NCBI GenBank assembly: GCA_022702125.1
Contig: JAKOND010000234.1
Coordinates: 1 to 37,049 of the forward strand
Direction of reading: 5' to 3'
Origin: Burkholderiaceae bacterium
GTDB taxonomy: Bacteria; Pseudomonadota; Gammaproteobacteria; Burkholderiales; Burkholderiaceae_C
DNA length: 37,049 nucleotides
Shown here: one piece after another, positions 1 through 37,049 of the stretch
How positions within the stretch are numbered: the stretch's first letter is position 1
How the letters are laid out: each line of letters opens with the position of its first letter
Made by a program: the position numbers and the translations under genes
The notes under the pieces: generated by a model
Told to the model about the DNA's origin: nothing
What the model saw: the letters and a program-made list of their open reading frames with translations, nothing else
The model's database searches: none

Positions 1-58
1 TGAACGTAGCGGTACGAAGGCCGAAGATGCGGGCGAATTGCGACAGAAGATGCGACAT
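1..58 (-). CDS. Possible partial CDS running off the left edge
   Basis: On the minus strand an ATG at 58 opens a frame that stays open to the window edge and reads MSHLLSQFARIFGLRTATF. Only 19 residues are visible and they match no family I recognise. There is no clear Shine-Dalgarno sequence before the ATG, and third codon positions are less GC-rich than in neighbouring genes, so this may be chance. If real, it is divergent from the metallophosphoesterase and shares the 210-bp gap at 59-268. I see no convincing terminator or operator in that gap. Confidence 0.25.
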   Translation of the reverse strand, partial: MSHLLSQFARIFGLRTATF

Positions 59-268
59 GGCAGTAGGCGTCGCGACCAGCGACGCAGTGGATGAATAGGG
101 CGATGTTAAGGGTTTTCCCTAGCCTACGATGGCCGTGCACCAAATAACCACACCCGTTCGCACAGGATTGGCGCGGTTTTCCGCATCCGCACCTTCCGCA
201 CGCACCAAAGCAGGGCATATATGCTTTGCGACATGCGCTCTGGACGCGCCCCGTAGACTGCGGATGCC

Positions 269-1093
269 ATGAAATTCCAGCTCCTGTCCGATCTCCACCT
301 CGAGGGCCAGCCCGACTTCCATCCCCTTCCGGTATCCGGCGCCGACCTGCTGGTGCTGGCGGGCGACATCGGCTCCTACCAGACCGGGTCGCAGCTGACG
401 GACGACGACTTCGGACTAGCGCGCTTCTCGCCGCTGCCCCAGCACGGAGGCTGGCCGGTGCCGGTGGTCTTCGTGCCGGGCAACCACGAATACGACGCCC
501 AGGACCTGGACGCGGCGCGGCTGCGGTTGCGGCGGGCGTGCGACCGGCTGGGCATCGGCTGGCTGGACCGCGAGACCTGGGTGCAGGACGGCGTGCGGCT
601 GGTCGGCACCACGCTCTGGTCGGATTTCGACGCCCTGGTGCCGCCCGGCACCCCGCCGGCCCAGGCCGGGAAGCTGCGCGGCAAGTCCTTCCGCGCCGCC
701 AACTTCTATCTGCAGAAGACCGGCACCACCCGCGCCGGCCGGCCGTGGCTGGCCGAGGAGATGCGCGAGGAATCGCTGGCCTGCCAGGCATGGCTGCGCG
801 CGGCCCTGTCGGCGCCCTTCGACGGCCCGACGGTGGCGGTCACGCACTTCGCGCCCAGCCTCGCCAGCGCCGATCCGCGCTACGGGCTGGTGCCCGGCAC
901 CGCGGGCTTCTGCAACGCGCTCGACGACCTGCTGCCGCAGGCCGCGGTCTGGGTGCACGGCCACCTGCATGCGCCCAGCGACTACCTGCGCCACGGCTGC
1001 CGGGTGGTGGCAAATCCGCTCGGCTACGCCCGCAAGGGCGAGCAGGACGGCTTCCGGCCGCATCTGCTGGTCGAAGTGGCGCCCGCAGGCTGA
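269..1093 (+). CDS. Calcineurin-like metallophosphoesterase
   Basis: A 274-residue cytosolic hydrolase of the calcineurin-like phosphoesterase family, which uses a two-metal centre to cut phosphoester bonds. The family's metal-binding motifs appear in order: DLH at residues 8-10, GDIG at 32-35, GNHE at 71-74, a THFAPS block near 191, and GHLHAP near 231. No signal peptide or membrane segment is visible. The ATG at 269 places the first beta strand (MKFQLLSDLH) directly at the N-terminus, as is usual for this group. The substrate cannot be read from the sequence; family members act on nucleotides, phosphoproteins or phosphodiesters. It is followed by 184 bp without a gene, so it is probably transcribed alone. 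The family is near certain and the role unknown. Confidence 0.93.
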   Translation: MKFQLLSDLHLEGQPDFHPLPVSGADLLVLAGDIGSYQTGSQLTDDDFGLARFSPLPQHGGWPVPVVFVPGNHEYDAQDLDAARLRLRRACDRLGIGWLDRETWVQDGVRLVGTTLWSDFDALVPPGTPPAQAGKLRGKSFRAANFYLQKTGTTRAGRPWLAEEMREESLACQAWLRAALSAPFDGPTVAVTHFAPSLASADPRYGLVPGTAGFCNALDDLLPQAAVWVHGHLHAPSDYLRHGCRVVANPLGYARKGEQDGFRPHLLVEVAPAG

Positions 1094-1277
1094 TTTCCGC
1101 GGAGGACGGCCCGCGCACCATGCGCGTCCGGGGCCGCAAAACGGGCATGCCTGCGCGGCGATGGCTGACGCGGCGCGGTGGTGTGCCGCACCATAATGGT
1201 CTCCACGGGGCCGGGCCGCCAGCGCCCGCCGGGCGCGCCGGGCCCGCCCGTTTCCTCGCCGGCTTCCGCTTCTGTCC

Positions 1278-1853
1278 GTGACCTCCATCGCCTCTCCGCC
1301 CGCAATCGCCGCTGCCGCCCGCACGCCGGACTTCACCGCCCTGGAATTCCGCGCGGCGCTCGGCATGTTCGCCACCGGCGTCACCGTCGTCACCGCGCGG
1401 CTGCCCGACGGCCGGCCGGTCGGGCTGACCGCCAGTTCGTTCAACACGGTCTCGCTCGCGCCGCCGCTGGTGCTGTGGAGCCTGGCGCAGTCCTCGTCGT
1501 CGATGCCGGCCTTCGCGGCCGGGGCGCATTACGCGATCCACGTGCTGGCGGCCGACCAGTTGGACCTGGCGCTGCAGTTCGCGCAGCGCGGCATCGACCG
1601 TTTCGCGGGACTGGCGCATGCGCCGGGCATCGCCGGCGCGCCGATCCTGGCGGGCGCGGCGGCGGTGTTCGAATGCTTCAGCCGCAGCCGCTACGCCGAG
1701 GGCGACCACACCATCTTCGTCGGCGAGGTGGAGCGCTGCAGCCACCGGCCCGGCGCCTCGCCGCTGCTCTACCACGGCGGCCAGTTCTACACCGAGCACC
1801 CGGTCGGCGCCCCGCTGCCGGCGGACCTCGACCCCCGCGGAGCCCTGGCATGA
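1278..1853 (+). CDS. Flavin reductase family protein (FMN-binding split barrel)
   Basis: A 191-residue protein of the flavin-reductase-like family (HpaC/NtaB type), whose members reduce FMN or FAD with NAD(P)H, often for a partner monooxygenase. The family hallmark runs from about residue 29: FATGVTVVTA, then GLTASSFNTVSL, which contacts the flavin phosphate. The GTG at 1278 is the proposed start; no strong ribosome site is visible, and the first ~15 residues are low-complexity, so translation could begin slightly downstream. Its TGA overlaps the ATG of the following amidotransferase gene (ATGA at 1850-1853), so the two are translationally coupled. No monooxygenase gene is nearby, so its partner is not apparent. 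Confidence 0.9.
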   Translation: MTSIASPPAIAAAARTPDFTALEFRAALGMFATGVTVVTARLPDGRPVGLTASSFNTVSLAPPLVLWSLAQSSSSMPAFAAGAHYAIHVLAADQLDLALQFAQRGIDRFAGLAHAPGIAGAPILAGAAAVFECFSRSRYAEGDHTIFVGEVERCSHRPGASPLLYHGGQFYTEHPVGAPLPADLDPRGALA

Positions 1854-2563
1854 CGAAGACCGTGCGCATCCTGCGCCATTCCCTGATCGACGGCCCGGGC
1901 AGCCTGGCGCCGTATTTCCACCAGGCCGGCTGGACGGTGGAGTACGTGGAAGCGGCCCACGACGACCTGTCGGCGATCGACCCGCTGGCGGCCGACCTGG
2001 TGCTGCCGCTGGGTTCGGCGCTGAGCGTGTACGACGAGGCGCTGTTCCCCTTCATCGCCGCCGAGCGCGCGCTGCTGGCGCAGCGCATCGCCGCCGGCCG
2101 GCCGGTGCTGGGCATCTGCTTCGGCGCGCAGCTGATCGCCTCGGCCCTGGGCAGCCGCGTCTACCGGGCGCCGCAGGCCGAGATCGGCTGGTATCCGCTG
2201 GAGCTGACCGGTGCCGGCCCGACGGGTCCGCTGCGCCACCTGGCGCCCGGCGAGGCCCCGGCGGTGATGCATTGGCACCAGGACACCTTCGACCTGCCGC
2301 CCGGCACCGAGCGGCTGGCGCGCAGCGCGCTGTGCGCCAACCAGGCCTTCGCGCGGGGCGACCATCTGCTGGCGCTGCAGTTCCATCCGGAAGTCACGCC
2401 CCGCAGCGTCGAGGCCTGGCTGGTCGATTCGGCCTTCGGCGAGCACGAGCGCCGCGAGCGCATCGAGACCATCCGCGAGGACACCCGGGCCTACCAGGCG
2501 CAGATGCAGACCCGGTTCTGGCGCTGCCTGGACGACTGGCTGGGGCGGGCCGGGCGGGCCTGA
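1850..2563 (+). CDS. Class I glutamine amidotransferase-like protein
   Basis: A 237-residue stand-alone glutaminase domain of the class I (triad) amidotransferase family. The nucleophile elbow GICFGAQLIA places the catalytic cysteine at about residue 90. The His-Glu part of the triad is in QFHPEV near residue 180. An HWHQDTFDLP block is typical of the stand-alone GMP-synthase-like or GATase1-like subgroup, which releases ammonia or cleaves gamma-glutamyl bonds. The ATG at 1850 overlaps the upstream stop by four bases, fixing the start and indicating an operon with the flavin reductase. No synthetase domain is attached, so the acceptor substrate is unknown. It converges on the min operon, with a shared hairpin between. 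Confidence 0.9.
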   Translation: MTKTVRILRHSLIDGPGSLAPYFHQAGWTVEYVEAAHDDLSAIDPLAADLVLPLGSALSVYDEALFPFIAAERALLAQRIAAGRPVLGICFGAQLIASALGSRVYRAPQAEIGWYPLELTGAGPTGPLRHLAPGEAPAVMHWHQDTFDLPPGTERLARSALCANQAFARGDHLLALQFHPEVTPRSVEAWLVDSAFGEHERRERIETIREDTRAYQAQMQTRFWRCLDDWLGRAGRA

Positions 2564-2570
2564 AAGCGAA

Positions 2571-2595
2571 ACGGCCCGGTGGTGTACCGGGCCGT
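2571..2595 (-). terminator. Hairpin between the amidotransferase and min operon
   Basis: A perfect 10-bp stem (ACGGCCCGGT at 2571-2580, complement at 2586-2595) encloses a 5-base loop. Read on the minus strand it lies 12 bases after the minE stop and is followed by TTTCGCTTTC, a weak T-rich tail. On the plus strand it lies 8 bases after the amidotransferase stop but is followed by GGGAGG. It is best read as the terminator of the min operon; it may also slow plus-strand transcription. Confidence 0.65.
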
Positions 2596-2606
2596 GGGAG
2601 GAACGA

Positions 2607-2867
2607 TCATTTCGTGGCCTCGGGCAGCTCGATCTTGACTTCGAGCACCTCGAGGTTGTCCTGCCGGTCCAGCTGCACCTTGATGTCGGCCGGATTGATC
2701 GCCACGTACTTCGAGATCACTGCCAGCAGTTCGCGCTGCAGGTCGGGCAGGTAGTCGGGGCTGCGGGTGCGGCCGTTGCGCTCGTGCGCGAGAATGATCT
2801 GCAACCGCTCCTTGGCGACGCTGGCGGTCTTTTTTTTCTCGCCGAGCAACAGGGACATCAGGGACAT
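2607..2867 (-). CDS. minE: Cell division topological specificity factor MinE
   Basis: An 86-residue MinE, the usual size. MinE stimulates the MinD ATPase and drives pole-to-pole oscillation of MinCD, keeping the Z-ring at mid-cell. The N-terminal membrane-targeting segment ([12 protein letters not shown]) is followed by the MinD-contacting helix or strand ([11 protein letters not shown], about residues 20-30), then the dimerisation domain with [15 protein letters not shown] and the conserved ending [11 protein letters not shown]. It lies 6 bp after minD on the same strand and is the last gene of minCDE. All expected elements are present. Confidence 0.98.
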
Positions 2868-2873
2868 GGCGGC

Positions 2874-3689
2874 TTACCTCCCGCCGAACATGCGCTTGAA
2901 GAAGCCCGGCTTCTCGGCGGAAATGAACCGGATCGGCACTTCCTCGCCCAGGAAGCGCGAGACCACGTCCTTGTATGCCTCGGACACGTCGGTGCCCTGG
3001 CTGTGGATGGCCGGCAGGCCCTGGTTGGAGGCCTGCAGAACGACCTCCGACTCCGGGATCACGCCGAGCAGCGGGATGCGCAGGATGTCCTGGATGTCCT
3101 CGAGCGACAGCATGTGGCCGCCCTCGACCCGCACCGGGTTGTAGCGGGTGATCAGCAGGTGCTCCTGGACCGGCTCCAGGCCCTCGATGGCGCGCTTGGT
3201 CTTGGAGCCGAGCATGCCCAGGATGCGGTCCGAGTCGCGCACCGACGACACCTCGGGGTTGGTCACCACGATCGCGGCCTCGGCGAAGTGCATCGCCATC
3301 AGCGCGCCGGTCTCGATGCCGGCGGGCGAGTCGCAGACGATGTAGTCGAAGCCCATGCCGTCGAGGTCGTTGAGCACCCGCTCGACGCCGTCCTGGGTCA
3401 GCGCGTCCTTGTCGCGGGTTTGCGAGGCGGCCAGCACGTAGAGGTTGTCGCACTGCTTGTCCTTGATCAGCGCCTGGTGCAGGTTGGCCTCGCCCTGGAT
3501 GACGTTGATCAGGTCGTAGACCACCCGGCGCTCGCAACCCATGATCAGGTCGAGGTTGCGCAGGCCGACGTCGAAGTCGATGACCGCCGTCTTGAAGCCG
3601 CGCAGCGCGAGGCCGGATGCAAAACTGGCGCTGGTGGTGGTTTTTCCAACGCCACCTTTGCCGGAAGTCACCACGACGATTTTGGACAT
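2874..3689 (-). CDS. minD: Septum site-determining protein MinD (ATPase)
   Basis: A 271-residue MinD, the family's usual length. It is a ParA/MinD-type deviant-Walker ATPase that dimerises on the inner membrane with ATP and recruits MinC. The deviant Walker A motif GKGGVGKTT lies at about residues 10-18, with the signature lysine. A switch/Walker B-like region (YIVCDSPAG) is near residue 116. The C-terminus GFFKRMFGGR forms the amphipathic membrane-targeting helix. The gene is between minC (67 bp upstream) and minE (6 bp downstream). The ATG at 3689 places the first strand immediately, as in other MinDs. Confidence 0.98.
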   Translation of the reverse strand: MSKIVVVTSGKGGVGKTTTSASFASGLALRGFKTAVIDFDVGLRNLDLIMGCERRVVYDLINVIQGEANLHQALIKDKQCDNLYVLAASQTRDKDALTQDGVERVLNDLDGMGFDYIVCDSPAGIETGALMAMHFAEAAIVVTNPEVSSVRDSDRILGMLGSKTKRAIEGLEPVQEHLLITRYNPVRVEGGHMLSLEDIQDILRIPLLGVIPESEVVLQASNQGLPAIHSQGTDVSEAYKDVVSRFLGEEVPIRFISAEKPGFFKRMFGGR

Positions 3690-3756
3690 TTGCTGGGGAT
3701 CCTCGGAGAAATTGCGGTCTGGGAACAGAAGGGACGGGAGAAGGCGACGGGGGCGC

Positions 3757-4527
3757 TCAGAGCGCCTCGATCAGCAGCTTCTGTCCGACGAGCCGAATCT
3801 TGGCCGGCTTGCTGTCGATGTCGGGCGGCAGGGCCACCTCGCTGGTGCGGTAGAAGCCGGAGATGGAAACCAGCTCGGCTTGCATGCAGGTGGTGAAGAT
3901 GCGGGCTTCGGTGTTGCCCCGCGCGCCGGCGACGGCCTTGCCGCGCAGCGGCGCGTAGACGTGCACGTTGCCGTCGGCGATGACTTCGGCGCCGTGGTTG
4001 ACGGCGGCCATGACGATCAGGTCGGCGCCGCGCGCGTAGACCTGCTGGCCCGAGCGCAGCGGACGGTCGATGACCATGGTGGCGGGGCCGGGCACCTGGA
4101 TCTCGCGCACCACCTCGATCTCCTGCACCACCACCGGCGCGGCCGCAGCGGGGGGGCGGCCGGCGGGCTCCTCGGTGGCTTCGGCCAGCCCGGCGGCGCG
4201 CGCGGCGCGCAACTGGCGGGGCGTGGCGCCGCGGACGGCCACCGGCATCACATGCAGGCGGCGCAGCTGCGCCATGACGGCGGGGAAGTCGATTTCGAGG
4301 TCGCCCGGCGGGACGGATGCCGGAATGCCGTCGTGCCGGTCGTAGAGCTGCCCGAGATCGATGACGACCGCGTCCTGCTCGAAGAAGCCGGGGGTTTCGC
4401 GCATCCGCCGCTCCACTTCGCGGGCCAGGGCAGCGGGGTCGATGGTCTTGAGCACCACTGCGATCAAGGGCAGGTTGGCGCTTTTGAGATCGAAAGCGGG
4501 AATGATGCCCGCGGGGGCGACGGCCAT
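3757..4527 (-). CDS. minC: Septum site-determining protein MinC
   Basis: A 256-residue division inhibitor that blocks FtsZ polymerisation away from mid-cell once recruited by MinD. The N-terminal FtsZ-interacting domain (about residues 1-105) contains FFEQDAVVIDL. A low-complexity Ala/Pro/Glu linker spans about 115-135. The C-terminal beta-helical domain carries RSGQQVYA, DLIVMAAVNHGAEVIADG and HVYAPLRGKAVAG, the MinD-binding and dimerisation face, and ends ISGFYRTSE...LLIEAL as is typical. It is the first gene of minCDE. The 158 bp upstream (4528-4685) must hold the operon promoter, but I could not pick out a clear -35/-10 pair. Confidence 0.97.
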   Translation of the reverse strand: MAVAPAGIIPAFDLKSANLPLIAVVLKTIDPAALAREVERRMRETPGFFEQDAVVIDLGQLYDRHDGIPASVPPGDLEIDFPAVMAQLRRLHVMPVAVRGATPRQLRAARAAGLAEATEEPAGRPPAAAAPVVVQEIEVVREIQVPGPATMVIDRPLRSGQQVYARGADLIVMAAVNHGAEVIADGNVHVYAPLRGKAVAGARGNTEARIFTTCMQAELVSISGFYRTSEVALPPDIDSKPAKIRLVGQKLLIEAL

Positions 4528-4656
4528 GGTGTGCGTGCTTGGATGCGGTGACTGGCGAAGTGCCGGAGTTTACCGTCAGGTTCGACGCAAATAAGCCATC
4601 CGCGCAGGGGGTTGGTCTCCAGATGTATGCGCGCCCGGAGAGCAGTCGTTCTTCCG

Positions 4657-4679
4657 GGCCGGGGCCGGCCGCCCCGGCC
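4657..4679 (-). terminator. GC hairpin after the porin gene
   Basis: GGCCGGGG (4657-4664) and CCCCGGCC (4672-4679) form a perfect 8-bp stem with a 7-base loop, seven bases past the porin stop on the minus strand. No T-run follows in either direction. It is a stable 3' hairpin and only a possible intrinsic terminator. Confidence 0.35.
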
Positions 4680-4685
4680 AACCGT

Positions 4686-5876
4686 TCAGAACCTGTGCAG
4701 GATTCCCAGCTGCACGCCGTTGATGTTGCGGCCGTTGACGTCCGATCCGCTGGTGAAGTTGGACTTCAGCGCGCCCGAGCCGGCCAGCCGGAAGCCGGCG
4801 TTGTCGTCGTTGCGGATCGTCTCCGCAAGCGCGATCAGCGTGGTGCGCTTGGACAGGTCGTAGTAGGCGCCGAGGGCGCCGCCGTTGGCGTTGCGGCCGC
4901 TGCCCGAGCGGTCCTGGATGCGGCCCCAGAGCCCGCCGATGCGCAGCTGCTCGGTCACCCGGTAGTCGGCCGACAGCTGCCAGATGTGGTACATGCGGTT
5001 GACGTCGGGGTTGGTGCCCGCCACCACGCCGCCGACGTTGCCCAGGATGGAGGCGCCGTTGTTGATGGTGGTGGCGCTGGCGCCGGTGCCGGTCGTGGCG
5101 GAGGTGCTGTTGTTGCTGCGCACGAAGGCCAGGTAGACCGTGCCCCGGCCGTAGAGCCAGTTGGCGAAGACGTTGTCGTAGACCACGTCGCGGCCGAAGG
5201 GCGCGTTGGCCGGCGGACGGCCGCGCAGGCCGGCGTAGCCGAGCCGGGCGAACTCGTTCTGCCAGTCCAGGCCCGCCTGCCAGACCGCCTGGCGCGCCAC
5301 GCCGCCGACCGTCTCGGGGAAGGAGAAGTGCACCTCGCCGAGCACGCCGGCGATGCGCGGGGATATATAGGAGACGGTGTTGTCGTAGCGCGAGGGCACG
5401 CCGAAGCTGTTGATCACCGAGCCCAGCGTGCGGGTGGTGAAGTCGATGTAGCCGCCGCGCGCGAAGATCGGGCCGTTCTGCCGGCCCAGGCGCACCTCGC
5501 CGAGCGAGGCCGAGTACAGGCCGGCCCAGGCCTGGCGGTCGAACAGGCGGCTGCCGTCGGCCTGCCCGCCGGTGTCGGTGCTGAAGCCGTTCTCCAGCTG
5601 GAACTTCGCCGCGTAGCCGCCGCCCAGGTCCTCGGTGCCGCGCATGCCGATGCGGCTGCGCAGCAGGCTGCCGTCCTCCAGCGCGGTGACGTGGGTGCCC
5701 GAGCTGCTGCGCATGTGATTGACGTACTGGTCGAGCGAGCCGTAGAGCACGACGGCCGAGCCGGTGCTCGGCGACGGGGTCTGGGCCGAGGCGCCGACGG
5801 CGGCGCCGGCGAGCGCCGCGGCCAGGGCGAGGCGCCGCGCGGCGGACGGAGCGGGGGCGGAACGGGGCGATGGCAT
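4686..5876 (-). CDS. General porin, Omp32-like trimeric outer-membrane channel
   Basis: A 396-residue precursor of a 16-strand beta-barrel porin of the Comamonas/Neisseria type, allowing passive diffusion of small anionic or neutral solutes across the outer membrane. The start at 5876 is chosen because a GGAGGAG ribosome site lies just upstream and a signal peptide follows (Arg-rich n-region, LALAAALAGAAVGASAQ core). Mature-protein features include VLYGSLDQYV at the first strand, SRIGMRGTEDLGGGY, the long constriction-loop region with SLGEVRLGRQNGPIF, and the C-terminal GILHRF ending in Phe, the BAM recognition signal. The frame extends 49 codons further upstream, but that part lacks a ribosome site and signal features. 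It is monocistronic, with minC upstream of its 3' end. Confidence 0.93.
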   Translation of the reverse strand: MPSPRSAPAPSAARRLALAAALAGAAVGASAQTPSPSTGSAVVLYGSLDQYVNHMRSSSGTHVTALEDGSLLRSRIGMRGTEDLGGGYAAKFQLENGFSTDTGGQADGSRLFDRQAWAGLYSASLGEVRLGRQNGPIFARGGYIDFTTRTLGSVINSFGVPSRYDNTVSYISPRIAGVLGEVHFSFPETVGGVARQAVWQAGLDWQNEFARLGYAGLRGRPPANAPFGRDVVYDNVFANWLYGRGTVYLAFVRSNNSTSATTGTGASATTINNGASILGNVGGVVAGTNPDVNRMYHIWQLSADYRVTEQLRIGGLWGRIQDRSGSGRNANGGALGAYYDLSKRTTLIALAETIRNDDNAGFRLAGSGALKSNFTSGSDVNGRNINGVQLGILHRF

Positions 5877-6081
5877 GGGGGTCTCCTCCGGGATCGGTCT
5901 AGTGTGGATGTCGAGTGTGAAGAACAGGTGGCACGGCACGGCCGGCGCGCGTGCGGACGCCGCCGGGGCCGCCAGCGCTGCCTGGGCCGGTCGCCACGAT
6001 ACGGACACTGCGGCACGTGGCACAACACCGGGTTTCCGGCAATTGATCGATCAGCGCACGGCCGGGCGCGATCAGCGGACA

Positions 6082-6102
6082 TTCCCGGGGTTTGCCCGGG
6101 AA
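6082..6102 (-). terminator. Hairpin downstream of the IclR-type gene
   Basis: TTCCCGGG (6082-6089) and CCCGGGAA (6095-6102) form an 8-bp perfect stem with a 5-base loop, about 65 bp beyond the stop of the minus-strand regulator. It has no T-tract, so its termination function is uncertain. The rest of the 292-bp gap 5877-6168 holds the porin leader and promoter; no further gene is seen there. Confidence 0.3.
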
Positions 6103-6168
6103 CGCCGGGCCGCCTGCCCTCCGTGCGCCTGTTGCGCGGGCGCATCGGCCGGGCGGGCCCTGCCGGGC

Positions 6169-6984
6169 TCAGACCAGGCTGCGCATCGCCTGGGCCGTCT
6201 CGCGCAGCACCGGCAGCACCCGGGCGACCGCGTCCTCGCTGCTTTCGTGCCCCATCGGCATGGTGACGTTGAGCGCGCCGACCAGCAGGCCGTGGCGGTC
6301 GCGCAACGGCACCGCGATGCCGCGCGAGTTGAGGTCGAGCTGCTGCTCGGACAGCGCCCAGCCCTGGCTGCGGATGCGGGCCAGCTCGACGCGCATCCGG
6401 TCCTTGCTGGCGATGGTGTGGGGCGTGAAGACGCGCAGGTCGCGGGTGGCGAGCCAGTGCTCCCGGTCGGCGTCCTCGCGCAGGGCCAGCATCAGCATGC
6501 CGGCGGCGGTGACCTGCGCCGGCACGCGGGCGCCCAGCACGTAGCCGGTGTTCATGTTGCGGTTGGGGCCGTTGCGGGCGATGTAGACCACCTCGTCGCC
6601 GTCGGCCACGCTCAGGTAGGCGATCTCGTGGGTGCCGAGGGCCACCCGCTGCAGGAAGGGCTGCACGATGCGCGGCAGCCGGGCCGACTCCAGGTAGGAC
6701 TGCCCCAGCCGCAGCACCCGCGGCGTGAGCCAGAAGAGCTTGCCGTCGCTGGCCACGTAGCCCAGGTGGCGCAGGGTCAGCAGGTAGCGCCGCGCGGCGG
6801 TGCGGGTCATGCCGGTGCGCTCGCCGGCCTCGCTGGCGGTCATGCGCGGATGCGCGTCGTCGAAGGCCACCAGCACGTCCAGACCGCGCTCCAGCCCGGC
6901 GATCCAGTCGCGGCGGTCGAGCTGGCGGTCCGGTTCGGGCAGGTCGGACGGGCGGGTCGATACGGGGCGGTCGTCGGTGTCCAT
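6169..6984 (-). CDS. IclR-family transcriptional regulator (PcaR/PobR-like)
   Basis: A 271-residue IclR-type regulator. The N-terminal winged helix (about residues 22-85) contains RGLDVLVAFDDAHPRMTASE and MTRTAARRYLLTLRHLGYV, as in the aromatic-acid regulators PcaR, PcaU and PobR. The C-terminal effector-binding GAF-like domain carries SVADGDEVVYIAR, GARVPAQVTAAGMLMLA and a final LNVTMPMG block. The ATG at 6984 is preferred over 7116: the longer start would place 44 residues of atypical sequence, and the divergent operator, inside the coding region. It is transcribed away from two AroE-like genes, a PcaB-like lyase and a dehydroquinase, so it probably controls them with a cyclic acid or its product as effector. 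The family is certain; the effector is inferred. Confidence 0.93.
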   Translation of the reverse strand: MDTDDRPVSTRPSDLPEPDRQLDRRDWIAGLERGLDVLVAFDDAHPRMTASEAGERTGMTRTAARRYLLTLRHLGYVASDGKLFWLTPRVLRLGQSYLESARLPRIVQPFLQRVALGTHEIAYLSVADGDEVVYIARNGPNRNMNTGYVLGARVPAQVTAAGMLMLALREDADREHWLATRDLRVFTPHTIASKDRMRVELARIRSQGWALSEQQLDLNSRGIAVPLRDRHGLLVGALNVTMPMGHESSEDAVARVLPVLRETAQAMRSLV

Positions 6985-7051
6985 GGGGCGAGTGTGCCTG
7001 CGCCCGGCGGACGCCACAGGCGGTCCGGGCCTCGGGTAAAACCCGCAATCT

Positions 7052-7087
7052 GCGCGATTATCGATCCGCATCGCCCAATAATCGCGC
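7052..7087. promoter_or_regulatory. Perfect inverted repeat, probable IclR-type operator
   Basis: GCGCGATTAT (7052-7061) is matched exactly by its reverse complement ATAATCGCGC (7078-7087), with a 16-bp spacer. Arm centres are 26 bp apart, consistent with a dimer or tetramer binding two faces of the helix. It lies between the IclR-type start (6984) and the first AroE-like start (7187). It is the only strong palindrome in this divergent promoter and is AT-richer than its surroundings. Binding by the adjacent regulator is inferred. Confidence 0.6.
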
Positions 7088-7186
7088 GGAACCCCCGCGA
7101 AACGGTTTCGCGCCACCGCTCACCGTCGCTACATTCCACCCTGATGCCGCCTTCTGCGCGGTCATCGAACACGAGGCCGCCGCCCC

Positions 7187-8110
7187 ATGACGCATTCCAT
7201 CCACGGCTCCACCGACCTGTACCTGATCCCCGGCGACCCGGTGACCAACGTCCGCGCGCCCCGGATGTTCAACGCGGTGTTCGCCCGCTGCGGCATCGAC
7301 GCGGTGATGGTGCCGGTGCAGGTGCCGGTGCGCGACATCGCGGTCTTCATGCGCACCGCCTTCCTCGCCCGCAACCTGCGCGGCATGGTGATCGGGCCGC
7401 CGCACAAGCCCCGGGTGCTGGACATGCTCGACGGCTACAGCGTCTTCGGCCGGGTGGCGCGCTCGGTCAACGCGGTGCGCCGCACCGCCGACGGCCAGCT
7501 CGAGGGCGACCTGTTCGACGGCGAGGGCTTCACCGAGGCGCTGGACCATTTCGGCATCCCGTACCGCGGCAAGCGGGTGCTGGTGCTGGGCGCGGGCGTG
7601 AGCGCCGCGGCCATCGGGCTGGCGCTGGCCGACGGCGGCACGGTCGACGGCGCGGCGCAGATCGCCTTCTTCGATCCGGTGGCCGGCCGCGCGGCTGGGC
7701 TGGCGGCCCAGCTCGACAGCTATTTCGACGCCGAGGTGGCGGCGGCGGACACCAACGACCCGGCCGGCTACGACGTGGTGGTCAACGCCACGCCGCTCGG
7801 CCTGCGGCCGGACGACGCCCTACCCTGCGACGTGGGCCGCCTGGACGGCCACGCGGCGGTGTTCGACATCCTGCTGCGCGGCCAGCCGACGCCGCTGGTG
7901 CGGGCGGCGCGGGCGCGCGGCCTGCATGCCCAGCCGGGCTTCGAGATGCTGGTGCAGCAGACGCCCTACTACCTCGACTACTTCGGCTACCCCGAGGCCG
8001 CCGCGGCGGTGCGCGAGGACGCCGACTTCCTGCGCGAACTCATCTACCCCGACGCCCTGCGCGGCGAGATCGCCGACCCGCCGCGCTACCGCTCGGCCAG
8101 CGTCGGCTGA
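7187..8110 (+). CDS. Shikimate/quinate dehydrogenase-like protein (AroE family), paralogue 1
   Basis: A 307-residue AroE-family NAD(P)-dependent polyol-acid dehydrogenase. The catalytic lysine is in GPPHKPRV (about residue 69) and the catalytic aspartate in GDLFDGEGF (near 110). The Rossmann glycine loop is VLGAGVSAAA (near 133), and VVNATPLGL (near 201) is the family signature. FEMLVQQ keeps the C-terminal glutamine. Departures from true AroE: the SKSP motif that binds the substrate carboxylate reads VRAP, so both serines are lost, and the residue after the second Rossmann strand is acidic (FFDP) instead of the NRT arginine, suggesting NAD over NADP. About 30 extra C-terminal residues follow. 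It is the first gene of a five-gene catabolic-looking block opposite an IclR regulator. A biosynthetic role is unlikely; the substrate may be quinate, shikimate or another hydroxylated ring acid. Confidence 0.85.
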   Translation: MTHSIHGSTDLYLIPGDPVTNVRAPRMFNAVFARCGIDAVMVPVQVPVRDIAVFMRTAFLARNLRGMVIGPPHKPRVLDMLDGYSVFGRVARSVNAVRRTADGQLEGDLFDGEGFTEALDHFGIPYRGKRVLVLGAGVSAAAIGLALADGGTVDGAAQIAFFDPVAGRAAGLAAQLDSYFDAEVAAADTNDPAGYDVVVNATPLGLRPDDALPCDVGRLDGHAAVFDILLRGQPTPLVRAARARGLHAQPGFEMLVQQTPYYLDYFGYPEAAAAVREDADFLRELIYPDALRGEIADPPRYRSASVG

Positions 8111-8169
8111 CCGGCGCCCCCGCCCCCTCCGACCCTTCCTCTTCCCCTCCTCCGAAAGCGACCCCTCCC

Positions 8170-9000
8170 ATGCTCAGCGGCAAGACCACCCTCATCGCCC
8201 ACATCGGCTGGCCCACCGAGAGTTTCAAGGCGCCGCTGATCTACAACCCGTGGTTCGACCAGCGCGGCATCGACGCGGCGGTGATCCCGCTGGGCGTCAA
8301 GCCCGAGGAGTACCGCGCCTTCCTGCCGCTGCTGTTCCGCATGTCCAACATCCGCGGCGCGCTGGTGACCATGCCGCACAAGGTCACCACGATGGAGCTG
8401 GTCGACGAGGCCACGCCCACCGCCCGCATCGCCGGCGCGGCCAACGCCATCCTGCTGCGGCCCGACGGCACGCTGCTGGGCGACCAGTTCGACGGCGCGG
8501 GCTTCGTGCGCGGCGTGGCGCGCAAGGGCCACCGGATCGAAGGCAGCCGGGCGCTCGTATCGGGCAGCGGCGGCGTGGGCTCGGCCATCGCCGCCTCGCT
8601 GGCGGCCGCCGGCGTGGCCGAGCTGGCGCTGTTCGACCTGAACGCCGCCTCCTGCGAGGCGCTGGCCGCGCGGCTGCGCGAGCACTACCCGCGGCTCGTC
8701 GTCACCACCGGCTCGATCGACCCGGCGGGCTTCGACCTGGTCGTCAACGCCACCCCGCTGGGCATGAAGGACGGCGACCCGCTGCCCTTCGACGTGGACC
8801 GCATCGCGCCCGCCACCTTCGTCGGCGAGGTGGTGATGAAGTCCACCTGGACGCCGCTGCTGCAGGCCGCCCGCGCCAAGGGCTGCCCGGTGCAGGTGGG
8901 CACCGATATGCTGTTCGAGATGATCCCGGCCTACCTGGAGTTCTTCGGCTTCGGCAGCGCCACGCCCGAGGAACTGCGGGCGGTGGCCCGGCTCGGCTGA
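8170..9000 (+). CDS. Shikimate dehydrogenase-like protein (AroE family), paralogue 2
   Basis: A 276-residue second AroE-family protein starting at ATG 8170, 59 bp after paralogue 1. Catalytic Lys is in VTMPHKVTTM (about residue 66) and Asp in GDQFDGAGF (near 107). The glycine loop is SGSGGVGSAI (near 136) and VVNATPLGM is near 194. Like paralogue 1, its SKSP-equivalent (FKAP) lacks both carboxylate-binding serines, and an Asp (LFDLN) replaces the NADP-selective Arg. Unlike paralogue 1, the C-terminal Gln position is Met (GTDMLFEM). The two copies are clearly divergent, so they are not a recent duplication and probably use different substrates or stereoisomers. NAD-linked oxidation in a degradative pathway is the best guess. 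Confidence 0.85.
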   Translation: MLSGKTTLIAHIGWPTESFKAPLIYNPWFDQRGIDAAVIPLGVKPEEYRAFLPLLFRMSNIRGALVTMPHKVTTMELVDEATPTARIAGAANAILLRPDGTLLGDQFDGAGFVRGVARKGHRIEGSRALVSGSGGVGSAIAASLAAAGVAELALFDLNAASCEALAARLREHYPRLVVTTGSIDPAGFDLVVNATPLGMKDGDPLPFDVDRIAPATFVGEVVMKSTWTPLLQAARAKGCPVQVGTDMLFEMIPAYLEFFGFGSATPEELRAVARLG

Positions 9001-9023
9001 GACGGCCCGCCCCCGCACCCGTT

Positions 9024-9040
9024 GCTGCGAAATCGATAGC
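9024..9040. repeat. Short intergenic palindromic repeat, copy 1
   Basis: GCTGCGAAATCGATAGC lies in the gap between the second AroE-like gene and the lyase. It shares 13 of 17 positions with the sequence at 10913-10929 and ends in the same CGATAGC. From memory, related GCTAnnnnnnnnnTAGC elements are common between genes in Comamonadaceae; I could not check this against other genomes. Confidence 0.3.
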
Positions 9041-9091
9041 TGCCAACGAAGACGGCATCTCCGCATTCCCTCAAAAACCTTCCCCATCGCC

Positions 9092-10309
9092 ATGACCTTC
9101 TTCGAGGGATTCCTCTCCACCCCCGAGGCGCTCGACGCCACCAGCGACCGCAGCTTCGTGGCCGCCATGCTGCGCTTCGAGGCGGCGCTGGTCCGGGCGC
9201 AGGCCCGCGCCGGGCTGATCTCCGAGGAGGCGGCGCAGTCCATCGTCGGCACCTGCAAGGTCGAGCTGTTCGACGTCGCCCGCATCGTGCGCGACAGCGG
9301 CCGCGCCGGCAGCGCCGCCATTCCGCTGGTCAAGGCGCTCAAGGAGACGGTCGGCCTGTTCAATCCGGCGGCGGTCGCGGACACGCACCGGGGCAGCACC
9401 AGCCAGGACGTGATCGACACCGCCGCCGCGCTGGTGACGCGGCCGGTGCTGGACCTGGTCGTCGCCGACACCCGGCGCATCCTCGACGCGCTGCTCGACC
9501 TGGCCGGGCGGCACGCCGACGACCCGGTGCTGGCGCGCACCCTGGGCCAGCCGGGCTCGGTGACCAGCTTCGGCTGGAAATGCGCGCAGTGGGCGGCGCC
9601 GCTGGCGCGCGGCCTGCTGCGCCTGCGGGCCGCGGCCGCGCCGGCGCTGGCGGTGCAGCTCGGCGGCGCGGTCGGCACCCAGGCGCAGCTCGGCGGCAAG
9701 GGCCCCGAGATCGTCGCGCTGATGGCGGCCGACCTCGGCCTGGCCGCGCCCGACGCGCCCTGGCACACCCAGCGCGACGTCTGGGTGGCGCTGGGCTGCG
9801 AGATCGGCATCCTGGTCGGCAGCCTCGGCAAGATCGCCACCGACCTGGCGCTGATGGGCCAGTACGAGGTGCGCGAGCTGGCCGAGCCGTCGGAGCCCGG
9901 CCGCGGCGGATCGAGCGCGATGCCGCACAAGCGCAACCCGGTCGGCGCGATGGTGGCGCTGGCCGCCGCCAAGCGCGCGCCGCAGCGGGTGGCCGGCCTG
10001 CTCGCCGCGATGCCGCAGGAGCACGAGCGCGCGCTCGGCGCCTGGCAGGCCGAACTCGCCGAATGGCCGCAGCTGCTGCTGTCGGCCCACGGCGCGGCCC
10101 GCGCGCTGGCCTCGGCGGTGCCGGGCCTGCAGGTGGACACGGCCCGCATGCGCGCCAACCTCGACACGCTGCGCGCCGAACTGCCGGCCGCCGCCGCCGA
10201 CGAATGGTTCGACCCGGCGCTGGCCCGGCACGCCGGCGACCTGGCGCGCGCCCAGGTCGCGCGGCTGCGCGCGGCGCTGGCCGGCCTGCAGGCCCCCGGC
10301 GGCGCCTGA
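9092..10309 (+). CDS. 3-carboxy-cis,cis-muconate cycloisomerase-like lyase (fumarase/aspartase superfamily)
   Basis: A 405-residue member of the aspartase/fumarase superfamily, closest by eye to PcaB, which lactonises beta-carboxymuconate in the protocatechuate branch of the beta-ketoadipate pathway. The N-terminal [16 protein letters not shown], the catalytic-region motif [12 protein letters not shown] (about residues 94-105), WHTQRD, and the flexible-loop signature [11 protein letters not shown] (near 273) followed by AAMPQEHER are all present. PcaB proteins I know are about 450 residues; this one ends roughly 45 residues earlier, and the C-terminal helical part is shortened. No ribosome site is evident; the ATG at 9092 is supported by the family-like N-terminus. 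It sits between AroE-like genes and a dehydroquinase, so it could supply the PcaB step or act on a related dicarboxylate. Confidence 0.85.
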
Positions 10310-10371
10310 GCCTCCCGTCCGCCCGCGTCCGCGCGGCGGTCCCCGTCCTTCCCCCTTTGGAGATCCTGCCC

Positions 10372-10821
10372 GTGAAAACCGTCCTCGTCCTCAACGGCCC
10401 CAACCTCAACCTGCTCGGCACCCGCGAGCCCGCCGTCTACGGCTCGGCCACGCTCGCCGACGTCGAGGCGATGTGCGTCGAGGCCTGCGCCCGGCACGAC
10501 TTCGCGCTCGACTTCCGCCAGAGCAACCACGAGGGCCAGCTGGTCGACTGGCTGCACGAGGCCGGCCGCGCCCAGGCCGCCGGCACCCTGGCCGGCGCGG
10601 TGTTCAACGCCGGCGCCTACACCCACACCAGCGTGGCGCTGCACGACGCGATCAAGGGCACCGGCCTGACGCTGATCGAGCTGCACATCTCCAACGTCCA
10701 CGCCCGCGAGGCCTTCCGCCACCACTCCTACCTGTCGCCGGCCGCCAAGGCGGTGATGGCCGGTTTCGGCGTGGCGGGCTACCCGCTGGCCATCGCCGGG
10801 CTGGCGCAGATGCAGGGCTGA
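10372..10821 (+). CDS. aroQ: Type II 3-dehydroquinate dehydratase
   Basis: A 149-residue type II dehydroquinase, the normal length, forming dodecamers that interconvert 3-dehydroquinate and 3-dehydroshikimate. The motifs are complete: [17 protein letters not shown] (residues 8-24, with the active-site loop Arg and Tyr), [25 protein letters not shown], and [12 protein letters not shown] with the Glu/His pair. The start is a GTG at 10372 with GGAG at 10359-10362 just upstream. It is the last gene of the IclR-controlled block, 62 bp after the lyase. Type II enzymes serve in either direction; next to AroE-like dehydrogenases and a PcaB-like lyase a catabolic (QuiB-like) role is more likely than aromatic amino acid synthesis. 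Confidence 0.95.
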
Positions 10822-10872
10822 CGCCCGGGGCGCCGGCCGGCGGCGCAGCGGTTCGTGGGCTGCTGCTTCCGC

Positions 10873-10929
10873 ATGAAAAGCGCTGGCGGCCATCATTCCA
10901 CCTGGGCTCTCAGCTACTGATTCGATAGC
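10873..10929. repeat. Degenerate intergenic repeat, copy 2
   Basis: In the 271-bp gap between the dehydroquinase and the aldehyde dehydrogenase, ATGAAAAGCGCTGGCGGCCA runs into GCTACTGATTCGATAGC (10913-10929), whose ends GCTA and TAGC pair. This resembles, from memory, a dispersed 3'-intergenic element of Comamonadaceae containing an AGCGCT core followed by a GCTA...TAGC palindrome. The identification rests on recall and on the partial match at 9024-9040. Confidence 0.35.
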
Positions 10930-11092
10930 AAACCGGAGATTCCGCCGTGGCGGGTCGGTCCGGCCGACGATCCCCCGCCGGACCGCGCGCGCGGCCCGGA
11001 GGGCGCGTCATGCAGGACGCGGCAAAATCCCGGAGGCCGTACCATTGCGGCCGCCCGATTCCTTTTTGCATATCTGAGAGCCAGGACAACCC

Positions 11093-12586
11093 ATGAATTT
11101 GCAATCCATCGACGCCCGCACCGGCCAACCCCACGGCGAGAGCTGGCCCGAGTCCACCCCCGCCGAGATCGACGCGGCGGCCGCCGCCGCCGCCCAGGCG
11201 GCCGATGCCTTCGCCGCCACCAGCGCCGCCGACCGCGCCGCGCTGCTGCGCGACCTGGCCGCTGCGCTCGAAGCGCAGCGCGAGACGCTCGTGCCGCTGG
11301 CCGACCGCGAGAGCGGCCTCGGCCCGGTGCGCCTCAACGGCGAACTCGACCGCACCGCCTTCCAGCTGCGCGGCTTCGCCGACGTGCTGGAGCGCGGCGA
11401 GGCGCATGCCTTCGTCGACGACGCGGCCGTCGCCGGCGCGCCGCCCGCCGGCCGTCCGCGCCTGACCCGGGTGCGGGTGCCGGTCGGCCCGGTCGCGATG
11501 TTCTCGGCCAGCAACTTCCCGTTCGCCTTCTCGGTGCTCGGCGGCGACACCGCCTCGGCGCTGGCCGCCGGCTGCCCGGTGGTGGTCAAGGGCCATCCGG
11601 CGCATCCGGAACTCTCGCGCCGCACCGCGGCGCTGGCGCAGGAGGCGGTGGCCGCGCGCGGCCTGCCGGCCGGCGTGTTCCAGTTCGTGCAGGGCGGCTC
11701 GGTCGCGGTCGGTGTGCACCTGACCCAGGCCCCGGCCATCGCCGCCGTCGCCTTCACCGGCTCGTTCAAGGGCGGCACCGCGCTGGCCAAGGTCGCGGCC
11801 GAGCGTCCGCGCCCGATCCCCTTCTACGGCGAACTCGGCTCGGTCAACCCGCTGGTCGCGCTGCCCGCCGCGCTGGAGCAGAACGGCCCGGCGCTGGCCG
11901 AGACGCTGGCCGGCTCGATCTGCCTGGGCAGCGGCCAGTTCTGCACCAGCCCCGGCGTGATCGTGGTCATGAAGGACGCCGCGGGCGACGCCTTCGTGCG
12001 GACCCTGGCCGAGAAGCTGCAGGCCCTCAGCCCGCATGCGATGCTGTCGGCCGGCATCCGCGGCACCTTCGACAAGGGCGTGGCGGCCTGGCGCGGCCAC
12101 GGCAAGCTCCGGGTGCTGGTCGACGGCGCCGGCGACACGGCCCCGGGCGCCGCCCCCCGTCCCTTCCTGGCCGAGGTGCAGGCCGCCGACTTCGTCGCCG
12201 ACCATGCGCTGCACGAGGAAGTCTTCGGATCCGCCGCGCTGGTGGTGCGGGTCGCCTCGACGGCCGAGGCGATCGACGTGCTGCGCGCCGTCGGCGGCTC
12301 GCTGACGGTCACGCTCTGGGGCGTGCCGGCCGGCGATGCCGCGCCCGGCGCCGACATCCTCGACCTGGTGCGCGCGGCGGCCCGGGTGTCCGGCCGGGTG
12401 CTGTTCTCGGGCGTTCCCACCGGCGTGGCGGTCACCGCCGCGCAGCAGCACGGCGGCCCGTTCCCGGCCTCGACCGCGCCCTTCACCACCTCGGTCGGCT
12501 ACGCGGCGCTCGACCGCTTCCTGCGCCCGGTGGCGCTGCAGGACGCGCCGGCCTGGCTGCTGGCGCGCCAGGGCGTGCCGGTCTGA
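11093..12586 (+). CDS. NADP-type aldehyde dehydrogenase, alpha-ketoglutaric semialdehyde dehydrogenase-like
   Basis: A 497-residue cytosolic aldehyde dehydrogenase. It oxidises an aldehyde to the acid through a cysteine thioester. The catalytic cysteine is in GSGQFCTSPG (about residue 287), the general base Glu in PFYGELGSVNP (near 247), and the N-terminal oxyanion/cofactor block is FSASNFPFAFSVLGGDTASA (near 137). VVVKGHPAHP and AFTGSFKGG bind the cofactor. These variants match the 2,5-dioxovalerate (alpha-ketoglutaric semialdehyde) group used in glucarate, arabinose or hydroxyproline degradation, rather than betaine or phenylacetaldehyde enzymes. AGGAC lies upstream of the ATG at 11093. It is 271 bp from the dehydroquinase and has its own terminator, so it is probably a separate unit. 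No sugar-acid dehydratase is adjacent, so the pathway cannot be fixed. Confidence 0.88.
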   Translation: MNLQSIDARTGQPHGESWPESTPAEIDAAAAAAAQAADAFAATSAADRAALLRDLAAALEAQRETLVPLADRESGLGPVRLNGELDRTAFQLRGFADVLERGEAHAFVDDAAVAGAPPAGRPRLTRVRVPVGPVAMFSASNFPFAFSVLGGDTASALAAGCPVVVKGHPAHPELSRRTAALAQEAVAARGLPAGVFQFVQGGSVAVGVHLTQAPAIAAVAFTGSFKGGTALAKVAAERPRPIPFYGELGSVNPLVALPAALEQNGPALAETLAGSICLGSGQFCTSPGVIVVMKDAAGDAFVRTLAEKLQALSPHAMLSAGIRGTFDKGVAAWRGHGKLRVLVDGAGDTAPGAAPRPFLAEVQAADFVADHALHEEVFGSAALVVRVASTAEAIDVLRAVGGSLTVTLWGVPAGDAAPGADILDLVRAAARVSGRVLFSGVPTGVAVTAAQQHGGPFPASTAPFTTSVGYAALDRFLRPVALQDAPAWLLARQGVPV

Positions 12587-12635
12587 TCCCGGCATGATCC
12601 CGTCCGGTCCGTGCCGATGCGGGCCGGAACGGCGC

Positions 12636-12672
12636 AACGCCCTGCCGCGCTCGGTGCGCGGCAGGGCGTTTT
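12636..12672 (+). terminator. Strong rho-independent terminator of the aldehyde dehydrogenase gene
   Basis: A perfect 15-bp stem (12636-12650 with 12656-12670) closes on the loop TCGGT and runs into four T residues at 12669-12672. It lies 50 bp after the aldehyde dehydrogenase stop. It is one of the two best intrinsic terminators in the window. Confidence 0.88.
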
Positions 12673-12713
12673 CGCGTCGCCGGCCCCGTCGCGGGGCCGG
12701 CGGCGGGCAGGCG

Positions 12714-12968
12714 TCAGGACGCGGCCGATTCGGCCGGCGGATCCAGTTCTTTCACGCTGGTGATGGCGTAGCCCTTCTCCCCGATCTGCCGGGCGGGCGC
12801 CTCGATGGCGTAGTCGGCCCAGTCGCCGTTCTCGTCGAGTTCGATGCCGCGCGCTTCGTCGGCCCAGTCGGTGTTGATCGCCTCCTGGGGAATCGGCTGT
12901 CCTTCGGGGACGGCCAGGTACGACGACTGGTCGTTGGCTTCGGGGCGACGGTAGATGTCCACGCGCAT
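12714..12968 (-). CDS. Small acidic protein, DUF6139-like
   Basis: An 84-residue acidic protein opening MRVDIYRRPEANDQSSYL, then VPEGQPIPQEA, ADEARGIELDE and GEKGYAITSVKEL. From memory this pattern fits the uncharacterised DUF6139 family found in Burkholderiales; the function is unknown. It is cytosolic, with no signal peptide or membrane segment. AAGGAAC precedes the ATG at 12968, supporting this start over the longer frame that begins at 13289. It is the second gene of a two-gene minus-strand unit, 62 bp downstream of the 133-residue gene, and converges on the aldehyde dehydrogenase terminator. Confidence 0.75.
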   Translation of the reverse strand: MRVDIYRRPEANDQSSYLAVPEGQPIPQEAINTDWADEARGIELDENGDWADYAIEAPARQIGEKGYAITSVKELDPPAESAAS

Positions 12969-13030
12969 GGTGCGGTTCCTTGTGTGATGGGCCGAAACCC
13001 GGGGTCGAAGAGAGGAGAAAAAGAGGCGGC

Positions 13031-13432
13031 TCAGCCGCCGAGCTTGTCGGTGCTCATCGGCACCCAGTCGTTGGTGGTCTGGGCGCGCACGCCCCGGACG
13101 AGGCTGTCCACCACCTCGGCGGGCACCACGTCCGCGAAACGTTCGCGCAGCGTGGCGTCGAGCGGCGCCGGGCCGTCCGACGGCTCGGGGGCGCGGTCGC
13201 CGTCGGCCTGCGCCTCGACCGGGGTGGAGGCGGTCTCGACGATGCCGCCCGGCACCAGTTCCTCGTAGCGGGTGGCGAACCAGCGCCACATGGCGGCCTT
13301 CTGCTCGGCCGGTTCGGCGCCGCGCAGCCAGCCGTCCTCGGGCTGGAAGCGCGGCTCGTTCACATCGCCGGCCTCGGGCGGCAGCTCGATCAGGCGGCCG
13401 TCGGTGAGTTCGTCGCTGGCGATCAGGGTCAT
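13031..13432 (-). CDS. Hypothetical acidic protein, 133 residues
   Basis: I do not recognise this family. The 133-residue product starts at ATG 13432, with GAGGAG a few bases upstream, and is acidic and hydrophilic. A conserved-looking block [20 protein letters not shown] and [13 protein letters not shown] (about residues 31-63) could be a small helical domain. The middle (about 70-92) is a Pro/Asp/Glu-rich linker. The C-terminal part, [19 protein letters not shown], may form a second helix pair. No signal peptide, cysteine pair or metal motif is present. It is divergent from the siderophore receptor and cotranscribed with the DUF6139-like gene. A very long ORF on this strand through the receptor gene is a shadow and does not extend this gene. 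Confidence 0.65.
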
Positions 13433-13759
13433 GGGGGGGCTCCTCGTGTTGCGGACTGTCGGCCGCGTGCCGCAGCCATGCGCTGCGGCGCCGGCGGCTC
13501 CACCCGCATTTATCGCGCCGCCCGGGTCCGGGCCGTGTAGGAGAAAGACACCGTATCGCGCAGACACGCGGACGCCGGGGGTTCGGCCGACGCCTACGGC
13601 GCGGGGCCGCCCCGTGCCGGCCGGTCGCCGCAGCACCGTATCAATAATGTGAATCATTCTTGATACAACGCTAGAATCCACGGTTTCGCACCGTCGCCGC
13701 CGGCCCGGACCGCAGGGTCCGGACCGCGCCTTTCCTCGTCCCTGCGCCCTGGGTTGTCC
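13433..13759. promoter_or_regulatory. Divergent promoter region with Fur box
   Basis: This 327-bp gap separates the minus-strand hypothetical gene from the siderophore receptor. No open frame in it looks like a real gene. Its main content is the Fur-box-like palindrome near 13638-13666, in a distinctly AT-rich patch (about 13636-13675) within otherwise GC-rich DNA. The receptor's promoter is presumably there, some 90-120 bp before its start. Confidence 0.5.
13638..13666 (+). promoter_or_regulatory. Fur box upstream of the siderophore receptor
   Basis: The 19 bases 13643-13661 (AATAATGTGAATCATTCTT) match the classic Fur consensus at 14 of 19 positions, counted by eye. They are nested in a larger perfect 7-bp inverted repeat, GTATCAA (13638-13644) and TTGATAC (13660-13666). 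The position upstream of a TonB-dependent siderophore receptor fits iron repression. Confidence 0.75.
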
Positions 13760-15907
13760 ATGGTTCCTTCCGATCCTTCCCCCCGCCGCCCGCGCCCCGC
13801 GCCGGTGTTCGCCGCCGTCCTGGCGCTCGTCTCCGCCACCGGCCCGCGCGCGCAGCAGGCGCCCGCCGCCGGCACCGCCGCCACGCTGGAGGCGGTCCAG
13901 ATCCGCGACCGCGCCGACGGCACCGCCTCGGGCTACGCCGGCCCGCGCGGCGGCACCGCCGCCACCCGCACCGAGACGCCGCTGATCGAGGTGCCGCAGG
14001 CGGTGCGGACGGTGCCGCGCCAGCTGATCGACGACCTGGGCGCGACGCGGCTGGGCGACACCATCGACTACGTGAGCGGCATCGCGCGGCTCAACGACTT
14101 CGGCGGCACCTGGGACAACTTCGCGATCCGGGGATTCAGCAACACCGACGGCGGCTCGCTGCTCAACGGCTTCCCGTCGGGACGCGGCTACGGGCCGCAG
14201 CGCGACGTGGCGAGCGTCGAGCGGGTGGAGTTCCTCAAGGGCCCGGCCGCCGCGCTCTACGGCAGCAGCGAGCCCGGCGGCACCATCAACGTGGTGACCA
14301 AGAAGCCGCAGTTCACCGCCGCGCACGCCGCCGGCCTGCAGGTCGGCACGCTGGGCTTCCGGCGCGCCACGCTCGACACCACCGGGCCGCTGGGGGGCGG
14401 CTTCGCCTACCGCCTCAACGCGGTGGCGGAGGACGGCGCCAGCCGCAGCAGCCTGGTCGACAGCCGCAAGCAGGTGCTGGCGCCGGCATTGACCTGGGCC
14501 CTCGACGGCCGCACGGTGCTGCAGTACGAGGCCGAGATCGTCCGCATCCGCGCGCCGCTCGACCGCGGCCTGGTGCAGGTGGGCGGCAACGTCGGCCTGC
14601 TGCCGCCCGACCGCTTCCTGGGCGAGCCGTCCCGCGGCAACATGCGCATCGACGGCGACACCCACCAGCTGACGCTGGACCGCGAGCTGGCGCCCGGCTG
14701 GCGCGCCCGCGTCGGCGGCTCCTACCGCGAGACCCGCTACTTCGGCGACGCGGTCGACCTCAACGCCACGCTGCGCGCCGACGGCCGCACCCTCAACCGC
14801 CGCGACAGCTGGCGCAGCCTGCCCTCGCGGGACGCCGCGGTGCAGGCCGAGATCGAGGGCGCGTTCCGCACCGGCGGCATCGGCCACACGCTGCTGGCGG
14901 GCGTGGAGTCGTGGCGGCTCTTCATGGCCCAGGACGGCTTCTACTCGAACCCCGCCACCGCGCCCTACGCGATCGACATCTACCGGCCGACCTACGGCCA
15001 GGCCCGCACGGCCCCGCTCTCGCCCCTCTTCAACAACATCGACCGCCAGCGCGCCACCGGCCTCTTCCTGCAGGACCAGATCGACCTGTCGGCGCGGTGG
15101 AAGCTGCTGGCCGGCGTGCGCTTCGACCGCTTCCACCAGGACTACGACGACCTGTTCGCGCGCCGCTCCACCGCGCAGCGCCATGCGGCCACCTCGCCGC
15201 GCCTGGGCATCACCTACCTCGCGAACGAGCGGCTGTCCTTCTACGCCAGCGCCGGCAAGTCCTTCCGGCCCAACGCCGGCGGGGACGAGAACGGCAACGC
15301 CTTCGACCCGCAGTCCGGCCGCGCGCTGGAGGCCGGCGCCAAGTGGCGCTCGGCCGACGATCGGCTGGACGCCGCGCTGGCGGTGTTCGACATCCGCAAG
15401 CGCAACGTCCTGACCCGCAGCCCGACCAATGCCAACTTCAACGTCGCCGCCGGGCAGGTGCGCAGCCGCGGCGTCGAGGCGGACCTGGCCGGCCGGCTCG
15501 ATGCCCACTGGCGCGTGACCGCCAACCTGGCCTACACCGACACCGAGGTCACCCGCGACAACGACCCGGCGCTGCTCGGCCGCCGGCTGGCGAACATCCC
15601 GCGCGCCAGCGGCGGCCTGTTCGCGATCCGCGAGGACCGGCTGCCCGGCGCGGGCGGCCGCTACGGCGTCGGCGGCGGCCTGGTGCACGTGGGCGAGCGC
15701 ACCGGCAACGCCACCGACACCTACCGCCTGCCGGCCTACACCACCGCGCGGCTGACCGGCTACTGGCAAATCGATCCGCGCATCCGGCTCACGCTCGACG
15801 TGCACAACCTGTTCGACAAGACCTTCTACGCCGCGTCCTGGAACAACCTGACGGTGCTGCCCGGCCTGGGCCGGCAGGTGGTGGCGGGCCTGCAGGCGAA
15901 GTTCTGA
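13760..15907 (+). CDS. TonB-dependent siderophore receptor
   Basis: A 715-residue outer-membrane ferric-siderophore receptor. An Arg-rich n-region and hydrophobic core ([17 protein letters not shown]) form the signal peptide. A TonB-box-like TLEAVQI follows near residue 45. The plug domain (about 70-185) carries [46 protein letters not shown] and [11 protein letters not shown]. The 22-strand barrel ends in [15 protein letters not shown] and a terminal GLQAKF with Phe last. No STN domain is present, so it is a plain transporter without sigma signalling, unlike the second receptor here. An in-frame TTG at 13754 could serve as start; the ATG at 13760 is preferred. Iron regulation is supported by the upstream Fur box. 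The cognate siderophore is not deducible. Confidence 0.93.
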
Positions 15908-15980
15908 CGGCGCCGGGCCGGGGGTCCCTACACTCCGCCGGTCCCCTCCCGAACAACCAACCCCGCAGGAGCCCTCCCCC

Positions 15981-17290
15981 GTGTCCGATCCCTTCTTCCC
16001 CCGGTGGCGCCGGGTGGACCCCGCCGAAGGCGCGGTCGTCGCGCCCGACGAGCGCCTGTCCTGGCCGCAGACCACGGTCATGGGCGTGCAGCACGTCGTG
16101 GCGATGTTCGGCGCCACGGTGCTCGCGCCCATCCTCATGGGCTTCGACCCGAACATCGCCATCCTGATGAGCGGCGTCGGCACGCTGATCTTCTTCCTGC
16201 TGACCGGCGGGCGGGTGCCCAGCTACCTCGGGTCGAGCTTCGCCTTCATCGGCGTGGTGATCGCGGCCAGCGGCTACGGCGGCAGCGGCCCGAACGCCAA
16301 CCTGCCGGCGGCCCTCGGGGGCATCGTCGCCTGCGGCCTGCTCTACATCGCCATCGGCGCGGTGGTGCAGGCGGTGGGCACCGGCTGGATCGAGCGCTTC
16401 ATGCCGCCGGTGGTGACCGGCGCGGTGGTGGCGGTGATCGGGCTCAACCTCGCGCAGGTGCCGATCAAGAACATGGCCGCCGGCAACTTCGACGCCTGGA
16501 TGCAGCTCTCGACCGTGCTGTGCGTGGCGCTGGTGGCGGTGTTCGCGCGCGGCATGGCGCAGCGGCTGCTGATCCTGGCCGGCCTGGCGCTGGCCACGGT
16601 GGTCTACGCGCTGCTGGCCAACGGCCTGGGCTGGGGCAAGCCGGTGGACCTGTCGGGCGTGGCGGCGGCGGCCTGGTTCGGCCTGCCGCGCTTCTCCGCG
16701 CCGGTCTTCACCGGCAACGCGATGCTGCTGATCGCGCCGGTCGCCATCATCCTGGTGGCCGAGAACCTGGGCCACCTGAAGGCGGTGACCGCGATGACCG
16801 GCCGCAACCTCGACCGCTACATGGGCCGCGCCTTCATCGGCGACGGCGTGGCGACGGTGGTCTCGGGCAGCGTGGGCGGCACCGGCGTGACCACCTACGC
16901 CGAGAACATCGGCGTGATGGCCGCCACCCGCATCTATTCACCGCGGTGTTCGCGGTGGCCGCGCTGATCGCGCTGCTGCTGGGCCTGTCGCCGAAGTTCG
17001 GCGCGGTGATCCAGGCCATCCCGCTGCCGGTGATGGGCGGGGTCAGCATCGTGGTGTTCGGGCTGATCGCGGTCTCGGGCGCCAAGATCTGGGTGGACAA
17101 CCGGGTCGACTTCTCGCGCAGCGACAACCTGATCGTCGCGGCCATCACCCTGATCCTGGGCACCGGCGACTTCACGCTGAAGTTCGGCGGCTTCACCCTC
17201 GGCGGCATCGGCACCGCCACCTTCGGCGCGATCCTGCTGTGGGCGCTGCTGGGCGGCCGGGGCCGCGCGGGCGCGGCGCCGGGCCACTGA
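15981..17290 (+). pseudogene. Uracil-xanthine permease (UraA/NCS2 family), interrupted by a one-base frameshift
   Basis: A nucleobase:H+ symporter of the NCS2 family. The first 320 codons (GTG start at 15981, GCAGGA ribosome site upstream) encode [20 protein letters not shown], the short-strand motif of TM3, VVTGAVVAVIGLNLA, and the signature VAENLGHLKAVTAMTGRNL with its functional Glu. At YENIGVMAATRIYS-equivalent position 16939/16940 one base is missing: the frame goes to PRCSRWPR and stops at 16967. The expected continuation TAVFAVAALIALLLG...IQAIPLPVMGG...IVVFGLIAVSGAK resumes one frame over at 16940 and runs to 17290. Restoring one base gives about 436 residues, close to UraA (429). No slippery homopolymer is present, so either a sequencing error or a recent inactivating deletion is likely. 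No purine or pyrimidine pathway genes are adjacent. Confidence 0.9.
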
Positions 17291-17332
17291 GCCGCCGCCG
17301 GGCGGCGCGCATCGCGGCGCGCGCAACGCACG

Positions 17333-17366
17333 ACGCCTGCGGTCCTTGCGGACGGCAGGCGTTTTT
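17333..17366 (+). terminator. Rho-independent terminator of the permease gene
   Basis: ACGCCTGC (17333-17340) pairs with GCAGGCGT (17355-17362), with an inner GTCC/GGAC stem around a TTGC loop. Five T residues follow at 17362-17366. It lies 42 bp after the permease stop, in the plus orientation. Confidence 0.88.
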
Positions 17367-17408
17367 CCATGGCGGACCGGGCCGGGGGCCCGATCCGGCG
17401 GCGGGGAC

Positions 17409-17783
17409 TCAGCCGCCCAGGTACTGCGAGGACGGCAGGTGCGACACGCGGGCCGCGTCGGCCTGGATCTGCGCGCGGCTGGTGGTCGCGGCGCCGACCA
17501 CGTCGGTGCTGGAGCCGAATTCGTTCTCGCCGGCGGGCACCAGGGTGCCCTGGGCGCGGGCGGCCTGCAGGTCGCGCTCGACGGCGGCGCGGCTCACGGT
17601 CGACGGGCCGGCGGCGGGAATGCCGGAGTACAGCTCGCCGGGCTGCGGCAGGGTGCCGGCGGCGCGGGCGGCCAGGTACTCCTGCTGCACCTGCTCGCGG
17701 GTCAGGCCGCCGGCGGGGGCGGACTGGGCGAAGGCACCGGCGGCGGCGAGGGTGGCGAGGGCGAGGACGGCGATCTTTTTCAT
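17409..17783 (-). CDS. DUF4148 domain-containing secreted protein
   Basis: A 124-residue exported protein. The signal peptide MKKIAVLALATLAAAGAFAQ is followed by two copies of the DUF4148-type motif: LTREQVQQEYLAARAAGTLP (about residues 27-46) and VSRAAVERDLQAARAQGTLV (about 63-82). A third, partial LTR-like helix is TSRAQIQADAARV. DUF4148 proteins are small periplasmic proteins common and often multicopy in Burkholderiales; their function is unknown. A strong AAGGAAAC site lies before the ATG at 17783. The gene is divergent from the Crp/Fnr-type regulator and convergent with the permease, whose terminator separates them. Confidence 0.88.
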   Translation of the reverse strand: MKKIAVLALATLAAAGAFAQSAPAGGLTREQVQQEYLAARAAGTLPQPGELYSGIPAAGPSTVSRAAVERDLQAARAQGTLVPAGENEFGSSTDVVGAATTSRAQIQADAARVSHLPSSQYLGG

Positions 17784-18086
17784 GGTGTTTCCTTGGAGGG
17801 AGCGGTAATGGTTTTCTCGGATTGCCCTGGCACGACGATGTGTCCTGGCAATGACGCAAGGTTACGCATCCGGCCGGTCCGGGGATGTGCGTTTACGCAC
17901 AAAACGAGCAATTTTGTTGTGTGCAATCAAATAACGGGAATCCACGAACCATCGCCTCGGCATTCGGCCCCGCGCGACCGGGGACAAGCCTTGCCGGGCC
18001 TGCAGGCGGAGCCCGGATGCGGGAACATCGGCGGGCGCGACTGCCGTCCGCCGTACCGCCACCGTTTTCCGCTTTCCCGCACCTCC
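17784..18086. promoter_or_regulatory. Divergent intergenic region with palindromes
   Basis: This 303-bp gap between the DUF4148 and Crp/Fnr-type genes holds no credible gene. An AT-rich patch at about 17890-17940 contains two palindromic elements. One is GTGCG-TTTA-CGCAC (17887-17900). The other is TTGTGTGCAATCAA (17917-17930), which matches the FNR/CRP-type half-site pattern TTGAT-N4-ATCAA at 8 of 10 fixed positions. Promoters of both genes probably lie here. Confidence 0.45.
17917..17930. promoter_or_regulatory. FNR/CRP-like binding site
   Basis: TTGTGTGCAATCAA fits TTGAT-N4-ATCAA at 8 of 10 fixed bases. It lies about 157 bp before the adjacent Crp/Fnr-type gene and 134 bp before the DUF4148 gene. 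Autoregulation is an inference. Confidence 0.4.
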
Positions 18087-18797
18087 ATGACCCACGCTCC
18101 CGACCACGTCTCCGCCCTCGGCCTGCGCGGCATCCGCCTGCTCGACGGCTTGGCGCCGGAGCGGCTCGACGCGCTCGCCGGACGGTGCCGCTGGCGCGGC
18201 TACGACAAGGGCCAGACCATCCTGTCGCGCACCGACGCCTGCCGCGACGTCCACCTGCTGGTCGCCGGGCGGGTGCAGATCGCGACCTACGCCGCCAACG
18301 GGCGGCAGGTGACCTACGGCGTGCTGGAGGCGGGCGACAGCATCGGCGCCGCCACCGCGCTCGACAACCTGCCGCGCTTCGTCGATGCGGTGGCGCTGGA
18401 GGGCACCTTCGCCGCCTCGCTGTCGCCCGGCGACTTCGGGCAGCTGCTGCGCGACGAGTCCGCGGTGGCGCTGGCGGTCATCCGGCAGCTGTCGGACATG
18501 GTGCGGCGTCTGAGCAACCGGGTCTTCGACCTGAGCACGCTCGGGGTGCAGGGCCGGCTCTACGTCGAGATCCTGCGCATGGCGCAGGCGGCCGGCGTGC
18601 GCGACAACACCGCGCGCATCGAGCGCCCGCCCACCCATGCCGACATCGCCAGCCGCGTCGGCACCTACCGCGAGCAGGTCACCCGCGACCTGTCGGTGCT
18701 GACCCGGGCCGGCCTGCTGGAGAAGGACGGCCGGACGCTGGTGGTGCGCGACGTCGAAGGCATCGAAGCGCGGGTGGACGCGATGCGGCAGCGCTGA
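18087..18797 (+). CDS. Crp/Fnr-family transcriptional regulator
   Basis: A 236-residue CRP/FNR-type regulator. The N-terminal cyclic-nucleotide-binding-like beta roll (about residues 15-130) includes DVHLLVAGRVQIATYAANGR and EAGDSIGAATALDN. A dimerisation helix (VIRQLSDMVRRLSNRVFDL) and a C-terminal winged helix with THADIASRVGTYREQVTRDL (about 178-197) follow. The recognition helix carries R-E-x-x-T-R, between CRP (RExxGR) and FNR (ExxSR). Only two cysteines are visible in the sensor half, so an FNR-style [4Fe-4S] cluster is unlikely. The ligand is unknown. The ATG at 18087 was chosen because the beta roll begins soon after. It precedes the alpha-hydroxy-acid dehydrogenase by 174 bp on the same strand, so it may control it. 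Confidence 0.9.
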   Translation: MTHAPDHVSALGLRGIRLLDGLAPERLDALAGRCRWRGYDKGQTILSRTDACRDVHLLVAGRVQIATYAANGRQVTYGVLEAGDSIGAATALDNLPRFVDAVALEGTFAASLSPGDFGQLLRDESAVALAVIRQLSDMVRRLSNRVFDLSTLGVQGRLYVEILRMAQAAGVRDNTARIERPPTHADIASRVGTYREQVTRDLSVLTRAGLLEKDGRTLVVRDVEGIEARVDAMRQR

Positions 18798-18971
18798 GCG
18801 CCGCGCGCGGACGGTCCGCCGCGCGGCGCATCCCGGGTTGCGCGTCCCGGGAGGGCCCGGGTGTAATCCGTCCCGCTCCCATCCCGTCCGCCGACTCCGG
18901 CGCCGCGCGCCGCGCAGGCCGCCCGCGCCCCGGGGGGCGACCCCTCCCGCCGACCAGCTCCCGCCACCGCC

Positions 18972-20210
18972 ATGCCCCCTGCCCGTCCCACGCCGCCCTC
19001 CGCCCCCGCCGACCGCGCCGCCTACGCCGGCCCGCCGCGCAGCCTGCCGCGCCGGCTGCGCGGGGTGCTGTCGCTGCACGACTTCGAGGCCGCGGCGCGG
19101 CGCCACCTGCCGCGCCCCCTCTTCGGCTACATCGCCGGCGCGGCGGAGGACAACGTCGCCCGCGAGGGCAACCGCGCCGCCTTCGCCGCGCAGGCCTTCC
19201 GCACCCGGGTGCTGGTGGACGTGTCGCGGCGCTCGCAGGCGATCACGCTGTTCGGCCGCGACTACGCCGCGCCCTTCGGCCTGGCGCCGGTGGGCATCAG
19301 CGCGCTGATGGCCTGGCGCGGCGACATCGTGCTGGCCGAGGCGGCGCAGGCGGCGGGGCTGCCGGCGATCATGAGCGGCTCGTCCCTGATCCGCATGGAG
19401 GACGTCGCCGCCGCCGCGCCCGGCACCTGGTTCCAGGCCTACCTGCCGGGCGACCGCGCCCGCGCCGACGCGCTGGTGGACCGGGTGGCGGCGGCCGGCT
19501 TCGGCACGCTGGTGCTCACGCTCGACATCCCGGTCTGGGCCAACCGCGAGAACAACGTGCGCACCGGCTTCTCCACCCCGCTGCGGCCGAGCCTGCGCCT
19601 GGCGTGGGACGGGATCTCGCATCCGCGCTGGCTGCTGGGCACCTTCGGCCGCACGCTGCTGCGCCACGGCATGCCGCATTTCGAGAACTCGTTCGCCGAG
19701 CGCGGCGCGCCGATGGTGTCGTCCCGCGCGGTGCGCGACACCGCCGGGCGCGACCACCTCGACTGGAGCGACCTGGCCCGCATCCGCCGGCGCTGGCGCG
19801 GCACGCTGGTGGTCAAGGGCCTGCTGCATCCGGACGACGCGGTGCGGGCGCGCGACCTCGGCGCCGACGGCGTCATCGTCTCCAACCACGGCGGCCGGCA
19901 GCTCGACGGCGCGGTGGCGCCGCTGCAGGCGCTGCCGGCGGTGGTGGAGGCGGTCGGCGGGCGCATCCCGGTGATGCTCGACAGCGGCGTGCGCCGCGGC
20001 GGCGACGTGCTCAAGGCGCTGGCGCTGGGCGCCGCCTGCGTCTTCGCCGGCCGGCCCTTCATCTACGCCGCGGCCTGCGGCGGCCGGGCCGGCGTGGACC
20101 ACGCCATCGGCCTGCTGCGCGCCGAGGTCGACCGCGACATGGCGATGCTGGGCGCGACGGCCGTCGGCGACCTCGGCCCGGACTGCCTGCTGCCCCGCCC
20201 GGGCGCCTGA
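18972..20210 (+). CDS. FMN-dependent alpha-hydroxy-acid dehydrogenase (LldD/mandelate dehydrogenase family)
   Basis: A 412-residue TIM-barrel flavoenzyme oxidising L-2-hydroxy acids such as L-lactate or mandelate to 2-keto acids, usually passing electrons to the quinone pool. The N-terminal SLHDFEAAARRHLPRPLFGY block, APVGISALMAW for FMN binding, LTLDIPVWANRENNVRTGF, and the catalytic signature SNHGGRQLDGA (about residues 300-310, with active-site His) are present. The catalytic/FMN lysine is in LVVKGLLHPDDA. The N-terminus has about 35 extra Pro/Ala-rich residues before the first family block, so the true start could be later than 18972. The substrate cannot be decided; the local context (Crp-type regulator upstream) does not help. 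It converges on the DUF3649 gene with a 16-bp gap. Confidence 0.9.
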   Translation: MPPARPTPPSAPADRAAYAGPPRSLPRRLRGVLSLHDFEAAARRHLPRPLFGYIAGAAEDNVAREGNRAAFAAQAFRTRVLVDVSRRSQAITLFGRDYAAPFGLAPVGISALMAWRGDIVLAEAAQAAGLPAIMSGSSLIRMEDVAAAAPGTWFQAYLPGDRARADALVDRVAAAGFGTLVLTLDIPVWANRENNVRTGFSTPLRPSLRLAWDGISHPRWLLGTFGRTLLRHGMPHFENSFAERGAPMVSSRAVRDTAGRDHLDWSDLARIRRRWRGTLVVKGLLHPDDAVRARDLGADGVIVSNHGGRQLDGAVAPLQALPAVVEAVGGRIPVMLDSGVRRGGDVLKALALGAACVFAGRPFIYAAACGGRAGVDHAIGLLRAEVDRDMAMLGATAVGDLGPDCLLPRPGA

Positions 20211-20226
20211 TGCCGTCGAGCGCGGC

Positions 20227-20541
20227 CTACCCCGGCCCGGGCAGCGGCAGGACCAGGATCGCAGCGCTCGCCAGGGCCACGCATCCCAGCCCCACCCAAG
20301 CGCGGGTCGCGGTGGCCGCGCCGAACACGGCGAGGGCTCCCGCGGCGTAGAGCGCGAAGCTGCCGAGGCTGGTCCAAAGCACCGCGTCCACGCGGGGGAC
20401 GAGGGACAACGCGACCAGCGCGCGGGCGAGCGCGGCCGACGCCAGCGCGGCGCCGGCGTAGCACCCCACCGTGGCGGCGAGCACGCGGCTGGCGATGCTC
20501 CGCCGGTGCCGCCAGCCGGTGTCGGCCCGGCCCCGCGTCAT
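20227..20541 (-). CDS. DUF3649-type small membrane protein of the siderophore operon
   Basis: A 104-residue integral inner-membrane protein with about three hydrophobic segments: ATVGCYAGAALASAALARAL, VLWTSLGSFALYAAGALAVF and VGLGCVALASAAILVLPLP. The Arg-rich N-terminus before the first helix is typical of DUF3649, a family that accompanies PepSY proteins and TonB receptors in iron-uptake operons. Its ATG (20541) overlaps the PepSY gene stop by four bases, so it is translationally coupled and last in this operon. The DUF3325 gene that often follows is missing. Function is not established; a role in ferri-siderophore processing at the inner membrane is inferred. Confidence 0.82.
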   Translation of the reverse strand: MTRGRADTGWRHRRSIASRVLAATVGCYAGAALASAALARALVALSLVPRVDAVLWTSLGSFALYAAGALAVFGAATATRAWVGLGCVALASAAILVLPLPGPG

Positions 20542-22151
20542 GGCGCGACCGCGCCGGCGCGCGACCGGGCGCGGACGGGGGCATGCCCGCGGAGCCGGGT
20601 GCGCCGCGCCTGCCGGGCCGCGAAGGCCAGCGCCAGGCCGAAGACCACGGTAGCGATTTCCACGCCCGCGCGCTGCCAGTCGCCGGCCCGGGCATAGCCC
20701 ACGAACTGCTGGCCGGTGGTCGCGAGGTTGAGCAGCGGAAGCGCCACGCACAGCAGCGCCGCCGCCCCGAGCTGCTCGGTCCAGGCCCGCTCAGCAGGGC
20801 GGCAGGCCGCATGCAGCGGGGCGAGCAGCCACAGCGCGAGGAACGCCCGGATCTCCCAGGCGGCCCGCCCCGGCAGGTCCGCCGGCAGCAGGCGGTTGGC
20901 GTACAGGAAGCCGACGCAGGCGATGCATAGGCCCGCCACCGCGGCGACGTTCAGCGCTTCCACTGCCCGGTAGACGGCACCGGTCGCCCGGCCGAACGCG
21001 TCGCCGCGCTTCTGGCGGCGCTTGGCCGCGAAGAGCACCAGGCCCGAGGCCACCATGGCGGTGCCCAGCAGCCCGCTGAAGAAGTACAGCCACTTCATGG
21101 TCCACCCGCCGAAGCGCGCGAAGTGGAGCGCCTCCATCGCCTGGTGCGCCTGTTCGCCCGCGCGCGCTGCGGCGGGCTCCGGCGACTGCACCTGCAGCAC
21201 CGCGCCGGTCGTGCCGTCGAAGGCGACGCTGGAGACGGGATTGCGGAGGGTGCGCGACGCGCGCTCGCGCGGCCCGAGCACCCGCACGGTCGCGTTGCGG
21301 TCGCCCGGCTGCTCCACCACCGCCATGCGCGGCGGCTGTCCCGTGAGCCGCTGCGCCTGCCGCAGCAGGGGCGCCAGGTCGTGCAGCGCGCCGGGCTGCC
21401 CGGTGCGCGGGCGCCGCAGCGGCGCCTGGCCGTCGTGCGACAGCTCGGCCTGGTACCGGCGGAACGCCGCGTCGTCCGTGCCGTAGACGGCCTGCAGCGG
21501 CCACGGCATGTACCCGGTGTAGAAGATGGCCAGCCCGGTGTACACGATCATGAACAGGAAAGGCAGCGGCAGCACCGCGCTCAGGTTGTGCGCGTCGAGC
21601 CAGGAGCGCGGACCCTTGCCCCGGCGGAAGGTGAAGAAGTCCTGGAAGATCCGGCGGTGCACCGCCACGCCGGAGACCAGGGCGACCAGCATGCCCATCG
21701 ACACCCCGCCGACGACCCAGTAGCCCAGCGCGTCCCACTGCAGCATGTAGTGGAAGGACATGAAATGCCGCCCGCCTTCGGTGGCGCGCCCCCAGGGTTC
21801 GGGCAGCGGTTCGCCGGTGGCGGGATGCAGGGCCGCCTGGCCGGCGGCGCGGGCGGTGCGCCACGCCAGGAGCAGCGCATCGCCCGGCTGCTGCGGCAGC
21901 TCGATGCGCCAGAAGCGCGCGTCCGGCGCCAGCCGGCCCAGGTGCCGCACCGCCTGCGCCAGCGCGGCGGCGGTGACGGCATCGCCGACGGGCGCCGCCT
22001 GCAGCACGGGCCGGGCCTGCATCCACCGGGTGATCGGCTCGCGGAACACGCTGAGCGTGCCGGTGAGGAAGACGGCGCACAGCAGCCAGCCGCAGACCAG
22101 GCCGCACCAGGTGTGCAGCCAGGCCATCGACTGGCGGAAGTGGCCGTGCAT
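20538..22151 (-). CDS. PepSY-associated transmembrane protein, probable ferri-siderophore reductase
   Basis: A 537-residue inner-membrane protein of the PepSY_TM family. Membrane segment 1 is WLHTWCGLVCGWLLCAVFLT (about residues 10-29), followed by FREPITRWMQ. A periplasmic PepSY-like region includes ARFWRIELPQQPGDALLLAW. Conserved MSFHYMLQWDALGYWVVGG and the HRRIFQDFFTFRRGKG block precede further helices. A C-terminal group of at least four helices (LLGTAMVASGLVLFAAKRR onward) ends in an Arg-rich tail. Members such as FpvG of Pseudomonas take part in reductive iron release from siderophores. Histidines in HTW and SFHYML could ligate haem or metal. It lies 20 bp after the STN receptor and overlaps the DUF3649 gene. 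Confidence 0.9.
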   Translation of the reverse strand: MHGHFRQSMAWLHTWCGLVCGWLLCAVFLTGTLSVFREPITRWMQARPVLQAAPVGDAVTAAALAQAVRHLGRLAPDARFWRIELPQQPGDALLLAWRTARAAGQAALHPATGEPLPEPWGRATEGGRHFMSFHYMLQWDALGYWVVGGVSMGMLVALVSGVAVHRRIFQDFFTFRRGKGPRSWLDAHNLSAVLPLPFLFMIVYTGLAIFYTGYMPWPLQAVYGTDDAAFRRYQAELSHDGQAPLRRPRTGQPGALHDLAPLLRQAQRLTGQPPRMAVVEQPGDRNATVRVLGPRERASRTLRNPVSSVAFDGTTGAVLQVQSPEPAAARAGEQAHQAMEALHFARFGGWTMKWLYFFSGLLGTAMVASGLVLFAAKRRQKRGDAFGRATGAVYRAVEALNVAAVAGLCIACVGFLYANRLLPADLPGRAAWEIRAFLALWLLAPLHAACRPAERAWTEQLGAAALLCVALPLLNLATTGQQFVGYARAGDWQRAGVEIATVVFGLALAFAARQARRTRLRGHAPVRARSRAGAVAP

Positions 22152-22171
22152 GGCGCGCGCCGGGCCGGCGG

Positions 22172-24610
22172 TCAGAACGCGCCGCGCAGGGTCAGCAGCA
22201 CGTTGCGCGGGTTGCCGTAGTAACTGCCGTTGACCAGCGCCGTGACCGAGGTGTAGTACCGCTTGTCGAAGACGTTGTTGACATTGAGAGCCGCGGCCCA
22301 GTGGCGGTTGATCCGGTAGCGGACCAGGGCGTTCCACACCGCCCGGCCTTCGACATCGGCGCGCGCGGCGCCGATCTGCCGGAAGCTGGCGCTCTGGGCG
22401 TTGACGCCGCCGCCGACGGTGAGGGCGTGCAGTTCCCCGGGCAACTGGTAGGTGGTCCACAGGCGAAGCATGTGCCGGGGGGTGTAGCTGTTGAAGGCCT
22501 GGCCCTGGCTGCCGACGTCCTGCAGGTATTTGGTCTGGGTGAAGGTGTAGCCGCTGAAGACCTTGAGGCGGGGCGCGATTTCGCCGCTGATCTCGGCATC
22601 CGCCCCCTGGCTGCGCACCTTGCCGGTGTCGGTGTAGCAGTAGTAGCCGCTGCGGCAGGTGGGGCCGGTGGTGAAGTCTTCCTGGGCGCGGTGCTTCTGG
22701 TCGATGCGGAAGAGCGCGAAGGCGGCGTTGGCCCTGCCGTCCAGCAGCTCGCCCTTGAGGCCGGCCTCGTAGTTGGCGCCGGTCATGGGCTTGAGCAGCG
22801 CGCCCGAGGCGGTCTGCTCGGTCTGCGGCTTGAAGATGTCGGCGTAGCTGACGTAGCCCGACCACTGCGGGTTCAGCGCGTAGATCAGCCCCGCGTACGG
22901 ATTGACCTTGGCGTTCTCGTCGCTGCGGCTGGACGAGGTGCTGGGCGCGGCGCCGGTGGTGACGGTGTCCCACTCGGTGCGGAACCAGCTCACGCGGGCG
23001 CCGACCACCAGCCGGAGCGGATCGCTCAGCTGCCAGCGCACCGCGTTGTAGATGCCGAACTGCCGGGCCCGGCCCTGGCGGTCTTCGCGGGTGGCCGCAT
23101 AGATCTGCGCGTCCGTGGGCTCGGCGATGCCGGGATTGTAGCGGCCGAGGGTGAAAATGTTGTAGTTGGTGCGGAAGCCGTAGGTGGTGTCGTTGGCGGC
23201 ACGCGCGTAGTTGGCGCCGCTGACCAGTTCGTGCCGGCGGCCCAGGGCCTCGAAGCTGCCGGTGAGGTTCGCATCCAGCCCGGAGGTCTCGATGTCGGCG
23301 AGGGAGCGCGCCACGATGTTGGCGCTCTGCATCAGGCGCGGACTGACCGCGCGGTTCACGCCCGCGTACTTCATGTCGAGGTCTTCCGTGATGCGCACAC
23401 CGGTCAGCTTGAGCTTCCAGTCGTTGTCGAAGCGGTGCGAGACGTCGAAGTACAGGCTGCGGTTGTCGCTCTCCCGGCGGTTCCAGGTGGCGCCCAGGTA
23501 GGTGGAGCGCGCCAGGCGCAGGTCGGTCCCGTCGGCATAGCGCGGCAGGCCGTTCAGGAAGGGGCGTCCCCGCTGCGCCTCCAACCCGAAGCCGACGTTG
23601 GCCTGGGTGGCCGGCGAGAGGTCGTACTCCACGGTGCCGTAGGCGGTGGTGTTGCGGCGGTTCACGTAGTCGACGAACCCGTGCTCGTCGTCGTGGTCGA
23701 GGAGCACCCGGCCGCGCAGCGAGCCGTCCTCGTTGAGCACCCGGTTGATGTCGACCTGCCCGCCGTAGCGGTCCCAGGAGCCGGCCCGCGCCTCGACCGC
23801 GACGGCGTTGTACCGCAGGGGGCGCTTGCGCACCAGGTTCACCGCGCCGCCGGGGCTGCCCTCGCCCTGCAGCAGGCCCGCCGCGCCGCGCAGCACCTCC
23901 ACCCGGTCGATGGCGGCCAGGTTGGCGCCGTAGTTGCTGGCCCGGCCGTACAGGCCTCGGTTCAGCGGCACGCCGTCGTTCTGCACCGTGGTCAGGTCGA
24001 AGCCGCGCGAGTAGATGTACATGCCGCCCTGCGGGCTCTGCGTCACCACCACGCCGGTGGTGCTGGCCAGCGCCTCGTAGATGGAGCCGAGGTTCTGCTC
24101 GTCCATCAGCTGGCGCGTCACCACGCTGACGGACTGCGGGATGTCCTTGAGCGCCTGCTCGCCCTTGCCGACGGTGACGACCCGGGCGGCGTAGCGGCCC
24201 GTGTGCTCGGTCGCGGCGCCGCCCTCGGCGTCGGCCACCACGGTGACCGGCGCCAGCGTCATCGCGCCCTGCGCGCCGGCGGCCGCCCGCCGGACGACGA
24301 CCGCGCGGCCGTCGATCTCGGCCACCAGTCCGCTGCCGGCGAGCAGGCGGCCCAGCGCCTCGCGCGGCGTCAGGCGGCCCTCCACCGCAGGCGCGGTGCG
24401 GCCTTCGACGAGGCTCGGCAGCACCATCAGCTCCAGGCGGGCCTGCCGGGCCAGGGCGTCCAGCGCCTGGGCCAGGGGCTGCGCGGCGATGCGGATGTCC
24501 ATCGCCGCCGGGGCTGCGGCGGCCGCCGCGCCGGTCTGGCCGTGCGCGGACAGGGTGCCCAGCGCCAGGGCGACGGCCAGGGCGAGCGGAACGGGACGGG
24601 AACGGGGCAT
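22172..24610 (-). CDS. TonB-dependent siderophore receptor with STN signalling domain
   Basis: An 812-residue FpvA/FoxA-like transducer-receptor. After the signal peptide (LALAVALALGTLSAHGQ) comes the STN secretin/TonB N-terminal domain (about residues 36-108: DIRIAAQPLAQALDALARQA, GRLTPREALGRLLAGSGL). This domain contacts FecR in the periplasm. The TonB box is TLAPVTVVAD. The plug carries LKDIPQSVSVVTRQLMDEQN, YIYSRGFDLTTVQNDGVPL, VEVLRGAAGLLQGEGSPGG and AVNLVRKRP. The barrel ends in NVNNVFDKRYY and RGAF with terminal Phe. Together with the FecR and sigma genes upstream it forms a complete cell-surface signalling set. FpvA-like sequences suggest a hydroxamate or mixed siderophore, often a xenosiderophore, but the ligand is not readable. 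Confidence 0.95.
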   Translation of the reverse strand: MPRSRPVPLALAVALALGTLSAHGQTGAAAAAAPAAMDIRIAAQPLAQALDALARQARLELMVLPSLVEGRTAPAVEGRLTPREALGRLLAGSGLVAEIDGRAVVVRRAAAGAQGAMTLAPVTVVADAEGGAATEHTGRYAARVVTVGKGEQALKDIPQSVSVVTRQLMDEQNLGSIYEALASTTGVVVTQSPQGGMYIYSRGFDLTTVQNDGVPLNRGLYGRASNYGANLAAIDRVEVLRGAAGLLQGEGSPGGAVNLVRKRPLRYNAVAVEARAGSWDRYGGQVDINRVLNEDGSLRGRVLLDHDDEHGFVDYVNRRNTTAYGTVEYDLSPATQANVGFGLEAQRGRPFLNGLPRYADGTDLRLARSTYLGATWNRRESDNRSLYFDVSHRFDNDWKLKLTGVRITEDLDMKYAGVNRAVSPRLMQSANIVARSLADIETSGLDANLTGSFEALGRRHELVSGANYARAANDTTYGFRTNYNIFTLGRYNPGIAEPTDAQIYAATREDRQGRARQFGIYNAVRWQLSDPLRLVVGARVSWFRTEWDTVTTGAAPSTSSSRSDENAKVNPYAGLIYALNPQWSGYVSYADIFKPQTEQTASGALLKPMTGANYEAGLKGELLDGRANAAFALFRIDQKHRAQEDFTTGPTCRSGYYCYTDTGKVRSQGADAEISGEIAPRLKVFSGYTFTQTKYLQDVGSQGQAFNSYTPRHMLRLWTTYQLPGELHALTVGGGVNAQSASFRQIGAARADVEGRAVWNALVRYRINRHWAAALNVNNVFDKRYYTSVTALVNGSYYGNPRNVLLTLRGAF

Positions 24611-24712
24611 GCGGACGATCTCCGGGAAGGATGGGAATGGGAAGCCTTCTCAGGTAGACGCACCACGCGCCCGCACCCCCACCCCGTCCGCCCTCTTTTT
24701 CTCGCGCCCGGC

Positions 24713-25777
24713 TCAGCGCGCGGCCTGGATCGCCTGGATCTCCACCAATGGCCCTGCGCCGTGCAGGCGCACCGGGAGCACCCGGGGCAGCGCCTGCCGG
24801 AAGTGGGCGGGCCGCAGCGGGTCGAAGGTGCCGGTCACCCGCATCGCGGCGACCGCCGGATCTCGCACCCGCAGGCCGGTGGCTCCGTAGCGCTCGAACT
24901 CGGCCAGCGCCTGCGCCAGCGGCACGTCGTCGAAGAAGATGCGGCCGTCGCGCCAGGGCGCGATGCCCGCCGGCGGCACCGCGGACACGGGCGAGAGGAG
25001 GCCGGCCGCATCGGCGCCCAGCTGCTGGCCCGCGCCCAGCTCGACAGCCGGCGCCGCGGACTCCGCGCCGCCCGAGACGCGCACGCGCCCCCGGTCCACC
25101 GCCACCCGGACGCCGCCCGCGCCCGGAACGCCCGCGGTGTGGCGCACCGAGAACCGGGTGCCCACCACGGTGACCTTCACCGCGCCGGCCAGCACGTCGA
25201 AGGGGCGGGCCGCGTCACCCTGCACCTGGAACAGCACCTGGCCTTCGGTCAGGCGCACTTCGCGGCGCTGCCGGTACAGCGTGACCGCGATGCGGGTGGC
25301 CGTGTCCAGCCGCAGGCGGCTGCCGTCGGGAAGCGCCAGGTCGAGCTGCTGGCCGCGGGCGCTGGCGAAGTCCTGCCGGAAGACCGGTTGCCGCTGCCAG
25401 CGGTCCCATGCCAGGTAGCCGCCGCCGGTCGCCGACAGGAGCCCGGCCGCCAGCCCCGCCGGCGGCACCAGCGAGGACAGCCGGGCCAGCCACCGCCGGC
25501 GGCCGGGCCGGGCTGGCGCCGCTGCCGCTGCGGCGGCCTGGTCCTTCGCCAGTTGCCGGCGCAGCCGGTCCACGGCGCTTTCGGGCAGGCCGTCGAGCCG
25601 CGCCCAGTCCCGCTGCCAGCGGGCGAACGCCGCCCGATGCGCCGGACTGGCCGCGAGCCAGGCCTGCAGCTCGGCCGGGACCGGTCCGCCGGCGCCGTGG
25701 TCCAGGCGCGCGAACCGGGCCAGCGCCTCGGCATCGAGGGCGTCCTGGGAGGAGCGGGCGGACGGGGTGTCGGTCAT
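24713..25777 (-). CDS. FecR-family anti-sigma/sigma regulator
   Basis: A 354-residue single-pass inner-membrane FecR protein. The N-terminal DUF4880-like cytoplasmic part (about residues 14-60: ALARFARLDHGAGG, LAASPAHRAAFARWQRDWAR) binds the ECF sigma factor. A hydrophobic segment near 98-118 (VPPAGLAAGLLSATGGGYLA) crosses the membrane. The periplasmic FecR domain carries LPDGSRLRLDTATRIAV, VRLTEGQVLFQV, and VTVVGTRFSVR. The C-terminal STN-like part, RIFFDDVPLAQALAEFERY, contacts the receptor. The ATG at 25777 is the first Met before the DUF4880 region; the longer frame is a read-through from an overlapping unrelated frame. It lies 79 bp after the sigma gene and 102 bp before the receptor. 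Confidence 0.93.
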   Translation of the reverse strand: MTDTPSARSSQDALDAEALARFARLDHGAGGPVPAELQAWLAASPAHRAAFARWQRDWARLDGLPESAVDRLRRQLAKDQAAAAAAAPARPGRRRWLARLSSLVPPAGLAAGLLSATGGGYLAWDRWQRQPVFRQDFASARGQQLDLALPDGSRLRLDTATRIAVTLYRQRREVRLTEGQVLFQVQGDAARPFDVLAGAVKVTVVGTRFSVRHTAGVPGAGGVRVAVDRGRVRVSGGAESAAPAVELGAGQQLGADAAGLLSPVSAVPPAGIAPWRDGRIFFDDVPLAQALAEFERYGATGLRVRDPAVAAMRVTGTFDPLRPAHFRQALPRVLPVRLHGAGPLVEIQAIQAAR

Positions 25778-25856
25778 GCGGATCGGGAAGGCTGCAAGGT
25801 GGTGGACGCGCGAGCCCGTGCCCGCCCCCACCTCCCCCGCGAAAGAAAAAGCCGGC

Positions 25857-26444
25857 TCATGCCCGGTCCGCCCCCGTGCCGCCGCTCGCGGGGGGCGCGA
25901 TGCCGTCCAGCCGGTCCTGGCAGGCGCGGCAGGCCCGCATGCCCTGCTGGATGTGCCGCTCCACCATCGACACGGAGATGGCCATCCGCCGCGCGACCTC
26001 GGCCTGCGACAGGCCGTCGAACTTGTGCAGGATGAAGGCCTCGCGGCACCGCAGCGGCAGCGCGCCGATGGTCTCCAGCATCGCGTCGACCGTCTGCGAC
26101 GACATGGCCGCGACCTCCGGCTGCCAGGCCGATGGCGCCGGGAGCGGATCGGCGGCCTCGTCCGCATCGGGCGCGTGGTGCCGGCCGCGCACTTCGCTGC
26201 GGCGGTGCCGGTCGATCACCAGGTTGCGCGCGGTGCGGTAGAGCAAGGCCCGTGGCTCCTCGATGGTCGGCCCCGACCGCTGCACCGCCAGGACCCGGGC
26301 GTAGCTTTCCTGGGTCAGGTCGGCCGCGGCATCGCGATCCTTGACGGCGCCCTGCAGGAACCTCAGGAGTTCACGGTAATAGCGGGCGACCACGGGGAGG
26401 AAGGGGAAGGAGGATGCGCGCGCCGCCCGGGGGAAACGGGGCAC
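25857..26444 (-). CDS. ECF RNA polymerase sigma factor, FecI-like
   Basis: A sigma-70 ECF factor of about 180-195 residues. Region 2 is YYRELLRFLQGAVKDRDAAADLTQESYARVLA, shown here as YYRELLRFLQ then DRDAAADLTQESYARVL, with RALLYRTARNLVIDRHRR (2.3-2.4). Region 4 is ETIGALPLRCREAFILHKFD and GLSQAEVARRMAISVSMVER, the -35-binding helix-turn-helix. The start is uncertain: ATG 26501, GTG 26444 and GTG 26393 are all in frame and none has a good ribosome site. The ATG at 26501 would place a Fur-like palindrome (26480-26494) inside the coding region, so a downstream GTG is preferred. It heads the sigma-FecR-receptor-PepSY-DUF3649 series. The sigma factor probably transcribes the receptor once FecR signals siderophore binding. 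Confidence 0.88.
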   Translation of the reverse strand: MPRFPRAARASSFPFLPVVARYYRELLRFLQGAVKDRDAAADLTQESYARVLAVQRSGPTIEEPRALLYRTARNLVIDRHRRSEVRGRHHAPDADEAADPLPAPSAWQPEVAAMSSQTVDAMLETIGALPLRCREAFILHKFDGLSQAEVARRMAISVSMVERHIQQGMRACRACQDRLDGIAPPASGGTGADRA

Positions 26445-26479
26445 GGCGGCGCGATGCGTGATGGGCGCCCGAGTATAAA

Positions 26480-26494
26480 TGAGATCCAATCTCA
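26480..26494 (-). promoter_or_regulatory. Fur-like palindrome before the ECF sigma gene
   Basis: TGAGATCCAATCTCA is an inverted repeat with perfect TGAGA/TCTCA arms in an AT-rich island (about 26472-26498). It resembles the TGAGAATNATTCTCA form of the Fur 7-1-7 site at 11 of 14 fixed positions, less strongly than the box at 13643. Its position 36 bp before the preferred sigma start fits iron repression of the whole set. Confidence 0.5.
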
Positions 26495-26541
26495 ATCGCA
26501 CCGCGCGCGGGACCGGCTGCGCGGGCCGGCCTCCCCCGGCG

Positions 26542-28116
26542 CTACCGCTCGCCCAGCGCGCTGCGGATCTGGCGCTCCTCCAGGTCCAGCTCGGCGATCA
26601 GCGCGTTGCGGCTCTCGGGGTCGAGGTCGTCCGCGCGGGCATCGAGCCGTTCGCGGGCGGTGGCGAGCGCCTCCAGGCGCAGCCGGTGCTGGCGGGCCAG
26701 GGCCTCGCGCGCGGCCGGGTCCGCCTCCTCGCGGCCGGCGCGTTCGGCGCGGGCCTCGAACTCGTCGATCAGCTCCACCGCGGCCTCCTGGTGCCCGCCG
26801 TGCGTGTCGTCCCGCGCATGGGCGCGCACCGTGTCGCGGGCGGCGCGCTCGATGTCGGCGCGCGCCTCGGCCAGCTCCTGGGTGGGGCGATCCTCCGGCG
26901 CCTCGGCCACGCCGAGACGGTCGATCGCCCAGCGCAGCGTGGTGCCCTGCAGCACCAGGGTCGCGAGGATGGCGCAGAAGGCCAGGAACACGATCAGGTC
27001 GCGCCCGGGAAACGGCTCCGGCAGCGCCAGCGCCGCCGCCAGGCTGACCACGCCGCGCATGCCGGCCCAGGACATGACGGCCGAATGGCTCCAGGGCGCC
27101 CGCTCGCGCAGCGCCTCCGGGCCGCGGTCGCGCAGCCGGCGCAGCCCCGAGGTGCCGAAGATCCAGACGAAGCGGCTCGCGATCAGCGTGGCCGACACGC
27201 ATCCGCCCAGGACCAGCAGGTGCGTGGCGCTGTACTGGTCCAGCCGGCCGAAGATGCCGCGCAGCTGCAGGCCGATCAGGATGAAGACCAGGCTGGTCAG
27301 CAGGAACTCCACGAAGGCCCAGACGGCGGCCGATTCCAGCCGCGTCTGCGCGGTGAATGCCGCGCGCTGCTGCCGGCCGAGGACCAGCCCGCAGGCCACC
27401 GTCGCCAGCACGCCCGACACGTGCAGCGCCTCGGCCGCGAAGTAGGCCGCGAAGCTCGCCAGCAGGCCGATGGTGATGTCGAGCAGCGTGTCCTCGACCC
27501 GGGCGAAGATCCACATCGCGACCCGGCCGGTGAGCCAGCCGGCCAGCGCGCCGCCCGCGGCCGCGCCGAAGAACTGCAGCAGCCCGCTGCCGTAGCTGAC
27601 CGCGCCGACGGTGGCCGCGCCGACCGCGAAGCGGTAGAGGACCAGCGAGGAGGCGTCGTTGATCAGGCTCTCGCCCTCCAGCACGGTGACGATGCGCCGG
27701 GGCAGCGAGACCTTCTGCAGCACCGCGCTGGCGGCCACCGCGTCCGGCGGCGCCACGATGGCGCCGAGCGCGATGGCGGCCCACCACGGCAGGTCGGTCG
27801 CGATCCCGTGGGCCACCACCGCCACCGCCGCCGCGGTGAAGAACACCGCGCCCACCGCCAATAGCAGGATCGGGCGGATGTTGGTCCGGAAATCGGTCCA
27901 GTCGGTGCGGTAGGCGCTGAGCTGCAGCAACGGCGGCAGGAAGAGCGCCAGCGCCAGGTCGGGCGCCAGCGTGACGTCGGGCATGCCCGGCACCACCGCC
28001 AGCAGCATGCCGCCGAGCACCAGCGTGACCGCCATCGGGATGCGCAGCTTCTGCGCCAGCACCGCCAGCGGCACGCAGGCGGCGAGCAGCGCCAGGAGGA
28101 TTTCGAAGGTATGCAC
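26542..28116 (-). CDS. CPA1-family Na+/H+ antiporter
   Basis: A 524-residue secondary transporter exchanging cytoplasmic Na+ (or K+) for protons at the inner membrane. About 12 hydrophobic segments span residues 5-395. The ion-binding motifs are ALGAIVAPPDAVAAS (about residues 121-135) and LEGESLINDASSLVLYR (near 147-163, with the Asn-Asp pair). AVMSWAGMRGVVSLAAALAL (near 335) is also typical. The C-terminal ~120 residues are charged, Ala/Arg/Glu-rich and probably form a cytoplasmic coiled coil (LAEARADIERAARDTV, RLEALATARERLDARADDLD). It matches bacterial NhaP/YjcE-like proteins of about 520-550 residues. It is upstream of, and in the same direction as, the sigma gene, but with a 97-bp gap, so probably independent. 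Confidence 0.92.
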   Translation of the reverse strand: MHTFEILLALLAACVPLAVLAQKLRIPMAVTLVLGGMLLAVVPGMPDVTLAPDLALALFLPPLLQLSAYRTDWTDFRTNIRPILLLAVGAVFFTAAAVAVVAHGIATDLPWWAAIALGAIVAPPDAVAASAVLQKVSLPRRIVTVLEGESLINDASSLVLYRFAVGAATVGAVSYGSGLLQFFGAAAGGALAGWLTGRVAMWIFARVEDTLLDITIGLLASFAAYFAAEALHVSGVLATVACGLVLGRQQRAAFTAQTRLESAAVWAFVEFLLTSLVFILIGLQLRGIFGRLDQYSATHLLVLGGCVSATLIASRFVWIFGTSGLRRLRDRGPEALRERAPWSHSAVMSWAGMRGVVSLAAALALPEPFPGRDLIVFLAFCAILATLVLQGTTLRWAIDRLGVAEAPEDRPTQELAEARADIERAARDTVRAHARDDTHGGHQEAAVELIDEFEARAERAGREEADPAAREALARQHRLRLEALATARERLDARADDLDPESRNALIAELDLEERQIRSALGER

Positions 28117-28167
28117 GGATCGGTTCCTTCGAAACGCCGGTGGAGCCGGAGGACCGGCGGGGGCGGA

Positions 28168-28449
28168 TCAGCGGGCGGGAGCCGGCTGCGGCGCCTGCGC
28201 GGCCGGCGGGGCGCTGTCGCGCTGCGCGGCGGCGGCCTGCGCGTCCTTCTTGTTGGCGTTGTGCCGGCCGACGACGCAGCCCACGGCCGCGCCCGCCACG
28301 CCGTGGCCGCCCAGCACATGGCCGCCGACGCCGCCGACGGCCGCGCCCTTGATGCAGCCCTTGGCGGAGGCGGTGGCGGGCAGGACGGCCAGCGTGCAGG
28401 CCAGTGGCAGGGCGGCCAGGCCGAGGAGGAATCTGGAGGAGGCGGACAT
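28168..28449 (-). CDS. Glycine-zipper exported protein
   Basis: A 93-residue protein. A signal peptide (FLLGLAALPLACTLAVLPATASA) is followed by a glycine-zipper segment, GCIKGAAVGGVGGHVLGG and HGVAGAAVGCVVGRH (about residues 31-63), then a hydrophilic Ala/Pro/Gln tail. Such 2TM glycine zippers insert in or bridge the outer or inner membrane; no lipobox is apparent, so it is not clearly a lipoprotein. The two cysteines flank the zipper. The specific role is unknown. It is 51 bp before the antiporter gene on the same strand and may be cotranscribed with it. Confidence 0.75.
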   Translation of the reverse strand: MSASSRFLLGLAALPLACTLAVLPATASAKGCIKGAAVGGVGGHVLGGHGVAGAAVGCVVGRHNANKKDAQAAAAQRDSAPPAAQAPQPAPAR

Positions 28450-28546
28450 GGTGGTTTTCAGGAGTTGTAAGGATTTCAGGCTACTCCCGCGCCGCCATCG
28501 GCCGCGTCAGCCGAAGCCGCGTCCCGCGACCGGGCCGCAACCCGGC

Positions 28547-29365
28547 TCAGGCCAGCGTCAGCGCCACCGGCGGCAGCCCCGCGATGCGGCCGGTGGCGGT
28601 GCCCGGCCCCGGCGGCAGGTACAGGCCGGTGTAGGAGCCGGCGGTGACCAGCGTGCCGGCGGCGAACGGCAGGCCGCGCGCCAGGCAGTGGTTGACCAGC
28701 CAGGGCAGCAGCCGGCGCGGGTCGCCCGCCGGATTGCCCCCGGGCGCGGCGACCGCGTCCGCGCCGTCGAAACCGAAGGCGATGGAGGCCGGCGCGGCGA
28801 AGGGGTAGTCCGGGTCGTAGGCCGCCGGCGCGCCCACGGCCAGCGCGCCGTGGCTCAGCAGGTCGGCCAGCGCCGCCCGGGGCGCATGGGCCTTCGGGCC
28901 GCCGGGCAGGCGGCTGGCGACGACCTCGATGGTGGCGCAGACCGACTCCACCCCGGCCATCACCTCGTCCGCCGTCCAGGCGCGGCCGAGGGGCGCGAAG
29001 CCGCGCCCGAAGCGGAAGGCGATCTCCAGCTCCAGCCCCAGCAGCGCGCCGGTGCCGTCGCGCGCCACCGTCGCCGGCGAGGGCAGCACGCCCGCGGCGG
29101 GCAGCGGCGCGGCCTGGATCGGCCCGTCGCCCTTGGCGCCGACCTTCCAGCCGGCGATGCCGCCGCCGCCCAGGCGCAGCGTCTCGGCCTGCACCGCCCA
29201 GGCGGCCGCGTCGTCGGGCGGCAGCAGCGCCGCGTCCCGCGCGGGCAGGACGCCGCCGGTGCGCCGCAGCGCCGCCAGCCGGCCCGCCAGATCGGCCGCG
29301 GGACCGGCGGCGGGCGCGGACGCGGCGCCGTCCGTGGATGCGGGGGAGGAAGACGAGGCGGTCAT
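28547..29365 (-). CDS. 2-keto-4-pentenoate hydratase-like protein (FAH superfamily)
   Basis: A 272-residue protein of the MhpD/fumarylacetoacetate-hydrolase-like superfamily, which adds water to 2-hydroxypenta-2,4-dienoate in meta-cleavage pathways or decarboxylates related keto acids with a divalent metal. GIAGWKVGAKG (about residues 68-78), GLELEIAFRFGRGFAPLGR (metal-ligand Glu pair near 113-115) and ATIEVVASRLPGGPK (third acidic ligand) are present. The tail reads NHCLARGLPFAAGTLVTAGS, TGLYLPPGPGT, as in MhpD. The first ~25 residues are Ala/Ser-rich and may be untranslated or disordered. It lies 132 bp after a LysR-type gene on the same strand. No ring-cleavage dioxygenase is nearby, so its pathway is not evident. 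Confidence 0.85.
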   Translation of the reverse strand: MTASSSSPASTDGAASAPAAGPAADLAGRLAALRRTGGVLPARDAALLPPDDAAAWAVQAETLRLGGGGIAGWKVGAKGDGPIQAAPLPAAGVLPSPATVARDGTGALLGLELEIAFRFGRGFAPLGRAWTADEVMAGVESVCATIEVVASRLPGGPKAHAPRAALADLLSHGALAVGAPAAYDPDYPFAAPASIAFGFDGADAVAAPGGNPAGDPRRLLPWLVNHCLARGLPFAAGTLVTAGSYTGLYLPPGPGTATGRIAGLPPVALTLA

Positions 29366-29497
29366 GGCGGTTCCAGTCGGAGGAGGAAAGGGGGAGGGAC
29401 AACCCGGCGGGGCCTGGCGGGGGCGTCCGGCATGGTACGCCGGGCCGCGCCGCCGGCGCTATCTTTTCAGGAGCTGCCAGCCCAGGCGACATGAAGG

Positions 29498-30439
29498 CTA
29501 CGACGGCTTTTCATTGTCGATGACCGGCTCCATCGACTCCGGCAGCCGCTCCCGCAGGAAGGCCAGGAAGCCGCGCACGCCCTCGGGCAGGGTGCGGCCG
29601 GTGAGCGTCTGCAGCTCGACGGTGCGGCCGTCCATGCCCTGCGCCCGGATCGGGATGCCGCGCAGCTCGCCGCGCCGGATCCGGTGGCGCACCGTGATCT
29701 CCCCGGCGATCGACACCGCGCCCGCATGCAGCACGAAGTGGCCCAGCGCCTCGAAGCTGCCGCTGGTGAACACCGGCTCGAACACCAGCCCCTCGTGGCT
29801 GCAGCCGATGTCGAACAGCTGGCGCACCGTGCTGTCGCGGTCGGGCAGCGCCACCGGGTAGGGATGCAGCTGCGCCAGCGTCACCCGGTGCCGGCCCGCC
29901 AGCGGATGGTCGGGCCGCACCACCGCCAGCACCGGCGTGGACTGGCGGTGCGCCACATGGATGCCCCGCTCGGCCGCGCGGCTGTAGGTCAGGCCGATGT
30001 CGGCGTCGCCGCGCAGCACCGCGGCGGTGACCTCCGCCGGGCCGGCCACCTGCAGGTGGAACTGGATGCCCGGGAAGCGGCGCTGGAACTCGGCCGCCGT
30101 GCGCGGCAGGAACTCGATCGCGAAGCCCGAGGTGCTGGCCAGCCGCACCCGGCCCCGGCGCAGGCCCTTGAGCGCCTCGATGTCCGACACCACCCGGTCG
30201 GCCTCCAGCGCGCCGCGCCGCGCATGCACCGCCAGCAGTTCGCCGGCGGCGCTGGGCACCATGCCGCGCGGCCGGCGCTCGAACAGCGCCACCTCCAGCA
30301 CCGATTCCAGCCCCGCGATCTGCCGGCTGACCGCCGAGCCCGAGACGCACAGGCGCACCGCCGCCTCGCTGATCGAGCCGCAGCGCACCACTTCGAGGAA
30401 ATAGCGCAGGGCGGTGTCCTGCAGATGGGCGGATTGCAT
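29498..30439 (-). CDS. LysR-family transcriptional regulator, divergent from the amidase
   Basis: A 313-residue LysR-type regulator of normal length. The N-terminal winged helix is ALRYFLEVVRCGSISEAAVR with LCVSGSAVSRQIAGLESVLE (about residues 9-49). The effector domain starts with RRGRVRLASTSGFAIEFLPR and has RGDADIGLTYSRAAERGI, HPLAGRHRVTLAQL and AGAVSIAGEITVRH. ATG 30439 gives the standard LysR N-terminus with few extra residues. It is divergent from the amidase across 150 bp and upstream of the FAH-family hydratase on the same strand, so it may regulate one or both. The conserved effector region resembles regulators of small organic acids or amides, but the ligand is unknown. Confidence 0.92.
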   Translation of the reverse strand: MQSAHLQDTALRYFLEVVRCGSISEAAVRLCVSGSAVSRQIAGLESVLEVALFERRPRGMVPSAAGELLAVHARRGALEADRVVSDIEALKGLRRGRVRLASTSGFAIEFLPRTAAEFQRRFPGIQFHLQVAGPAEVTAAVLRGDADIGLTYSRAAERGIHVAHRQSTPVLAVVRPDHPLAGRHRVTLAQLHPYPVALPDRDSTVRQLFDIGCSHEGLVFEPVFTSGSFEALGHFVLHAGAVSIAGEITVRHRIRRGELRGIPIRAQGMDGRTVELQTLTGRTLPEGVRGFLAFLRERLPESMEPVIDNEKPS

Positions 30440-30502
30440 GGGTTCGGTCCTCGGCGGGGCGGCGCGGCGCGGTCCGCCGCCCTGCGGAAAACGCAACGAC
30501 CG

Positions 30503-30528
30503 CTTGCGAAAATTGTGATTGCCGCAAG
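30503..30528. promoter_or_regulatory. Inverted repeat in the LysR/amidase divergent promoter
   Basis: CTTGCG (30503-30508) and CGCAAG (30523-30528) are exact complements with a 14-bp AT-rich spacer. The spacing fits the LysR T-N11-A type of dyad. It is 64 bp from the LysR start and 61 bp from the amidase start. LysR binding is inferred. Confidence 0.45.
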
Positions 30529-30589
30529 GCACGACGGTTTCTACCATGGCCGTTCCGATCCCGCCGCGCCCGCACCCGCCGAGTCCCCC

Positions 30590-32098
30590 ATGACCGCCTC
30601 CCCCGCCCCCTCCGTCCCGCCCGCCACCGCCGCCGCCGGCCTCCCCGCGGGCGCCGCGGCCTCCGGCGGCATCGTCGAACTCGACGCGGTCGCCCTGTCG
30701 CGGGCCATCCGGCGGCGCGACCTGTCGTGCGTCGAGGTGCTCGACGCCTTCCTGGCGCAGACCGACCGCCTCAACCCGCGGGTCAACGCCATCGTCGCGC
30801 TGCAGGACCGCGACGGCCTGCGCGCCCGGGCCGCCGCGCTCGACGGCGAACTGGCGGCCGGCCGGTGGCGCGGCCCGCTGCACGGCTTCCCGCAGGCGCC
30901 CAAGGACATCATGCCGGTGGCCGGCATGGTCACCACCAAGGGCTCGCCGATCTTCGCGGGCCAGGTATCGGCCGCCGACGCGGTGGTGTTCGAGCGCATG
31001 CGCAGCGGCGGCGCGGTCTTCGTCGGCCGCACCAACACGCCCGAGTTCGGCCTGGGCGGCCACACCTACAACCCCGTCTACGGCACCACCGGCAACGCCT
31101 TCGACCCGTCGCGCACCGCCGGCGGCAGCAGCGGCGGCGCGGGCAGCGCGCTGGCGCTGCGCATGCTGCCGGTGGCCGACGGCTCGGACATGATGGGCTC
31201 GCTGCGCACGCCCGCGGCCTTCAACAACGTCTACGGCCTGCGCACCTCCTTCGGCTGCGTGCCGCACGGCCCGACCGAGGAGGTCTTCTTCCAGCAGTTC
31301 AGCGTCGCCGGCCCGATGGCGCGCAACATCCCCGACCTGGCCCTGCTGCTGTCGGTGCAGGCCGGCTTCGACGCCCGGCTGCCGCTCTCGCGCCGGCAGG
31401 ACGACCCGGCACGCTTCCTGGCGCCGCTGGAGCGCGATTTCCGCGGCGCGCGCATCGGCTGGCTGGGCGACCTGGGCGGCCACCTCGCGACCGAGCCCGG
31501 CGTGCTCGACGTCTGCGCCGGCGCGCTGCGGCATTTCGAGGCGCTCGGCTGCGCGGTGGAGGCGGCGCGGCCGGACTTCGACGCGGAACGCGCCTGGCGC
31601 GCCTGGATCGACCTGCGCAGCTTCACCGTCGCCGGCGGCAACGCCGCGCTCTACCACGACCCGGCGAAGCGGGCGCTGCTCAAGCCCGAGGCGGTCTGGG
31701 AGATCGAGCGCGGCCTGCGCCTGTCCGGTGCGGACGTCTACCGCGCCGCCGCCGACCGCAGCGCCTGGTACCAGGCGCTGCGCGGCCTGTTCGCGACCTA
31801 CGACTTCCTGGTGCTGCCGGCCGCGCAGGTCTTCCCCTTCGACGCGCGCCTGGACTGGCCGCACGCGGTCGGCGGCCGCACGATGGACACCTACCACCGC
31901 TGGATGGAGACCGTGGTGCCCGCCACCCTGGCCGGCCTGCCCGCGCTCGCCGCGCCGGCGGGCTTCGGACCCGGCGGCCTGCCGATGGGCATCCAGATCC
32001 TCGGCCCGGCGCAGTCCGACTGGGAGCTGCTGCGGATCGGCCACGCCTACGACCAGGCGAGCGGCCATGCGCGGGTGCGCAGCCCGCTGCTGGGATAG
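30590..32098 (+). CDS. Amidase signature family hydrolase
   Basis: A 502-residue amidase-signature enzyme that hydrolyses a carboxamide or related C-N bond. The Ser-cisSer-Lys triad is visible: Lys in PQAPKDIM (about residue 105), cis-Ser in TAGGSSGGAGSALA (about 180-186), and nucleophile Ser in DGSDMMGSLRTPA (near 204). The family usually has Gly where the first residue before the final Gly-Ser is Met here (MMGS), a mild departure. It is slightly shorter at the N-terminus than GatA, and no GatB/GatC is nearby, so it is a metabolic amidase. The ATG at 30590 has no obvious ribosome site. It is divergent from a LysR gene and followed, after 399 bp, by a TctC-type receptor. The substrate is unknown. 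Confidence 0.92.
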   Translation: MTASPAPSVPPATAAAGLPAGAAASGGIVELDAVALSRAIRRRDLSCVEVLDAFLAQTDRLNPRVNAIVALQDRDGLRARAAALDGELAAGRWRGPLHGFPQAPKDIMPVAGMVTTKGSPIFAGQVSAADAVVFERMRSGGAVFVGRTNTPEFGLGGHTYNPVYGTTGNAFDPSRTAGGSSGGAGSALALRMLPVADGSDMMGSLRTPAAFNNVYGLRTSFGCVPHGPTEEVFFQQFSVAGPMARNIPDLALLLSVQAGFDARLPLSRRQDDPARFLAPLERDFRGARIGWLGDLGGHLATEPGVLDVCAGALRHFEALGCAVEAARPDFDAERAWRAWIDLRSFTVAGGNAALYHDPAKRALLKPEAVWEIERGLRLSGADVYRAAADRSAWYQALRGLFATYDFLVLPAAQVFPFDARLDWPHAVGGRTMDTYHRWMETVVPATLAGLPALAAPAGFGPGGLPMGIQILGPAQSDWELLRIGHAYDQASGHARVRSPLLG

Positions 32099-32114
32099 GG
32101 CCGGGGCGGCTTCC

Positions 32115-32160
32115 GAGGATTATCCGGAACGTTTTCCAGAACGCTCTCCGGATAATCCTC
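32115..32160 (+). repeat. 14-bp perfect inverted repeat after the amidase gene
   Basis: GAGGATTATCCGGA (32115-32128) and TCCGGATAATCCTC (32147-32160) are perfect complements around an 18-base loop, starting 16 bp past the amidase stop. No T-run follows, so it is either a rho-independent-like 3' hairpin protecting the mRNA or an operator. The arms are not GC-biased. Confidence 0.6.
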
Positions 32161-32261
32161 CGCGGTTTCCATCCGGCCGGATCGAATCCCGAAACATAAT
32201 CCATCGCGCATGCGAATGCCCGATGGATGCACCGCCTTCCGGATTCAAAAAAACTTCTTCC

Positions 32262-32288
32262 ATGGATTTTCTTTTCGGAAAAATCCAT
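32262..32288. repeat. 9-bp inverted repeat in AT-rich leader
   Basis: ATGGATTTT (32262-32270) and AAAATCCAT (32280-32288) pair perfectly around a 9-base loop. It lies about 210 bp before the TctC receptor start within the AT-rich island. Its role could be a promoter-proximal operator or a leader hairpin. Confidence 0.5.
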
Positions 32289-32497
32289 TCCTCCGCAACG
32301 ACTTGCGCGCATCGCGAAAACCCCGATACCCGGCCCCTCCGGATATGGCACCATGGGTTCGAAAGCGGATTACCTTGGTCCGGATATTGCTCATGATTCC
32401 GGCCCGGCAATATGCCCCGGAATCGACGCACGAAATCGTGCACCGCTCCGAAGACATAACGCCTTCCGATTTCCACCCTTCGACTGGAGCCCTCCCC

Positions 32498-33502
32498 ATG
32501 GCACACGGATCCGCCCGCCGCCGCACTATCCAACTCGCCGCCGGCCTGGCCCTCGGCCTCGCGGCCGCCTGGCCCGCCCTCGCGCAACCGCAATCCCCCG
32601 CGAACTACCCCGACCGCCCGGTCAAGATGCTGGTGCCCTTCGCCGCGGGCGGCGCCACCGACACCCTGGGCCGGCTGCTGGCCACCAAGCTCGGCGAGCG
32701 GCTCGGCCAGCCGGTCGTCATCGAGAACAAGCCCGGCGCCGGCACCGTGGTGGCCGCCGGCATGGTGGCCAAGGCGCCCGCCGACGGCTACACGCTGCTG
32801 ATGACGTCCAACACCACGCTCACGCTCAACCCGGCGATCCGCGCCAACCTCTCCTACGACCCGATCAAGAGCTTCGACCCCATCGGCCGGGTCGCCAACA
32901 TGAGCCTGGTGCTGGTCGCCGGCAACGCCACGCCGGGCACCACGCTCAAGCAGGTGCTGGCCCAGGCGGCCGCCAAGCCCGACACCTTCGCCTACGGCTC
33001 CTACGGCACCGGCAGCACCAGCCACTTCGGCGGCGAGATGCTGGCCGCCGCCGCCGGCACCCGCATGCTGCACGTGCCGTACAACGGCAGCGCGCCCAGC
33101 CTCACCGCGCTGATGGGCGGCCAGACGGCCGTCGCGGTCGACACCATCGTCGCCTCGGGCCCGCTGATCAAGGGCGGCAAGGTCCGGCCGATCGCGCTGC
33201 TGTCGGCCAAGCGCTCGCCCGCCTTCCCCCACATCCCGACCGTGGCCGAGAGCGGCTTCCCCGGTTTCGAGATGGACTCCTGGTTCGCGCTGCTGGCCCC
33301 GGCCGGCCTGCCGCCCGCCGTGCGCCAGAAGCTGGAGAAGGCCCTGGCCGACGTCGTGGCCGACCCGGACATGCGCCAGAAGCTGCAGGACCTCGCCCTG
33401 ACCCCGATGTACGCCCCCGGCGCAGCCGTCACCGCGCAGGTCGAGAAGGAGCTGCCGCTGATGCGCGCGGTGGCCCAGCGCGCCGACATCAAGGCGGAGT
33501 GA
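32498..33502 (+). CDS. Tripartite tricarboxylate (TctC/Bug) family substrate-binding protein
   Basis: A 334-residue periplasmic solute receptor of the Bug/TctC family, which binds carboxylates and delivers them to a TctAB membrane pair. A twin-Arg-containing signal peptide (RRRTIQLAAGLALGLAAAWP then ALAQ) is followed by YPDRPVKMLVPFAAGGATD, GQPVVIENKPGAG, KAPADGYTLLMTSN, YGSYGTGSTSHFGGEMLAA, HVPYNGSAPSLTALMGGQ, PTVAESGFPGFEMDSWF and LAPAGLPPAV, the family hallmarks in order. GGAG precedes the ATG at 32498. An in-frame extension back to 32210 exists but lacks a ribosome site and would bury the signal peptide. TctA and TctB are not nearby, an orphan receptor as is common in Bordetella and Comamonadaceae. 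It overlaps the convergent LysR gene by 14 bp. Confidence 0.93.
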   Translation: MAHGSARRRTIQLAAGLALGLAAAWPALAQPQSPANYPDRPVKMLVPFAAGGATDTLGRLLATKLGERLGQPVVIENKPGAGTVVAAGMVAKAPADGYTLLMTSNTTLTLNPAIRANLSYDPIKSFDPIGRVANMSLVLVAGNATPGTTLKQVLAQAAAKPDTFAYGSYGTGSTSHFGGEMLAAAAGTRMLHVPYNGSAPSLTALMGGQTAVAVDTIVASGPLIKGGKVRPIALLSAKRSPAFPHIPTVAESGFPGFEMDSWFALLAPAGLPPAVRQKLEKALADVVADPDMRQKLQDLALTPMYAPGAAVTAQVEKELPLMRAVAQRADIKAE

Positions 33503-34541
33503 CCGGGGCCGCCTCCGCGTGCGCCGCCACCAGGCAGTCGCGGAAGGCCAGCGCCGCGCGCGTCGGCCGGGGCGAGCGGCGCAGCATGCCGACGAAGCTG
33601 CAGGCGTAGCGCAGCCGCTGCGGCGCCACCGCCCGCATGCGGCCGCTGCGCTCGAAGGCCTCGGCGTAGTGGTCGGGCAGGAAACCCAGGAAGCGCCCCG
33701 ACAGGATCAGCGTGGCGATGGACTCCTGGTCGAAGCCGGTCGCCTTGCGCGGCAGCCGCGCGCCGTGGCTCAGCTCCATGTTGGGCGAGTGGTAGCCCAG
33801 CCCCGCGAAGCGCCAGGCGCGCAGGCCCTCCCAGTCCAGCCCGGCGTGGTCGGCGCCGAAGAGCGGATGGCCGGCGCCGCAGTACAGCAGCATCGACTCG
33901 CTGAACAGCGGGTCGTAGTCCAGGCTCTGCGAGCGGCGGTGCGCCGGGATGATGCCCACCTGGAAGCTGCCGTCGATCAGCCCGCGCTCGATGGCCTGGA
34001 TCGACGCCACGTGCATCTGCAGCGCCACCTCCGGCGCCCGGTCGGCGAAGCGCGCGATCGCCTCGCCGATGCGGGCCTGCGGGTTGCTCGCGGTCTTGTC
34101 GAACACCGCCACCGCCAGCTGCCCGCCCATGCGCTGGTGGATGTCGTCGATGCCGCCGCGAAACGCCTCCACCGCCGCCAGCAGCCGCTCGGTCTCCTCG
34201 TACACCCGCTGGCCTTCGGGCGTCAGCGCGAAGCCGGCCCGGCCGCGCCGGCACAGCACCAGGCCCAGCCGGGTCTCCAGGTCCTTGACGTGGCGGCTGA
34301 CGGTGGAAGTGCCGATGTTGAGCTCGAGTTCCGCCGCCGCCATGCCGCCGCAGTCGGCCACGCTCTTGAAGACCCGCAGCAGCCGCAGGTCCATGTCGCT
34401 GAGCTGGCCCAGCACCGCGCGGCGCTTGCCCGCGGGCGCGGCCACCGGCAGGGAAGCGGCGGCGGTCGCGGCCCCCGGGGCTGCGGGTGGCGCGCCGGCA
34501 GCGGGGCGCGGCGGACGGGCGGGCTTCGGCGTTGCTTGCAT
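33489..34541 (-). CDS. LysR-family regulator, BauR-like, divergent from a transaminase
   Basis: A LysR-type regulator of 350 residues from ATG 34541. A 49-residue Pro/Ala-rich N-terminal extension precedes LGQLSDMDLRLLRVFKSVAD, the usual start of the winged helix, which continues NIGTSTVSRHVKDLETRLGL. The effector domain has QLAVAVFDKTASNPQARI, LIDGSFQVGIIPAHRR and FGADHAGLDWEGL. Met 50 (34394) is an alternative start, and ATG 34559 gives a slightly longer form; none has a clear ribosome site. It is divergent from an omega-amino-acid:pyruvate transaminase, the arrangement known for bauR/bauA, which respond to beta-alanine and polyamine breakdown in Pseudomonas. Regulation of that transaminase is inferred. 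It converges on the TctC gene with a 14-bp overlap. Confidence 0.88.
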   Translation of the reverse strand: MQATPKPARPPRPAAGAPPAAPGAATAAASLPVAAPAGKRRAVLGQLSDMDLRLLRVFKSVADCGGMAAAELELNIGTSTVSRHVKDLETRLGLVLCRRGRAGFALTPEGQRVYEETERLLAAVEAFRGGIDDIHQRMGGQLAVAVFDKTASNPQARIGEAIARFADRAPEVALQMHVASIQAIERGLIDGSFQVGIIPAHRRSQSLDYDPLFSESMLLYCGAGHPLFGADHAGLDWEGLRAWRFAGLGYHSPNMELSHGARLPRKATGFDQESIATLILSGRFLGFLPDHYAEAFERSGRMRAVAPQRLRYACSFVGMLRRSPRPTRAALAFRDCLVAAHAEAAPVTPP

Positions 34542-34560
34542 GGATCGTCCAGTGAACATT

Positions 34561-34586
34561 GATATCGGTCCATTTTCAGGACTATC
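34561..34586. promoter_or_regulatory. Interrupted dyad between the LysR and transaminase genes
   Basis: GATA-TCG-GTCC (34561-34571) pairs with GGAC-TATC (34579-34586) apart from a 3-base bulge, in the AT-richer centre of the 108-bp divergent gap. It is a candidate LysR binding site, but the dyad is imperfect. Confidence 0.3.
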
Positions 34587-34649
34587 GGGCCGGCCAACAA
34601 TGCGGGACCGACCTCCTCCGACCCACCGCCCGCGCCCGCGGGACACGCC

Positions 34650-36026
34650 ATGACCGCCATCGCCCCTCCCGCCCGCGACCCCCAGGCCGCGCCCGCCCCG
34701 CATCCCGAAGTCCGCACCGACGCCGCCTGGCTCGAAGCGCACTGGATGCCCTACACCGGCAACCGCAGGTTCAAGGCCGATCCGCGCATGATCGTGGCCG
34801 GCCAGGGCGCCTACTACACCGACGCCGATGGCCGCAAGATCTTCGACGGGCTCTCGGGCCTGTGGTGCTCGGGCCTGGGCCACGGCCGGCCCGAGATCAC
34901 CGAGGCGGTCAGCCGCCAGATCCACCGCCTCGACTACGCGCCGGCCTTCCAGCACGGCCACCCGCTGTCCTTCGCGCTGGCCAACCGCCTGAAGGAACTC
35001 ACGCCCGACGGCCTCGACTACGTGTTCTTCACCGGCTCGGGCTCGGAATCGGCCGACACCTCGCTCAAGCTCGCCCGCGCCTACTGGCGCGCCAAGGGCC
35101 AGGCCGGCAAGACGCGCCTCATCGGCCGCGAGAAAGGCTACCACGGGGTGAACTTCGGCGGCATCTCGGTCGGCGGCATCGGCGCCAACCGCAAGCTCTT
35201 CGGCCAGGGCGTCGAGGCCGACCACCTGCCGCACACCCAGCTGCCGGGCAACGCCTTCTCGCGCGGCGAACCCGAGACCGGCGCCGAGCTGGCCGACCGC
35301 CTGCTCGACCTGATCGCGCTGCACGACGCCTCCAACATCGCCGCGGTGATCGTCGAGCCCTTCTCCGGCTCGGCCGGCGTGGTGATCCCGCCCAAGGGCT
35401 ACCTGAAGCGCCTGCGCGACATCTGCACGAAGCACGACATCCTGCTGATCTTCGACGAGGTCATCACCGGCTTCGGCCGCTCGGGCGCGATGACCGGCGC
35501 GGACGCCTTCGGCGTCGTGCCCGACATCATGAATGTCGCCAAGCAGGTCACCAATGGCGCCCAGCCGCTGGGCGCGGTGATCGCGAAGAAGGACATCTAC
35601 GACGCCTTCATGGACGCGGGCGGCCCGGAGTACCTGCTCGAATTCCCGCACGGCTACACCTACTCGGCCCACCCGGTCGCCTGCGCCGCGGGCCTCGCCG
35701 CGCTCGACGTGCTGGTCAACGAGGACATGGTCGGCCGGGTGCGCGCGCTGGCGCCGCATTTCGAGGCCGCGGTGCACAGCCTCCGGGGCGCGAAGCACGT
35801 CGCCGACATCCGCAACTTCGGCCTGGCCGCCGGCATCACCCTGGCGCCCGTGCCGGGCGAACCCGCCCGGCGCCCCTACGACGTGGCGCTGGCCTGCTGG
35901 AAGAAAGGCTTCTACGTGCGCTACGGCGGCGACACCATCCAGCTGGCGCCGCCCTTCATCTCCGAACCCGCCGAGATCGACCGCCTGGTCAATGCCCTGG
36001 GCGACGCGCTGGCCGAGACGGCCTGA
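34650..36026 (+). CDS. Omega-amino acid/beta-alanine:pyruvate aminotransferase (class III)
   Basis: A 458-residue PLP-dependent class III aminotransferase that moves an amino group from beta-alanine or another omega-amino acid to pyruvate. HWMPYTGNRRFKADPRMI (about residues 31-48) and DGLSGLWCSGLGHGRPEI are typical of this subgroup. FFTGSGSESADTSLKLAR binds the cofactor phosphate. IFDEVITGFGRSGAM (about 268-282) includes the cofactor Asp. The Schiff-base lysine is in NVAKQVTNGAQPLGAVI (near 294). YTYSAHPVACAAGLAAL and a final FYVRYGGDTIQLAPPFI also match the omega-amino-acid:pyruvate type. Full length for the family. It is divergent from a BauR-like regulator. No methylmalonate-semialdehyde dehydrogenase, the usual partner in beta-alanine use, lies in the window. 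Confidence 0.93.
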   Translation: MTAIAPPARDPQAAPAPHPEVRTDAAWLEAHWMPYTGNRRFKADPRMIVAGQGAYYTDADGRKIFDGLSGLWCSGLGHGRPEITEAVSRQIHRLDYAPAFQHGHPLSFALANRLKELTPDGLDYVFFTGSGSESADTSLKLARAYWRAKGQAGKTRLIGREKGYHGVNFGGISVGGIGANRKLFGQGVEADHLPHTQLPGNAFSRGEPETGAELADRLLDLIALHDASNIAAVIVEPFSGSAGVVIPPKGYLKRLRDICTKHDILLIFDEVITGFGRSGAMTGADAFGVVPDIMNVAKQVTNGAQPLGAVIAKKDIYDAFMDAGGPEYLLEFPHGYTYSAHPVACAAGLAALDVLVNEDMVGRVRALAPHFEAAVHSLRGAKHVADIRNFGLAAGITLAPVPGEPARRPYDVALACWKKGFYVRYGGDTIQLAPPFISEPAEIDRLVNALGDALAETA

Positions 36027-36048
36027 GCCGGAGCGGAGAATGGGCGGC

Positions 36049-36837
36049 ATGCACGACCCCACCGACGCCCCCGCCGAGATCGGCACGCCCCCCGGCGACG
36101 GCACCCGCCCCAGCGCCGACCCCACCGCCGCCGGCGCCCCGCGCGCCAACGCCTGGGGCCAGCCCGTCGGCCCGGCGCTGCCGGACTGGACCCCGCGCGC
36201 CGCGCCGGCCCGCGCCGTGCTGCAGGGCCGGTGCTGCCGGCTCGAACCGCTCGACGCCGACCGCCACGCCGGGCCGCTCCAGGCCGCCTTCGCCGAATCG
36301 CCCGACGACCGCGACTGGACCTACCTGTCGAACGGCCCCTTCCCCGACGCGCCGGCCTACCGCGCCTGGATCGCCCAGGCCACGGCCGCCGCCGACCAGC
36401 AGCACTTCGCCATCCTGGACGCGTCCAGCGGCCGGGCGCTGGGCAGCATCGCACTGATCCGCATCGACCGGACGAACGGCGTGGCCGAGGTCGGCTTCGT
36501 CACCTTCTCGCGCCGCATGCAGCGCACGCCCGCCGGCACCGAGGCGGTGGCGCTGCTGATGCGCCACGTGTTCGACGACCTCGGCTACCGCCGGCTCGAA
36601 TGGAAGTGCGACACGCTCAACGCCCCGTCGCGCGCGGCGGCGCTGCGCTACGGCTTCCGCTTCGAGGGCATCTTCCGCCAGGCCATCGTCACCAAGGGCC
36701 GCAGCCGCGACACCGCCTGGTTCGCGCTGACCGACGGCGACTGGCCGGCGGTGCGCACGGCCCTGGCGCGCTGGCTGGCGCCGGAGAACTTCGATGGCGC
36801 GGGGCGGCAGCGGGCGCGGCTGCAGGAACTGCGCTGA
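36049..36837 (+). CDS. GNAT family N-acetyltransferase (RimJ/RimL-like)
   Basis: A 262-residue acetyl-CoA-dependent acyltransferase. The GNAT domain (about residues 58-240) shows LEPLDADRHAGPLQAAF, DRDWTYLSNGPFP, GSIALIRIDRTNGVAEVGFV (strands 3-4), RTPAGTEAVALLMRHVFDD for acetyl-CoA pyrophosphate binding, YRRLEWKCDTLNAPSRAAAL and YGFRFEGIFRQAIVTKGRSR. This pattern resembles RimJ/RimL relatives annotated as acting on small amines or N-termini. The first ~45 residues are Pro/Ala/Gly-rich and variable. The second ATG (36049) is chosen because GGAG at 36035-36038 is at a proper distance, whereas the first ATG (36040) is too close. It lies 22 bp after the transaminase stop, so the two are probably cotranscribed. 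Substrate unknown. Confidence 0.88.
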   Translation: MHDPTDAPAEIGTPPGDGTRPSADPTAAGAPRANAWGQPVGPALPDWTPRAAPARAVLQGRCCRLEPLDADRHAGPLQAAFAESPDDRDWTYLSNGPFPDAPAYRAWIAQATAAADQQHFAILDASSGRALGSIALIRIDRTNGVAEVGFVTFSRRMQRTPAGTEAVALLMRHVFDDLGYRRLEWKCDTLNAPSRAAALRYGFRFEGIFRQAIVTKGRSRDTAWFALTDGDWPAVRTALARWLAPENFDGAGRQRARLQELR

Positions 36838-36960
36838 TCCAGGACGGCTGGAACGGCGATTTCCTCATAAGGAACCAATTTTTTATTTGTTGGATGATTA
36901 AGAACGCCGGCAAATAATCAACCTCGTCCTTCCGCGTCGCGCTCCGGCGCCGTTCTTCCC
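36838..36960 (+). promoter_or_regulatory. AT-rich leader of the CysB-type gene
   Basis: The 123-bp gap contains TTCCT-CATA-AGGAA (36861-36874) followed shortly by six T residues (36879-36884), a weak terminator-like structure after the acetyltransferase. Beyond it is AT-rich DNA including CAAATAATC (36911-36919). The promoter of the CysB-type gene probably lies here, but I could not assign -35/-10 boxes with a proper spacing. Confidence 0.35.
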
Positions 36961-37049
36961 ATGAATTTCCAGCAACTGCGTTCCGTGCGCGAAACCGTGC
37001 GCTGCGGCTTCAACCTCACCGAAGTCGCGCATGCCCTGCACACCTCGCA
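36961..37049 (+). CDS. cysB: CysB-type LysR regulator, 5' part only (runs off the right edge)
   Basis: The first 29 residues are visible: MNFQQLRSVRETVRCGFNLT and EVAHALHTS. This is the N-terminal helix-turn-helix of the CysB/Cbl group of LysR-type regulators, in the form common in Burkholderiales, where CysB activates cysteine and sulfate assimilation genes with O- or N-acetylserine as inducer. The conserved LxQLR opening and the LTEVAxALxTS turn support this. No clear ribosome site precedes the ATG at 36961. The effector domain is outside the window, so Cbl cannot be excluded. Confidence 0.8.
   Translation, partial: MNFQQLRSVRETVRCGFNLTEVAHALHTS

Follow-up and report, generated by a model that had tools for sequence, protein, structure and literature searches.

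Two AroE-family genes in a predicted catabolic operon

The window, by which we mean the whole stretch of 37,049 nucleotides that was analysed, is one entire contig from a draft assembly of 4.68 Mb, and it contains two tandem genes, here called A and B, that encode proteins of the AroE family (Table 1). Third-position GC is 0.97 in each, which identifies both as real genes, and B begins at the ATG at 8170, the 1078-aa open reading frame that starts at 5764 being only a mechanical upstream extension of it. Both proteins match Shikimate_dh_N (PF08501) above the Pfam cut-off and combine this domain with a Rossmann domain and the catalytic Lys and Asp of the family; with TIGR00507 the two window proteins score 120.5 and 127.8 bits, under the cut-off of 200.2. 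Structurally, the AlphaFold models of A (pLDDT 90.5) and B (pLDDT 93.1) both have 4k28 as their best Foldseek match (TM 0.89/0.92 for B), and the second-best fold match of A is the 5-ketofructose reductase 7cok. A and B are 36% identical and fall into two deep clades, so that a recent tandem duplication is rejected, as the original prediction had held from the divergence of the two copies.

The genes are ordered as a divergent IclR regulator gene of the PcaR type followed by A-B-pcaB-aroQ on one strand, with gaps of 59, 91 and about 65 bp between the four. The aroQ gene probably starts at the GTG at 10375, and the frames of the regulator and the porin can be extended to 7116 and 6023, respectively. 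The porin is a possible uptake route and may belong to the same regulon; of the 20 loci of group B, 4 have a related porin. Beyond aroQ lies an aldehyde dehydrogenase gene (11093-12586) whose best models are those of dioxovalerate and succinate semialdehyde dehydrogenases, far under their cut-offs. Further along, a TonB receptor with an STN domain stands beside a FecR protein (22172-26167), likely a cell-surface-signalled uptake system.

Table 1 Features of the window around genes A and B.
Feature	Position	Strand	Length	Family or supporting match
Gram-negative porin, downstream of the regulator	4686..5939	-		PF13609, E 2.7e-35
IclR-type regulator, PcaR/PcaU/PobR subfamily	6169..6984	-		TIGR02431, 262.2 bits (below cut-off 284.75)
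Protein A	7187..8110	+	307 aa	RifI-like branch of the AroE family, group A; VRAP, FFDP
Protein B	8170..9000	+	276 aa	Group B, sister clade of A; FKAP, LFDL
PcaB-like 3-carboxy-cis,cis-muconate cycloisomerase	9092..10309	+		TIGR02426, 341.1 bits (curated cut-off 355.75); PRK09053, E 8.6e-108
Type II 3-dehydroquinate dehydratase AroQ	10357..10821	+		TIGR01088, 174.1 bits (cut-off 169.85)

Cofactor motif and substrate pocket

A and B were aligned to E. coli AroE, whose residue numbering is used throughout. The NADP motif NRT is replaced by FDP in A (FFDP) and by FDL in B (LFDL), and an Asp in place of this motif indicates NAD+ use (PMC4892741), from which both enzymes are predicted to be NAD+-dependent; 27 of 31 proteins in group A and all 33 in group B have an Asp where AroE has N149.

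In the pocket, the catalytic residues K65, N86 and D102 are retained in both proteins. The SKSP motif of AroE reads VRAP in A (S14 to V, S16 to A) and FKAP in B (S14 to F, S16 to A), and Q244 is kept in A and replaced by Met in B. The original prediction, that both SKSP serines are replaced in both copies, that the catalytic Lys and Asp remain and that B has a Met for a substrate-contacting Gln, is thus borne out at each of these residues. The alignment adds further features that were absent from it: Tyr215 is replaced by Leu in A and by Met in B, Thr61 gives way to Gly in A but stays in B, and both proteins have Tyr at position 248. In the Arabidopsis enzyme, the C1 carboxylate is bound jointly by Ser336, Ser338 and Tyr550 (PMC4892741), and because the positions of all three are hydrophobic in A and B, all three ligands are gone. 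Neither protein therefore has the combination of SxSP and Tyr215 that marks classical AroE and YdiB, and the initial observation holds, in a rather stronger form than was claimed. Plant Gln582 contacts the C5 hydroxyl (PMC4892741); judged by its spacing to the Gln, AroE position 248 would correspond to this residue.

Clades and residue variation

Evolutionarily, groups A and B, found in many genera among the 201 genomes of the family that were searched for relatives, are sister clades (95% SH-aLRT) in a quickly built tree of 95 proteins, none of them from plants, that has several long branches. Their common branch includes 4k28 (99% SH-aLRT) and stands apart from AroE, YdiB, QsuD and SdhL, so that the family placement raised with the original prediction comes out as RifI-like and separate from SdhL.

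The pocket changes are traits of whole clades. All 80 proteins of groups A, B and C (a third RifI-like clade) that have residue 14 carry V or F there, the first Ser being lost across the whole RifI-like branch. In the same sample, residue 16 of group A is either A or L, group B has A in 28 of its 33 proteins and S in the other 5, and group C has S throughout; among 78 close group A relatives, 67 have L at this position, 6 have V and 5 have A. Judging from these sequences, loss of both serines is not unusual for these proteins. Residue 244 in group B is divided almost evenly, 17 of the 33 proteins having M and 16 having Q, and as the second-Ser and Gln changes both vary inside clade B, they alone say little about the substrate. 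Thr61 is kept in 33 of 33 group B proteins and in 14 of 30 scored group A proteins, the close relatives of A carrying Ala, not Gly. The basic residue within x-K/R-x-P is conserved as K or R, sometimes Q in group A.

Comparison with known systems

The RifI-type protein 4k28 of P. putida KT2440, which we take to be of the RifI2 class, is the best sequence match of both A (1.3e-32) and B (1.1e-46). The RifI2 paper is cited in PMC7144000. Like A and B, 4k28 has lost the first Ser, to Val, and has an Asp cofactor motif. However, it keeps the second Ser (VKSP) and has Thr 215 and Leu 248, where A and B have Ala, Leu or Met, and Tyr, and it is shorter at the C-terminus (269 residues against 307 in A). 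A and B thus cluster with 4k28, taken here as the type of the RifI class, but have neither the second Ser of VKSP nor the C-terminal truncation of that class, B being 276 aa long.

The plant NAD+ quinate dehydrogenases (PotQDH and EcQDHa; groups D/E, or II and V) share with A and B the loss of Ser338 and the Asp NAD+ motif, and share with A the loss of Thr381 to Gly, whereas B keeps Thr61. Unlike A and B, they retain Ser336 as well as Tyr550 and have an inactive dehydratase domain, and their relation to A and B is best regarded as analogy, not as a common clade. QsuD of C. glutamicum (3jyo) has the NAD+-type motif, a role in quinate catabolism and a replaced Ser16 (SRTP) in common with the pair, but it is 26.7-28.1% identical to A and B, keeps Ser14 and Tyr215 and lies on a separate branch. 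YdiB (1npd), with its broad quinate/shikimate use, shares the fold and the catalytic Lys and Asp; it keeps SLSP and Tyr215 and is 21.7-29.6% identical to A and B. Ael1 (3pwz) has the family fold and is close to classical AroE, and SdhL (1npy) has the family fold and is likewise without SxSP (NFGT) but sits on another long branch; membership of A and B in either class is rejected by sequence, tree and fold ranks.

Genomic context in the own genome and in relatives

The window itself contains no QuiC. Elsewhere in the own genome, on contigs unlinked to the window in the assembly, a full-length QuiC with 78% identity to a relative's fused DSD-HPPD enzyme lies beside a ShiA-like MFS gene (contig C84), and pcaH scores over its cut-off (contig C122). 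The genome also has four aroQ genes, the window's included, and a PQQ membrane dehydrogenase of the TIGR03074 family.

Among 80 named group A relatives (Variovorax, Xenophilus, Pseudacidovorax, Xylophilus and others), genes counted within about 10 kb included IclR at 78 loci, group B at 68, DSD or QuiC at 62, PcaB at 54 and a ShiA-like MFS transporter at 52. A catabolic cluster is thus apparent both in the window, where aroQ and pcaB are linked to the pair, and in the relatives, where the dehydratase joins them. Group B loci carried AroQ in 11 of 20 and DSD or QuiC in 12 of 20, against DSD or QuiC in 2 of 20 group C control loci, whose shorter flanks of about 6 kb per side lower this last count somewhat. 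Fisher p values for the DSD/QuiC linkage relative to group C were 3.5e-8 for group A and 0.002 for group B, for loci that are not phylogenetically independent. The relatives' clusters also carry shikimate-transporter-like MFS genes, or ABC and TRAP transporters, and their dehydratase is encoded either within a fused QuiC or by a DSD gene that is separate from an HPPD-like one. A search of one literature library for Variovorax quinate/shikimate enzymes returned nothing on point.

Proposed pathway and alternatives

The analysis establishes the gene order, the families, which residues are present, how the clades are arranged, the NAD+-type motif and the conservation of the cluster; the activity of these enzymes, the division of substrates between them and the contacts that replace the lost carboxylate ligands are inferred. 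A and B are probably the NAD+ dehydrogenase pair of quinate/shikimate catabolism, with A leaning to quinate and B leaning to shikimate or dual. The PcaR-type IclR regulator would control the route that the pair opens. One dehydrogenase would oxidize quinate to 3-dehydroquinate, which AroQ of the same operon would convert to 3-dehydroshikimate, and the other would produce 3-dehydroshikimate directly from shikimate; QuiC, encoded elsewhere in the genome, would then form protocatechuate, and ring cleavage and PcaB would carry this into the beta-ketoadipate pathway. The PQQ membrane dehydrogenase could be an alternative for the quinate step.

The division of labour rests on a plant precedent. Loss of the second Ser and of Thr61 is the route from plant shikimate to quinate dehydrogenases (PMC7752791, PMC4892741); the plant change Thr381Gly is enough to confer activity on quinate, which Ser338Gly raises further (PMC7752791). 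In the Arabidopsis structure 2gpt (SKSP ... SCTIPHK), Thr381 aligns with AroE T61, Ser338 with S16 and Lys385 with Lys65. The plant-type change of Thr381 to Gly is present in A only, its relatives having A or T there, and at the Ser338 position both proteins have Ala where the plant change is to Gly. Being changed at T61 as well as at S16, A is the better quinate candidate, and B, with its Thr61, would be the shikimate or dual enzyme. With Ser14, Ser16 and Tyr215 lost, the C1 end of the pocket would gain space and lose polarity, which in part resembles the plant quinate dehydrogenases, although the parallel is incomplete, since those enzymes retain both Ser336 and Tyr550. The Lys or Arg of x-K/R-x-P and the conserved Tyr 248 are candidates for the contacts that take over.

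This assignment of roles is weak, because B is more often beside aroQ than A, QsuD has Thr61, and within group A the state of Thr61 and aroQ do not track one another. The same pathway with the roles swapped (B for quinate, A for shikimate), or with both enzymes dual and of differing affinity, is a serious though less probable division of the roles, a judgement that concerns only the split. B adjoins aroQ in many loci that have group B only, which would argue for quinate as its substrate in spite of its Thr61; and as QsuD, a characterised bacterial quinate dehydrogenase, keeps Thr at this position, loss of Thr61 is not required for quinate activity. Against the swap stand the alteration of A at both positions that favour quinate in plants and the invariance of Thr61 in group B. 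Loss of Thr61 was also considered as a marker of quinate clusters and rejected, AroQ occurring at 7 of 82 group A loci with a small residue at position 61 and at 0 of 8 with Thr, too few to tell.

More distant substrates had been favoured at the outset. The original prediction was of two active dehydrogenases with changed substrates; the intactness and conservation of both dehydrogenases and the rebuilding of their substrate pocket are supported, but the unfamiliar substrates give way before the quinate/shikimate-to-protocatechuate clusters and the plant quinate precedent. Following that precedent at T61 and S16, a substrate change, if any, would most simply be one between shikimate and quinate. 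That the pair acts instead on different alicyclic hydroxy acids, or on stereoisomers (for example epi-quinate, dihydroshikimate or an ester), with the nearby quinate genes using the product after further steps, appears unlikely: the joint loss of Ser14, Ser16 and Tyr215 would suit it, as would the presence in the family of a sugar enzyme, the 5-ketofructose reductase that ranks second among the fold matches of A, but the way in which AroQ, DSD/QuiC, PcaB and a shikimate-type transporter stay linked to the pair speaks against an exotic substrate, and so do the lability of residue 16 in clade B and the retention of Thr61, Lys65, Asn86 and Asp102 in B. Aminoshikimate-type RifI enzymes of a biosynthetic, ansamycin-like pathway would account for 4k28 being both the nearest solved structure and a tree neighbour; this reading is very improbable, as none of the genes annotated in the window is for aminoshikimate biosynthesis, the surrounding functions are catabolic, and the S16 and Tyr-248 states are unlike those of 4k28. 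Less likely than not is that groups A and B represent a class of AroE-family dehydrogenases, so far uncharacterised, that binds quinate and shikimate in the absence of all three known carboxylate ligands through another anchor, the basic residue of x-K/R-x-P together with Tyr248, or that uses a related cyclic polyol acid still undescribed as a growth substrate.

Quinate and shikimate are abundant plant acids, and the pair, as a probable route of quinate/shikimate catabolism, appears to be their NAD+ entry point in a large set of Comamonadaceae associated with plants and soil, one that curated annotation family models fail to separate from shikimate dehydrogenase. The interest lies in the uncharacterised pocket of a widespread enzyme pair, with quinate/shikimate catabolism mostly replacing the inference of an exotic substrate. 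The right pathway combined with a pocket without any known carboxylate ligand offers a clean test of how this family recognizes acid substrates, and also of whether bacteria and plants gained quinate specificity through the same two positions.

Related clusters and gene variants

Many relatives encode the two domains of QuiC, dehydratase and HPPD-like, in separate genes (L039:3171-3998 and L035:9637-10506), which lie side by side in several of them; other relatives have the fused form. The relatives' quinate/shikimate clusters repeatedly include a Gfo/Idh/MocA dehydrogenase whose best model, iolG, scores under its cut-off (L041:18288-19376, L085, L094, L097, L102 and L226). A second type of cluster combines a classical AroE (SKSP or TKSP) with a CaiB-type CoA-transferase and AroQ (L041:802-3023, L096, L097 and L100), in relatives also with TRAP transporter genes, and in the own genome AroE, CaiB and AroQ on contig C169 (L112) are part of this type. 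Group C (L127-L143, L046:5367) has VKSP, Thr 215, Val 244 and Met 248; it is common in the same family and seldom has DSD/QuiC nearby, and 8 of 20 of its loci include a gene for a Gfo/Idh-type dehydrogenase. One group A gene (L042, about 8863-9781; G088:C7:72862-73780) extends over two overlapping frames, a frameshift or sequencing error.
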